DNA of 52,979 bases from a virus. The notes under the pieces are model-generated. The model did not search any database, had not been told where the DNA came from, and saw only the letters and a list, made by a program, of their open reading frames with translations. This document shows, in pieces, positions 1 through 52,979 of the stretch. Within the stretch, counting starts at the first letter, position 1, and each line of letters begins with the position of its first letter. The DNA lies in IMG/VR virus record IMGVR_UViG_3300017917_002451, positions 1 to 52,979 of that record; one strand, given 5' to 3'. A program made the position numbers and the translations under genes.

Positions 1-634
1 GTCCTGTGGGTCCAGTTACCCCTTGAATACCTTGCGCTCCTTGAGCGCCCGTAGGTCCTGTGGGTCCAGTTGCACCGGTAGGTCCAGTAGGTCCAGTATC
101 CCCTTTATCGCCTGTTCTGGCAAATGTTATTACTACGTCTTCGTTATTACTAAATGATATAGCACTTCCACTTACGTATGCACAGTTGACATCAAAATAT
201 CCAGCTTGCTCTACTATAGAACTAATTGTAAACAGCGCAAAATCGTTAGGATCTAACTTGTTAGATAACCTAAAGTGTCCTTTAATAGTAGATGTAGAGT
301 CGTCGATAGTTCTTAAAAATGATTGTATATCAAACGGACCATCCTGCTCGTCATCAATTCTCAGAACAGTAGCTAATGATAAATTGCTATTATTAAACTT
401 TAAGAATCCAGATCCAGGATCTGAGGAAGTTACATCTGTACTAAATGTATAATCAAAAGTTGCTCCACCGAAGCTACCTTGTGGACCAGTAGCACCTGCC
501 GGGCCAGTGGGACCTAAGGCAGTGATATCACCCGTGCCGAGTATACTTTGACCGTTAATCGTTTTTAAGTTTGTAATATTCGATAGCTGTCTACTGTCGT
601 CAATGACAGTAGTGCCTTGGATTTTTAGTGCCAT
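1..634 (-). CDS. Collagen-like tail fibre protein, C-terminus cut off by the window edge
   Basis: The frame is open from the ATG at 634 to base 1, about 211 codons with no stop, so the C-terminus lies outside. It begins [19 protein letters not shown], an N-terminus typical of small phage fibres. Collagen-like Gly-X-Y triplets ([13 protein letters not shown]) follow at about residues 41-53. A globular beta-rich stretch occupies about residues 55-172, and a second Gly-X-Y run ([16 protein letters not shown] onward) continues to the edge. Gly-X-Y runs in phage fibres form trimeric rods, so this is probably a trimeric fibre or fibre tip. It is the most promoter-distal gene of the fibre cluster seen here, and an AATAAATA late-promoter-like box lies 31 bases upstream. 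Receptor specificity cannot be read from the sequence. Confidence 0.8.
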
Positions 635-664
635 CTTCGCTCCTTCTAACTGAACTCGGCTGTG

Positions 665-672
665 TATTTATT
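665..672 (-). promoter_or_regulatory. Late-promoter-like box AATAAATA
   Basis: On the minus strand this reads AATAAATA, one mismatch from the T4 late -10 element TATAAATA used by gp55. It lies in the 46-base gap just upstream of the collagen-like fibre start at 634, in the correct orientation. Confidence 0.5.
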
Positions 673-680
673 CAATTCTA

Positions 681-1055
681 TCATTCGGGTTTGGTTGGCC
701 AAACTACATTATCCGGGAAACCTTCTTGTTTTGTAATTTCGCGCAATGCTTGGCGATATGCTGCCCATTCTGCCCGTTTATCTAGTGTCATTTGTTCCCA
801 TCGATCAGGAAGCACGTATATATCGCTTTTTAGCAACAAGTCGTCCCGTATCTGTTTCATGTAGTTGTATTGGACTGTTTCTGTTCTATCAACTGTTTCC
901 CAGCTAGTACCATTCCATCTTTGATTGTGTTTATCGATTCCTGGATCGACCGTAGTAGAATTTTCGGGAAGTAATACTTCGCCAAATACGTCGATTTGAC
1001 ATACGTGTTCTCTTAAAAATCTACCTGATGAGTCAAAAATATATGCTGTTTTCAT
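681..1055 (-). CDS. Tail-fibre assembly chaperone-like protein
   Basis: A 124-residue protein. The C-terminal half has the pattern of the phage tail assembly chaperone family (Pfam Phage_tail_APC): a charged helix beginning IRDDLLLKSDIYVLPDRWEQ, then KRAEWAAYRQALREIT, and the conserved ending FPDNVVWPTKPE. The N-terminal half, starting MKTAYIFDSSGRFL, looks like a small beta domain. Proteins of this type sit beside fibre genes and are thought to help fold or attach fibre tips. Here it lies between two collagen-like fibre genes, which fits. It may instead be a structural attachment protein. Family assignment is by motif recognition only. Confidence 0.75.
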   Translation of the reverse strand: MKTAYIFDSSGRFLREHVCQIDVFGEVLLPENSTTVDPGIDKHNQRWNGTSWETVDRTETVQYNYMKQIRDDLLLKSDIYVLPDRWEQMTLDKRAEWAAYRQALREITKQEGFPDNVVWPTKPE

Positions 1056-1072
1056 AAATTATTATGTTTTGA

Positions 1073-1807
1073 TTATGTAAGAGTATCCCGCAGGCCCCCT
1101 GTATTATAGCCGTTTCCAGGCAACTTATACTGAGTCGTAATAGTAGCATTAGTAAAAAGTTGCCATTCTCCAACTACTTGATAATAATTAGTAAAAGACT
1201 GCAATCTATAATATTGATAGCTACCAGGGGATGTTACAGCAAAATCCTTAAACCCATTGCTTATAGGTGCAGAACCTGCGGGGCGAGTGTCTATCGTGGT
1301 GAAGTTACTTCCATCATTACTACCAAGTAGGTTAAATCCGCTGTCTCCAAAATTAAATCCGTCTGTTCTTCCGTAAATTCGATATGCATTAATAGTCCTC
1401 GGACTATCAGTGAAGTAGAACTGCAACCAAGGTTGATTTTCATAATTACTATGCCAGCCACCATCTGTTTCAGCCGTATCACCGTCGTGTGCTTGCCAAG
1501 GTCCTCTAACATCAATATACGAACTTGCCGAGGACGATATTACACTGTTTGATACCATAGTACCACTAGATATTCCAGTAACTGCCATAAGAAATGGTGT
1601 AAGGTTGGGATAATTTACTTCGCTAATTAATGAACCATCGGCTATAAGCCATCCAGATGGTGGATTTGTTGTAGCCTTATATAGCATCACAGTGCCAGTA
1701 GAAATTCCAATGCCAGTAGGACCAGACGCACCAGCTGGGCCTGCAGGGCCAGTGGGGCCCGGAACTGTTACACTAGTTGCTAATACATTTCGCAAACTTA
1801 TTGCCAT
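1073..1807 (-). CDS. Collagen-like fibre protein with tail-collar domain carrying a discoidin-like insert
   Basis: A 244-residue protein. The N-terminus carries a short Gly-X-Y run (GPTGPAGPAGASGPTG) at about residues 18-33. A tail-collar start follows (NPPSGWLIADGSLISEVNYP, about residues 48-67). The collar appears to be interrupted at about residues 83-218 by a domain with discoidin (F5/8 type C) features: AHDGDTAETDGGWHS, PWLQFYFTDSPRTINAYRIY, LLGSNDGSNFTTIDTR and YYRLQSF. Collar-like sequence (QYKLPGNGYNTGGLRD) resumes at the C-terminus. Discoidin folds commonly bind glycans, so this may be the receptor-binding tip. The start codon overlaps the stop of the upstream S74 fibre as TAATG, implying translational coupling. 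Confidence 0.75.
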   Translation of the reverse strand: MAISLRNVLATSVTVPGPTGPAGPAGASGPTGIGISTGTVMLYKATTNPPSGWLIADGSLISEVNYPNLTPFLMAVTGISSGTMVSNSVISSSASSYIDVRGPWQAHDGDTAETDGGWHSNYENQPWLQFYFTDSPRTINAYRIYGRTDGFNFGDSGFNLLGSNDGSNFTTIDTRPAGSAPISNGFKDFAVTSPGSYQYYRLQSFTNYYQVVGEWQLFTNATITTQYKLPGNGYNTGGLRDTLT

Positions 1808-2730
1808 TATCTATTCCTCAATTCGTTTATTTCTTTTTGTAAATCTTTAATTGCTGCAACAAGGAAAGGTATAATTTGAGAATATGCGACTGTTTTTACA
1901 CCGTTATCATCAGTAGAAACAATTTCTGGCAGCACTTGCTCAATTTCCTGTGCTATTACACCGTATGCTTTTTTATTATTAGATTTCCATGTAAATTCTA
2001 CTGGGGATATTTGATTTACAATTTCTAATCCTGAAGTAATAACGCTAATGTTTTCCTTAAACTGACGATCTGACAGCGAGTTAAACTCCGTAGCGTTTAA
2101 TTGTCCGGTGTTTGGATTAAAGTATAGTTTAGAACTTGAAACTTCCAAGCCTGTTAATACGCCCGTTGCTGTATTCACAAACGGGATATAATAAGAACTA
2201 TTAGTAGTGGTATTGTTTACTATACTTATTGGTGACGAAGGAACGGAAACGAATAGCTCCCACGTTGCGCCATCATATATTAAAGTTACATACGCACCTT
2301 TAATATCAAACAGCGCATCGTCCGTTTGACCTTCAATTGTAGAACCGTTCCGTGCTACTGTTAAATTATTAGTGGCCCAATCGGCTCCATCAGCTATGAC
2401 TACAGTTGTCCCTGTTGCAGGATTTGCAGGTAGTGTTATTGTAAATGCGCCGCCTGAAGTATCAGCAATTAGCAAATCACCTGCTGCTGCGGTATACGCT
2501 GATGTTTTTTGGACGAACGATCTTGTCGAAACGATAGTCGATGTTGTTATTACTTCGGCATTTTGGGAATATATTTTCCCACCTACCCAAACATCTTTTT
2601 GAATTCCTGCGCCGCCAGCAACTTGTAGCGCGCCAGTAGTAGTCGAAACTGAGTTACTAGTCGATAATATCGTAGCCGTGGTAGAAACCACAAGGCCATG
2701 CTTAACCTTAAAGTCTTTGTCAATTGCCAT
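1807..2730 (-). CDS. Tail fibre protein with C-terminal S74 intramolecular chaperone
   Basis: A 307-residue protein. Residues 1-50 contain the fibre module shared by this cluster (STTTGALQVAGGAGIQKDVW). The middle is beta-rich. Residues 219-307 match the peptidase S74 / endosialidase chaperone domain: LSDRQFKENI, the GVIAQEIEQVLPEIV motif, then a helical end (AAIKDLQKEINELRNR). The S-D-x-x-x-K arrangement (S220, K225) is the known self-cleavage dyad of this family, so the C-terminal domain probably trimerises the fibre and then cuts itself off before S220. The gene follows the terminator at 2800-2825 and a weak late-promoter-like ACTAAATA at 2768-2775. Confidence 0.85.
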   Translation of the reverse strand: MAIDKDFKVKHGLVVSTTATILSTSNSVSTTTGALQVAGGAGIQKDVWVGGKIYSQNAEVITTSTIVSTRSFVQKTSAYTAAAGDLLIADTSGGAFTITLPANPATGTTVVIADGADWATNNLTVARNGSTIEGQTDDALFDIKGAYVTLIYDGATWELFVSVPSSPISIVNNTTTNSSYYIPFVNTATGVLTGLEVSSSKLYFNPNTGQLNATEFNSLSDRQFKENISVITSGLEIVNQISPVEFTWKSNNKKAYGVIAQEIEQVLPEIVSTDDNGVKTVAYSQIIPFLVAAIKDLQKEINELRNR

Positions 2731-2799
2731 GTAGCTTCCCTTTCCGCGTATTGGCTTGTAATTTATGTATTTAGTATTGATAAAGAAATATCAGATACA

Positions 2800-2825
2800 A
2801 AAATAGGGCCCTCGGGCCCTATTTT
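2800..2825 (-). terminator. Rho-independent terminator (perfect 12-bp hairpin)
   Basis: Bases 2800-2811 pair perfectly with 2814-2825 around GGGCCC. On the minus strand the hairpin is followed by a T-run, and the AT flanks make it usable from either side. It follows the stop of the 898-residue fibre gene at 2842, so that fibre transcript probably ends here and the next gene has its own start signal. Confidence 0.85.
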
Positions 2826-2841
2826 ATGTTACTCACCTGTA

Positions 2842-5538
2842 TTAGGCTTGTGTTTCAAGTCTAGTTACAGAGAATGTTAGTTTTGCGGTAGCAGAACTCG
2901 GTGTAACGCTTAGTTCAATATTAGAACCGTTTACTGCTGCGTCAAATACGCCAAGCTCAGTGCTGTTGAAGAAAGTACCATACTCGTTCATGTAAACATT
3001 TGTACCATTATGGAATACGGCAATTTCAGTTACATGAAAGTTAGACCCGTCTTCAATTTGGACGAAATACTTAGCAGATCTGTAAGTTGCTAGAGCAAAG
3101 CTGTCAACTACCAGTGTACTGGTGCTAGTTGCAGAAACAGTTGCTGCGGCAACTTGAGAATTTCCACCAACATTTACTACTTGTCCAACATTTAAGTTGC
3201 CACCAATTCCAACACCACCAGCAACAGTTAAAGCACCAGTTGTAGTAGAAGTAGAGCTTGTGGTATTAGTAAAGCTAATTGCTCGGTCAGTTGTAGCACC
3301 AGCAGTAGTTACACTCTGTAATGTAGGTGTTACAAAAGTAGCAGATGTGAGTACTGGGGACCCGTTAACATAAAGTTGTCCACCTACCCAGACATCTTTC
3401 TCAATACCAACACCACCAGCAACAGTCAATGCGCCAGTTGTAGTAGATGTAGCATTAGTTACATCATTGATATCAACTGTACCGCTTGCTGTTAGGTTCA
3501 CAGTAGCTAGTGTATTTGTTGCTGTATTAAATGTTAAATCAGCATCAAATCCTGTTACGCCAGTAGCAGACTGAACAGGAATATATCCAGTTGCTCCTCC
3601 AGCAATATTTGTAGCAGTTGTAGATGCGCCTACTGTTGTAGCAGAAGGTGCTTGCCAACTTGGGGCGCCGCCTATTGATGTTAGTATATAAGTTTCAACA
3701 CCAATTGGTAGGAATGATGTAGTTCCAGTTGAGCTCTGATAAACTACGCTACCTGCTGCACCGCCAATTAATGTAGTAGCGTTTGTAGCAGTTGTAGATT
3801 GTAATGCGTTTGTAGCAGTACCAGTTAAGTTACCATAAATTGTGCCACCGACTCGCAAATCTTGACCAATTCCAACACCACCAGCAACAACTACAGCACC
3901 AGTTGTTGTAGATGTTGAATTAGTTGTACCTGCAACTGCAACATTAGTAACAGAAAGAGTGTTAGTTGTTGTGTTGAATGTTAAATCAGCGTCAAATCCT
4001 GTTATTCCAGTAGCAAACTGCACAGGTATGTAACCAGCGGAGCCGCCAGACAAGTTTGTAGCAGTTGTGGCAGAACCCACGGATGTTGCACCAGAACTTG
4101 TCCAAGTAGGTACTCCACCCTTGGACGTTAAAACAGTATCTTCACCACCAATTGTAACGAAAGAAGTTACACCAGCAGCAGACTGATAAACTACTGCACC
4201 TGCACTACCACCTGCTAGGTTAGTTGCAGTATTTGCACTTGTAATAGTGCCCTGAATTGTGTTAGTAGAGGTATTCCATGTTAGGGATGCACTATCGACC
4301 AATCTACCGTTTGCACCGACTAGTGCTAATCTGTTTTCAGTTAGGTCACGAGCAGTTACGCCGGCACCGTTGACAACACCACCGACATATGCATCACCAC
4401 CAATACCAGCGCCGCCGGCAACACGCAATGCACCAGTTGCCGTAGATGTAGCGTTATCTGTTCCAACTAGCTGAACATTTGCAGTCTTAAATGTGCCGTA
4501 AGCAGATCCACTATACACACCACCCACTTCGCTGCCGTTTTCGTACCACTCTAAGTACCCAGTGTCGTTAGCAAATCCAAGGAATGCGTTCTTGTCGGCG
4601 CCTTTGAAGTAGTGGAAAACTAAACCAATATCCTTACCGTCGTCAGCCGTCCAATTAGTACCAATACCACCAGGAGGAACGTGCATATTGATAAGATTGT
4701 CGGTGTAGTACGTATTCGTGGAATAAACGTAAGTAGCAGTTCCAGAGAATGTTACTGCACCACCAAAAGTAGTTGGACCTTCGACGAATAATCCGTCCTT
4801 AATGTATGCGCCACCATCTACTGCCAACGCATTGCTTGTCCAAGTACTTGTATCAAAAGAAGACCCAGTTCCTGTAACAATTAAGTTTTTCTCAACATAT
4901 ACACCACCAGCTACTTGTACTGCACCTGCACCAGCAGATGTTGCTGCGGTAGTATCGTTTACATCAAGGATACCGCCTAATGTGGTAGCGCCTGTACCAA
5001 CTGTCAGTGTATTGCTACCACTAACAACTAATGGAGCATTAAATGTAGCGGTGTTGTTAAATGTAGATGCGCCATCAACAGTTACTGCACCATTCAAGTC
5101 AACTGTGCTGTTAAATGTTGCTGCGCCGCCTACTGTAGTAGTACCATTTAGAAATGTATTGCCAGTAAATGTTGCAGTATTGCTAGCACTGATAGCGCCG
5201 GAAACTGTAGTTGTTCCACTTAGAGTTGTAACACCGCTTAGTGTAGCTGGAGCAGTAACTGTCAACTGTTCGTCAACTATTAGGGTACCGATAGTAGCGG
5301 TACTGAGATCTAATGCACCTTCTAAAGCAAATCCACCGGCTGCTGTGAATGTCCCGTAAACTGTCGTTGGTCCGTAAATCTTAGCGTCTTGACCTACGAT
5401 TAAATTTTTCGCAATCGCTGCTCCACCGTTTACCTGCAGAGCCTTGGTTTGTCCTGTAGAACTCGTTACTGTTGAGGTTCCTTGGACCTGAATACCAGAC
5501 CTTGTGATAAAGTCTTTTGTTATAGCTGTTAGTGCCAT
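2842..5538 (-). CDS. Large modular tail fibre protein (898 aa)
   Basis: An 898-residue low-complexity Thr/Ala/Gly-rich fibre. About seven copies of a module resembling STTTGALTVAGGVGI-x-VGG occur along its length (for example GALRVAGGAGIGGDAYVGG). Two copies of a longer unit of roughly 140 residues contain GAVVYQSAAGVTSF or SVVYQSSTGTTSF and GFDADLTFNT. A globular stretch with LINMHVPPGGIGTNW sits near residues 285-340. The last 90 residues (RSAKYFVQIEDGSNFHVTE onward) are homologous to the end of the next gene (5556-6206). The repeats predict a long beta-structured shaft with a C-terminal tip or trimerisation domain. The arrangement is typical of marine T4-like phages. Receptor unknown. Confidence 0.8.
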   Translation of the reverse strand: MALTAITKDFITRSGIQVQGTSTVTSSTGQTKALQVNGGAAIAKNLIVGQDAKIYGPTTVYGTFTAAGGFALEGALDLSTATIGTLIVDEQLTVTAPATLSGVTTLSGTTTVSGAISASNTATFTGNTFLNGTTTVGGAATFNSTVDLNGAVTVDGASTFNNTATFNAPLVVSGSNTLTVGTGATTLGGILDVNDTTAATSAGAGAVQVAGGVYVEKNLIVTGTGSSFDTSTWTSNALAVDGGAYIKDGLFVEGPTTFGGAVTFSGTATYVYSTNTYYTDNLINMHVPPGGIGTNWTADDGKDIGLVFHYFKGADKNAFLGFANDTGYLEWYENGSEVGGVYSGSAYGTFKTANVQLVGTDNATSTATGALRVAGGAGIGGDAYVGGVVNGAGVTARDLTENRLALVGANGRLVDSASLTWNTSTNTIQGTITSANTATNLAGGSAGAVVYQSAAGVTSFVTIGGEDTVLTSKGGVPTWTSSGATSVGSATTATNLSGGSAGYIPVQFATGITGFDADLTFNTTTNTLSVTNVAVAGTTNSTSTTTGAVVVAGGVGIGQDLRVGGTIYGNLTGTATNALQSTTATNATTLIGGAAGSVVYQSSTGTTSFLPIGVETYILTSIGGAPSWQAPSATTVGASTTATNIAGGATGYIPVQSATGVTGFDADLTFNTATNTLATVNLTASGTVDINDVTNATSTTTGALTVAGGVGIEKDVWVGGQLYVNGSPVLTSATFVTPTLQSVTTAGATTDRAISFTNTTSSTSTTTGALTVAGGVGIGGNLNVGQVVNVGGNSQVAAATVSATSTSTLVVDSFALATYRSAKYFVQIEDGSNFHVTEIAVFHNGTNVYMNEYGTFFNSTELGVFDAAVNGSNIELSVTPSSATAKLTFSVTRLETQA

Positions 5539-5555
5539 CTTTTTTCCTTATAGTG

Positions 5556-6206
5556 TTAGACTGATAGACCAGTCCTTAATACTACAATTTCCTTTATCGT
5601 AGCATCGTATGGTGCAAAATATAATTTTACAGTGTTATCTGTGTCGTCATATCCTGCAAAAAACTCGCCCAACGACGGATCTGTACTGGGATATACATTA
5701 GCATACTCTGTAGCTGCAACGACACCGGCATTATTTACAATTAATAGTATTTCTGCCACTTGGCATCTATCAGTTATCCCAGTTCCTTCGTCTATTTGCA
5801 CTAAATATTTAGCAGATCTAAACAAATTTAAGCTGTATGAGTCGATAATTACAGTGGATGTGCTCGCATCCGTAACAACTAAGGTAGAATCCAGGACTGC
5901 ATCAGCAATTCTTATGCTTTCAGATGTTACTCTACCTTGAACATTCAAATCACCACCAATTCCGGCGCCACCTGCTATTGTAACAGCCCCGGTATCGAAG
6001 CTAGTACTAGATGCAGTTGAAGTGACTGTAATGGTATTAAACGTACCTGTATTGGCAACTATAACTGTCTGAAACGTTCCAGTCGTTGCTTGGGACGAGG
6101 AATAGCCGGTAATCAACCATGCATACCCGTCCCAGGTATAAATTTTATCTCCCACTTGATGGGTATCACCGATTTGCGGATCTGTTGGAAAACCTAATGT
6201 TGACAT
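5556..6206 (-). CDS. Short tail fibre protein, C-terminal paralogue of the 898-aa fibre
   Basis: A 216-residue protein. The N-terminus has the motif GDTHQVGDKIYTWDGYAWLI, a Gly/Trp-rich beta unit common in marine phage fibres. One shared module follows (FDTGAVTIAGGAGIGGDLNV). The C-terminal 90 residues (FRSAKYLVQIDEGTGITDRC onward) match the C-terminal domain of the neighbouring 898-residue fibre. It looks like a short fibre with one module and the same tip, so the two genes probably arose by duplication and module loss or gain. It may form a hetero-complex with the larger fibre, but this is inference. Confidence 0.75.
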   Translation of the reverse strand: MSTLGFPTDPQIGDTHQVGDKIYTWDGYAWLITGYSSSQATTGTFQTVIVANTGTFNTITVTSTASSTSFDTGAVTIAGGAGIGGDLNVQGRVTSESIRIADAVLDSTLVVTDASTSTVIIDSYSLNLFRSAKYLVQIDEGTGITDRCQVAEILLIVNNAGVVAATEYANVYPSTDPSLGEFFAGYDDTDNTVKLYFAPYDATIKEIVVLRTGLSV

Positions 6207-6222
6207 AATATCTCTTTTATAA

Positions 6223-8745
6223 TTAAACTGTTCCTATTTGAATCCAAAACTTATTTGTACCGTCTTTAATATATTGAAGATACGCATTTGCCGACACCCA
6301 AATATCTCCCACTCTCGGATTTACAGGTGGTGTTGCTGAAACGACTACTCTAGGGGTATATAACAAATTATCTTCATCTGGATTGCCGTCTCTTCCGTAA
6401 ATTCCACTTGCAAAGTATGAATTCTGCTCAACACCAATTCCGCCCGATACTACTAACGATTGATCAGTTGTAGAAGTCGAAGAAGATGTAGTGTTTGTTA
6501 TTTCAAGCCTAGGAGAAGATAGGGTCTCATTAAGCTGATTATATGTCAATGATGTGTGACTATCTATTTGAGAGTACTCTCCTATTTGTTCAGTTAACCC
6601 TATGTAATATAGGCTAGTAGTTGCACTATTGACGAATATTTTGTCTGCATTGGACGCTGTCGGAACATCTCCCCAATAAGGAAGATCGCCGTTTGATAAT
6701 AATACTTTTCCAGATTCACTGATTGGAAGAAACGCAGTTTCATTTTGTGCTTCTTGATATACAAGGCTACCTCTTTCTCCGCCTTCTAAATCAATTGCAG
6801 AATTGCTTACTCCCGTAACTACTGCGTTAATTTCTCCTTCTACGTATAAATCTCCGCCGATCCAAACATCCTTTCCGATTCCGGCACCACCATCAACAAC
6901 TAGTGCGCCGGAGCCTGTATTTTCAGAATTTGTTGGTGATTCTGCATATATAGTTTGTCCAACATGCAACTGTTTGCCAATTCCGACGCCGCCTTCTACA
7001 ATAAGAGATCCGCTAGAAGTACTTAATGAATCCAATTCTGAATTTAATGTAATATTCCCAACAGTTTGCCTAACGAATCCTCTGGGACTTTCAATGCTTA
7101 AACTTAAACTATCAGGCGATTTAAGCGTGACAGTTCCTAAATATATTGTAGACCCTTCAAGATATAATGAATTGAATTTACTATCTGGGCTTCCTAAGTT
7201 TATTGAACCCACTGGCAACAAGTTACCATAAAAATAAGACGAAGTTCCGCTAACACCCGCGTGTAAAGATTCGCCAACTACTAAATTTCGCTCTATACCG
7301 CCACCACCACGGACAGTCAGAGCTCCATAAATTTTGTATTTTTCAACAGTTCCAGGAGCAATGAATACATTAAGGGTTGTGCCGTCGATCGGTGAGGTTA
7401 GTTGTTCGTCAGAATATAAGCTAAAAGTATCAGCTGTTAACCTATTAATCCAATATCGATTGCCGTTTAATTCACTTGTACCTACGACGTCTTTAATTAA
7501 AACCTTATCTCCAGAGTATAAACCGTGATTAGGGAGGGTAATTACCAAGGGGAGAGTGTTAGTTAATGTGCTTATGGTACCAACAAGTTCTGTACTAGAT
7601 GCAAGTGTACCTAATCCAAATTCAGTATTGGCATTTAGATTAAGGTCTCCTGAACCGTTATAGTAAAACACAGAACCGATGTTAATTTGATTATCGAGAC
7701 CGTTTACTAAGTTATCACCACCGATGGAAATGTTTCCGTTGCCTCCTTGGAACTCATCTCCGACATTATGGCCAATGAATAAGTTCAGCGATCCAGTAGT
7801 TAAATCTCGACCGGCACTATTTCCAATGAACAAGTTATCTTCACCATTAATCAGTTGTTGTCCAGAAGAATTACCAATTGATAAGTTTCCATTTCTTAGT
7901 ACTGGGACACCTGCTTGACCGCCATCTATATAAGGTGATAGATTTGTCCCATTAACAGGAGTGTTGATCCAGTTATCTAAATATAAATCAAATGTGGACG
8001 AGCTGATTACATTTACCCAATATTGATTTTCATTAAGTTCTACAGTGCCTTGGACATCAAAAATTCGTATCTCAGTTCCAGTAGTGAGTCCGTGATCGGC
8101 GGCTGTTATTCTAACAGGTGTAGATAAGGTAATATCTTGAATATCTAAAACAATAATATAATCAACAGATCCGATCTTCTTTAATGCACTGTCTCCAATT
8201 GCAATAGAATTTCGTAAATTAGTGCCTTCACTTAATGCATATCTACCAATTGCAATATCTTTGTATGATGAATCTAAACCTAGTAGTGCACTATGCCCAA
8301 TTGCAACTGAATTGTAACCTTCATTAAATTCGTTAGGTAGTTCTACCGCAGTACCTCGAAGGACAACGTTATTAGCTCCTTCCCAACCGGCGCCGACAGT
8401 GATTCCGTTTACTACGATATCTTCTTCTATATGCATATTGCCGCCGACACCGATACCGCCCTCAACTACAAGATTTCCACTCATTGTGTTAGTTGACAGG
8501 AAAGAAGTGCCTGTAGCAAGTACCTTTATTGTTCCATCAGGTAGCGCACTATACATGGAAGAGCTAGTGAATTCTACAAACCCAAGGCTGGATCTATAAC
8601 TAGTTCTCAGCAAACTATCGGTAACAATGGTAAAGCCTGTTAGGGTCGTTTCTGAAGGTGGTAACTGTGGTTGCGCCCCTGCTAAGTCAATAAATTCCCC
8701 GCTTCCGCCACGGCGTAGAGTCGATCCACTAAGTAATCTTGCCAT
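6223..8745 (-). CDS. Large tail fibre protein with YadA-head-like repeats (840 aa)
   Basis: An 840-residue fibre. At about residues 140-365 it carries repeats such as NSVAIGHSALLG, DIAIGRYALSEG, LSIGNSSGQQLINGEDNLFI and NLFIGHNVGDEFQGGNGNIS. These resemble the left-handed beta-roll repeats of trimeric autotransporter adhesin heads (YadA type). Two similar inserts (ITAADHGLTTGTEIRIFDVQ and ITLPNHGLYSGDKVLIKDVV) separate them. The shared fibre module occurs several times (GSLIVEGGVGIGKQLHVG, GALVVDGGAGIGKDVWIGG). The C-terminus ends in a Gly/Trp-rich unit (PRVGDIWVSANAYLQYIKDG). It is probably a trimeric fibre. It is transcribed just before the 216- and 898-residue fibres, with gaps of 10-20 bases. 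Confidence 0.78.
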   Translation of the reverse strand: MARLLSGSTLRRGGSGEFIDLAGAQPQLPPSETTLTGFTIVTDSLLRTSYRSSLGFVEFTSSSMYSALPDGTIKVLATGTSFLSTNTMSGNLVVEGGIGVGGNMHIEEDIVVNGITVGAGWEGANNVVLRGTAVELPNEFNEGYNSVAIGHSALLGLDSSYKDIAIGRYALSEGTNLRNSIAIGDSALKKIGSVDYIIVLDIQDITLSTPVRITAADHGLTTGTEIRIFDVQGTVELNENQYWVNVISSSTFDLYLDNWINTPVNGTNLSPYIDGGQAGVPVLRNGNLSIGNSSGQQLINGEDNLFIGNSAGRDLTTGSLNLFIGHNVGDEFQGGNGNISIGGDNLVNGLDNQINIGSVFYYNGSGDLNLNANTEFGLGTLASSTELVGTISTLTNTLPLVITLPNHGLYSGDKVLIKDVVGTSELNGNRYWINRLTADTFSLYSDEQLTSPIDGTTLNVFIAPGTVEKYKIYGALTVRGGGGIERNLVVGESLHAGVSGTSSYFYGNLLPVGSINLGSPDSKFNSLYLEGSTIYLGTVTLKSPDSLSLSIESPRGFVRQTVGNITLNSELDSLSTSSGSLIVEGGVGIGKQLHVGQTIYAESPTNSENTGSGALVVDGGAGIGKDVWIGGDLYVEGEINAVVTGVSNSAIDLEGGERGSLVYQEAQNETAFLPISESGKVLLSNGDLPYWGDVPTASNADKIFVNSATTSLYYIGLTEQIGEYSQIDSHTSLTYNQLNETLSSPRLEITNTTSSSTSTTDQSLVVSGGIGVEQNSYFASGIYGRDGNPDEDNLLYTPRVVVSATPPVNPRVGDIWVSANAYLQYIKDGTNKFWIQIGTV

Positions 8746-8756
8746 AATTTCCCCAA

Positions 8757-9152
8757 TTAGTTATTAGCTGTTTCCAAAATACTCAATACAACTTGCAAAG
8801 TACCAGAACTTTCTGCATCTGTAGTAACATAAGAGTATATTTTATCCAGACTTTCAATAATTAGCTTACCACTTAGCACACTTGCAGCATCGCCTGCAGG
8901 AATTGCAAAATCTTTCACTAATAAACTATTTACGCCTGCTTTTTGCTCACCGTTTCCTTGTGCGTCAGGCAGTACTGGCTTAGTTCTATGATGCGCAAAA
9001 CTTACGGTTTGAGTAACAGTGCTAATATTTGCAATCTGAGCCATTAGAATAATAGAAGTTACACCAATTGGCGCAGTATAAATTGTTGCTGTTGTATTAG
9101 TACTCAATACCGCAGTTTTTGTTACAAATTTGTTTAATGGAATTAATGCCAT
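8757..9152 (-). CDS. Small beta-rich virion protein of the fibre cluster
   Basis: A 131-residue protein with no strongly charged helices and alternating hydrophobic strands (TATIYTAPIGVTSIILMAQI, GKLIIESLDKIYSYV, TLQVVLSILETANN). Proteins of this kind, with the sequence around APxGVTxIxLxAQxxN, are familiar beside fibre genes of T4-like cyanophages and are annotated as virion or hypothetical proteins. The pattern suggests a small beta-sandwich. An AAAGGA Shine-Dalgarno lies just upstream of the ATG. Position between the giant 2780-residue fibre protein and the 840-residue fibre suggests a connector or decoration role, but no function is established. Confidence 0.65.
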   Translation of the reverse strand: MALIPLNKFVTKTAVLSTNTTATIYTAPIGVTSIILMAQIANISTVTQTVSFAHHRTKPVLPDAQGNGEQKAGVNSLLVKDFAIPAGDAASVLSGKLIIESLDKIYSYVTTDAESSGTLQVVLSILETANN

Positions 9153-9178
9153 AAAATTTTCCTTTTACCTTTTACTGG

Positions 9179-12100
9179 TTATGTAATTGCTAGGATGAAC
9201 GGAGTCATATTAGCGTATAGTGATCTCGTGAATGTTCTTCCGCTCAATACACCAGTTGCCTGACTAATTACTAGCCCTGGGCCAATACGGAAGTCACCGT
9301 TTTGGTCAGTACTTGTAAAGAATACTTTTCCTCCATCGAGTTGAACAGTTTCTTGTTCTTGTTTTGGATCTGCTACTCCCCTTTGTGGTAGTGCTCCGTA
9401 GTTTGTACCTGCACCGACATATTCAAACACGTATCCTGATGCACTCATGTAACTTCTTTGATAGAAATTAACAGTTGCATTGTGTGGGAACAGTTCAGTT
9501 CTTGTTACGTTCTCGCCCAACGAAATCTTATAATAAGTTCCAGGCCTGTTCCAATAGGCTAAGCCACAAAGTACTGAGTTATATCTTCCGCCTGTTTGAA
9601 TGTCATAAATTAATCTTTGAAGGATTGTTTTTACATCACGAATGCATTGTGCAGAATCGTATGAGAATGTACCCACATACTCATCATTGATGAAGGTAAT
9701 CATATCATCAATCAATAAAGTTTGACTATCGTTTAGTAAGCCTATTGTATTTTGTAGCTCTGAATCAATCCAAGAAATGTCAGGGTACTCAACTACAGGT
9801 AGTGAACTACCAGTAACTGCATCTTCTACTATTTGTAGTAATACATCTACAGTATCTGCCTCAGTTGCCGTTGCAGGTGATAACCCCGTGTTCTGAGTCA
9901 ATGCATTTCCAGTAGAAGGCGTAATTGCAATTGCTTGAACAATATCTTGAGCAATAATCGACAATCTATCTAAGGCAGCAGCAGTTTGATCAGTTTCTCC
10001 AGAAATTACAGATCCGCTACCTGAACTATAAGCCCTTGCAGAAATCAATGTTGCAGAATTTCCGCCATATAGCACATCATAGCAAATGCTATCAATGATA
10101 TAACCAACATCCCTTGCACATAAATCAGAGTTATACGAGAATCCGTTGAATATACCGTTACCTGTGTTAATTTGCTCGTTAATCCATGCAATTATCTCAG
10201 CCTTCATAAAGGCTTTGTTTGCAACTAATAGATTTTTAGCTTTGACTCTTGGGTCAGTTGCTGCTAAGTTTCCAGGTGTCGGAAGCACTAGTTCATCAGC
10301 AGCAGAATCACCTTCACTCAAAACATTAATTGTCTCATAGAATGAAGCGTCACTTCTTGTAACTGCAACAGGGTTTCCTGACATCAAGGCCGCTGCTTTA
10401 TCTTGTAAGAAATTAATTGCACCAACTGTTTGATTTATCTGATCATTTATTACTTTAGATGCAGTGCCTCTTCTGTAAGAAACGCCAGAGTAAATTCCGT
10501 TCCAGTTTGTACCTAGTGCAATATCGTAGTAGACACCTTCAAGAATATATCCTGCATCTCTTCTGCAGAGAGTTTCATCATAAACAAATTGTGTTGAGAA
10601 ATTAGCTTGAACAAATTCGTTTACTTTGCTTGCTAGATAATCCTTATTAGCTTCAATTAGGGCAATTGCTGCACCTCCACCTTGGACCTCTGGTCCTTCA
10701 GTAGTTCTTAAGGACGGCTTGATAACATTTTCAGCAGCTTTCAAGTCAGGAGCATTAACAATGTCAACGATTTCGCCAAATCTCAAATCAATAAACGATT
10801 GTGCATCACCTCCGCCCTTGACTAACGGTAACTTAACTTGCTGCGGATCAGCGTTATTAATTACTGCAATAGTCAATGTGTTTAGATATTGTAAGGCAGC
10901 TACGTGAGCTGGAACTTGACTAATATCTGCACCCGTTGCCTCAGTGGATAGGATATTAACACCTATTGGAATTTCTTTTGCGTTATCGGTGTATTTAGGA
11001 TTATCAATTACTTCGCTGCTCAATACAGTATAGTACGCATTTCCACAGAAATATAAGTCAAAGAAGTTAGGATTTTCTGGATCTCCGCCGCCACCTGTCA
11101 GTGCTTTACTCAACCTAATACTATTAAATTCTATGTCAGTGACTATAGTTCCGGTAGCAACATACCATACACCGTAGTTAGGATTTGGTGGTGCTTGTTC
11201 AATCGAAACAATATTTCCTGCATTATCAACCGGATTTCCGTCTACATCATGTAAGTAAGGGAAGTTGTCAAATTGACTTCCGAATCTATCACGTGCATAT
11301 AGTGTATTACCGACAGCAATACCATCTGTATCAATACCCTTTAAGGTAATAGTACCAGTAGTTAATGTTGAAGTTGTCGGTGTTGCATTAGCAAATCCGA
11401 ACATTCTGTTATTTGGATCATCTTGAATACTATACTCGTTTTGGTATCCATCTGGAGGGATGACTTCCATAACTAAGGAAATATGTGGTCTATCATCAGG
11501 ATCCGGCATGTACACTGCTATTTCTGCATTGTTCGGCCAGAAACCAAATGGATAGTACTGATCTAAGTAGTCACTTCCTGGTAAGTTAGGACTTTCTGGA
11601 TAAGCCCTAAATGCAGGATTGTAAATCTGTCCTGAGAATTTACGTTTTCCACGACCTTTTGCTTGTAAACAAATATCACCGAAGTTGGCGTTACTGTTAA
11701 CGATAGATGCAATACCACCGTTATCAACTTGAACGCCAACACTTGCAAAAATAGTAAACACAGAAACTAGCTGTGCGTACCCGTCATTAGTAACTCTAAC
11801 ACCACGGCCACCTTGTGTTAATTGGGTAAACGCATCGTAAACAAACGATTGAATTGGCGATCTTGAACTAATAACTGCACCGTCAACTAAGCTACCGCCC
11901 ATAGATCCAATAGGATCTGTCTTGCGTTGATTCCAAGTGCTAGCATTTCCAGTATACTCTAAACTCAACTCTTCAACTTCTTTGTCACCTAACGGATATG
12001 TTAGAGTTTCACCGAAGTATAGAGTTGCATTTGTACCGAATCCTACTGTAGATGTATTCAATCCTACCAAATACGAACCGTTGGTTTGTGTTGTAACTGA

Positions 12101-15100
12101 AACAACTATAGGTGGATTTAATACGTCCGCCCCATTAATTCCAGTTAACGGGAACAGGCCACCTCCCATATATCTAGGTGGAGCATATTGCGGACCACCG
12201 TTAATAATTCGAGTTACAATATCGAATCCTCTACGGACTGACTGCTTAGGCATGTAATCACCGCCGTATTGGAAGAATGGTATGATCTTTTGTTTAGTTA
12301 TAGTTTGTGGTTGAGGTGTTACAGGCTGGTTACCGATAATTTGTAGAGACAGATCTCTAGCATAATTGATCGCCATAGTTGTAGTAGTCTCTTGACCATC
12401 TACATGACTAACTCCGTAATTCCAATAAGCCAATCCTGCTTCAATAGACTTATAGTTGCCTCCGATTAATACATCTTGGCTAACTGCGTCGACAATCAGA
12501 CCAATATCTCTATAGCAAAGCGATTCATCATAATTGAAACTGTTGGGGTTATACGTTTGATCAATGTACGCAATCACTTCTTCAATTAAGAAGTTCTTAT
12601 TAGCATACAATAAGTCAAACGCAGTCATTACTGTTCCAGTAGTAGATGCAGTAAATGCAATCGATACTGAAGGAGCAGCAACTGATGGACCATTGGCAAT
12701 AATATTAGTAATGGTATTGATTGCAGCAGTTATTAAGTTAGCCTCTTCAATAGTTGCGGTAGTTAGACCAATTACTTGATCTACTTTTCTCTGCTTAGGT
12801 TCAACTGGTTGTCCTTGAACAACTTTAGCAGCAATGGATGCCAAATAGTCAAATGCCGCAGTTGTTTGAATTTCTTGATTTCGAATCGCAATAGTCGATG
12901 TGCTAAAACCGTAGTAATATAGGCCAGCCTGAACAGCTTGTCTATTTCCACCGTGTAACAAGTCAAAGGACACTGCATCAACAAGGTATCCAATATCTCG
13001 CCTACAGGTATCTGCATCGTATGCGAATTGATCAGTTGTGGCATCGACAAATGCAGTAACTTCATGTGCCATATATTCTTTATTGGCTTGTAGTAGATTT
13101 ACGGCATTTCTAATGTTTAGTAGATCAATTTCTTTTCCGTTAGGAATGATTCTATCAGTCCATCCCTTATTGTTACCGTTAACGATTTCAATAATATTAT
13201 CAAAATTCTTAGCAATGCTTTCAGCATCAATAGCTGTTGCAGGTTCTAAGCTAGTAACCTGGGTAAATGTATTTTGATATCTTAAAACTAAATCGTCTTC
13301 AGGTGTGATATTTTGAACAATCTTTACAGAAAGATCTCGCAAATAAGTAATAGCACTCACTGTAGGTGCTAGCTGATTTGCAATATTACCAACGTATTCT
13401 TCTTGATTCCAGTACTGTAATCCTGCAAAGGTACTTTGACTATACTCAGGCGTAGGATATAACATATCAAAGGCAACTGAGTCAATTATTAATCCAGTAT
13501 CTCGACGGCACTTACGTTCACTATAAGGGAAATCCTGCACTAAGTTATTGATATAGTTGATAGTGTCCTCTTGAATGAACTGCCTATTGGCTTGCATCAA
13601 TACTTCTGCACTTACGTAAGCAGCATCAGCATTTGTTCCAGTGTAAGGATTCATTGCAGCAGGGCTGTTTGGACCATTTTCGATGATCGAAGTAATCTTA
13701 TTGAATAAGTCACCTATTGTTCTACTAGCTATGCCACCAGTAGTCAACACAGTATTTCTAACTTGCGATGTGGGACCGTTAGGTGCAACAACTTCAGGAA
13801 CGGGTAAAATGTTAGTCCAAGTATTGTTTACAATAATTGATTGGACCATTTGATTCAAGTAGTCAATTGCTGCAATAGTCTGCGGTGCTTGCCCAGGAAT
13901 TCTACTTTCAACTCCGTCAAAGTATGCTAGACCAGACTGAACAGATTTTTCGTCCCCACCAAACGCAGCATCATATGCCACATTCTCAACTAGAATTCCA
14001 ACATCGCGATAACAGAATTCTTTAGAATATTCAAAGTTAGAGAATATAGTAGAGTCATTCAAGTATGCAATGACTTCTGCTTTAATAAATTCACGGTTAG
14101 CTTCTAAGAGTTTATATGCGTTATAGATATTGGATGATTCACTCTGTGTCAAATTGATAGGAATTCTTGCATCAACAGCAGACGGTCCGTTTCTAATAAT
14201 ATTGGTTATTACATCAATCTTAGAATTTAATATTGCAATCTCATTATCAGTTGCAAAAGGTAAGTCAACTACTTGGGGAACTTCTGTTTGTCCAGGAGAT
14301 GGGATAAGTTCTGCCTTGACAATACTTGGCAACAGAGACTTAATAAACGCATATGCCGCAGCAGTTTGCGGAATTTCGTTTTCAATTTCAGTTACATTTC
14401 CATTATATCCAAAGTAGTAAACACCAGCCTTAAAACTTTGTTTGTTACTTGCTCTATCAGATGCAGGGTGTAGTAAGTCAAATGCAACACTGTCAATAAT
14501 ATACCCGACGTCTCTCGAACACTTGTCTTCATCATACATGAAAGTGTATAAGGTGTTGACGTAGCTGATGACTTCTTGAGTAATAAAGTTTCTATTAGCT
14601 TTCAATATTCTAGCTGCTGCAACGTTATACTGATTTGCGGATCTATTCAAACTAATAGGTTTCGGAGAATCAGCTACACCAGGTCCGTTAGTGATAATAT
14701 TGATGATAATATCAATTAATTTATTTGCACTATCAACTTCGATAGGTGTTCCAGATTCACCAAGAACTTGTGGTACACTCGATTGATACAACTCGTTTGA
14801 AGGGATTGCAATACTACGAATAACTTTTGCAATAATTTTCTTTATTAGATTATATGCTGCAACTGTCTGAGGAACTTCGCCAGGAATGGCACTATCTCCT
14901 GCGTCATATCCGTAGTAGTAGACACCGCTTTGGACAGCTTGCTTATTACCACCGTATAGTAGGTCAAATGATACACTGTCTACCATATATCCTACATCTC
15001 TGGAGCAAAGGTTTTTGTCGTATTCAAATCCAGGTGTCTTAGTGGTTTCTACAAAAGCAATTGCTTCTGCTTGTAAGTAAGTTTTATTTGCCTGTAATAG

Positions 15101-17521
15101 TCTATATGCTTTTTCAATATTAGCGTTACTAATTGGATCAATACCGTTAGGAACAATGATATCAGTAACTCCATCAGTCCCGTTAGCTAAAATATTAAGA
15201 ATTACATTGAAATCAGTCTCAATTAATGTAGCTTCTGCTAGAGTAGCAGTACTGTAATTAGTTAACTGACTAACCGCAGTTTGATAGCGTGTGCCCGATG
15301 TATCACCTACTACTACTTTCTTTGCAAGATCTCTAATGTAGGAAATTGCAGATGTAGTAGTTGTAATTTCATCAGCTATTCCACTAACGAATCCAGTTTG
15401 GTTCCAATATTGCACACCAGCAAACGTACTTTGAGATGTTCCTTCAAAAAGTAAATCTTGTGCAATTGCATCAATAATTAATCCAGTATCACGACTGCAT
15501 TTGACTGAATCATAAACAAAAGGAGTTAATGTTGAATTAATATAGTCAATCGTTTGAGAAGCAATCGCCTCCTTAGCGTCTATTAATGCATTAAACGCAT
15601 TAACTACTGAAACCGCAGTCGTTGCAGTTCCGTTAGAAATGATGCTGTTGGTAATCCACTCTGAAAACTCTCCAGTCGACAGAGTATTGGTATTAGTATT
15701 CAAAATTTGTAGAATGTCGTCAAATCTACTACCTACTATGTTTGCTTCGTCTATTAATGATAAGTTAGTTAAAATATCTTGAGCCTTAGTCTTTACAAAT
15801 CCAATGGCATCGACTGTTGGTCCAAATTGATCACCGATAGCATCGACGTAACCAGTTTGTCTCCAGTACTGCAATCCTGCAAAGATACTTTCACTATTGC
15901 TGTTTTGTAGCATGTCGAGCATAATCGAGTCGACAATCAATCCAGTGTCCCTTGCACACTTTTCTTCATCGTACACAAATGAACCGCTACTAAATGCCGA
16001 ATCGACATATGCAACTACTTGTTCTTGCATGAACTGCTTGTTAGCAAGCATTAGCGTTCTTGCATCAAAGAAACCTGGATTCTGCTGACCAACATTGACT
16101 ACATCGCCTTGTTTAATGGTACCAATTGACGCATCAACAACAATTGTTGAAGTATTGGCAGGCCAAGTACCAATTCCGACTGCGGACGGTACTTGAACAG
16201 TTTGGTTAGGGACAAACATTGTTCCATCTTTGAGCCAAGGTCCAGACAAGTTTGTACAGTTTTGGATATAAGGAGAATGATATAGATCAATTCTTTCTTC
16301 ACCTTCTAGTGGAGGGAATGCTGTACAGTATGCACCACGATTATATTCAGGATCATATTCACCTTCTAATAAACCCGATCTACCATTTAAGAATTGCATG
16401 AATGCCAAATAGCATCCAGAATTCAAGTGGAATAAATCTTGAGTCTTATTGATGGGTTCAATACTAGTTGTACGAATATCAGCACCCATAATAGATGTAT
16501 ACGGCTTTAGCTGAATTGGGTTGTCTTCTAAGTAATGTCCAGCTGCTACTCGAATTTGTGTACCTGGCTGATAGTATGGGCTCTTAATAGCTCCAGAAAT
16601 CGTACGGCAGGCCCTGCTAGGATCCATTGCACGGCCATCATTAGTATCGTTACCGTCCATAGTAACGTACAATGTATTTGTAACAACAGGTGCAGTACCG
16701 ATGGGGTTCTGTCCTCGTACTCTGATATCGCCAATGACCTCAGTAACTTTAGCTGCTGGGGCAATTTGAACAGTTCCAGTTGTAGATCGAATAACTCTAG
16801 TAAAGATCTCGTGAATGTATGCTTCGGCCCAGTGGGTGCTACTGGAACCAATACTTCCAGTCAAATGTTCTTCTGGTAGAACATCCCCGCCAACAACAAC
16901 ATTTTTTGCAATACCTGCGCCGCCTGCAACAACTAATGCACCAGTTTCTACGCTATCAGATTCATCAGTTTCTGCAACAAAGACTCTATCACTAGTAAGT
17001 TTACCTTTTGCAGGATTATATTTTAGTCCTTCGGCAATGCCTTCTTGGTCAATGTAAATTAAACTATCTAAAAACTCAGGCTGCTCACTTTTATTAATGA
17101 ACGTAAGATTAAATTCTTGATCAATATTTGTAGCTGTGAACTCTACGAATGTAGTAGTGTTTGAGTAGTCGATTCTACCGTAGATGTATCCGCCGACGTT
17201 CAGATCCTTTTGAATACCAACGCCGCCTTCTATGTAGAGAGCACCTTTTTTACGTTGTTCGTTCGCTAATCTAATGCCTTCTTCACCACCACCGAATACA
17301 TTTGCTCCGTATACATCAGTCGGATCATAAGGGCGACCTTTTTGATCTGCTGGTAGAGTGCCCGGTGGATCAATATCAACCCTGGGGTTCCAAACGTTGT
17401 TAGTACTTGTAACGATTGTTTTCGTAGATGTGCTTACACCTGTATTAAATACGATATCCCCAGCGACAGCTTTTATTGTATAAGTGCCCTGGACATTTAT
17501 TACATTATTCTTTGTTACCAT
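9179..17521 (-). CDS. Giant repeat-containing tail fibre / virion protein (2780 aa)
   Basis: A 2780-residue protein. The N-terminus carries a shared fibre module (ETGALVVAGGAGIAKNVVVG). A pectin-lyase-like beta-helix region follows at about residues 280-400 (TLYVTMDGNDTNDGRAMDPS, then TQIRVAAGHYLEDNPIQLKP). Eleven diverged repeats come next, each with the core ANxxFxxxEVxAYVxxxxxF-x-YDxxxCxRDxGxIxD and a following QTxAAxxY helix. Between repeats 8 and 9 there is an insert of about 470 residues with a different, beta-rich composition. The C-terminus ends GPGLVISQATGVLSG. Large proteins with this repeat are common in marine T4-like phages. The Cys-Arg-Asp core is nearly invariant, which suggests a structural or metal role. 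Exact position in the virion is unknown. Confidence 0.75.
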   Translation of the reverse strand: MVTKNNVINVQGTYTIKAVAGDIVFNTGVSTSTKTIVTSTNNVWNPRVDIDPPGTLPADQKGRPYDPTDVYGANVFGGGEEGIRLANEQRKKGALYIEGGVGIQKDLNVGGYIYGRIDYSNTTTFVEFTATNIDQEFNLTFINKSEQPEFLDSLIYIDQEGIAEGLKYNPAKGKLTSDRVFVAETDESDSVETGALVVAGGAGIAKNVVVGGDVLPEEHLTGSIGSSSTHWAEAYIHEIFTRVIRSTTGTVQIAPAAKVTEVIGDIRVRGQNPIGTAPVVTNTLYVTMDGNDTNDGRAMDPSRACRTISGAIKSPYYQPGTQIRVAAGHYLEDNPIQLKPYTSIMGADIRTTSIEPINKTQDLFHLNSGCYLAFMQFLNGRSGLLEGEYDPEYNRGAYCTAFPPLEGEERIDLYHSPYIQNCTNLSGPWLKDGTMFVPNQTVQVPSAVGIGTWPANTSTIVVDASIGTIKQGDVVNVGQQNPGFFDARTLMLANKQFMQEQVVAYVDSAFSSGSFVYDEEKCARDTGLIVDSIMLDMLQNSNSESIFAGLQYWRQTGYVDAIGDQFGPTVDAIGFVKTKAQDILTNLSLIDEANIVGSRFDDILQILNTNTNTLSTGEFSEWITNSIISNGTATTAVSVVNAFNALIDAKEAIASQTIDYINSTLTPFVYDSVKCSRDTGLIIDAIAQDLLFEGTSQSTFAGVQYWNQTGFVSGIADEITTTTSAISYIRDLAKKVVVGDTSGTRYQTAVSQLTNYSTATLAEATLIETDFNVILNILANGTDGVTDIIVPNGIDPISNANIEKAYRLLQANKTYLQAEAIAFVETTKTPGFEYDKNLCSRDVGYMVDSVSFDLLYGGNKQAVQSGVYYYGYDAGDSAIPGEVPQTVAAYNLIKKIIAKVIRSIAIPSNELYQSSVPQVLGESGTPIEVDSANKLIDIIINIITNGPGVADSPKPISLNRSANQYNVAAARILKANRNFITQEVISYVNTLYTFMYDEDKCSRDVGYIIDSVAFDLLHPASDRASNKQSFKAGVYYFGYNGNVTEIENEIPQTAAAYAFIKSLLPSIVKAELIPSPGQTEVPQVVDLPFATDNEIAILNSKIDVITNIIRNGPSAVDARIPINLTQSESSNIYNAYKLLEANREFIKAEVIAYLNDSTIFSNFEYSKEFCYRDVGILVENVAYDAAFGGDEKSVQSGLAYFDGVESRIPGQAPQTIAAIDYLNQMVQSIIVNNTWTNILPVPEVVAPNGPTSQVRNTVLTTGGIASRTIGDLFNKITSIIENGPNSPAAMNPYTGTNADAAYVSAEVLMQANRQFIQEDTINYINNLVQDFPYSERKCRRDTGLIIDSVAFDMLYPTPEYSQSTFAGLQYWNQEEYVGNIANQLAPTVSAITYLRDLSVKIVQNITPEDDLVLRYQNTFTQVTSLEPATAIDAESIAKNFDNIIEIVNGNNKGWTDRIIPNGKEIDLLNIRNAVNLLQANKEYMAHEVTAFVDATTDQFAYDADTCRRDIGYLVDAVSFDLLHGGNRQAVQAGLYYYGFSTSTIAIRNQEIQTTAAFDYLASIAAKVVQGQPVEPKQRKVDQVIGLTTATIEEANLITAAINTITNIIANGPSVAAPSVSIAFTASTTGTVMTAFDLLYANKNFLIEEVIAYIDQTYNPNSFNYDESLCYRDIGLIVDAVSQDVLIGGNYKSIEAGLAYWNYGVSHVDGQETTTTMAINYARDLSLQIIGNQPVTPQPQTITKQKIIPFFQYGGDYMPKQSVRRGFDIVTRIINGGPQYAPPRYMGGGLFPLTGINGADVLNPPIVVSVTTQTNGSYLVGLNTSTVGFGTNATLYFGETLTYPLGDKEVEELSLEYTGNASTWNQRKTDPIGSMGGSLVDGAVISSRSPIQSFVYDAFTQLTQGGRGVRVTNDGYAQLVSVFTIFASVGVQVDNGGIASIVNSNANFGDICLQAKGRGKRKFSGQIYNPAFRAYPESPNLPGSDYLDQYYPFGFWPNNAEIAVYMPDPDDRPHISLVMEVIPPDGYQNEYSIQDDPNNRMFGFANATPTTSTLTTGTITLKGIDTDGIAVGNTLYARDRFGSQFDNFPYLHDVDGNPVDNAGNIVSIEQAPPNPNYGVWYVATGTIVTDIEFNSIRLSKALTGGGGDPENPNFFDLYFCGNAYYTVLSSEVIDNPKYTDNAKEIPIGVNILSTEATGADISQVPAHVAALQYLNTLTIAVINNADPQQVKLPLVKGGGDAQSFIDLRFGEIVDIVNAPDLKAAENVIKPSLRTTEGPEVQGGGAAIALIEANKDYLASKVNEFVQANFSTQFVYDETLCRRDAGYILEGVYYDIALGTNWNGIYSGVSYRRGTASKVINDQINQTVGAINFLQDKAAALMSGNPVAVTRSDASFYETINVLSEGDSAADELVLPTPGNLAATDPRVKAKNLLVANKAFMKAEIIAWINEQINTGNGIFNGFSYNSDLCARDVGYIIDSICYDVLYGGNSATLISARAYSSGSGSVISGETDQTAAALDRLSIIAQDIVQAIAITPSTGNALTQNTGLSPATATEADTVDVLLQIVEDAVTGSSLPVVEYPDISWIDSELQNTIGLLNDSQTLLIDDMITFINDEYVGTFSYDSAQCIRDVKTILQRLIYDIQTGGRYNSVLCGLAYWNRPGTYYKISLGENVTRTELFPHNATVNFYQRSYMSASGYVFEYVGAGTNYGALPQRGVADPKQEQETVQLDGGKVFFTSTDQNGDFRIGPGLVISQATGVLSGRTFTRSLYANMTPFILAIT
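9530..16055 (-). repeat. Eleven diverged protein repeats (C-x-R-D-x-G units)
   Basis: Each unit starts near an AN(K/R)xF helix and contains YDxxxC(S/R/A/Y)RD(T/V/I)G followed by a D-(A/S)-V/I helix. Examples are YDEDKCSRDVGYIIDSVAFD and YDADTCRRDIGYLVDAVSFD. Spacing is about 130-180 residues. Identity is at protein level; at DNA level the copies have diverged. Confidence 0.8.
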
Positions 17522-17539
17522 TTAATAGATCCTCAGATG

Positions 17540-17547
17540 TATTTATT
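17540..17547 (-). promoter_or_regulatory. Late-promoter-like box AATAAATA
   Basis: Minus-strand AATAAATA, 19 bases upstream of the ATG of the 2780-residue gene. A GAGGA Shine-Dalgarno lies between the box and the start codon. It matches the gp55-type late element except for the first base. Confidence 0.55.
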
Positions 17548-17550
17548 TGT

Positions 17551-18075
17551 TTAATAAACTCTCATTTCAACTACATCAATCATTGCACTGCTCCTATGCG
17601 GCCATCTTGGATGACTCTGGAACCTCATAGCAATGCCAAAGTCAGGGCGCTGTATATCTGAGAGCGTCAATTCTGTTCCCCACAAATTGCTGTCACTACC
17701 GTATATTTTTATAGGATCTAACTCCAAAGTAGCTTGATTTTCACCAATCATATCGTTTCCCAAACATAATTGAATTGTTTCGTCAGTAATTCGTCCAAAT
17801 CTATTCATCGTTATCTTGAGCTCAATTCCACTTATTACTTCAGGTAGTGTATGAAAGACAAACCCCGTTGCTTCTAAGTAATAAGTTTTCTCCAATATAT
17901 CGTGTCTAGGGTCCCTTGCAATGTGAATTAAGTCCCTAGCAGTGCGTATTGATCGTCCGTCAAGTGTTTTAAGTGGGCTAAAATTATCTACATTAAGCCA
18001 AGCTACATGATGATCCTCGGCTCCAACCTCGGCGTATTGTCTAATTGTTGTAGGTAAGCTCCAATTTGCAGTCAT
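17551..18075 (-). CDS. Conserved virion-associated protein, function unknown (174 aa)
   Basis: A 174-residue protein starting MTANWSLPTTIRQYAEVGAE. Strands alternate with motifs such as SGIELKITMNRFGRITDET and AMRFQSHPRWPHRSSAMID. I recognise the general pattern from hypothetical structural proteins located between the head genes and large fibres in T4-like cyanophages. The sequence looks like a beta-sandwich and has no catalytic motif I can name. It follows the terminator at 18094-18124 and precedes the giant fibre gene by 30 bases, so it probably belongs with the fibre or adsorption genes. A neck or whisker role is possible but unproven. Confidence 0.6.
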   Translation of the reverse strand: MTANWSLPTTIRQYAEVGAEDHHVAWLNVDNFSPLKTLDGRSIRTARDLIHIARDPRHDILEKTYYLEATGFVFHTLPEVISGIELKITMNRFGRITDETIQLCLGNDMIGENQATLELDPIKIYGSDSNLWGTELTLSDIQRPDFGIAMRFQSHPRWPHRSSAMIDVVEMRVY

Positions 18076-18093
18076 ACCGTATTTAGCTGAATA

Positions 18094-18124
18094 AAAAAAT
18101 AGGGAGCAATGCTCCCTATTTTTG
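18094..18124 (-). terminator. Rho-independent terminator after the 296-aa virion gene
   Basis: The hairpin has a stem built on AATAGGGAGCA pairing with TGCTCCCTATT, with A/T runs on both sides. It can act on either strand and here lies directly after the stop at 18141 of the minus-strand gene. Confidence 0.85.
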
Positions 18125-18140
18125 AATTGAAAATTTTCAA

Positions 18141-19031
18141 TTAGCTGTTTGCAATAGTAACGATTCCGGTACTTGCAGACCCTATTGTCCAGCCAGCCAC
18201 TGAATTGTTAGCAAATTCAAAGCTGCCGCTTACATCCTTTTGTACAAGGACTGCTCTGCGAGCTGTTAGTTTGCGTACGAAATATGTGCTACCGTTAACA
18301 TCAGTTGCAATCATATTCATCTGTCCCTCTTCTAGTACAGATTCTGGAACTAATTTGCATTGTCCTTGGCCGTCAGCACTTTTGACCAAATATCTCTTAC
18401 TTGCTTCTTGCTTCACAATATCTGCTGCTTTTGCAGTTCCGCCTGCTACTCGAGCAGTGACAGCAAGTGCATTACCACCAGTACCAGTAGTCAATGTTGC
18501 AGTAAATGTTGTTCCACCTTGTGTGGTTACAGCAGGAGCAGATGCATATCCAGATCCAGCAGTAGTAACTTCAACACTCTTAACACGGAATGTTAAGTTA
18601 AAATCTGCGCCAGCACCGGTACCACCAGTTACGCTATAACGACTTACATCTGCTGGAAGGGTCGTATAGTCACCACGAGTAGTAATGGAAACTGTGCTAA
18701 TAGGTCCAACGCCGTTTGTATCTGGATCAACAATCGCAGTAACTGTTAAAGTAGCTCTTGTTACAGCAGCGTCACCTGGCTCAGTTAATGTTAGTACATC
18801 ACCGACTCCATATCCGTCACCAGCTAGGAAGTTGACAACTGTACTAACTTCCATATGTGCGCGAGCAACTGCTTGTACACCTTCTGGTAATTGAGGTGCT
18901 GCAATAACGATAGGAGTTACGGCAGTTTTTCCAGAATTTGTACCGCCTACTGCAATACTAGCAACTCCTTCTCCACCAATAGGCGGCTTAGATAAATTTC
19001 CAAAAAATTTCTTTTTAATAGGACGTCCCAT
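18141..19031 (-). CDS. Gly-rich beta-structured virion protein next to gp23 (296 aa)
   Basis: A 296-residue protein. The N-terminus is basic (MGRPIKKKFFGNLSKPPIGG). The centre has repeats of a form common in marine phage virion proteins: LAGDGYGVGDVLTLTEPGDA and TTAGSGYASAPAVTTQGGTT. These G-x-GY-x-S/V-x-P units form short beta arches. The C-terminal 90 residues (EASKRYLVKSADGQGQCKLV onward) look like a separate beta domain. It is transcribed directly after gp23 from its own late-promoter-like box, with an AAGGAGA Shine-Dalgarno and a terminator behind it. Position and abundance-style signals suggest a head decoration or neck protein, but that is inference. Confidence 0.6.
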   Translation of the reverse strand: MGRPIKKKFFGNLSKPPIGGEGVASIAVGGTNSGKTAVTPIVIAAPQLPEGVQAVARAHMEVSTVVNFLAGDGYGVGDVLTLTEPGDAAVTRATLTVTAIVDPDTNGVGPISTVSITTRGDYTTLPADVSRYSVTGGTGAGADFNLTFRVKSVEVTTAGSGYASAPAVTTQGGTTFTATLTTGTGGNALAVTARVAGGTAKAADIVKQEASKRYLVKSADGQGQCKLVPESVLEEGQMNMIATDVNGSTYFVRKLTARRAVLVQKDVSGSFEFANNSVAGWTIGSASTGIVTIANS

Positions 19032-19115
19032 TTGTTTTTCTCCTTAAATTTCAATGACAGTTCTATTGCCTACGCGGTTGGTTCCGCATAAACACTCTAT
19101 TAAGAGCGAACGTAT

Positions 19116-19123
19116 TATTTATT
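19116..19123 (-). promoter_or_regulatory. Late-promoter-like box AATAAATA
   Basis: Minus-strand AATAAATA between the gp23 terminator and the 296-residue gene. It gives a leader of roughly 80 bases containing a small CTCTTAATAGAG hairpin and ending in AAGGAGA. Confidence 0.55.
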
Positions 19124-19133
19124 TTATATCAGC

Positions 19134-19159
19134 AATAAGCCCGCATATGCGGGCTTATT
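19134..19159 (-). terminator. Rho-independent terminator after major capsid gene
   Basis: A perfect inverted repeat AATAAGCCCGCAT/ATGCGGGCTTATT centred at 19146/19147, just after the gp23 stop at 19181 on the minus strand. Stem pairs continue into A/T runs on both sides. Confidence 0.85.
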
Positions 19160-19180
19160 ATTTCTCCAATTAAGGTTTGA

Positions 19181-20362
19181 TTACTTGAAGCTTACGTTAG
19201 CAGAAGTAATACGAACCTTACCTAGGTAGTCAGCAGCGTTACCTAAGCTAGATGCTGTGTTTGTTAACTCAACATAGCCGTAACGTGTCATGAAGCCAAC
19301 TACTGGCTCGAATGTTGCTGGGTCTAGAACAACACCAGAGCTCATTAGAGGAATATATGGGCAGTAGAATGCAGCAGCATCTGCCTCGCTTGTTCCCTTG
19401 TAACCAACTAGGATCTGGTTGTCGTCGTCGGTATCGCTCTTGTATGCGTCAACATAAACACGCATAGCACCATTTAGAGTACCAACAAACTTGGTGTTTG
19501 TGGGTGCTTCGAAAGTGCCTTCTGTAGTACGTGCAAATGCGCTAGTTGTAGCAGACTGAAGGATTGTTAGAGCCTGGTTGCTGACAACTGCCCAGTTTGC
19601 GCTACCACGACGTGTACGCTGAGCAATCAAGTTGCTTACACGGTTGATTTGAATTGCTAGAGCAGCATGTTCGTCACCAACGAATGTAGCTGTACCAGAA
19701 ACTAGAGCCTGGTCATATGTTTCTTCAACTTGAGCTAATCTACGTAGAGATGTTAGAATCTCTTGATCGATTTCAGCAGTAATTTCTTGTGCTAGAGCAG
19801 CCATGATTTCTGCTTCGATATCAATACCTTGCTGTGCTTGAGCATCTTGAGCGGCTTCAAATGTCCAGCGAGCTGATAGCTTGCGGCTCTTAGCTTCGAC
19901 TGGTGCCTTCAAGATTTGAATGCTCATACGCTTACCTGGTGTACCTTCTAGAGCGCTGGTTGCAGCAGCCTTAGGAGTTGCGTCAACGCCATTACCAGAA
20001 TAAGCAGCAGCAATCTTGAATGGGCTTAGAGCTTCTTCACCTGCGATAATTCCAGCGTTTGCGTCAGCGTCAGCATAACGAACACGTAGAGTATGAATTT
20101 GACCAACTGGACCGGTCATTGGCTGAACACCAATGATTTCGTTCGCAATAACTGTTGGCATAACACGACGAATTACTGGCAGAATAACACGGTTTAGTGT
20201 TGCAACGTTACCTGCGCTGGTTGCGCCTGCTGTTGCAGCTTCTGCTAGATACTTGCGTGTGTTTTCTAAACAAACACTCATGCTTGCTTTACGGTTACCG
20301 GATAGGCCTTCAAGCAGAGCATCTTTGGTCTCTGACCATCTTTCATTTAATAGTTGTGACAT
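19181..20362 (-). CDS. 23: Major capsid protein gp23
   Basis: A 393-residue protein that matches T4 gp23 by its conserved block ANEIIGVQPMTGPVGQIHTL at about residues 91-110 and by its place at the end of the 20-21-22-23 order. It forms the hexamers of the head shell. T4 gp23 is 521 residues, so this is a compact version. A (L/I)-x-E site (YLAE, E41) followed by AATAGATSAG is a likely gp21 cleavage point and would leave a mature protein of about 352 residues. An AAGGAGA Shine-Dalgarno precedes the ATG. The gene lies 19 bases after gp22 and has a strong terminator behind it. I see no separate late promoter immediately upstream, so it may be co-transcribed with gp22. Confidence 0.96.
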   Translation of the reverse strand: MSQLLNERWSETKDALLEGLSGNRKASMSVCLENTRKYLAEAATAGATSAGNVATLNRVILPVIRRVMPTVIANEIIGVQPMTGPVGQIHTLRVRYADADANAGIIAGEEALSPFKIAAAYSGNGVDATPKAAATSALEGTPGKRMSIQILKAPVEAKSRKLSARWTFEAAQDAQAQQGIDIEAEIMAALAQEITAEIDQEILTSLRRLAQVEETYDQALVSGTATFVGDEHAALAIQINRVSNLIAQRTRRGSANWAVVSNQALTILQSATTSAFARTTEGTFEAPTNTKFVGTLNGAMRVYVDAYKSDTDDDNQILVGYKGTSEADAAAFYCPYIPLMSSGVVLDPATFEPVVGFMTRYGYVELTNTASSLGNAADYLGKVRITSANVSFK

Positions 20363-20381
20363 TTCCTATTGTCTCCTTGAA

Positions 20382-21467
20382 TTATTTTAGACCCGCCAAC
20401 TTACGGATGTCTAATATATTATCTAAGCCTACCTCTGGCTTGCTTTCTTTATCACCGGTGACTTCGGTGCTTTCTTTCAAAACTGTTTTCACAGATTTTT
20501 TCTTCTCGCCTTCAATAACTGCGGGTAGGTATTTGTCGTATGCATCACGTAACCTAGGAGTTTTTACACTCTCAAGTAACGATTGCATAACTTCTCTTTT
20601 ATCAGCGCCCAAAGGTGCTAACAATTCAGCCATAACAGCCTTACGCTCCATTAAATCTTTAGCAACACGAATTTCGCGGTCTTTGGATTCAACGATTGTA
20701 GATTTTTCTGCAACAGCCTGTTTTGCTTCAGATAACTCATATTCTTTTTGTTGAATTATCTTTAACAATTTACTTGTTTCGGATTTTTCATTTAGATAAG
20801 AACTAGAATATTCTTGTGCAAATGCTTCGAATAAACGACGTCCAAAATTGTTTTCTCTTGCACTATCGATGTCTTCTTTCAACTGATTAATTTCAGCTGT
20901 AAGATTTTTTGCTACTACATTTTCAACAACTTTAGCACTACGTTCAATGAACTTCTTTTTAACTTGTTCAAATTGTGCCTTAGCTTCACGTACTAGTTTG
21001 ACTTTAGTCTCTGCTAGATCACGCTTGTCAATGGCAAATTCTTTGATCTCTTTAGATAGAGCATGAACAACAAACTGCTCTAATTTATGGAAATTTTCTG
21101 TGACTTTGTTACGATCACGTTGGAATTCCACGAGTTCTTTTCCTAGCTGATTTAAAATAAAGGATTCTAATTTTTTAGAATCTTCATTCATCTTACGTTG
21201 ATAAGCTACTTTAGCTTCCGCTAAAGCTTTTTTATCTTCTGCAAGTTCAGCCATTTCTGCGGCCAATCTCTCGCTCAACATCTTGTCGATTGCTTCAACC
21301 ATTACACTTCTATCATGAGTGTACTTTTGAGCAAATTCTTCTCGAAGTTCAGCGGTGACTTGGTCGCGATTCTCCTGAATCTTTTTAGTGAAGGCAGATT
21401 CTATCTCAGATTTTACTTCTTCCGACATCATCCCGCTCTCTACTAATTTTTTGAATGCGTCCAACAT
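20382..21467 (-). CDS. 22: Prohead core scaffolding protein gp22
   Basis: A 361-residue, highly charged, mostly helical protein with long coiled-coil stretches (for example EMAELAEDKKALAEAKVAYQ and VQQ-poor, Lys/Glu-rich repeats). It lies between the protease gp21 and capsid gp23, exactly as gp22 does in T4. It assembles the inner core of the prohead and is cut into small peptides by gp21. The C-terminus ends LDNILDIRKLAGLK, a short conserved tail in this family. The reading frame opens with a GTG at 21470 directly followed by ATG at 21467; I prefer the ATG, which sits 6 bases after AGGAG. Numerous (L/I)-x-E sites suit processing by gp21. Confidence 0.9.
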   Translation of the reverse strand: MLDAFKKLVESGMMSEEVKSEIESAFTKKIQENRDQVTAELREEFAQKYTHDRSVMVEAIDKMLSERLAAEMAELAEDKKALAEAKVAYQRKMNEDSKKLESFILNQLGKELVEFQRDRNKVTENFHKLEQFVVHALSKEIKEFAIDKRDLAETKVKLVREAKAQFEQVKKKFIERSAKVVENVVAKNLTAEINQLKEDIDSARENNFGRRLFEAFAQEYSSSYLNEKSETSKLLKIIQQKEYELSEAKQAVAEKSTIVESKDREIRVAKDLMERKAVMAELLAPLGADKREVMQSLLESVKTPRLRDAYDKYLPAVIEGEKKKSVKTVLKESTEVTGDKESKPEVGLDNILDIRKLAGLK

Positions 21468-21484
21468 CACGTTCTCCTATACGG

Positions 21485-22108
21485 TTATTTCAAACCGTTA
21501 ATAATGTTAAGCATCGCCTCGCGGAGATACTTTTGCTTCTTAGGATCTTCTCTGGTTTCTAGTGCTGTTCTATACGATGCCAAACCACCTCGTGTATTCA
21601 TCAAATGTTCATACACTGGTGTAGGATACGCACCAGGAGCACTAGGTTGAGCTACTATATCTACTGTTATGATTTCAAACTCAGAAACTTCACCAGACAT
21701 ATCGTTAACGTTTCCGCTACCTCTACTACTGACACCAAGTTTCACACCGCTTTCAAGCATAGTACGAATTAAGTTGCCCATCGGTGTAGGAAGGATTTTC
21801 ATCTTTCCATAACCATTAGGACCTTCCATCCACATTTGAGTAATCATATGGGACACACGGTCTAAATTAACTTTAAGATCATCTGGGTGGTCAACTTCAC
21901 CTAAAACACTGTAACCATTTTGTATTTGATCATTTAAAGTTTTAACAGCAATCTCTATCTCTTTAACAGGATAAACTCGTTGGTTAGCATTGCGTATGCC
22001 ACCCTGAATTGCTATCCCTTTGAGATAAAGATTTTTACCGTCTTTGTCATCAGACTCAAGCACTGCTTGAGCCTGATCAAAACTTAAATGTTCTCTTAGA
22101 TATTGCAT
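21485..22108 (-). CDS. 21: Prohead maturation protease gp21
   Basis: A 207-residue protein, close to the 212 residues of T4 gp21. Family hallmarks are GIAIQGGIRNANQRVYP (residues 31-47), the His motif GEVDHPDDLKVNLDRVSH with H74, and the Ser motif LGVSSRGSGNV with S127/S128. The His and Ser are the expected catalytic residues of the herpesvirus-assemblin-like fold. The enzyme works inside the prohead, cutting gp22, gp23 and core proteins after (L/I)-x-E. The gene lies 12 bases after the gp67-like gene and 14-18 bases before gp22, in T4 order. Confidence 0.94.
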   Translation of the reverse strand: MQYLREHLSFDQAQAVLESDDKDGKNLYLKGIAIQGGIRNANQRVYPVKEIEIAVKTLNDQIQNGYSVLGEVDHPDDLKVNLDRVSHMITQMWMEGPNGYGKMKILPTPMGNLIRTMLESGVKLGVSSRGSGNVNDMSGEVSEFEIITVDIVAQPSAPGAYPTPVYEHLMNTRGGLASYRTALETREDPKKQKYLREAMLNIINGLK

Positions 22109-22120
22109 TAGCTTCTCTAA

Positions 22121-23071
22121 TTAATTACCAGATACTACTGACTTAACATTGCGCTCACCTTGTTTTTCGCTCTTAGCGCCGGTGCCTGCCATATTACCAG
22201 TAGGGTTATTTTGATGTGTGCTAGCTACTTTGTCTAAAGTTTTTGTACCACTTTTTACACCGTTGACATTAAGTGTTCCACTTTTTGTGAATTCACCTTT
22301 AGCTTTTGGAGTAGTACCACCTTTTTCTTCGCCACCTTGTGCAATATTAGATGCACGGGCATCAGAACTTGGACGACCTTTTGCAGAACTTACTGGGCCT
22401 GCTTTACCGTCACCTTCTTCTGCTTTGCCTTTTTTCTCGGCACCGTGACCATCACTGACTTTTTCAGAATATTCACGTAGTCGACGACCTTCTGCAATTC
22501 CCATCATTAGACTTTCGTCTTCTTGGTCATCGTCTTCGGTATCATCTTCTTCATCATCAAATTCCATGTCAGCAGCAGCGTCATCTGCAGGCATATCGCC
22601 TTCCATGTCACCGTCTACTTTGGCTAATAGGTCTTGGAATTCAGCATGTAATTGAGATACTACGTCAAGGATTTGTTTCTCACCTTGGCTAACATCTCCA
22701 CCTGCATCTCCCATGTCCATTGCATCTGGATCTTCTATATCTTTTACAAGTTTGTCGCCTGAATCTCCACCAATTTCTAATGTGGTTTCATCATCGTCCA
22801 TGGCATATGATTCGTCTTGCTCCTCATCGTCCATGTCTTCTTCTACAGACTCATCTTGTTCTTCGTCATCGTAAGAACCTTCTTCTACAGATTCGTCTTG
22901 TTCTTCAGAGTCTTCTTCTACAGACTCATCTTGTTCTTCTGCTTCTTCAGCAATCATTTGTTCATAAATTTCTCTTGATTTCTCAACAACAATTTCATGG
23001 AATAACTCGTTCGCCTTATCCATTTCCTCGTTGACAAGATAATCTAAAAGTTTTTCAAACTTTTCTGACAT
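22121..23071 (-). CDS. 67: Acidic prohead core protein, gp67-like with long extension
   Basis: A 316-residue, very acidic protein at the place of T4 gp67/gp68, between the portal and gp21. The N-terminus (KLLDYLVNEEMDKANELFHE) resembles the helical start of T4 gp67, followed as in gp67 by an acidic tract. Here the tract contains four copies of EEQDESVEE at about residues 45-90. T4 gp67 is only 80 residues, so this is a greatly extended version. The C-terminal 120 residues are low-complexity, rich in Gly, Lys, Ser and Thr (GEEKGGTTPKAKGEFTKSGT). It is probably an internal core protein that is degraded or packaged. The assignment rests on position and N-terminal similarity, so it is moderately sure. 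Confidence 0.72.
   Translation of the reverse strand: MSEKFEKLLDYLVNEEMDKANELFHEIVVEKSREIYEQMIAEEAEEQDESVEEDSEEQDESVEEGSYDDEEQDESVEEDMDDEEQDESYAMDDDETTLEIGGDSGDKLVKDIEDPDAMDMGDAGGDVSQGEKQILDVVSQLHAEFQDLLAKVDGDMEGDMPADDAAADMEFDDEEDDTEDDDQEDESLMMGIAEGRRLREYSEKVSDGHGAEKKGKAEEGDGKAGPVSSAKGRPSSDARASNIAQGGEEKGGTTPKAKGEFTKSGTLNVNGVKSGTKTLDKVASTHQNNPTGNMAGTGAKSEKQGERNVKSVVSGN
22811..22943 (-). repeat. Tandem coding repeat of EEQDESVEE units
   Basis: Four near-copies of a unit encoding (D/E)EEQDESVEE(D/G) lie in the acidic tract of the gp67-like gene. The DNA copies are similar enough (TCTTCTTCTACAGACTCATC type) to allow slippage, so the tract may vary in length between relatives. Confidence 0.7.
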
Positions 23072-23253
23072 TGCGGGTCTCCTTAATTAGCTTGGCAAGG
23101 CTGTCGAGTATATTTACAGCCAAGATGATATACTTATGTGAAATAGGCCAAAAACGGTTCGTTTTAGGCAAGTAGACGCAGAGATTTACTCTGGATTTGA
23201 CAGTTTTAGTGCAAAAATATTTATTTTTTAGAAAGACAAGTTAAAATATGAGA
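23072..23253 (-). other. Structured leader of the gp67-like gene
   Basis: A 182-base gap. On the minus strand it holds, from upstream to downstream, an AATAAATA late-promoter-like box (23218-23225), a CAGAG/CTCTG hairpin (23179-23193), a 10-bp hairpin with one mismatch (GCCTAAAACG with its complement, about 23147-23169) and a GGCTGT/ACAGCC hairpin (23099-23121). An AAGGAGA-like Shine-Dalgarno lies close to the ATG. A leader of roughly 140 bases is unusually long among the late genes here. The hairpins may protect the RNA or terminate the preceding small transcript. Confidence 0.5.
23218..23225 (-). promoter_or_regulatory. Late-promoter-like box AATAAATA
   Basis: Minus-strand AATAAATA in the gap upstream of the gp67-like core protein. 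Its distance to the ATG at 23071 implies a leader of about 140 bases. Confidence 0.5.
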
Positions 23254-23493
23254 TTATTCTGTAGGTTCAGCAGGAGTAGCATACATCATTCTTACTAATT
23301 CTAAGTCAGCTTTTGATTCTTGTTCTCGTGCATCACCTGCTTTTCTAAGCTCATTTAACATTTTTAGAGTCAAACGACTCTTTCTAAGATCTGCGCTTTT
23401 TAAAACGCTAGTATCTCTATCAGAATCGTAACGATCGTTATTTCTAAGATCGTGTTTGTCTTTGTCAAAATAAATGAATTCTTGCAGTAGCAT
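23254..23493 (-). CDS. Small conserved protein between portal and core protein genes (79 aa)
   Basis: A 79-residue charged helical protein, with MLLQEFIYFDKDKHDLRNND at the start and a centre reading SADLRKSRLTLKMLNELRKA. Small proteins with the same central pattern (R-K-x-R-L-T-L-K-M-x-N-E-L-R-K-A) occur at this exact place, next to gp20, in T4-like cyanophages as hypotheticals. Its position corresponds to T4 gp67/gp68, so a prohead-core role is likely but not shown. There is no Shine-Dalgarno, and a GATAAATA late-promoter-like box ends only 6 bases before the ATG, so the mRNA could be nearly leaderless. Confidence 0.68.
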   Translation of the reverse strand: MLLQEFIYFDKDKHDLRNNDRYDSDRDTSVLKSADLRKSRLTLKMLNELRKAGDAREQESKADLELVRMMYATPAEPTE

Positions 23494-23498
23494 GTAGA

Positions 23499-23506
23499 TA
23501 TTTATC
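23499..23506 (-). promoter_or_regulatory. Late-promoter-like box GATAAATA next to a start codon
   Basis: Minus-strand GATAAATA directly after the gp20 stop and 6 bases before the ATG at 23493. If the start point is 6-7 bases past the box, as in T4, transcription would begin at or next to the ATG. Confidence 0.5.
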
Positions 23507-25201
23507 TTATTGCGGAGGCACTTCTGGAGCAGGTGCAGGAGCCTGTCCTTCTAGATCACCTTCTAAATCGTCTTCAGGTTGTGTTGACGATTCTAATCCT
23601 TCAATATCTCCAGTTATTCCGCCAGCAGTAATACCTGCACTGCGTAATTCGGCTTGAGAGCTAAGATTAGTACCTTGATCTAGATTTTCTTCTCGCCACA
23701 TTTTTTCGTTTTCTGCAATTTCTTCAGTGGTCATGCCTAGGAAACGCTTCATTGCAAAACGTTTGCTCATAAAAGGTATTTCTACTAAACCTGTAAATGT
23801 AGCTACTCGAGCAGTGTCCATTTCTGCTTGACGATAGGCAGCAAAGTTCTGCGGTGGATTAAATTTAATATCAAATAAATTACGGTCAACATTGATACCT
23901 TTTGTACTTAGATACATTTTAAATTCTGTATCAAAAGGATCGTTTATTAAACTTTGTAGTCGCTCACAGTATTTGTTGAATCGTAATTCTTGAATGTAGG
24001 CTGTTCCAACTCGACCATCATTGAAGTTAGATCCTCCGTCGTCGGGACCAGTAGGTAGATAACTGCTAGGAATCCGTAAAGCCCTAAACAACTTATTAGT
24101 AAAATAGCGTAAGTCATCGATTTCTCCCAAATTAGTTCCGCCAGGTAAGATTTCTACCTTAGAACCTCGGCCTTCTGCTGTCTGTGGGAAAAAGTAATCT
24201 TCGTTGATGCTTAAAGGATTGTAAGCAGCATCTATAACGCTTTGGCTACCTCCAGCTGAGCTAGGTATTCTGCGTTGATTTACTTCATTTTTTACACGTT
24301 CAACAAAGCTCATGGCAATATGACTAGGCATATTACCCACATCTATATAAAATACACGACGTTCTGGTGCTCGTTGAACTCTGTATATAATAATTGCATC
24401 TTCAAGTAATTCTTTTTGCTTGTATACTTTAAAGATAGTTTCCATTAGGCTATTACCAAACGGAAAATTGTTATCTAAACCTTCACTTAGACTTATGTGT
24501 ATTACATGTTCTGCTTCTATAGCATGTTGGTGCTGACTTACATTAAACCTACTACCAGCACCTTGCGGATATGCGCCTACCATACCTCTTTGCTGTGCCC
24601 CGCCGGTAACATACGCTGTACCACCAGGAACTACATTTTGATTAGTTGGGTTAATTTGTGTTACACTTAAATTTGTAAAATTAGGATTTATATCTCGAAC
24701 ATGATATTGTTCTGGTTTTTTACCTTCAGATTCATTAACAATAATTTTATCTACTTTAGCAGGATCAACATAAAACCATTTTTGAGTTTCAGGATCGCGA
24801 ATAAAAAAGCTATCACCGTACTTGAAACAATTTCTTACAATTTTAAAAATTCTAGTTCTAAAATTATTAATCTTACACCATTGCTGTAAGTATTTTTTAA
24901 TAATAGTAATTTCTGTAGTAGTAGCCTGATCTTTAAAAAATACTTGAAATGGCGTACCGTTTTCTTCGTTAATTTGAGTGCAAAATTCTGCTAAAATATC
25001 AAATGCGGCGTTAACTTCGCTGTCAGTATCCATAGCATCGTACTGACTATATCTTTCTAATCTATTAGGATGTCCAGAATAAAGATCTGGTAGATAGCTG
25101 CTGTAATTACTGCGTGTAGGGCTAGCATTAGAGGACGAACTTCCAACTGGACTTAGTTGACCACTATTGCTAACAGGAGTAAAATATTTTTTCCAACTCA
25201 C
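23507..25201 (-). CDS. 20: Portal vertex protein gp20
   Basis: A 564-residue protein, slightly longer than T4 gp20 (524). Typical gp20 features are the N-terminal RYSQYDAMDTDSEVNAAFDI block, KYGDSFFIRDPETQKWFYVD at about residues 125-145, YRVQRAPERRVFYIDVGNMP near 280, and the TGPDDGGSNFNDGRVGTAYI region near 390. It forms the twelve-subunit ring through which DNA enters and leaves the head and from which prohead assembly starts. The C-terminus is a Gln/Pro/acidic tail (DDLEGDLEGQAPAPAPEVPP). The gene lies 14 bases after the tape-measure gene and heads the 20-67-21-22-23 order. Confidence 0.95.
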   Translation of the reverse strand: MSWKKYFTPVSNSGQLSPVGSSSSNASPTRSNYSSYLPDLYSGHPNRLERYSQYDAMDTDSEVNAAFDILAEFCTQINEENGTPFQVFFKDQATTTEITIIKKYLQQWCKINNFRTRIFKIVRNCFKYGDSFFIRDPETQKWFYVDPAKVDKIIVNESEGKKPEQYHVRDINPNFTNLSVTQINPTNQNVVPGGTAYVTGGAQQRGMVGAYPQGAGSRFNVSQHQHAIEAEHVIHISLSEGLDNNFPFGNSLMETIFKVYKQKELLEDAIIIYRVQRAPERRVFYIDVGNMPSHIAMSFVERVKNEVNQRRIPSSAGGSQSVIDAAYNPLSINEDYFFPQTAEGRGSKVEILPGGTNLGEIDDLRYFTNKLFRALRIPSSYLPTGPDDGGSNFNDGRVGTAYIQELRFNKYCERLQSLINDPFDTEFKMYLSTKGINVDRNLFDIKFNPPQNFAAYRQAEMDTARVATFTGLVEIPFMSKRFAMKRFLGMTTEEIAENEKMWREENLDQGTNLSSQAELRSAGITAGGITGDIEGLESSTQPEDDLEGDLEGQAPAPAPEVPPQ

Positions 25202-25215
25202 TTTGTTTTTCCTTA

Positions 25216-27267
25216 TTATGCAAATGCATCACCGCTTAGGGCTTTGGTTGCATCCACATTACGTTTTGTATATTCAGCTACCTGTTTCATTGTATGTAAC
25301 ATTTGACTGTTTACACTATTTAATTGTTCTACAAGACCTTTAAGATTATTTGCCGCTGAGCCGTCCATTAAACTTGATAATTGGCTAGGAGTCATTACAG
25401 ATTCCTGGCCATGTAAAGTAACATTAGTTCCGTTACCAAAATCTTCAAATAGCTTACCAGTTACACCGTAACTGCCAAATGCTCGCCCACTAAGTGCTTT
25501 TGTTTCAGCCTCTATTCTAGAGTTTGCACCCCTATTAGCAAACATATCTAATCCTAGAAAACTACCAATGTTTTCTATTCCTCTAGCTAGTCCAGATTCT
25601 GCTTTTTCATACCATTTCATTTTATCCCAATTTGCCTGATCCTGTCTTAATGCTGCCTCATCGGGTCCTGCCTTTAATTTGGTCCAAGTTCCTGCTACAA
25701 TTTCTGTAACGCCATCTACTATATCTTTGATAATTTTTTGTCTGCCTTCGGGTGTAAAAAGATTTTCTGCAAAGTTTACAAGTTTATTTGCTATTCCGTG
25801 TAATTCATCGACAATTCTACTCATTATCGGCATCAGTTTTCCGCTTAATAAAGAAAGTATTTGAGACATTTTAGCATTAAACTCTTTCATGTTTGCTTCC
25901 ATTGATAATGCATTTGCCAAATCGGCATTTCTGGTCGCCGCGGCCGCATCGGCGGCAGCTTTCTCAGCTTGCAACTGTCTCTCTCGTTCTTCTAAATTTT
26001 CAGCACCTGCATTTTTTAGTGCTGTAAAATTTTTAGCTAACGGTCCAATACTTTCGGCAACAGCTTCTCCTTGTAAGGCCAATGCCTGCATTGGTTTAGC
26101 GATTCTAGGATATGCTTCTGCGGCAGCAGTCTGTAATTCTGCTACTCGCCTAATAGTTTGAGACTTAAATTGCTCAACAGAAACACTAGTGTTCATTGCT
26201 GCATCTGTTTGATTTCTTAGCTTCTCTGCTAGTTCACCACCTAATGCTGTTAATAATTTTCCTTGTTGTCCTTGCACAGCAATTCCCATAGCCTGTGCTT
26301 TAACTATTTCTGCTCCTCCTTTACCGGCAACTTGCATTGCTTCGTTAACTTGACTTTGTAGTTTTTTTGCTTCGTCGGGATTTAATGTAGCTAAAAATGC
26401 TTGGAAGTTAGATTCTTGCATAGCTTCTTCTAACTCTTTTTGTTGCGCTTCTCTAGATTTTCCTGTAATTCTTGCTAAAAGATCTAATTCTTTACCATAC
26501 GCTACGGCGGCCTCAGCTACACCTTTGTAATCAGTTTGTTGTTGTCTATTTAGGCCGCCAACTGTTCTAGCATAGCTTGTTGTTAGTTTGTTTAAGTCTT
26601 CATAACTAAAACCTAAATTTTTTAATTGTTCACCAAACCCCCCAGTACGTGTTATTTCTAGGTTAATATTCTTTAAATTCTTAGCACCTTGGTTAGCACT
26701 TGTACCAATAAATTGCAAAGTATCTGCACTTTGTTTTAAGTTTTGTACAAAAAATTCTAATGAAACTTTTGAGTTTAATGCTGTTTCTCTTAAATTATTT
26801 AGGCCAGTACCAAAATTAATACCAGATTGTGTTAATGATCTAAATTGTTCTAAATTTTCTGTTTGTATCTTTGCTAAGGACGCAAATAACTGGGCCACTA
26901 TACCTATAATAGGAAGGTCTTTAAATGCAAGGAATACATCTTCCAATTTAGCATTACCTGTTGCCGCACTAGCGCCAAAACTTGCTAAGTTACTAGCAGT
27001 TTTAGCAATTCCGCCAGCTAAGTCAGCCAATGCACTGCCAACTACTACTCCAGCAGAACCAAGTTTACCGGTTTTTTTCGATGTTAGTTCGGCTTGATCA
27101 CCTAATGACTTTAATCTGTTTTCTTGGTCGGCAATCAGTTTAGGATCAACACCTGATTTTTTAGCTAATGCTGATATAAAAGACGTTTGAGCTCTGCCTT
27201 GGTTCCTAGACTCCTTGAGCAATTGCTCAAGAATTTGTTCCGTTGCAGCAGTATCGATTCCGGCCAT
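25216..27267 (-). CDS. 29: Tail length tape-measure protein (gp29-like)
   Basis: A 683-residue, mostly helical, Ala/Gln/Lys-rich protein. Hydrophobic stretches (ALADLAGGIAKTASNLASFG; LPIIGIVAQLFASLA at about residues 115-130; MSQILSLLSGKLMPIMSRIV near 465) alternate with long coiled-coil-prone helices (LQAEKAAADAAAATRNADLA). The C-terminus has LHGQESVMTPSQLSSLMDG, a sequence type common near the end of phage tape measures. T4 gp29 is 590 residues. The protein would sit inside the tail tube and set its length. Just upstream and divergent lies gp26 with its gp51-like extension, the probable tail assembly factors. gp29 is inferred from length, composition and context rather than close similarity. 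Confidence 0.8.
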   Translation of the reverse strand: MAGIDTAATEQILEQLLKESRNQGRAQTSFISALAKKSGVDPKLIADQENRLKSLGDQAELTSKKTGKLGSAGVVVGSALADLAGGIAKTASNLASFGASAATGNAKLEDVFLAFKDLPIIGIVAQLFASLAKIQTENLEQFRSLTQSGINFGTGLNNLRETALNSKVSLEFFVQNLKQSADTLQFIGTSANQGAKNLKNINLEITRTGGFGEQLKNLGFSYEDLNKLTTSYARTVGGLNRQQQTDYKGVAEAAVAYGKELDLLARITGKSREAQQKELEEAMQESNFQAFLATLNPDEAKKLQSQVNEAMQVAGKGGAEIVKAQAMGIAVQGQQGKLLTALGGELAEKLRNQTDAAMNTSVSVEQFKSQTIRRVAELQTAAAEAYPRIAKPMQALALQGEAVAESIGPLAKNFTALKNAGAENLEERERQLQAEKAAADAAAATRNADLANALSMEANMKEFNAKMSQILSLLSGKLMPIMSRIVDELHGIANKLVNFAENLFTPEGRQKIIKDIVDGVTEIVAGTWTKLKAGPDEAALRQDQANWDKMKWYEKAESGLARGIENIGSFLGLDMFANRGANSRIEAETKALSGRAFGSYGVTGKLFEDFGNGTNVTLHGQESVMTPSQLSSLMDGSAANNLKGLVEQLNSVNSQMLHTMKQVAEYTKRNVDATKALSGDAFA

Positions 27268-27293
27268 TGTATTTTTTCCTGGTTATCTATGTA

Positions 27294-27301
27294 TATAAAT
27301 A
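27294..27301 (+). promoter_or_regulatory. Exact T4-type late promoter box TATAAATA for gp26
   Basis: Plus-strand TATAAATA ends 42 bases before the gp26 ATG. It matches the T4 late element exactly. The opposing minus-strand box for the tape-measure gene lies 22 bases further on, so the two divergent transcripts overlap at their 5' ends. Confidence 0.65.
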
Positions 27302-27323
27302 TGTTGAGAGATTAATCTAAACT

Positions 27324-27331
27324 TATTTATC
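27324..27331 (-). promoter_or_regulatory. Late-promoter-like box GATAAATA for the tape-measure operon
   Basis: Minus-strand GATAAATA, 56 bases upstream of the tape-measure start at 27267, heading the head operon. One mismatch from TATAAATA. Confidence 0.5.
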
Positions 27332-27343
27332 GGAACTAAAAAT

Positions 27344-28210
27344 ATGGATTCTACAGCCGGCAAGAAAATAAATCCGTTGATCAGCTTGATGCGTCAACCA
27401 AAAATTTACATAAGATTACCTAGCAATGGAAAGTATTGGAGCGAAGGCAGTCTTAACACGACTACAAACGGAGAATATCCAGTATATTCAATGACTGCCA
27501 GGGACGAACTTATGTTAAAGACACCCGATGCATTGCTAAACGGACAAGCGGTTGTAGATGTAATACAGAGTTGTATGCCTAATGTTAATGACGCTTGGGC
27601 CATACCAAATATAGATTTAGATGTTATTTTAGTTGCTATAAGATTAGCCACTTTTGGCGAAAACATGGATACAACTGTAAGTAGTGTAGGTGCAGAAGAG
27701 ATGACTTACACAGTTAATCTTAGAGAAATATTAGATAGATTACAAAATCAAATATCTTGGGAAGAACGTTTAGAAATTGGCAAGGAAATGGTATTGTACA
27801 TTAGACCTATAAACTATAGTATAGCTAGTAAAACAAGTATACAAAGTTTTGAAACTCAAAAAATATTAAGTTTAGTAAATAATTCTCAACTTACAGAAGA
27901 AGAAAAGATAGAAACATTTAGAGAAAGTTTTAAAAAACTCACTGATATAACGGTTGATGTTATTAACAGCAGTGTTTTCAGAATTGAAAGCATAGCCGGA
28001 ACCACAGAAGATCCAGATCATATCAAAGAATTTTTAGAAAATTCAGATGCTCATATATTTGAAAACATTAAACGTCACTTAGAAGTTATGAGAGAAAAGA
28101 ATGGTTTGAAACCAATTAAAGTACAGGCCAGTCAAGAAATGATCGATAAAGGTGCGCCAGAAGAATTTGAAATTCCTTTAACGTTTGACCCTGCAAATTT
28201 TTTCGGGTAA
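27344..28210 (+). CDS. 26: Baseplate hub / tail assembly protein gp26 (zero-frame product)
   Basis: A 288-residue protein of the T4_baseplate (gp26) family. Recognisable blocks are IRLPSNGKYWSEG at residues 24-36, YPVYSMTARDELMLKTPDAL at about 47-66, then NGQAVVDVIQSCMPNVNDAW and LDVILVAIRLATFGENM. T4 gp26 is 208 residues and is needed for hub assembly. The gene lies next to and divergent from the tape measure. It ends GCA AAT TTT TTC GGG TAA; the AAATTTTTTC run sits in the phase required for a -1 slip into the gp51-like frame that follows. This resembles the G/G-T tail chaperones of lambda-type phages in layout. Confidence 0.85.
   Translation: MDSTAGKKINPLISLMRQPKIYIRLPSNGKYWSEGSLNTTTNGEYPVYSMTARDELMLKTPDALLNGQAVVDVIQSCMPNVNDAWAIPNIDLDVILVAIRLATFGENMDTTVSSVGAEEMTYTVNLREILDRLQNQISWEERLEIGKEMVLYIRPINYSIASKTSIQSFETQKILSLVNNSQLTEEEKIETFRESFKKLTDITVDVINSSVFRIESIAGTTEDPDHIKEFLENSDAHIFENIKRHLEVMREKNGLKPIKVQASQEMIDKGAPEEFEIPLTFDPANFFG
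28195..28204 (+). promoter_or_regulatory. Candidate -1 ribosomal frameshift site AAATTTTTTC
   Basis: In the gp26 frame the codons are GCA AAT TTT TTC. Both A AAT TTT (28195-28201) and T TTT TTC (28198-28204) fit the X XXY YYZ rule for simultaneous -1 slippage. The zero-frame stop TAA follows after one GGG codon. In the -1 frame the sequence is open from 28189 (after a TGA at 28186-28188) to the stop at 28432-28434. I see no clear downstream stimulatory hairpin. Confidence 0.7.
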
Positions 28211-28434
28211 GGCTTTTATCTCTTAGTATTGAAGAAATACTCCAGCTTTCAGAAAAACTAGAAAAAGAAATAAAAGCCGTAAAAGAAGAATTAGTTAGAA
28301 TGTGCTGGTTTATGCGAGGCGGTATGACTTTAGAAGAAGCCTATAATACAGACTATCAAGATAGAGAAATTATAGCAAAATTAATAGAAAGTAATCTAGA
28401 ACTTACTAAACAAAGCAAACTACCGTTTTTTTAA
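28201..28434 (+). CDS. 51: gp51-like C-terminal extension, read in the -1 frame from gp26
   Basis: The -1 frame encodes about 77 residues beyond the slip site. They include LSIEEILQLSEKLEKEIKAV, LVRMCWFMRGGMTLEEAY, DYQDREIIAKLIESNLELTK and the ending SKLPFF. This is the pattern I recognise in gp51-type baseplate hub assembly proteins of marine T4-like phages. There is no ATG, GTG or TTG before the conserved region; the first ATG in this frame is at 28300, in the middle of the domain, with no Shine-Dalgarno. Expression therefore most likely needs a -1 frameshift, giving a gp26-gp51 fusion of 363 residues. The frame ends 4 bases into the 3' end of the convergent gene at 28431. Confidence 0.75.
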   Translation, partial: FRVRLLSLSIEEILQLSEKLEKEIKAVKEELVRMCWFMRGGMTLEEAYNTDYQDREIIAKLIESNLELTKQSKLPFF

Positions 28435-29438
28435 AGAGACTTGTTTAAAAATCTGCTGTAAAAAACACTTTCTTTAGCTGGTGTAGGCGGCGGCGCAGAA
28501 GGTGCCGTTGTAGCAGAAGCACTACCTGCTAGTTTAGCAAACAATTTTTTGTGTTCATCTGTAATAGAGCCGCCGGCTTTTAAAAATTCATCCCAAGATT
28601 TTTCTAATTCTTGAGGATTAGCAAACACATTACTTACAGGAACTTCTGGTTTTGGTTCTGCAGATCGACTAAATTGAGTTAAATCAACTGTAGGAGGAGG
28701 TAGTATACCGGCCTGCGCTTGTCTAATCTTACTGTAATTTTTTTGTACAACAGCTTTAATGATGTCATTGATAGCAACCGCATTAAGTTGAGCATCTTCT
28801 TTAACTACCTTACCAGATCTTTTTGCAGATCTACTAGCTCTTTTACGAACAGCATTAGGTGTTTGGCTGACTACACCAGGTACTTTACCGCCAGTTCTTT
28901 TTGGAGGTGGTGGAGATTCAGGTTCTGCAGGTGCTCCACCACCTAGCTGATTTACCATAGAACCAAAAGCATTTGCTCCTGGAGATGGTTTTTTAGGTTG
29001 ATTAGGATTATCGGGACTGGCTTTATGCTGTAATCCTGTAGGAGTATTAGTAACGGTACCACCAGTAGACGATGTAGAAGGACCAGCAGTCTTTTCTGGT
29101 TCCAATGTTGGTTCTATTTTTTGATCAAGATAAGGTTCAACTCTTTGTTTAGTAGCTTGTTCAGGTTCAGATTGATCCATATCAATAGAACTTACATCTA
29201 AACCTTGATTTTGTAAGAAAGATAACAGGTTTTGCATAGTAGGTTCTGCACCGCCACCAACCTGTTTCATAAATTCTTTGCGTAAATTATCAACAATTTT
29301 ATTGCTGTGAGCCATTCCAGCACGTTTATCTCTACTAGATTTAAATCCTGTAACTGCACCTCTAACTCCGCCCGCAATTTTCTTAGCAATGCCTAATTCA
29401 TCTATTTGAGATTCCGTTAAGATATCGTTTAACTTCAT
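28431..29438 (-). CDS. Probable capsid-targeted internal virion protein (335 aa)
   Basis: A 335-residue protein. The N-terminus MKLNDILTESQIDELGIAKK resembles the T4 capsid-targeting sequence (MKTYQEFI-x-E type), and L-T-E9 is a (L/I)-x-E site for gp21 cleavage. A basic helical stretch follows (FKSSRDKRAGMAHSNKIVDN). The middle is Pro/Ser/Thr/Gly-rich low complexity (PPPPKRTGGKVPGV), with a strongly basic patch (RKRASRSAKRSGK) that could bind DNA. The C-terminal part (ELEKSWDEFLKAGGSITDEH) is helical. The gene stands alone behind a CATAAATA box and converges on gp26/gp51. Packaging into the head is inference; no enzymatic domain is visible. Confidence 0.6.
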   Translation of the reverse strand: MKLNDILTESQIDELGIAKKIAGGVRGAVTGFKSSRDKRAGMAHSNKIVDNLRKEFMKQVGGGAEPTMQNLLSFLQNQGLDVSSIDMDQSEPEQATKQRVEPYLDQKIEPTLEPEKTAGPSTSSTGGTVTNTPTGLQHKASPDNPNQPKKPSPGANAFGSMVNQLGGGAPAEPESPPPPKRTGGKVPGVVSQTPNAVRKRASRSAKRSGKVVKEDAQLNAVAINDIIKAVVQKNYSKIRQAQAGILPPPTVDLTQFSRSAEPKPEVPVSNVFANPQELEKSWDEFLKAGGSITDEHKKLFAKLAGSASATTAPSAPPPTPAKESVFYSRFLNKSL

Positions 29439-29463
29439 TTTATTATCCCGAAAATGTTTTATA

Positions 29464-29471
29464 TATTTATG
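29464..29471 (-). promoter_or_regulatory. Late-promoter-like box CATAAATA
   Basis: Minus-strand CATAAATA, 26 bases upstream of the ATG of the 335-residue internal protein. One mismatch from TATAAATA. Confidence 0.5.
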
Positions 29472-29518
29472 GTGAGCTAACGCTCACCTGCTTCTACGCT
29501 TCGCTTGAAGCAGTTTTT
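29471..29518 (+). terminator. Double hairpin with plus-strand terminator
   Basis: Two adjacent hairpins: GGTGAGC/GCTCACC (29471-29488, loop TAAC) and CTGCTTC/GAAGCAG (29488-29513), the second followed by TTTTT on the plus strand. The second is a good rho-independent terminator for plus-strand RNA. That RNA would come from the gp26/gp51 promoter after running antisense through the convergent 335-residue gene. Confidence 0.65.
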
Positions 29519-29623
29519 AGATGCGAAGCATTAATTATCATCTAGATTAAGTGGTCACTCTTTGCCCAGGGCGGGCAAAGGTATGCATCATCTGAGTAGC
29601 ATAGTCACATAGTGTTAGAACTA
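29519..29623. other. Gene-free spacer with a strong hairpin
   Basis: No gene seen. An 8-bp perfect hairpin CTTTGCCC/GGGCAAAG lies at 29560-29580 with a 5-base loop but no T-run on either strand. Small repeats of GCGAAGC occur around 29499-29530. It could be an RNA processing or stability element. Confidence 0.45.
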
Positions 29624-30981
29624 TTAGGGCGTAGGCGGTTGTCCGGTACCTACTCGTTCTGGCTTTATTACAACGGCGGCTTGTATAACAAACACTATCT
29701 TATTATACAAACGTGCAGAATCACTTCTGCGTCTTTTTGCTTCTTCTATTTCAAACAACCAAATCACAGCAGTTAAGTGATCGTCATCCTTTCGGGTAGT
29801 GGTTGAGTTCTCACTACGGCGGTGAGCATTCCGTCCCTGCGACTCGAAGTCCAGGTTTAGGGCGCATGAAATTAGCCTGCGCTAGCCGTTAACCGCTTAA
29901 TTTGCCTTTGATATGTGTGCCATGTACACGGACTTGTATATGTCCGTTATAGTATTCGTCTGATTCTAAAACTTTGCGTGTAAATTGTTCTCGTGCTTCA
30001 ACGTATGAACATTCTGCCTTGGATTTACAAAAATATAATATTTGTCTGTGAAATTTTTCTGCGCCTAATTGTGCTACATCTTTATTGAGTTGTTCATTTG
30101 AGCCGTAATAAGTTTGCCAGTCTGAGTCTATTTTTGATTTAATTCGTTTCTTTTTCTTAGTGCCGTTTTTTAATTTTACCGTTTTGTAGCTTACTTTTGA
30201 AAATTTGCTTAATTTTTTGCCAATATATTTTTTTCCAGTGATTTGATTTACAATTATGTAAACAAAGCCAATACAATCTTCAGGAAGTTCAGTTACTTCT
30301 TTTCCTTGATATGTCCACATTATTTTATATTCTTTTTAATAGAGGACCTACCCGGTTCCCAACCATTTCCTGGACATTCTCTACTTTTTATAGAGACTCC
30401 ATCTTTACTCCACCATTTATTTCCAATAGTTGCTTGTGTTCTTTTTAGAACATATTCTGGAGATTGTTTCCTACCAGACATTGCTACTGATTGTTTTAAT
30501 TTCTGTTCTTCGGAGATTAATTTGCCTTTGTTACCATTGCCGATCTTTTGTTTATGTTCTTCAGACTTCGGTTTACCTTTGTTACCCCTGGCGTTTTTGT
30601 TTCCTAACATAGTATTAGAAGATACTCCTTCGCCTCCGTCTGTCTTGTTTCTCAAAATTCCGGTACCTAAATCTTTTCTACCATACCATCTAATCATTCT
30701 TCGTTCTAAAGCAAACGCTCCGAGTTCTGAAAGATTTGTTTCTAACATTACTATTCTATTATTAGATGGTACTTTAACTTTATGATCTTTGGATTTGTGT
30801 CTATTATCGTGTCCTTTACCTATATAGTAAGGAGATCCGTCTACCCTGAGGTAAGCGTAGACATAGTATTGTAAATACATTGCTGATAGTTCCTATAAAC
30901 TGTTAGAGCCAGTGGATGCGTCAACATCGCGACTGGCACTTCTATTTATACGATTACCAACAAATCCAAGACATCGGTCAT
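29624..30981 (-). CDS. Small split gene: exon 1 (30950-30981) and exon 2 (29624-29792), 66 aa if spliced
   Basis: The ATG at 30981 overlaps the stop of the histone-like gene as ATGA, a classic coupled start, but the frame stops after [11 protein letters not shown]. About 1.2 kb on, behind two homing endonuclease genes, a start-less frame resumes: [20 protein letters not shown], then [20 protein letters not shown] and the stop at 29624-29626. The two parts fit in phase if the intron runs from 30949 to 29793, giving [16 protein letters not shown] and 66 residues. The product would be a small helical protein that I do not recognise. Exact splice points are tentative. The alternative is a gene simply broken by endonuclease insertion. 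Confidence 0.55.
29889..30320 (-). CDS. GIY-YIG-type homing endonuclease (143 aa)
   Basis: A 143-residue protein. The N-terminal half has the GIY-YIG pattern [20 protein letters not shown] at about residues 17-36, followed by [20 protein letters not shown] and a helix containing [20 protein letters not shown]. The family Glu is probably in the EAREQF helix. Proteins of this form are frequent in T4-like phage genomes as free-standing or intron-borne homing nucleases, which cut intron-less or endonuclease-less sites. The start overlaps the stop of the upstream endonuclease as TAATG at 30320, so they are co-translated. Its last codons overlap the R-like element of the proposed intron core. Confidence 0.75.
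   Translation of the reverse strand: MWTYQGKEVTELPEDCIGFVYIIVNQITGKKYIGKKLSKFSKVSYKTVKLKNGTKKKKRIKSKIDSDWQTYYGSNEQLNKDVAQLGAEKFHRQILYFCKSKAECSYVEAREQFTRKVLESDEYYNGHIQVRVHGTHIKGKLSG
30320..30880 (-). CDS. GIY-YIG homing endonuclease with NUMOD3-like DNA-binding repeats (186 aa)
   Basis: A 186-residue protein. The catalytic domain opens with [20 protein letters not shown] (residues 5-24), a GIY-YIG variant, followed by RHKSKDHK and [12 protein letters not shown], which carries the expected Glu. The C-terminal half holds NUMOD3-like modules typical of homing endonucleases: [29 protein letters not shown] and [14 protein letters not shown]. These bind DNA in a modular way. The gene lies inside the proposed intron. 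An exact TATAAATA late promoter box lies 63 bases upstream, reminiscent of the late promoter that drives the intron-encoded I-TevI gene in T4 td. Confidence 0.82.
30943..30950 (-). promoter_or_regulatory. Exact T4-type late promoter box TATAAATA at the intron 5' end
   Basis: Minus-strand TATAAATA spans the end of exon 1 and the proposed 5' splice site. It would give a separate late transcript for the two endonuclease genes, uncoupled from the early gp46 operon. Confidence 0.6.
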
Positions 30982-31175
30982 TTAGCAGTCTTAGCTTCCT
31001 TACGTGCTGTTTTTTCCGCAGTAATTTCGTTACGTCGAAGCTTTACAGCTTTGCTGATCTCTGCTAATGCTTTGCGAGCACGAGTACCTGCCGCAGAATT
31101 TCCGCTAGAAAATTTTGCATCCTCTTTTAAAAATTCTTCAAATAGTTTTTGTAGTTGTACTGTTGTTGTTTCCAT
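30978..31175 (-). CDS. Histone H1-like (Hc1-type) DNA-binding protein (65 aa)
   Basis: A 65-residue protein, helical and Lys/Ala-rich. Its centre FSSGNSAAGTRARKALAEIS followed by KAVKLRRNEI matches the Hc1/histone H1-like family seen in bacteria and in several T4-like phages. Such proteins bind and compact DNA. The start codon lies 38 bases inside the end of the upstream AT-hook gene, in another frame, with an AGGAAG Shine-Dalgarno in good position. The stop overlaps the next start as ATGA. The early-operon position suggests action on host or replicating phage DNA, which is inference. Confidence 0.78.
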   Translation of the reverse strand: METTTVQLQKLFEEFLKEDAKFSSGNSAAGTRARKALAEISKAVKLRRNEITAEKTARKEAKTAK

Positions 31176-31470
31176 TTTTTCTTCCTTTTGGTCTTCCTGT
31201 TTTCTTTGGGTGCAGTTTTCTATAGGCTGCTTCTTGTTTTCTTTTTTCTACATCTGCTTTTTTTGCTGCCTTGGCTTCTTGATAAACTGATCTGCATATT
31301 CTATAAAGCTCTCGGCTATCGCCTATAATTTTTCTACTAGCATTTCGTACTTCGAGTCCGTATTCATAGTTCCTAGGAGCCCTCATGAATCTAAGATGTG
31401 CGTTATGTAACTCGATCATATTAGATACGACACGCCCATAAAGATCTTTAAATTCGTCCATTTTAGACAT
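31138..31470 (-). CDS. Small basic protein with AT-hook-like C-terminus (110 aa)
   Basis: A 110-residue protein. The N-terminal 85 residues are helical (FKDLYGRVVSNMIELHNAHL; SRKIIGDSRELYRICRSVYQ; EAKAAKKADVEKRKQEAAYR). The C-terminus contains HPKKTGRPKGRKNG, an AT-hook-like core (GRPKG flanked by Lys/Arg) that would bind the minor groove of AT-rich DNA. It sits 3 bases after gp46 and overlaps the histone-H1-like gene by 38 bases. Two DNA-binding proteins following gp46 suggest a recombination or nucleoid function. I know of similar short basic proteins near gp46 in cyanophages, but their function is not established. Confidence 0.65.
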   Translation of the reverse strand: MSKMDEFKDLYGRVVSNMIELHNAHLRFMRAPRNYEYGLEVRNASRKIIGDSRELYRICRSVYQEAKAAKKADVEKRKQEAAYRKLHPKKTGRPKGRKNGNNNSTTTKTI

Positions 31471-31473
31471 TTA

Positions 31474-33261
31474 TCAAACTGCCTCGATGATATCTACATC
31501 GTTTGAGTAGCTAGTAAAACCGTTTTCTTTTACAACCTTTAAAACGTTGTTAACCCTGCCAACTAATTCATCTTTATGAGATATTAAGTATATATTCTTA
31601 TTTCTTTCCCTGGCCATTTTTTTCAAAACAGCTAGCCCAGCTTCAACGCCTGCCGAATCCATGCCTGCATCTATGAGTTCGTCAATGAATAATAAATTGA
31701 TATTTTGATATAGACTTTCCCAAACATCTCTAAAGGCAAAACTCAGTGATAAAATTAATCTGTTTCTTTCGCCTCTGCTTAGATTATCAAAATCTAAATC
31801 TTGTCCTAACTGCGTAATTTCAACGGTAAGGTCGTTAAGGAATAATACCTTATGCGGTAATCCTAGCTTGTCAATATAATACCCTAGTCTCTTATTGAGA
31901 TAAGTTAGATTTTGATCAATAATTTTCTTTCTAATGAAGCTGTCTTTGTTGGTTAACAGTTTTAACAAAAATTCTTGATGATCTTTGAGCTTAGTTAAAT
32001 TGTTTACTGAAGACCAATCAATTTCTTGAATAGCTGTTTTCTTTAATTCTTCAATTTGCTCTTGATAAGGATTTTGTTCCTGAGATTTTTCTATCAGTGC
32101 CTTTTCTAAATTAGACAAATTATTTTTATGCCCTAATGCTTCTGCTTCTGTTTCATAAAAAACAATAGGTTTTTTGGGTTGTTTAATAATAGCTTCAATT
32201 TCATTAACAACTAATCCATAATCGTATGTTACTTTACTGGCATATTCGCCGGCCTCTGTTAAATTCTTTTCAGCCTCTCGAATCATTTCATCGTGGTCGT
32301 GATCTTGTAGACCTTGTTTGCAGGTAGGACAGTTTTTATTTTTTAATATGTCGTAGTCTTCGGAGTATTTTTTTACACTCTTAGAGGCCTGCATCACCGC
32401 AGTTTCTAAAGTAGCCTGTTGTTTTCTAAGCTGAGTTAGTTTGCGATCATTTTCTAACCATAGTTGTAATGCTTGGTGTGCAGATATTTCTGCTTCTATA
32501 TCTACAGATTCTAAGTTTACAATTGCTCGACCTAATGATTCTAATTCTTGATCGTGTTTGTTTTGCCAAGCAGAGCTTTTTAATTCAAGACTATTAATAC
32601 TCTTTTGAACATTATCGTTGGCAGTTTTTATACTATCTATTTTAAAAGACTCTGCCTGTATAAGATCTTTGGTGTTTTTAATTTCTATTTTTAATTTTTC
32701 TGATTTTTCGCTGAGTATAGTAATACCTAAGAGTTGTTCAATGACTTCTCTTTGGTCTGCTGCCTTCATGCTTAGGAAAGGGTCTGTGTAGGTATTCAGC
32801 GCAACAAGGTGCCTAAACATTGTAGGACTCATTTCTAGCAATTGATCTATAAATTTTTGAGTTTCTCTACTATCGCCTTGACTTTCGTCATCCTCATTAG
32901 AGGATTTTTGTTCGCTGTCGTCTACAAACAACTTCATCACATTAGGCTTACGACCACGTTCTATTCTATAAAGTGTAGAATTTTTTTCAAACTCTACAGT
33001 AACTAACATATTTTTTCCGTTAGTTTTGTTTATTAAATTTTCTTTTTTGATGTTTGTTAATGCAGTTCCGTACAATCCGTAACATAGTGCATTAACAATA
33101 GTGGTTTTTCCAGTACCGTTTCTACTGCCACTGTCGTCTCCGCCGAGGTCTAAGTTTTCGCCTAGAACTAAGGTTAAAAGTTCTTTGTCAAAATCGACTG
33201 CCTGAGTCTGATTCCCCACAGATAAAAAGTTTTTGACGCTGAGAGATTTAATTTTTATCAT
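31474..33261 (-). CDS. 46: Recombination endonuclease subunit gp46 (Rad50-like ATPase)
   Basis: A 595-residue SMC/Rad50-type ATPase, close to T4 gp46 (560). Walker A GSRNGTGKTT is at residues 45-54. A long coiled coil has a zinc hook CPTC at residues 311-314. The ABC signature LSRGERNRL is near residue 494 and Walker B LLFIDE is at 523-528, followed by a switch His in YLISHKD. With gp47 it forms the phage Mre11-Rad50 complex, which resects DNA ends for recombination-dependent replication and helps degrade host DNA. The start overlaps the end of gp47 by 4 bases, a coupled arrangement. All key motifs are intact. Confidence 0.97.
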   Translation of the reverse strand: MIKIKSLSVKNFLSVGNQTQAVDFDKELLTLVLGENLDLGGDDSGSRNGTGKTTIVNALCYGLYGTALTNIKKENLINKTNGKNMLVTVEFEKNSTLYRIERGRKPNVMKLFVDDSEQKSSNEDDESQGDSRETQKFIDQLLEMSPTMFRHLVALNTYTDPFLSMKAADQREVIEQLLGITILSEKSEKLKIEIKNTKDLIQAESFKIDSIKTANDNVQKSINSLELKSSAWQNKHDQELESLGRAIVNLESVDIEAEISAHQALQLWLENDRKLTQLRKQQATLETAVMQASKSVKKYSEDYDILKNKNCPTCKQGLQDHDHDEMIREAEKNLTEAGEYASKVTYDYGLVVNEIEAIIKQPKKPIVFYETEAEALGHKNNLSNLEKALIEKSQEQNPYQEQIEELKKTAIQEIDWSSVNNLTKLKDHQEFLLKLLTNKDSFIRKKIIDQNLTYLNKRLGYYIDKLGLPHKVLFLNDLTVEITQLGQDLDFDNLSRGERNRLILSLSFAFRDVWESLYQNINLLFIDELIDAGMDSAGVEAGLAVLKKMARERNKNIYLISHKDELVGRVNNVLKVVKENGFTSYSNDVDIIEAV

Positions 33262-34271
33262 AGGTTGTTATAAATTTCTAATAATACTTTTGAATTAATA
33301 GTTTCGGATTCTACATTTAAAAGCTGTTCAGTTACTATTTGATCTACACTTTCAAATGCAGTGTCAGGGCTGTCATCAGTGCCAGATTCAATATTATTCT
33401 TTTCTTGAATAAGGCTAATTTCTCTTATATCGTGTTCTTTGATATAAGTTTCTTTAATAAAATTAGCTTCTTCGTAGGTTATATCGATGTCTAAATTAAC
33501 TCTAAGGTACATTTTATTTTTCATAATCTTATCTTTTTCGTCGATAAGTTTACTTAGAGTTAGTGTTCTAAACTTAGGAGCATCCGGCCACGATATAAAT
33601 TCTGGCTTCTTACCCCATTCTAACAACATCATGCCTCGATCATCGTCCCATGTGTCTGCAAAGTTATGGGGAAATGCATTACCTATGTACCAAACTTTTC
33701 CTTGATTTTGGCGTTTATGAAAATGCCCACTGAAAACATATTCAGGGTGCGTAAAATCGCTGCCTTTTAATTCTCCATGATCTGGCATTTGTACCATAGC
33801 GTTCATATAAAACAATGGTAATTCGAAATGTCCAAAGATATACTTGGCTTTTAACTCCTTAACTTTTTTCCACTCGTCACCTACTAGCCAAGGTACTAAC
33901 ACTACGTCGCCTATAGTAGTTACTTGTTCGACTACTGTTACACCGGGAATATGGCGTCCAAAGATAGAACTATGTATATCTCGCTTGTCTTTGTAGAATA
34001 GATCGTGATTTCCGGGAAACCAAAAAAACTGTTTAAAGGCCGCACCTAATTTTTCCAAGCATCGGATGCTGGTATCTAATGTAATTAGATTGATGCTATT
34101 TCTATTATGGTGCCAATCGCCGAGAAAGATACAAGTCTCGGCTCCTTGTTGTTTGGCAGTTTCTATGAACCAATCTACAAAATCTTCGCAATCTTGGTTA
34201 TGTGTTTGACTATTAGATTTTAAACCAAAATGAATATCAGTAAAACACGCAACTTTCTTGAATAATGACAT
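33258..34271 (-). CDS. 47: Recombination endonuclease subunit gp47 (Mre11-like nuclease)
   Basis: A 337-residue calcineurin-like phosphoesterase, matching T4 gp47 (339). Metal-binding motifs are present in order: TDIHFG (D12, H14), LGDWHH (D52, H55), PGNHD (residues 86-90), FGHFELP near 145 and SGHFHKRQ near 180. It is the nuclease partner of gp46 and needs manganese in the known family. The C-terminal 70 residues are acidic and helical and probably contact the gp46 coiled coil. A sigma70-like promoter with AGGAG lies in the 46-base gap upstream. Gene overlap with gp46 shows an operon. Confidence 0.96.
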   Translation of the reverse strand: MSLFKKVACFTDIHFGLKSNSQTHNQDCEDFVDWFIETAKQQGAETCIFLGDWHHNRNSINLITLDTSIRCLEKLGAAFKQFFWFPGNHDLFYKDKRDIHSSIFGRHIPGVTVVEQVTTIGDVVLVPWLVGDEWKKVKELKAKYIFGHFELPLFYMNAMVQMPDHGELKGSDFTHPEYVFSGHFHKRQNQGKVWYIGNAFPHNFADTWDDDRGMMLLEWGKKPEFISWPDAPKFRTLTLSKLIDEKDKIMKNKMYLRVNLDIDITYEEANFIKETYIKEHDIREISLIQEKNNIESGTDDSPDTAFESVDQIVTEQLLNVESETINSKVLLEIYNNL

Positions 34272-34291
34272 TAAAAGACTCTCCTACTGTT

Positions 34292-34321
34292 AGTATAGTA
34301 TTTTTTTAACAGCAAAGTCAA
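34292..34321 (-). promoter_or_regulatory. sigma70-type promoter for the gp47-gp46 operon
   Basis: On the minus strand TTGACT (34316-34321), 18-base spacer, TATACT (34292-34297). Each hexamer has one mismatch to consensus. The -35 element overlaps the gp55 stop codon. An AGGAG Shine-Dalgarno follows before the gp47 ATG at 34271. Confidence 0.75.
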
Positions 34322-35226
34322 GCCTCTTCCTCTTCATCTTCAATTGTAGTTTCTTCACTTTTTGGCATACGCATATTTTTATACATTTCTGCTTGTCTAG
34401 CAGTTTCTTCAGCAAATTCTTGGGAAGTCTGTCTAGTCAAACTTGGAGTTAATCCGGACATTTCTAACAAGTCGTCTCTGATGTTTTGATTTTTCTTTTC
34501 TAGATTTAATATGCGAGTAAATGAATTTGTCACAGCCGCAGTATAATATGCAAAAGGATTTTCTGATTTTGATTCGTCAAACTGCAAACCAATTTGGCTC
34601 AACTGTAAAATAGCCTGTCCTCGCATTTCTTCAATGTAGGTATAACCTCGCCAGTTGCTTCTTTGAGCATATCTTTCTGATAGTTTAATAAACATACGTC
34701 CAAGATTTTCTGTAATCCTGCCGTGGTCTTTGCTAAAATGTCCTGTGTCTAAACTGCCCTTCCAGTGACTTTTACCTACGCAGATCAACTCGTCGTTTTC
34801 GTTAAATTTCCAATGTTGAAACGGAGGAAAATTTACTTTATCATGACTGTCTGCTGTAGTTTTGGTGGTCTTTTTTCTGCCAGGAGCCAATGGAATATGA
34901 TCAAAGGTCATTATTCTAATTACTATATCTGACTTTTGAATTTTTTTATAATCCTGTGTTACATCTGTAAGTTTGATTTTTTTATCTCCTTGCGCTCTTG
35001 CTATCATAAAGGCCTCTAGACCTAATCGTTTAGCTCGATTTCTTTTAGCTTCTGCTACAGTCCTTATGTTTATTTTATCTAAATTAGTTAAGATAATGTC
35101 ATGTTGACTGTATTCAGGACTGGTAAAACTACTATATGTACACTTGCTTTTATGTATTTCTGCTAGTAAATCTCTATTGTTAAGATACTTTACTTTCCGC
35201 CCAGTTGGGGATGTTATTGTTGTCAT
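34318..35226 (-). CDS. 55: Late-transcription sigma factor gp55
   Basis: A 302-residue protein. The region about KLSERYAQRSNWRGYTYIEE and QLSQIGLQFDESKSENPFAY, then TAAVTNSFTRILNLEKKNQN, matches the core-binding and -10-recognition part of T4 gp55 (185 residues). The N-terminal KVKYLNNRDLLAEI also fits. An insert of roughly 100 residues between them is not in T4. gp55 would direct host RNA polymerase to the TATAAATA-like boxes found here. The frame could begin at 35283, but a sigma70 promoter lies inside that stretch and AAAGGAG precedes the ATG at 35226, so I use 35226. The C-terminus is purely acidic and lacks the hydrophobic clamp-binding tail of T4 gp55. Confidence 0.88.
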   Translation of the reverse strand: MTTITSPTGRKVKYLNNRDLLAEIHKSKCTYSSFTSPEYSQHDIILTNLDKINIRTVAEAKRNRAKRLGLEAFMIARAQGDKKIKLTDVTQDYKKIQKSDIVIRIMTFDHIPLAPGRKKTTKTTADSHDKVNFPPFQHWKFNENDELICVGKSHWKGSLDTGHFSKDHGRITENLGRMFIKLSERYAQRSNWRGYTYIEEMRGQAILQLSQIGLQFDESKSENPFAYYTAAVTNSFTRILNLEKKNQNIRDDLLEMSGLTPSLTRQTSQEFAEETARQAEMYKNMRMPKSEETTIEDEEEEA

Positions 35227-35250
35227 TATAACGGATACTCCTTTGTACTG

Positions 35251-35279
35251 AGTATAACTATTGTAATAAATTTTGTCAA
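35251..35279 (-). promoter_or_regulatory. sigma70-type promoter for gp55
   Basis: On the minus strand TTGACA (35274-35279), 17-base spacer, TATACT (35251-35256). The -35 is perfect and the -10 has one mismatch. It is followed by AAAGGAG and the ATG at 35226. This host-type promoter fits early or middle expression of the late sigma factor. Confidence 0.85.
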
Positions 35280-35308
35280 CCATAGTTAACTGAGCACATT
35301 ATTTATTG

Positions 35309-35316
35309 GGTAAATA
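35309..35316 (+). promoter_or_regulatory. Late-promoter-like box GGTAAATA for the baseplate operon
   Basis: Plus-strand GGTAAATA 18 bases before the chosen ATG at 35335, with AAAGGA between them. Two mismatches from TATAAATA, so weaker support than other boxes, but it heads a long plus-strand operon. Confidence 0.4.
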
Positions 35317-35334
35317 GTGGATAAAGGACTGATC

Positions 35335-36159
35335 ATGAGCGACGAAATCGACGGTAGAAAAATATCAACATACTCTGGAGATCTTAAAGCATTAGGAAAT
35401 TCATTTCTAAAAGCAACAGGTCTTGGTCCAGTTGTTGACGGATTAAAACAACTTAGATTAGGCAGGGTTAAACCTACTGCTCAGTTACCTACACCAAATT
35501 TTGATATTAAGTTTGAAGGCCAAACTGATTTTAGAGCTAAGATAATTGTCCCTTTTGAATATTTTAGGAATGGAAATTATCCATTTACATGGGGCAAGAA
35601 ACTTGAACTTGTTGATAATAAAGGTATTATTTTCCCCTATACGCCAACTATTACCCAAGACTACTCGGCAAGTTATAATTCTTATACGCCAACACATTCA
35701 AATTATTCTCTAAATTTTTATAAAAGCTCTACTCCCGGTCCTATCACTGTAGCAGGAAAATTTACAGTACAATCTGACAAAGATGCTTTTGTATGGTTGG
35801 CAACTACACACTTGTTAAGATCTTTAATGAAGATGAAATTTGGTCAAGATTCTAATGCAGGGGTTCCTCCTCCTGTTTGTAGATTTAGTGCATTAGGGGA
35901 TATGCAATATAGAAACGTGCCTGTGGTTATTCAAAATTATCGTGTTGAGTTGCCCGATAGTGTAGACTATTATGCAACTAAAGCATTAGATGATGGAGAA
36001 GGAACTATCATAACCGGGGGAGGAAATATGGTACCGGTGTTGAGTACTATAACAGTGACTTTGTTGCCTATGTACAGCAGAGAAGAATTATTGAATGCAA
36101 AACAAGTAGATGATTACATCGGTGCTTCTCCTAACCTAAGACAAAAAGGTTATCTATAA
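35335..36159 (+). CDS. 48: Baseplate tail-tube cap/initiator protein (gp48/gp54-like)
   Basis: A 274-residue protein. The blocks GIIFPYTPTITQDYSASYNS, PTHSNYSLNFYKSSTPGPIT and DAFVWLATTHLLRSLMKMKF are typical of the marine T4-like version of gp48/gp54, the tube-like proteins that cap the baseplate hub and start tail-tube polymerisation. PPPVCRFSALGDMQYRNVPV and the STITVTLLPMYS ending match a tail-tube-type beta-barrel. T4 gp48 and gp54 are 364 and 320 residues; only one such gene is in this window. A GTG at 35317 could extend the frame, but the ATG at 35335 has AAAGGA in good position. It overlaps the next start at 36159. Confidence 0.75.
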   Translation: MSDEIDGRKISTYSGDLKALGNSFLKATGLGPVVDGLKQLRLGRVKPTAQLPTPNFDIKFEGQTDFRAKIIVPFEYFRNGNYPFTWGKKLELVDNKGIIFPYTPTITQDYSASYNSYTPTHSNYSLNFYKSSTPGPITVAGKFTVQSDKDAFVWLATTHLLRSLMKMKFGQDSNAGVPPPVCRFSALGDMQYRNVPVVIQNYRVELPDSVDYYATKALDDGEGTIITGGGNMVPVLSTITVTLLPMYSREELLNAKQVDDYIGASPNLRQKGYL

Positions 36160-36455
36160 TGGCATATTCTAACACTAGTCCCTATTTTGCTACCAAGCTT
36201 CAAAACAATTATTTAGGGGTAATGACTTTTAGAAACATACCTGCTTTAGACAGTGATGTTGAATATGAGATTCTTCCTCAATATGAAAACAGACCTGATC
36301 TATTAGCCTATGATCTTTATGGTGATGTTAATCTATGGTGGGTTTTTTCAGTTAGGAATAAAGATATAATAAAAGATCCTATATATGATATGTATCCTGG
36401 ACAGAAAATAAAATTACCTACTCTCGAAACATTAAAAGCGATTCTAGGATTCTAA
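36159..36455 (+). CDS. 53: Baseplate wedge protein gp53
   Basis: A 98-residue protein, shorter than T4 gp53 (196). The sequence YEILPQYENRPDLLAYDLYG, followed by DVNLWWVFSVRN and YPGQKIKLPT, is the gp53 hallmark and resembles a LysM-like end (W-x-V-F-x-x-R-N and P-G-x-x-I-x-L-P). gp53 clamps neighbouring wedges around the hub. The start overlaps the preceding stop at 36159, and the next gene follows within 2 bases, so these genes are translated together. Confidence 0.88.
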   Translation: MAYSNTSPYFATKLQNNYLGVMTFRNIPALDSDVEYEILPQYENRPDLLAYDLYGDVNLWWVFSVRNKDIIKDPIYDMYPGQKIKLPTLETLKAILGF

Positions 36456-36456
36456 T

Positions 36457-38628
36457 ATGGCCGATAGTCCAGAAGTAAACAGAAGATCAGGAACTAACTC
36501 TCAAAATTCTTCGGATGCTAGTCCTAATAGATCAACTAAATCAAAAATTCCAAACGCCGAATATGCCGGCGAGCGTAATATTCTACATAAGTTTAGAAGT
36601 TTTAACTATTTGTTTACACTGGCTTCTGTTAAGAACAATGCATTATCTAATCCCGAATCTTTAAGGAATAGCGCAGACTATTTTGTTATAGCTCGTTCTT
36701 ACGGAAAAAGTGGTATTATTAATTCGGGGGGTGTTACTGATCCGGCCGCCAAGGACTTGATTGAAGGTTTTAACGCTAAAAGTCCTGGCCGATTTAATCT
36801 TTATATTAATGACGTTGACATAGAAACAGTCATGGGATTTAGTAATAAAACTAATCTTTCCATGGCTACAAAAATTAATTTTGAAATTTTTGAACCTCTA
36901 AGTATTAATGGTTTTATGGAAGCATTACAGGTAGCATGTGTGGCAGCAGGACATACCCAGTTTACAAATGCACCTTTATTGTTGAAGATGGAATTTATCG
37001 GATATACCACAGACGAAAGCGGCCAGGATGCAATTACTAGATTAGGAAAAGAAGCTACAAGATATTTTGTTTTTAATATAACCAAAGTTGATGTAGAAAT
37101 GACCGAGAATGGAACAAAATATCGTTGCCAAGGTGTACCAACAAATGAATTAGGTCAAGGTGATCATAATAATTTGAAACATTCCGTTCAAATGGAAGGC
37201 GGAAATGTTAAAGAAGTTTTACAGTCGTTAATGGCGTCAATTAACAATAGTAATGCCAAGGCCAATCAAAAAGATGCAGATAACGATAAAATATTTGATC
37301 AATACGAAATCGTTTTTCCTAGTCGAGATACCAATGGAACATACAATTATACAACGGAAAATACCAAACTAAGTCTAGCTAAAATTCATAGTCTTTATCA
37401 ATCTCCTGGAATATTTGCTTTCCCAGATCATGCAGTCTATGCCGAAGATTTTAGGAAAAAAACAGACCTAGCTAATTCGGGTAAAAAAATTAATCCGGAA
37501 ACCGGCCAAGAGTATACCCCAGTTGATCCAACACCGCCTGATGCTAATAAATTTTACAAATACGAAGCTAATCAAACTGTAGTTCAATTTCCTGCCAAAG
37601 CAAAAATTACCGATATCATATCTAGTGTAGTAAGAGATAGTGAATATGGAAAAAAAATTGTTAGAGAATTGCCCGACCAAACGATTAAAAATCAAATGGT
37701 TGAGTATATTCATGTATATTTAGAAGTTGTACCTTTAAATCAGTATAGTAAAAAATTACAGCGCCCTGTTTTCAAATATAGGTATGTTTGTTTACCTTAT
37801 AATATGCATTATACTAGAATACCGCTATTTCAAGATTCAAATATTAATAGAAACGAATTAGAAAATTTGTACGTAAGAAGAAAATATGATTATCTTTATA
37901 CAGGTAAAAATGTAGATATAAGAAATTTTAAACTTACCTTTAATAGTTTATTTTATCAAGCGTATCCTCAAGGGATGCAAAAAATATTTTCAGATCCTGA
38001 TGCTAGAACTAAACCTCCTCCAAGCGGTCAAGCAATTACAGATAAAGATACAAAACCTATTATAGTTAGTACTTTAGGTCAATCACCTGCAGGTGCTGAT
38101 CCTCGATTTGCAGATATTGTTAAAACAGGCGGAAATGCTGGTGTTAGATCTTATGATGAATTTGATAAACTTGTAACATCTATGCATCAGGCTATCTTAG
38201 ATAATTTAGATCAAGTTTCATGCGAATTAGAAATATTAGGTGATCCTTATTTTTTAGTAACTGGCGGCATAGGAAATTATATACCAGAAATGGGAGATAA
38301 AAGGGGTATAACAAATACAGGAGAAGCTCCGTATTTTTCTGAAGACATTATAGTTGTTATAGAATTTAGAAGCCCAGAAGACATTGATAGCAGAACCGGA
38401 TACGTTAAATTTAATTCAAATAAATCACCATTTAGTGGTTGTTTTAGAGTTATTAATGTTATAAGCAAATTTAATGACGGAATGTTCAGTCAACGATTGA
38501 AATTAATACGAATCCCTGGACAATTAGCTAATACTGCTAGCGGTAACGAAGTAAGGAGTACAGATACTAATTCTAAACCGTTTGCCGCTCTTAGATCGTA
38601 CACAGAACAAGATACAGGTACAGCATAA
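36457..38628 (+). CDS. 27: Probable baseplate hub protein (gp27 position)
   Basis: A 723-residue protein between gp53 and gp5. The N-terminal 40 residues are Ser/Asn-rich and disordered. A conserved block FRSFNYLFTLASVKNNALSN follows, then a beta-rich part (GRFNLYINDVDIETVMGFSN; YFVFNITKVDVEMTENGTKY). The C-terminal third (VSCELEILGDPYFLVTGGIG; SGCFRVINVISKFNDGMFSQ; RLKLIRIPGQ) has the shape of phage hub proteins, in which a trimer forms a tube-like ring that binds gp5. T4 gp27 is 391 residues, so this version is much larger. The assignment is from gene order and fold-like motifs rather than clear identity. Its stop overlaps the gp5 start. Confidence 0.6.
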   Translation: MADSPEVNRRSGTNSQNSSDASPNRSTKSKIPNAEYAGERNILHKFRSFNYLFTLASVKNNALSNPESLRNSADYFVIARSYGKSGIINSGGVTDPAAKDLIEGFNAKSPGRFNLYINDVDIETVMGFSNKTNLSMATKINFEIFEPLSINGFMEALQVACVAAGHTQFTNAPLLLKMEFIGYTTDESGQDAITRLGKEATRYFVFNITKVDVEMTENGTKYRCQGVPTNELGQGDHNNLKHSVQMEGGNVKEVLQSLMASINNSNAKANQKDADNDKIFDQYEIVFPSRDTNGTYNYTTENTKLSLAKIHSLYQSPGIFAFPDHAVYAEDFRKKTDLANSGKKINPETGQEYTPVDPTPPDANKFYKYEANQTVVQFPAKAKITDIISSVVRDSEYGKKIVRELPDQTIKNQMVEYIHVYLEVVPLNQYSKKLQRPVFKYRYVCLPYNMHYTRIPLFQDSNINRNELENLYVRRKYDYLYTGKNVDIRNFKLTFNSLFYQAYPQGMQKIFSDPDARTKPPPSGQAITDKDTKPIIVSTLGQSPAGADPRFADIVKTGGNAGVRSYDEFDKLVTSMHQAILDNLDQVSCELEILGDPYFLVTGGIGNYIPEMGDKRGITNTGEAPYFSEDIIVVIEFRSPEDIDSRTGYVKFNSNKSPFSGCFRVINVISKFNDGMFSQRLKLIRIPGQLANTASGNEVRSTDTNSKPFAALRSYTEQDTGTA

Positions 38629-40691
38629 TGTCAGTAATAAAAAGAACACCATTTAAATTACCAAGTCCGGGCCCTTATATAGCAATTGTTCAAAGTCATT
38701 TGGATCCTACCTATATGGGGGGTGTTGAAGCCATATTAGTTCAAGGTGCTGGTATAGCTAATAAACCGCCTTATGATAAAAGTCAAACAGTAGTCTTACA
38801 TTATCTAAGCCCTTTTTACGGAGTAACATCTAGTGAATTCCAAGGAAAAGATCCGACTGAATTTAACGATGTACAAAAAAGTTACGGAATGTGGATGATT
38901 CCGCCGGATATCGGAACTAGGGTAATGTGTATATTCATCGATGGAGACACCAATCAAGGGTATTGGATAGGGTGTGTACAAGATCGGTGGCAAAATCACA
39001 TGGTCCCAGGCATTGCGGCAAGTACAGATGTGGCATGGAAACCTGGAGAGCAAGCAAAATACGGAGTATCTTTTCTTCCAGTAGCAGAATTTTTAAAAAC
39101 AGATGAATCAGAAAGACAACCTCAAAAATTACATAGCAGTCCAAAACCTGTGCATCCCTTTGCTGATGTATTAGCTAAACAAGGGTTATTAGCAGATACA
39201 ATTAGAGGCCCTTCTTCAAGCAGTGCTCGACGAGAAGTTCCGAGCGCAGTATTTGGAATTAGTACGCCAGGACAAGTCCAGTTAACAGGAAGAAAAGCTA
39301 TAGTAGGTTATAAAAATAAAAATACCTTTGAAGTTCCTATCAGTAGAAAGGGCGGCCATACCTTTGTAATGGACGACGGTGATGTTAACGGAAATAATAA
39401 TCTTGTAAGAATTAGGTCTAGCGCAGGACATCAAATTCTTTTACATGATACTCAAAATTTAATTTATATTGGAAATGCCGACGGTACCTCATGGATAGAA
39501 ATGACAGCCCAGGGTAAAATAGATATATTTGCCCAAGACAGCGTAAGCATACATACCGAAGCAGATTTTAATTTTAGAGCAGATAGAGATATAAATCTCG
39601 AAGCAGTCAGAAACATTAATGTAAAAGCTGGAAATAATTTTACACTTAATGCAGGTAATGATTTTAATTTACGTGCCGGTGTTACGGGAAAAATATTTGT
39701 AGATGGTGCATTAGAATCTTATGCTAAAACAGATTTAAAACTTACAGCAGGAAACATACATCAATATAGTTTAGGTAAAATTAATTTGTTATCTACCAAA
39801 GGCGGAACTAATGTCATGGTCTATGATGGCGAATATAAAGTGACAGCGTCGACAATACACCATAACGGACCTAAAGCAGAAGATGCTGATTATGCCGCTG
39901 AGGCTATACAAAATACAACCAAGCTTACAGATTATGCTATACCTGCTACGTCGAGTGATGCTAACTGGTCTAATCGATATTCTTCGGGAGAAGCCGTATC
40001 TTTCTTACAACGTGTTCCTATGCACGAGCCGTGGAGCCAACATGAAAATTTAGATCCAACAAAATATACTGCTACTAATACTGATAGTTCTGCTTCAAGG
40101 GTTCCGTCAAGTAGCGGATCTGGAACTGGATCTACTTCTGGCTCCGGGGTCAATGAGCCAGTGCCCGGAACAAATCCAAACACTCCTCCTGATTGGACCA
40201 AGGATACCGGGTTTTTAAACAGAGTAAAAGCATTAGCTACTAAATTTAATGCAGATTATTTGGACTTTTTAACTGTTATGCTATTAGAAACTGCCAGTAC
40301 CATGAGTCCATCGATCCGTAATCCAAGGGGTTCGGCTACAGGACTTATTCAGTTTATTGAAAGTACTGCCAAAGGTCTAGGAACAACTACCAGGCAATTA
40401 GCTACCATGACTAGAGAACAGCAAATGCATTATGTTGAAGAGTATTTTAATAGACAATATAATCAATTAATAAAAGATCCGAGCCTAAACAACATATACA
40501 TGGCAGTGTTTTCCCCAGCAACAGTCGGTAAACCAGATAACAGTCCTCTTTATACCAGGTCTCAGGGAAGAAATTATAGTGACAATATTGAATATGATCG
40601 TAACGGAGATGGTGTAATTACTAAAGCAGAAGCTTGTTCTGCTTTGCCCACCTTTAAAAAGAAGGTGAAAAAAGCTCTAGGTATTAGTTAA
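38628..40691 (+). CDS. 5: Baseplate hub spike gp5 with C-terminal lytic transglycosylase and EF-hand
   Basis: A 687-residue protein. The N-terminus PGPYIAIVQSHLDPTYMGGV and DIGTRVMCIFIDGDTNQGYW, then IGCVQDRWQNHM, is the OB-fold of gp5 spikes. A beta-helical needle follows (KIDIFAQDSVSIHTEADFNF; VKAGNNFTLNAGNDFNLRAG). A Ser/Gly/Thr/Pro linker near residues 485-520 leads to an SLT-like lytic transglycosylase: catalytic Glu probably E554 in VMLLETAS, with GLIQF at 572-576. Near the end D657-E668 (DRNGDGVITKAE) is a canonical EF-hand calcium loop. In T4 the lysozyme lies between OB fold and needle; here the enzyme is at the C-terminus. It would locally open peptidoglycan during injection. Confidence 0.9.
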   Translation: MSVIKRTPFKLPSPGPYIAIVQSHLDPTYMGGVEAILVQGAGIANKPPYDKSQTVVLHYLSPFYGVTSSEFQGKDPTEFNDVQKSYGMWMIPPDIGTRVMCIFIDGDTNQGYWIGCVQDRWQNHMVPGIAASTDVAWKPGEQAKYGVSFLPVAEFLKTDESERQPQKLHSSPKPVHPFADVLAKQGLLADTIRGPSSSSARREVPSAVFGISTPGQVQLTGRKAIVGYKNKNTFEVPISRKGGHTFVMDDGDVNGNNNLVRIRSSAGHQILLHDTQNLIYIGNADGTSWIEMTAQGKIDIFAQDSVSIHTEADFNFRADRDINLEAVRNINVKAGNNFTLNAGNDFNLRAGVTGKIFVDGALESYAKTDLKLTAGNIHQYSLGKINLLSTKGGTNVMVYDGEYKVTASTIHHNGPKAEDADYAAEAIQNTTKLTDYAIPATSSDANWSNRYSSGEAVSFLQRVPMHEPWSQHENLDPTKYTATNTDSSASRVPSSSGSGTGSTSGSGVNEPVPGTNPNTPPDWTKDTGFLNRVKALATKFNADYLDFLTVMLLETASTMSPSIRNPRGSATGLIQFIESTAKGLGTTTRQLATMTREQQMHYVEEYFNRQYNQLIKDPSLNNIYMAVFSPATVGKPDNSPLYTRSQGRNYSDNIEYDRNGDGVITKAEACSALPTFKKKVKKALGIS

Positions 40692-40697
40692 TAAATA
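40690..40697 (+). promoter_or_regulatory. Late-promoter-like box AATAAATA next to gp25 start
   Basis: Plus-strand AATAAATA overlaps the gp5 stop and ends 5 bases before the gp25 ATG at 40703. No Shine-Dalgarno is visible, so an RNA starting here could be leaderless. Confidence 0.45.
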
Positions 40698-40702
40698 TCA
40701 TT

Positions 40703-41137
40703 ATGGCCTATAAAAACATTGTTATAAAACCTCCTAAAATACCTAATACGGATAGTGTAAAACAAGCTCAGTTTTACAAAGGATTTAGCACGGTTCTTAA
40801 TGTTAAAAATACCAAAGTCTACGATAAAGAATTGGTAAAACAAGATCTCATTAACTATTTTAATACAAAAAAGGGTGAACGGGTTATGAATCCAGAATTT
40901 GGAACTATAATCTGGAACTGCATTTTTGATCCATTAACGGATGATCTTAAAGAAGAAATAAAAAGCGATATAGAACGTATTTTAACCAGTGACCCTCGAT
41001 TAGCTCCGATGTCTGTAAACATTATAGAAAGAGATTACGGTCTCCTTTTGGAAATTACAGTCATGCATGTAGAGACAAATCAGACAGAAAATCTAGCACT
41101 GGCCTTTGACAGAAGCATTGGTTTAGTTGTTCAATAA
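40703..41137 (+). CDS. 25: Baseplate wedge protein gp25
   Basis: A 144-residue protein of the GPW/gp25 family (T4 gp25 is 132). The conserved block QDLINYFNTKKGERVMNPEF, then GTIIWNCIFDP, holds the family's GER-x-M-x-P-x-F-G signature. The second half (DIERILTSDPRLAPMSVNII and LLLEITVMH) completes the fold. gp25 binds gp6 and gp53 and helps start sheath assembly. The gene lies 12 bases after gp5 and 49 bases before gp6. No ribosome-binding site is evident, and the late box sits almost against the ATG. Confidence 0.93.
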   Translation: MAYKNIVIKPPKIPNTDSVKQAQFYKGFSTVLNVKNTKVYDKELVKQDLINYFNTKKGERVMNPEFGTIIWNCIFDPLTDDLKEEIKSDIERILTSDPRLAPMSVNIIERDYGLLLEITVMHVETNQTENLALAFDRSIGLVVQ

Positions 41138-41157
41138 TATACCTATATTATAAAACA

Positions 41158-41165
41158 AATAAATA
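41158..41165 (+). promoter_or_regulatory. Late-promoter-like box AATAAATA for gp6
   Basis: Plus-strand AATAAATA 21 bases before the gp6 ATG at 41187, leaving a leader of about 15 bases. Confidence 0.5.
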
Positions 41166-41186
41166 CGGTATCTTAAGATAAAAACT

Positions 41187-44100
41187 ATGATACCATCAAC
41201 AACAAATAAACTATTGGTAACGGAAGATTGGAAAAAAATTTACCAATCTTATAAAAATGCAGACTTCAAAAGTTACGACTTTGAAACTCTGCGTCGTACC
41301 ATGATCACTTACCTTAGAGAAAACTATCCTGAGGATTTTAATGATTATATTGATAGCAGTGAGTACATTGCACTGATTGATCTAATAGCTTATCTAGGAC
41401 AAAATTTAAGCTTCCGTATTGATTTAAATGCTAGAGAAAATTTTCTAGAAACAGCAGAACGTAGAGAAAGCATATTAAGATTAGCAAAATTAATCAATTA
41501 TAATGCTAAACGTAATGTTCCAGCCAGTGGACTTTTAAAAATTAATTCTGTTTTAACTACAGATAATGTCATTGACAGCAATAATATTAACTTATCGAAC
41601 ACAGTTGTAAGTTGGAACGATTCTACAAATCCAAATTGGTATCAACAGTTTATAGCTATATTAAACGGTGCTATGATTGATATCTGTTCTTTTGGTAAAC
41701 CAACTGCTAAAGGAGTTATAGAAGGCATAAGAACAGAACAATATAAGCTCAATACAAATAATACAGGTGTTCCTTTATATTCTTTCAACAAATCAATAAA
41801 CGGAATTAATTTAACTTTCGAAATAGTTTCTACAGACTTTGATACATCGTTAAAAGAACAATCTCCTAAACCAGGAAATGCTTTTAGTTTAGTTTATCGA
41901 AACGACAATCAAGGAAACAATAGTTCTAATACTGGGTTCTTTGTTCATTTTAAACAAGGAACATTGTCTGTGGCAGATTTTACTGTTGATAATCCTGTTC
42001 CTAATGAAGTAATAGGAATTGATGCACCTAATATTAATGACACAGATGTTTGGTTATGGCAGTTAGAAGCCGATGGTACATATCCTAACGAACCTTGGTC
42101 TAAAGTTGCAGCGACTTCTGGCAATAATATTATCTATAATAGTTTAACCGGTCAACGAAATATCTATGCTGTTGTTACTCGAGATCAAGATCAAATAGAT
42201 TTAAATTTTGCCGACGGCAGTTTTGGTAACTTACCAAAAGGGTCGTTTAAATTATTTTATAGACAAAGCAATGCTACTTCTTATAATATTACTCCGTCTC
42301 AAATGAGTAATATTAGTTTTGATATCACCTATGTAAACAAAACAGGACAAACACATACATTAACAATTCTTGCAGGATTAAATTATCCAGTAACAAACGC
42401 ATCTGGTGCTGAATCAGATGCAGACATAAAATTAAAAGCTCCTCAAGTTTATTATTCTCAGAATAGAATGATCACAGGCGAGGATTATAATATACTACCA
42501 TTAACAGCAGGTACAGATATTCTAAAAGTAAAAACTGTTAATTGAGTTAGCAGTGGAATTTCTAGATACTACGAATTATCTGATGTAAGCGGAAAATATA
42601 GTAATGTAAATGTTTTTGCCACTGACGGAATAATCTATAAAGAAACTAATCAATATTCTTTTGAGTATGAGCTAGGAACAAAAAATGAAATTAGAACTGC
42701 TATTAGAACAAATTTAAAAAACATAGTTACTTCTAAGGAATTTAGGTCTTTTTATTATGATAGATTTACAAGACCTAGTTTTGAGGGTTATAACATTAAA
42801 TGGATCCAAGGTACTAAAACTACAAATCAATCCACTGGTTATTTTGAAATCGATGAACTTGGCATTAATCAATATATGCCAGTTCCAGTTGGAGAATACT
42901 CGAGCAACAATTTAAAATACGCAACAGAAGGGGCATTAATAAAATTTAAAGCCCCATTGAGAGCAGACCCGACAATTATAAACAACACTTCTACTCAACA
43001 AACATATTTTTTACCAAACGGTAAATTAACTTTTAAAGCAGATAATAGTACCAGCGAGTACAGATGGAGCAAAGTTGTTAACATTGTATTAGACGGTTAT
43101 AATGAAGGTAAGGGTTTATTATCTTCTGGATTAGGACCTGTTACTATTACTGGATCTATCCCGTCAGACGCTGTTCCCGGAGAAGTTATTCCTAAGTTTG
43201 TTTCTGTTATTTCCGAAGCATTAGAAACTGAAATTATAAACCTATCTTTGACCAAGGGTAATTTTGGTCTTGGATTAGATCAAGGAAAAACTGAATGGTA
43301 TATTATTACAGATTCCAATATTGATCTTAGATCTGATTTTAGTTTATTAAATGCAAAAGATAGTACTAACTCTAATAAAGATTCTAGCTGGATGATAGCA
43401 TTTGAATGGACTGGAAAAAAATATAATGTCAAATATAGGGTGGTAGATTATCTCTTTGAAAGCGAAAAAGAAACAGCCTTTTATGTAGATACCAGTAAAA
43501 TAAATTATGATTATATAAACGATTCAGTTATCAAAGATAAAATAACTGTGTTAGGAATTAATTCTGATGCTACAGCTACTACAGCTTTAAGATTTGACCA
43601 AGAATGGCAAATTGATGATACAGTTTTAGAATCAGACGGTTATCAAAATCCTAAAAAAGTGAAAGTCAGTTTCTATGACCGAGACGACGACGGGCTTATT
43701 GATAATCCTGACAGCTTTAATTTAATTGTTAATCCTAATTCTATTAATGTTCAAACAGGATTTAAAGATAAATTTGTAGTGTTTAAGAAATCAACCGACG
43801 GCCTAAGATATAGTTTAATTGATTCAACAGGTTTTTATTTCTATCCTAAAGAGTCCGATGTTCCTGCTAGCTTAAAAGAAGACGGCCAATTCTTTTATTT
43901 TTACGATCCTTCTGTAAATGTAGTTAAAACATGGTCAAGCTCTATAGGAGATTTTGATCTACAAACTGATTATTTTGCTAGACCTGGAAGATCAAATTTG
44001 AAATTTGCCTATGATCATAAGGCCATAGAAACAAGAAGAATAGATCCTAGCAAAACAAATTTAATGGATATATATCTGTTAACTAAGAGCTACGATACTG

Positions 44101-44639
44101 ATTTTAGAAATTGGCTAATATCTGATGAAGGTCTAGAACCTTTGGCGCCTACAAGCCAGTCTTTAGAAATGTTGTACGGATCTACACTTACTCCAATTAA
44201 GGCTATAAGTGATGAATTAGTATTTCATCCTGTAAGTTATAAAATTTTATTTGGAAATAGAGCTTCTCCTGCACTCCAAGCAACATTTAAGGCGGTAAGA
44301 AATAGCTCAAGACCTACCAGCGACAATGATTTAAAAGCAAGAATTTTAGATGCCATAAGTAATTTTTTTGCTATAGAAAATTGGGAATTCGGCCAATCTT
44401 TTTATTTTACAGAATTATCAACCTACGTTATGAATATTATGAGTCCTGATATTACAAACTTTGTTATTGTACCAAAACAAAATTCTAATTTTGGAAGTTT
44501 ATTTGAGATCAAATGTCAAGGGAACGAGGTATTCATATCTAGTGCCAGTGCAACAGATATAGAAATTATAGATTCGTTAACAGCAACAGAAATTAAATCT
44601 ATTGGTAATATTGTAACAACATCTGGAGGTCAGCAGTAA
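41187..44639 (+). CDS. 6: Baseplate wedge protein gp6, interrupted by an in-frame TGA
   Basis: A single frame of 1150 codons, broken once by TGA at 42543-42545 (codon 453). The N-terminal part begins with SYDFETLRRTMITYLRENYP, DYIDSSEYIALIDLIAYLGQ and LSFRIDLNARENFLETAERR, the gp6-type wedge start of marine T4-like phages. Before the TGA is QNRMITGEDYNILPLTAGTD; after it the same frame continues SSGISRYYELSDVSGKYSNV, an unbroken match to what I expect of this family. The first in-frame ATG after the TGA is at 42876 with no Shine-Dalgarno, so the distal part is not a separate gene. gp6 dimers form the wedge ring and are essential. Likely causes are a sequencing or population variant, or readthrough. 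Confidence 0.82.
42543..42545 (+). other. In-frame TGA stop within gp6
   Basis: Context is ACT GTT AAT TGA GTT AGC AGT. The frame is the same on both sides. AGA or CGA (Arg) at this place needs one base change. TGA serves as a normal stop elsewhere here (histone-like gene, gp46, gp55). Confidence 0.9.
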
Positions 44640-47600
44640 TGGTTTCTAACTATAAAGGTCGAAATTCAACTGACCTATTGCCAGCATTTTTCAAAACTGA
44701 AAAGAATAGAAAATTTTTAACCAGTACTATTGATCAGTTAATCAATCCCCCGTCTTTAAATAGAATTGATGCGTTTGTAGGCAGCAAAAATACTCCAAAT
44801 TATAAATCAACTGATTTATATATACAGGAATCAAATCCTTTAAGACAACAATATCAACTAGAACCTTCTTTAATTGTTAAAAAACAAACTCAAGAAGTAA
44901 AGAAAACTCTTGCCTTTGATGATTTAATAAATCAAATCAGTGCATTTGGGGGAACAGTTTCAGATCTTAATAGATTATTCCAACCTCATTATTATTCTTA
45001 CGATCCTAAAATTGATTGGGATAAGTTTATTAATTTTAGAGAGTATTACTGGTTACCAACCGGACCTTCTACTATTACAATTACTGGGGACCAATCCGCT
45101 CCAATTTCTACAATTTCTGTTACAGACGCCGATGACAAGATACAGTTTTTATTTGGCGGCCTTACTCCTACTGACAAATTAGTTTTGTATAGGGGTTATA
45201 CTTATATTTTTGAAGTTGATTCAATTCATAATTTTTACATAAAATATACTAACCAAGTTGGACCAGCTGATCAATATACTAACAACCTTACTAATAATGG
45301 AATTAAGAAAGGTCAAATTATATTCACAGTAGATTGGACTACTCCTACTAGATTGTTTTATACTTCTAACGATGAACAATTATCTACAGGTGAGATTATT
45401 ATAAAAGAACCTCAGGAAAATTCGACAATAAATGTTGAAAGTGAAATCCTAGGCAAGCTACAATACACATCTAAAAATAATATTAAATTTATCAATGGAT
45501 TAAAAATAAGATTTGGTGGGATAGTCTTCCCCGAATATTATCGAGATGCAGATTTTATTGTTGAAGGTGTGGGTGAGTCTATAAAGTTAGTTAAATTTTC
45601 TTTGCTTTCTACCCCGGATGTTATAGCTGACTTAGTCAATGATAAATTTGACGGAACCAATTTTGATCAGTTTCCTTTTGATAATTTTAAAAATATTCCG
45701 TTAGTACCTGAATATATTACTATCAATAAGGCCAGTAAAGATCTCAACCCTTGGACAAGATACAATCGATGGTTCCATTCTGATGTTATAAAAGCTTCTG
45801 CCGAATTTAATAATGCTATCCCCGAGTATCCTCAAGAATATAGAGCAACTCGACCAATTATAGAATTTAAAGCTAATTTACAACTTTATAAATTTGGCGA
45901 CACAGCAATTGGAAACATTGATTTAATTGACAATATCACTACCGATGCATTTGGAATAGCAGAAAGTGCAGACGGATATTATATTGACAATGTAAAAATT
46001 GAAGAAGGTTTTAGAGTAATTTTTAACGCAGACACTGATCCTTTAGTAAGAGGAAAAATTTTTAGAGCAACTTATTCTAAAGTTTATTTAAAAACTATAA
46101 GCCCTACGAACGGGCAATTAATAATCAGTAACACAGAATATGAATTAAAATTAAATCTTGAGTTAGAATCTGACACACCTGTTGACGGTTCCTCTATATT
46201 AGTCACTAAAGGTGAAACAGATGCAGGAAGTTCGTATTTCTTTGATGGTGAAATATGGACAAAGTCTCAACAAAGAACATATAGAAATCAACCTCCTCTT
46301 TTTGAATTGTTTGATAAAGATGGTAATAGCTACGGTGGAAAATACTATCTAACTAATTTTACAGGAAATCAAATTTTTGGTTACGGAGTAGGAACAGGAA
46401 CACCTGATTCTGTTTTAGGTTTTCCTTTACAATACAAAAATGTTGGAGTAGAAGGAACATATCTTTTTAATAATTACTTTTCTAATCAAGATATAATTGT
46501 TGTTGAAAATAATGAAACTAAAGTTGTATCAAGTGAAACAGCTTTCTTTAAAATAAATGACGACGAAGTAAAGTTTGCAAATATATGGACGGTTGCTGAA
46601 GAATATGAAATTCCTAAACTGGATAACGGCCTTTATGAAGTACCATTAAATCTAACCAACAATCCAAATAATTCTAAAATTGTAGATTTTACTTTAACAG
46701 AATTGTCAGACCATGTTAAGACTATGGTTTCTAGGGATGCCGATTTCAATGGTGATTTTCCCGGAGTAAGTAATTTAAAAGACCTTCCGAACATTGCCAA
46801 ATATGGAAATAGAATTATTAGTAATATTAATTCTATGTCTTTTCCACTACATTTTATTGCTAATAAAGATAATAATTTAATTGATGCAATTAGGTTGGTT
46901 GCTGATCAGTACAATCAATTTAAACTTGGTTTGATTAAGATATTATCAGAAGTTGATAGAACAGAATCGGCTATAGATTCTTTAGATTCTGCTTTAACAA
47001 AACTTAATCAAAATAAAACAACTACCTTTCCTTACTTTAATAGTTTGATGTTAGGTTATGGAACTGGCGCAATTATTAGAACATATAGAGTATCTGATTC
47101 GAGGAATACTACTTATTCATTGCCGGGAGATTATTCTCCTGCAGACTTAACTAGTAGAGCTGTGTACGTCTATCTTAACGGAGCTCAATTAGTTAACGAA
47201 CTCGAATACAAATTTAGTTTGTATAATAGTAACGTTGAGATACTTGTTCCTTTAGAAAGAGGAGATATTCTTTTAGTCAAAGACTATAAGTCTATTGAAG
47301 GTAACTTTGTACCACCGACTCCTACTTCGTTAGGGTTATATCCTAAATTTGAACCTAAAATTTACTTAGATGATACTTATGCCAATGAACCAGTTAATGT
47401 AATTCAAGGGCATGATGGTAGTTTGACTGTGGCATTTAATGATTATAGAGACGATATTATTCTTGAATTTGAAAAAAGAATATACAATAACATTAAAGTG
47501 TCTTATGATTCTTCTCTATTTGATATCAATAAAGTTCTTCCTGGAGCATTTAGAGATAATCAATTCAAATACTGGGAAGTAATGGAGTTTGTATATAGAG

Positions 47601-50600
47601 ATTTCTTAAAGTGGAAAAGCGCATATACAGTAGAATTTGAAAAAAACACTTTATGGGATGTTAATAATCATAAGACTTATAATTACGGAACTATATTAGG
47701 TCCTTTAGATGAAAATCTTCCAGGCCATTGGCGTGCAATTTTTAAACTTTACTTTGACACCGATAGGCCGCACCTTTGCCCTTGGGAAATGCTAGGATTT
47801 TCCAATAAACCGAATTGGTGGGAAGAAACATATGGCCCTGCTCCATATACTTCCGGTAACTTGTTAATGTGGGAAGACATAGCCGAAGGAAGAATAGTTC
47901 AGGGAAATAGACAGGGATTAAACAGTCTATATGCTCGTCCGGGGCTATTAGATATGTTGCCAGTAGACGAAGAAGGTAATTTAGTTGATATGAGAAACTG
48001 GCATATCATAGGTCAAACTGATGCCATACAAGATTCTGATGCATCTTGGAAATTTGGTGACCACGGCCCAGCAGAAACAACTTGGAGAAGAAGTAGTTAT
48101 TGGCCTTATGCTGTACAAATTATTCTTGCATTAGCTAAACCTGCGTTGTACTCTAGCTTAATGTATGATACCAGTAGGGTTAAAAGAGACAAGATTGGAA
48201 ATATTGTTTATTCGGAAGATGGTTTATTTTTAAGTACAAAAAGATTATTAGTACCTTACGATGTAGTTGATTCTAATAAAATTTTATCTACAGGCTACAG
48301 TATATTTCTTGCAGAAGCCGGATTACAAAGAACATTGGATTACATAGATAATCTTAAAATTGATTTAGAATTTTCAAATTTCCATCTTATGCATAAAGTT
48401 GGAGGTTTTATCAGCAAAGATAAAATTGAGGTTGTAATTGATTCTGTTAACCCTAATAGCATTAGTCCGGGTGTGTTATTACCGTTAGAAGATTATAGCA
48501 TATTTTTTAATGTTAGTAATACAGTTAAAACTGTGGCAGCTTCTGGGATTATTATACAAAAATATAATAATCAATTCATTGTTAGGGGATATGATAGAGT
48601 AAGTCCATATTTTACTGTCTATGATCCTATACATCAAAAGTTTGATAGGACATTAACAGTAGGAGGTAAATCTGAAGATTACTCTTTATGGTCTTCTAAT
48701 TATTTTTATAGTGCAGGTGATATTGTCCTATACCAAAATCAATTTTTTAGAGTAATTAGCAATCACGATTCTGGGTCTACTTTTACTTCAAAATATTATT
48801 CTTCTTTGGCAACCTTGCCAACAGTGGGAGGAACAACAGCCTCTATCAGTGACGTCTTTGAAACAGAGATTAGAAAAGTATCTTATGGTACAATATTATC
48901 CACAGTTCAAGAAGTTGTTGATTTAATGTTAGGATACGGAAAATATTTAGAAACTGAAGGTTTTATATTTGATGATTTTAACAGTGATCTAAATCAAGAC
49001 ATAAACTGGAAGTTTAGCGTCAAAGAATTTTTATTTTGGACAACTCAAAATTGGGCCAATGACAGTGTTATAGCAGTTAGTCCTTTTGCTAATAAAATAA
49101 GTTTTACCAGTCACGACTCAGTAGTTGATAATGTTTTCAATAGTTTCTACGAGTATAATATTTTTAATGCTAGTGGAAATGCTTTTCCCAAAGAAGATTT
49201 TAACCTTATAAGAAATGAAGCTACTTGTACAATTACTACAGATAGAGAAGAAGAAGGTATTTTCTTTATTAGATTACGACTGGTTCAAAAAGAACATGTT
49301 TTAATTTTAAACAACCGAAGCAGATTCAATGACGTTATCTATGACACAGAAAAGGGTTATAGACAGCGCAGGATAAGATTAATAGGATTTAAAACATCAG
49401 AGTGGAACGGTGATTATTTCAGTCCGGGATTTGTCTATGACAGTGCTGTAGTTAAAAAATGGACTTCTTATACTGATTATGTTGCAGGTGACATAGTAGA
49501 ATATGCCGGTAATTATTATAGTTTGATTAAAAATCTTTCTGGAACAGAAAAATTTAATTTTACTGATTGGAACTTATTAGGTAATAAACCAGTAGCACAG
49601 CTTATACCAAATTTTGATTATAAGATTAATCAATTTGAAGATTTTTATAGTTTAGATATTGATAATTTTGATGTTTCTCAGCAACAGCTTGCTCAACATT
49701 TAATTGGTTATAGTCCTAGGGTTTATCTATCTAACATTTTCCTTGACCCTATTGCTCAATATAAATTTTATCAAGGATTTATAAGAGAAAAGGGAACACG
49801 TAATGCTTTAGAAAAATTGTCTAAGGCCAGCGTAAACAATTTACAAGGTAAGATTGATTTTTACGAAGAATGGGCTTTTAGGATTGGAAATTTTGGAGCT
49901 TATTCGAGCCTAGATGAATTAGAATTTCCTTTAGAAGAAAATAAGTTCATTGATAATAGCCAGGTTATTAAGTTTGTAACCGCAGAACCTGGTATTGATT
50001 TTGATATAACCAACTATATCACAGATGACAAATTGTCAATGAAACCTCAAGATTTTGATATCACTAATGTATTTTTAACAAAGTCTCAGACTTACGCAGA
50101 CAATGATTATGTTTTACCTGTTGCAGGATATGCAAGAATTGAAGATGTACACTACGCTATAAAGGATAAACCTTCTTTATATAATTTTACGACCAGCACT
50201 TATATTAGAACTGGAGATACCGTATGGATAGGTTTTGAAGATGACGGCGACTGGGGAATGTACAGATATGCAAGGCTGTCTCCTGTTGTTGTAAATGTAG
50301 AAACTGATATTGCTGGCCAGACATTATTGTTTACAACAGATGTTTACCATGGATTGTCTGAAGGCGAGATAATTGCTATTACTAGATTTGAAGATACCCT
50401 AGACGGAGTTTACAAAGTTAAAGCTGTGCCTTTGTTAAATCAAGTCATTGTTGAATCAACAATTATTCCTTCCAATAACTTTACTCCTTATGGTGTATTG
50501 TTTAAATTTGTAAAATGTAGATTTGAATATTTTGATGATTTAGCTAACACAGAATTTCTTGCTGATATAAAACAAGGACAAAAAATCTGGGTTGATAAAA

Positions 50601-52979
50601 ACTCAAAAGGTAAATGGGAAGTTTATGAAAAGATTGACAACTATAGGTCGTTGACCGTTTCCAGCGGCCTAAAAAATCCAGGGATGAGATTCGGCCACAA
50701 ACTAAGTTCAAGAGAAGGTTCCGGGGTAATGGCCGCCGCCGCACCTTTATATAATGATGGTGTTTACGGTACAGGTAGAGTATTTGTTTTTAATAATTCT
50801 TATGAGAACACCAGCACTGCTGTGCAACAAAGATTTAGTTACGGTCTAAATAAAATTGCTGACCAATATTATAATTCTACTTCAGGGCTTCCTGCAAAAT
50901 ATGGACATTCGTTGGCGTTAGATTCTAAAGACGGATTAGTGTTTGCTGGTGCTCCTTTTGCTAGTAATGTAAGGCGAGATCCTACAAACACAACAACAAA
51001 TTTTGTATCAGCATCTAATACAATGTCTGGATATGTAGCAGAAGGATTAATTACAATGTCCTTTAATCTTGGTTCGTCAAATAACGAAATAAGATTTAAA
51101 ACATTAGCCTGCCAAGAACCAGCGAGTAATCTAAATTTTGGTTCTAGTATATTTGTTGCAGATATTAAAGGCACAAAACCTTTATTAGTTGGCGCACCCG
51201 GACATACAAATAATACTGGTGCGGTATTTGTTTATAATGCAGCATACAACAGATTTGATCCTCCTAACACAGGATTTGATGGAGGATTAACAACATTTGA
51301 TAGCGGAACCTGTTTGTTTGACGGCGAGGTTGTATTCATTACTGAAACTAATATTACTGCTACAACACAAATTAAATTGCCTACAGTAGGAATACAAGGA
51401 CTAACAGGTAGTAGATTTGGGGAAAGAATTGCAGGAGATCTAGTAGGAAGTAAAATTGCAGTAGCCGCTCCCCAGTATGATAGCGGTAATGGTGCAGTGT
51501 TTATATACAAATCCACTTCTACACTAGCACCGTATTCTTTAGTACAAACAATTTCTTGGGACGCATCTGTTCATAACGGAGTTTTACCGGCTGGTAGTAA
51601 TTTTGGTACAGAAATTAACATTGATGATTCTGGGCATTGGCTATATGTCAGTGCTTATACAGCAGATGACAGAAAATATCAACCCGGAAAAGTTTTAATT
51701 TATAACTGGACAGGTACCGCATATACATATACTCAGGTGTTACATAACCCATCTGCTACCCTAGGATTAAAATTTGGTTATAGTTTAGAAAGTGACAGCA
51801 AAGGAAATATTCTTACAGTTACTAGCCAAGGGCCAAATTATTTTGTAGGCATTAAATTTGACGGCGGTGAAACTACATTTGATGCAGATTCTACTCAATA
51901 TGGTAGCACTGTAGAAGATAGTGGTAGTGCTTATGTTTACAACAGATACGGTTCTAAGTATATTTTCTCTGATGAATTATTCAACGAATCGGTTACAGAA
52001 AATAGTTTATACGGCGGTAGTGTAGCTGTTGATAGAAATACTATCTATGTAGGCGCTCCTGGTTATGTTGAGATTTTTAGCATTACAGAATTTGCTAATA
52101 CCTACAAGGGTAATTTTGATTATACTACGTTCTTAACTACAGCACAGTCTTTGTTACCTTTATATACAAGTAATAATTCTTTTACAACTACTAACGGTAC
52201 AAGATATGGTTTATTTAGAGATCCAGACAATACTGGATTGAGCTACTGGACTGCGTTCTCGATCAATCAAAATCAATCAAGTACCTCAACTGTACTATTA
52301 GATAGTTTCTTTGAAGCAGTGTCTCTTACATCAGAAGCATCAAGAGCCTTGACTAATAATAAAACATACCTTCCATCTAACAACGGTCGAATATATGTAT
52401 GGAATGCTATAGATCCAAACTCTAATAGTTGGAAAATTGTTAGAGAACAAGACGATTCTGTTGATATTACAAAATTTAAACAAGTAAAAACTATAAATGT
52501 TCAAGACGATACAGTTGAAGAATATTTAGAAATATACGATCCTGCTAAAGGAAAAATTCCTACCATAGCAGACGATGAAATAAAATACAAAACTTCTTTT
52601 GATCCGGCAGTTTATTCTAATGGAACAAGTGCTGTTAATGTAGATATAGAGTCTTTCTGGACTGACGAAAAAGTTGGAGAACTATGGTGGGATTTAAGCT
52701 CTGTAAAATATGTTTGGTATGAACAGGGTGATGTAGAGTACAGAAATAAAATTTGGGGCAAAGTATTCCCGGGCTGTACCATAGATGTCTACGAATGGGT
52801 CAGTTCCGCATATCTACCTAGCCAGTGGGTTGATTTATCTGGAACTCCACAAGGTCTTGCTTTAGGAATTAGCGGTCAACCAAAATTTCCAAATGACGAT
52901 GTGTATGCAGTTAAGAAGGTTTACAACTCTTTAACAGATACTACTTCAAATCTATATTATTATTGGGTAAAAGGTAAAA
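44639..52979 (+). CDS. 7: Giant baseplate wedge protein at gp7 position, C-terminus outside window
   Basis: The frame opens with ATG overlapping the gp6 stop (TAATG at 44637-44641) and is open to the edge: 2780 codons plus one base. Segments such as NGLKIRFGGIVFPEYYRDAD and LFWTTQNWANDSVIAVSPF are familiar from very large structural proteins that follow gp6 in marine T4-like phages. T4 gp7 is 1032 residues and also follows gp6, so gp7-like wedge function is inferred from position. Near residues 1010-1110 are WEVMEFVYRDFLKWKSAYTV and PHLCPWEMLGFSNKPNWWEE. At about 2014-2480 there is an FG-GAP-like propeller (MRFGHKLSSREG, LLVGAPGHTNNTGAVFVYN). Composition is uniform and no break is seen in lines I translated. 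Confidence 0.75.
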   Translation, partial: MVSNYKGRNSTDLLPAFFKTEKNRKFLTSTIDQLINPPSLNRIDAFVGSKNTPNYKSTDLYIQESNPLRQQYQLEPSLIVKKQTQEVKKTLAFDDLINQISAFGGTVSDLNRLFQPHYYSYDPKIDWDKFINFREYYWLPTGPSTITITGDQSAPISTISVTDADDKIQFLFGGLTPTDKLVLYRGYTYIFEVDSIHNFYIKYTNQVGPADQYTNNLTNNGIKKGQIIFTVDWTTPTRLFYTSNDEQLSTGEIIIKEPQENSTINVESEILGKLQYTSKNNIKFINGLKIRFGGIVFPEYYRDADFIVEGVGESIKLVKFSLLSTPDVIADLVNDKFDGTNFDQFPFDNFKNIPLVPEYITINKASKDLNPWTRYNRWFHSDVIKASAEFNNAIPEYPQEYRATRPIIEFKANLQLYKFGDTAIGNIDLIDNITTDAFGIAESADGYYIDNVKIEEGFRVIFNADTDPLVRGKIFRATYSKVYLKTISPTNGQLIISNTEYELKLNLELESDTPVDGSSILVTKGETDAGSSYFFDGEIWTKSQQRTYRNQPPLFELFDKDGNSYGGKYYLTNFTGNQIFGYGVGTGTPDSVLGFPLQYKNVGVEGTYLFNNYFSNQDIIVVENNETKVVSSETAFFKINDDEVKFANIWTVAEEYEIPKLDNGLYEVPLNLTNNPNNSKIVDFTLTELSDHVKTMVSRDADFNGDFPGVSNLKDLPNIAKYGNRIISNINSMSFPLHFIANKDNNLIDAIRLVADQYNQFKLGLIKILSEVDRTESAIDSLDSALTKLNQNKTTTFPYFNSLMLGYGTGAIIRTYRVSDSRNTTYSLPGDYSPADLTSRAVYVYLNGAQLVNELEYKFSLYNSNVEILVPLERGDILLVKDYKSIEGNFVPPTPTSLGLYPKFEPKIYLDDTYANEPVNVIQGHDGSLTVAFNDYRDDIILEFEKRIYNNIKVSYDSSLFDINKVLPGAFRDNQFKYWEVMEFVYRDFLKWKSAYTVEFEKNTLWDVNNHKTYNYGTILGPLDENLPGHWRAIFKLYFDTDRPHLCPWEMLGFSNKPNWWEETYGPAPYTSGNLLMWEDIAEGRIVQGNRQGLNSLYARPGLLDMLPVDEEGNLVDMRNWHIIGQTDAIQDSDASWKFGDHGPAETTWRRSSYWPYAVQIILALAKPALYSSLMYDTSRVKRDKIGNIVYSEDGLFLSTKRLLVPYDVVDSNKILSTGYSIFLAEAGLQRTLDYIDNLKIDLEFSNFHLMHKVGGFISKDKIEVVIDSVNPNSISPGVLLPLEDYSIFFNVSNTVKTVAASGIIIQKYNNQFIVRGYDRVSPYFTVYDPIHQKFDRTLTVGGKSEDYSLWSSNYFYSAGDIVLYQNQFFRVISNHDSGSTFTSKYYSSLATLPTVGGTTASISDVFETEIRKVSYGTILSTVQEVVDLMLGYGKYLETEGFIFDDFNSDLNQDINWKFSVKEFLFWTTQNWANDSVIAVSPFANKISFTSHDSVVDNVFNSFYEYNIFNASGNAFPKEDFNLIRNEATCTITTDREEEGIFFIRLRLVQKEHVLILNNRSRFNDVIYDTEKGYRQRRIRLIGFKTSEWNGDYFSPGFVYDSAVVKKWTSYTDYVAGDIVEYAGNYYSLIKNLSGTEKFNFTDWNLLGNKPVAQLIPNFDYKINQFEDFYSLDIDNFDVSQQQLAQHLIGYSPRVYLSNIFLDPIAQYKFYQGFIREKGTRNALEKLSKASVNNLQGKIDFYEEWAFRIGNFGAYSSLDELEFPLEENKFIDNSQVIKFVTAEPGIDFDITNYITDDKLSMKPQDFDITNVFLTKSQTYADNDYVLPVAGYARIEDVHYAIKDKPSLYNFTTSTYIRTGDTVWIGFEDDGDWGMYRYARLSPVVVNVETDIAGQTLLFTTDVYHGLSEGEIIAITRFEDTLDGVYKVKAVPLLNQVIVESTIIPSNNFTPYGVLFKFVKCRFEYFDDLANTEFLADIKQGQKIWVDKNSKGKWEVYEKIDNYRSLTVSSGLKNPGMRFGHKLSSREGSGVMAAAAPLYNDGVYGTGRVFVFNNSYENTSTAVQQRFSYGLNKIADQYYNSTSGLPAKYGHSLALDSKDGLVFAGAPFASNVRRDPTNTTTNFVSASNTMSGYVAEGLITMSFNLGSSNNEIRFKTLACQEPASNLNFGSSIFVADIKGTKPLLVGAPGHTNNTGAVFVYNAAYNRFDPPNTGFDGGLTTFDSGTCLFDGEVVFITETNITATTQIKLPTVGIQGLTGSRFGERIAGDLVGSKIAVAAPQYDSGNGAVFIYKSTSTLAPYSLVQTISWDASVHNGVLPAGSNFGTEINIDDSGHWLYVSAYTADDRKYQPGKVLIYNWTGTAYTYTQVLHNPSATLGLKFGYSLESDSKGNILTVTSQGPNYFVGIKFDGGETTFDADSTQYGSTVEDSGSAYVYNRYGSKYIFSDELFNESVTENSLYGGSVAVDRNTIYVGAPGYVEIFSITEFANTYKGNFDYTTFLTTAQSLLPLYTSNNSFTTTNGTRYGLFRDPDNTGLSYWTAFSINQNQSSTSTVLLDSFFEAVSLTSEASRALTNNKTYLPSNNGRIYVWNAIDPNSNSWKIVREQDDSVDITKFKQVKTINVQDDTVEEYLEIYDPAKGKIPTIADDEIKYKTSFDPAVYSNGTSAVNVDIESFWTDEKVGELWWDLSSVKYVWYEQGDVEYRNKIWGKVFPGCTIDVYEWVSSAYLPSQWVDLSGTPQGLALGISGQPKFPNDDVYAVKKVYNSLTDTTSNLYYYWVKGK

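Follow-up and report, generated by a model that had tools for sequence, protein, structure and literature searches.

Frameshifting in tail assembly chaperone (TAC) genes is classical. In phage λ, the G/G-T gene gives a major short and a minor long product by -1 slippage near its 3' end, at a slippery sequence of the GGGAAAG type. The TAC genes of T4-like phages were identified in 2022 (Vladimirov, Gautam, Davidson 2022, Virology 566:9-15, as cited in PMC10274946 and PMC12846349). The PRFect paper (PMC10274946) cites that work for T4-like phages in which frameshifting gives way to two TAC genes, one short and the other longer and fused, and a 2025 paper (PMC12846349) cites it for poly-T slippery sites in T4-like TAC-N genes and itself reports a GTTTTT slippery site in the Vandenendeviridae. 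An earlier note on the DNA analysed here had called a frameshifted layout one not usually described for T4 gp26/gp51, a statement that these citations place out of date.

The locus considered here belongs to a viral record 52,979 bases long, the whole of which is referred to below as the window. With T4 gp26 and gp51 it shares an N-domain of the PF12322/phrog_150 kind, an extension that may be of the phrog_634 type, and a putative pair of short and long forms built on the same N-domain. In T4, however, these are distinct genes in divergent orientation (116428-115802 and 116479-117228), where the window has a single gene with a putative -1 site, and T4 gp26 ends TTC TTT GAG TTA CTA TAA, without a slippery site. 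The one-gene plan is that of λ, but the slippery sequence is different, no sequence similarity was seen between the λ and window genes, and the putative tape-measure neighbour in the window is divergent rather than downstream. In the Vandenendeviridae and Andersonviridae, PMC12846349 describes a poly-T site at the end of TAC-N with the -1 frame open through the extension, as in the window, although these are other phage families and the site is GTTTTT rather than TTTTTTC. Heptamer, phase and extension type are the same as in the window at the gp26 loci of Kyanoviridae, Schizotequatrovirus and jumbo phages; in the annotations examined, the extension is a separate short gene or is unannotated, and no frameshift is marked. 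We found no paper on tail-chaperone frameshifting in jumbo phages in a search that covered few subscription journals. What is new here is the extension to the window's lineage and to the jumbo phages, the near-universal heptamer and the covarying stem. We consider it very probable, from the comparisons below, that a programmed -1 frameshift produces TAC-N and a fused TAC-NC at this locus.

The gp26-like gene, its extension and its neighbour

The gp26-like ORF (27344-28210, + strand) encodes 288 aa and is identified as the putative short chaperone, TAC-N, by its matches to PF12322 (T4_baseplate; E 2.9e-9) and phrog_150 (E 6.5e-11); it is 24-34% identical to its jumbo-phage homologues. Its last codons are GCA AAT TTT TTC GGG TAA, with the 0-frame stop at 28208-28210 (+). 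The overlapping -1 frame is open from 28189 to 28434 (+), between a TGA at 28186-28188 and a TAA at 28432-28434, and encodes a gp51-type extension (TAC-C) that would continue for 76 residues past Phe-Phe, an assignment based on its substitution pattern and on related extensions in phage relatives. A fusion of the two frames would be 363 aa long. The -1 frame stayed open past the heptamer in only 0.1% of 5000 dinucleotide shuffles. Its earliest ATG, GTG or TTG is at 28300, 37 codons in, so that the earlier note was right to say that no start codon precedes the conserved part; the coordinates, ORF ends, frame phase and fusion length that it gave were likewise reproduced.

Profile comparisons point to a relationship with both T4 proteins. 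T4 gp26 and T4 gp51 each match phrog_150; only the gp51 match extends to the end of that profile, and only gp51 matches phrog_634, the family of cyanophage and KVP40-like extensions. The extension of the window does not itself match any PHROG significantly, and it has the FFR..L start in common with the cyanophage and KVP40-like extensions. When an HMM of the extensions was compared with 19 kb of T4 sequence translated in six frames, the best match was to residues 212-246 of gp51 (E 1.8e-5) and the next, unrelated, was at 0.073; direct hhalign comparison of the gp26 profile with T4 gp51 gave too weak a match. The description of the -1 frame as gp51-type therefore stands for the C-terminus of T4 gp51, but the frame corresponds only to a C-terminal extension, as T4 gp51 comprises N-domain plus extension in 249 aa.

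Structural models of gp26 are consistent with a chaperone fold. The cyanophage gp26 model (pLDDT 84) has as its best match, among solved structures re-aligned by VIA-align, the HK97 TAC (2ob9; Z 6.1 over 83 of 104 residues), followed by YqbN of B. subtilis, a prophage tail-region protein (3klu; Z 5.4), and a PICI-like protein (5ir0; Z 4.1), with the next entry at Z 3.3. The window gp26 model, of modest confidence (pLDDT 67), matches 2ob9 with Z 5.3 over 100 of 107 residues. These models thus resemble a TAC of the long-tailed phages, with all Z scores below 8, a range in which a match can reflect a common arrangement. Foldseek alone gave no significant PDB match for the gp26 models, and a sequence search of solved structures found nothing significant. 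The proposal that these proteins are tail assembly chaperones gains support from the comparative evidence and, at modest Z, from the fold match.

The divergent gene next to gp26 (25216-27267, - strand) encodes a 683-aa protein that is possibly a tape measure or other structural protein. It has a weak BLASTP match (E 1e-5) to the structural protein that PA5oct encodes at the corresponding position, and its RaK2 counterpart is annotated as similar to tape measure; no Pfam or PHROG match above cut-off was found for it. These matches weakly suggest a tape measure.

The slippery heptamer and its conservation

The proposed slippery heptamer is T_TTT_TTC at 28198-28204 (+), an X_XXY_YYZ sequence in the 0-frame phase with a single sense codon between it and the 0-frame stop. 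The bare string TTTTTTC is frequent in the window (18 copies on the + strand), and the weight of the heptamer lies in its phase, position and conservation rather than in its presence. Two overlapping heptamers had been proposed. T_TTT_TTC is conserved, whereas the second, A_AAT_TTT (28195-28201, +), is shared, among the relatives compared, by the window and its sister contig only. Because AAATTTT is unconserved beyond the sister, we regard T_TTT_TTC as the relevant heptamer and reject A_AAT_TTT as the main site, leaving it as a possible secondary one.

All 82 cyanophage-type loci have an in-phase TTTTTTC followed by a related -1 extension (FFR..LL...), and in all 82 the 0-frame stop lies one codon after the heptamer. 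These loci include 80 IMG/VR contigs, the top hits for a single cyanophage protein, which densely sample one clade, and the breadth of the conservation rests on the named phages. The heptamer is in phase, again with a related -1 extension, in 12 loci of jumbo and other phages, window and sister included. It occurs in the same phase in the jumbo phages Phosso, Atu_ph07, 121Q, Vibrio 2.275.O, PA5oct, RaK2, SCTP-2, XaC1 and GAP32, as well as in Bakedbeans and the cyanophages S-CAM8 and S-RIM8; SRB7757, Moby, MED4-213 and three KVP40-like phages have it together with a related -1 extension. TTTTTTT takes its place in Melnitz and CM1. Across the phage relatives, the peptide read after the slip would start FF, mostly FFR, and run into the related extension. 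An insertion or deletion error in the T run, splitting one gene during sequencing or assembly, would place a homopolymer at the frame junction, as is seen here, but the identical heptamer and phase recur in about 100 separately sequenced loci, finished phage genomes among them, and we reject this explanation as having a negligible chance of being correct.

The codon pair at the site is itself unusual. Among 101 Phe-Phe pairs elsewhere in these ORFs, TTCTTT was used 58 times, TTTTTT 37 times and TTCTTC 6 times, and TTTTTC not once. The absence of TTTTTC from the other pairs indicates that these two codons are retained because of the site.

Some relatives depart from this pattern. In Melnitz, a Methylophilales phage, there are eight Ts at the site and the gp26 stop directly follows TTT TTT (L098:2187-2194). 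In the Ackermannviridae, VAP7 and Salmonella PM10 keep a -1-phase extension without a strict XXXYYYZ (L102:2211-2417 and L103:2313-2486); their gp26 genes end GTT TTT CGC TAA and ATT TTC ATT TAA, respectively, and the GTTTTTC of VAP7 resembles the GTTTTT motif reported for the Vandenendeviridae.

Selection on the -1 frame and the downstream stem

The sister contig (L008), in which gp26 is 85% identical to that of the window and the slippery site is the same, allows the -1 frame to be assessed as coding sequence. Past the heptamer the two differ by 36 substitutions, distributed 12:1:23 over codon positions 1:2:3 of the -1 frame, and of the 29 codons that differ, 22 keep their amino acid in that frame. 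In the stretch from 28205 to 28299, which holds no start codon, the distribution is 3:0:7, with seven synonymous and two nonsynonymous codon changes. A -1-frame codon pattern ahead of any start implies that protein is made in this frame from the heptamer onwards, and by these substitutions it is under protein-level selection from that point.

This pattern bears directly on the possibility that the gp51-type part is made on its own as a small protein, begun at an internal start such as ATG 28300 or by coupled re-initiation at the gp26 stop. Public annotations do place an internal start on the extension in S-RIM8 (45 aa), Melnitz and MED4-213, and Phosso, Atu_ph07 and 121Q have, at or close to the overlap, an ATG from which the extension could be initiated by itself. 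The slippery run and the -1 phase, which the earlier note had proposed to compare among relatives, are conserved, but the absence of start codons is, from these three phages, not universal. On the other side, the window, the sister, PA5oct and RaK2 have no ATG, GTG or TTG near the overlap, and the PA5oct extension has none at all. TTT-TTC is invariant at the site although other synonymous Phe-Phe pairs are used elsewhere, and in T4 gp51 the extension is fused to an N-domain. With selection acting ahead of the first start codon, we reject a separate gp51 start as the main route and consider an independently initiated protein improbable.

A putative stimulatory stem lies downstream of the heptamer, with its 5' arm GGCTTTTAT at 28211-28219 and its 3' arm ATAAAAGCC at 28270-28278 (both +), the gp26 stop falling within the spacer. 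The stem has 9 bp and begins 6 nt past the heptamer, within the 5-9 nt expected of a stimulatory structure. The fold z of the region is -2.16, and a scan of the window gp26 found no other position with an anchored stem as strong. Stems also begin 6 nt past the heptamer in the sister, in PA5oct (11 bp), in Phosso (GGCTCTTGTC/GGCAAGAGCC) and in Atu_ph07 (GGCTCTTTGT/ACAAAGAGCC). In an alignment of four sequences, on which the covariation test rests, all nine pairs form in every sequence and three are changed on both sides, with compensatory changes seen in Phosso and Atu_ph07; in slid-partner controls pairing falls to 42-58%.

A strong anchored stem was not found in RaK2, GAP32 or many cyanophages, and the median anchored stem is ordinary in cyanophage-type loci. 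We therefore reject a universal stimulatory stem. The stem appears to be a feature of certain lineages, or else other shapes may serve in the cyanophages and RaK2. A subgroup of cyanophage-type contigs (L042, L044, L048) has an 11-bp stem of the GGTATGGCTCA/TGAGTCATACT type 5 nt past the heptamer, and L024 and MED4-213 (L107) have GCCCTC/GAGGGC downstream of the site. Rfam gave no match for the locus.

The T run also raises the possibility that RNA polymerase, rather than the ribosome, slips and joins the frames. Poly-T can slip in transcription, and there are six Ts here and eight in Melnitz. Six Ts are short for transcriptional slippage, however, and the conserved phase, the C that closes the heptamer, the nearby stop and a stem that begins 6 nt further on and shows compensatory changes all fit a ribosomal site. 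We regard transcriptional slippage as quite unlikely to be the explanation, less likely still than a separate start.

A model for the locus and for the T4 gene pair

The comparative evidence, the selection on the -1 frame and the covarying stem all favour the -1 frameshift fusion that the earlier note had proposed. The occurrence of slippage, its rate and the chaperone role are what we infer. Under programmed frameshifting, gp26 and the -1 frame would be one gene with two protein products. Most ribosomes would stop at the TAA at 28208-28210 and release TAC-N, of 288 aa. A minority, presumably, would be paused by the stem that starts at 28211 and slip back one base on T_TTT_TTC, where the two Phe codons would both re-pair on TTT; these ribosomes would read on to 28434 and produce TAC-NC, of 363 aa. 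By analogy with λ gpG and gpGT, TAC-NC would use its C-terminal extension to hold the tape measure, and many copies of TAC-N would coat it during growth of the tail tube.

Because of their phrog_150 and phrog_634 matches and the match of the extension HMM to gp51, T4 gp26 and gp51 look like the short and the fused product, respectively, carried as two divergent genes. A frameshifted gene would offer a simple route to this separate pair. We lean towards the view that the frameshift is ancestral for the chaperone pair in the T4-related superfamily of cyanophages, KVP40-like Straboviridae and jumbo phages, where the near-invariant T_TTT_TTC would maintain it, together with a covarying stem in some lineages. 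The two-gene layout of T4 would then be derived, the fusion having become gp51 and gp26 having lost the site. A probable recoding site has been kept, down to the choice of codon, in phages that share only 20-30% protein identity.

The frameshift reading would also account for a gene that, in those public annotations of large phages that we examined, is broken up, truncated or absent. The extension is wholly unannotated in RaK2 (L006:3319-3549), PA5oct (L005:3322-3558), PM10 (L103:2313-2486) and S-CAM8 (L011:2660-2872). Near the tail genes of the window, two adjacent ORFs on the - strand (29889-30320 and 30320-30880) have GIY-YIG-like starts and are possible homing endonucleases.
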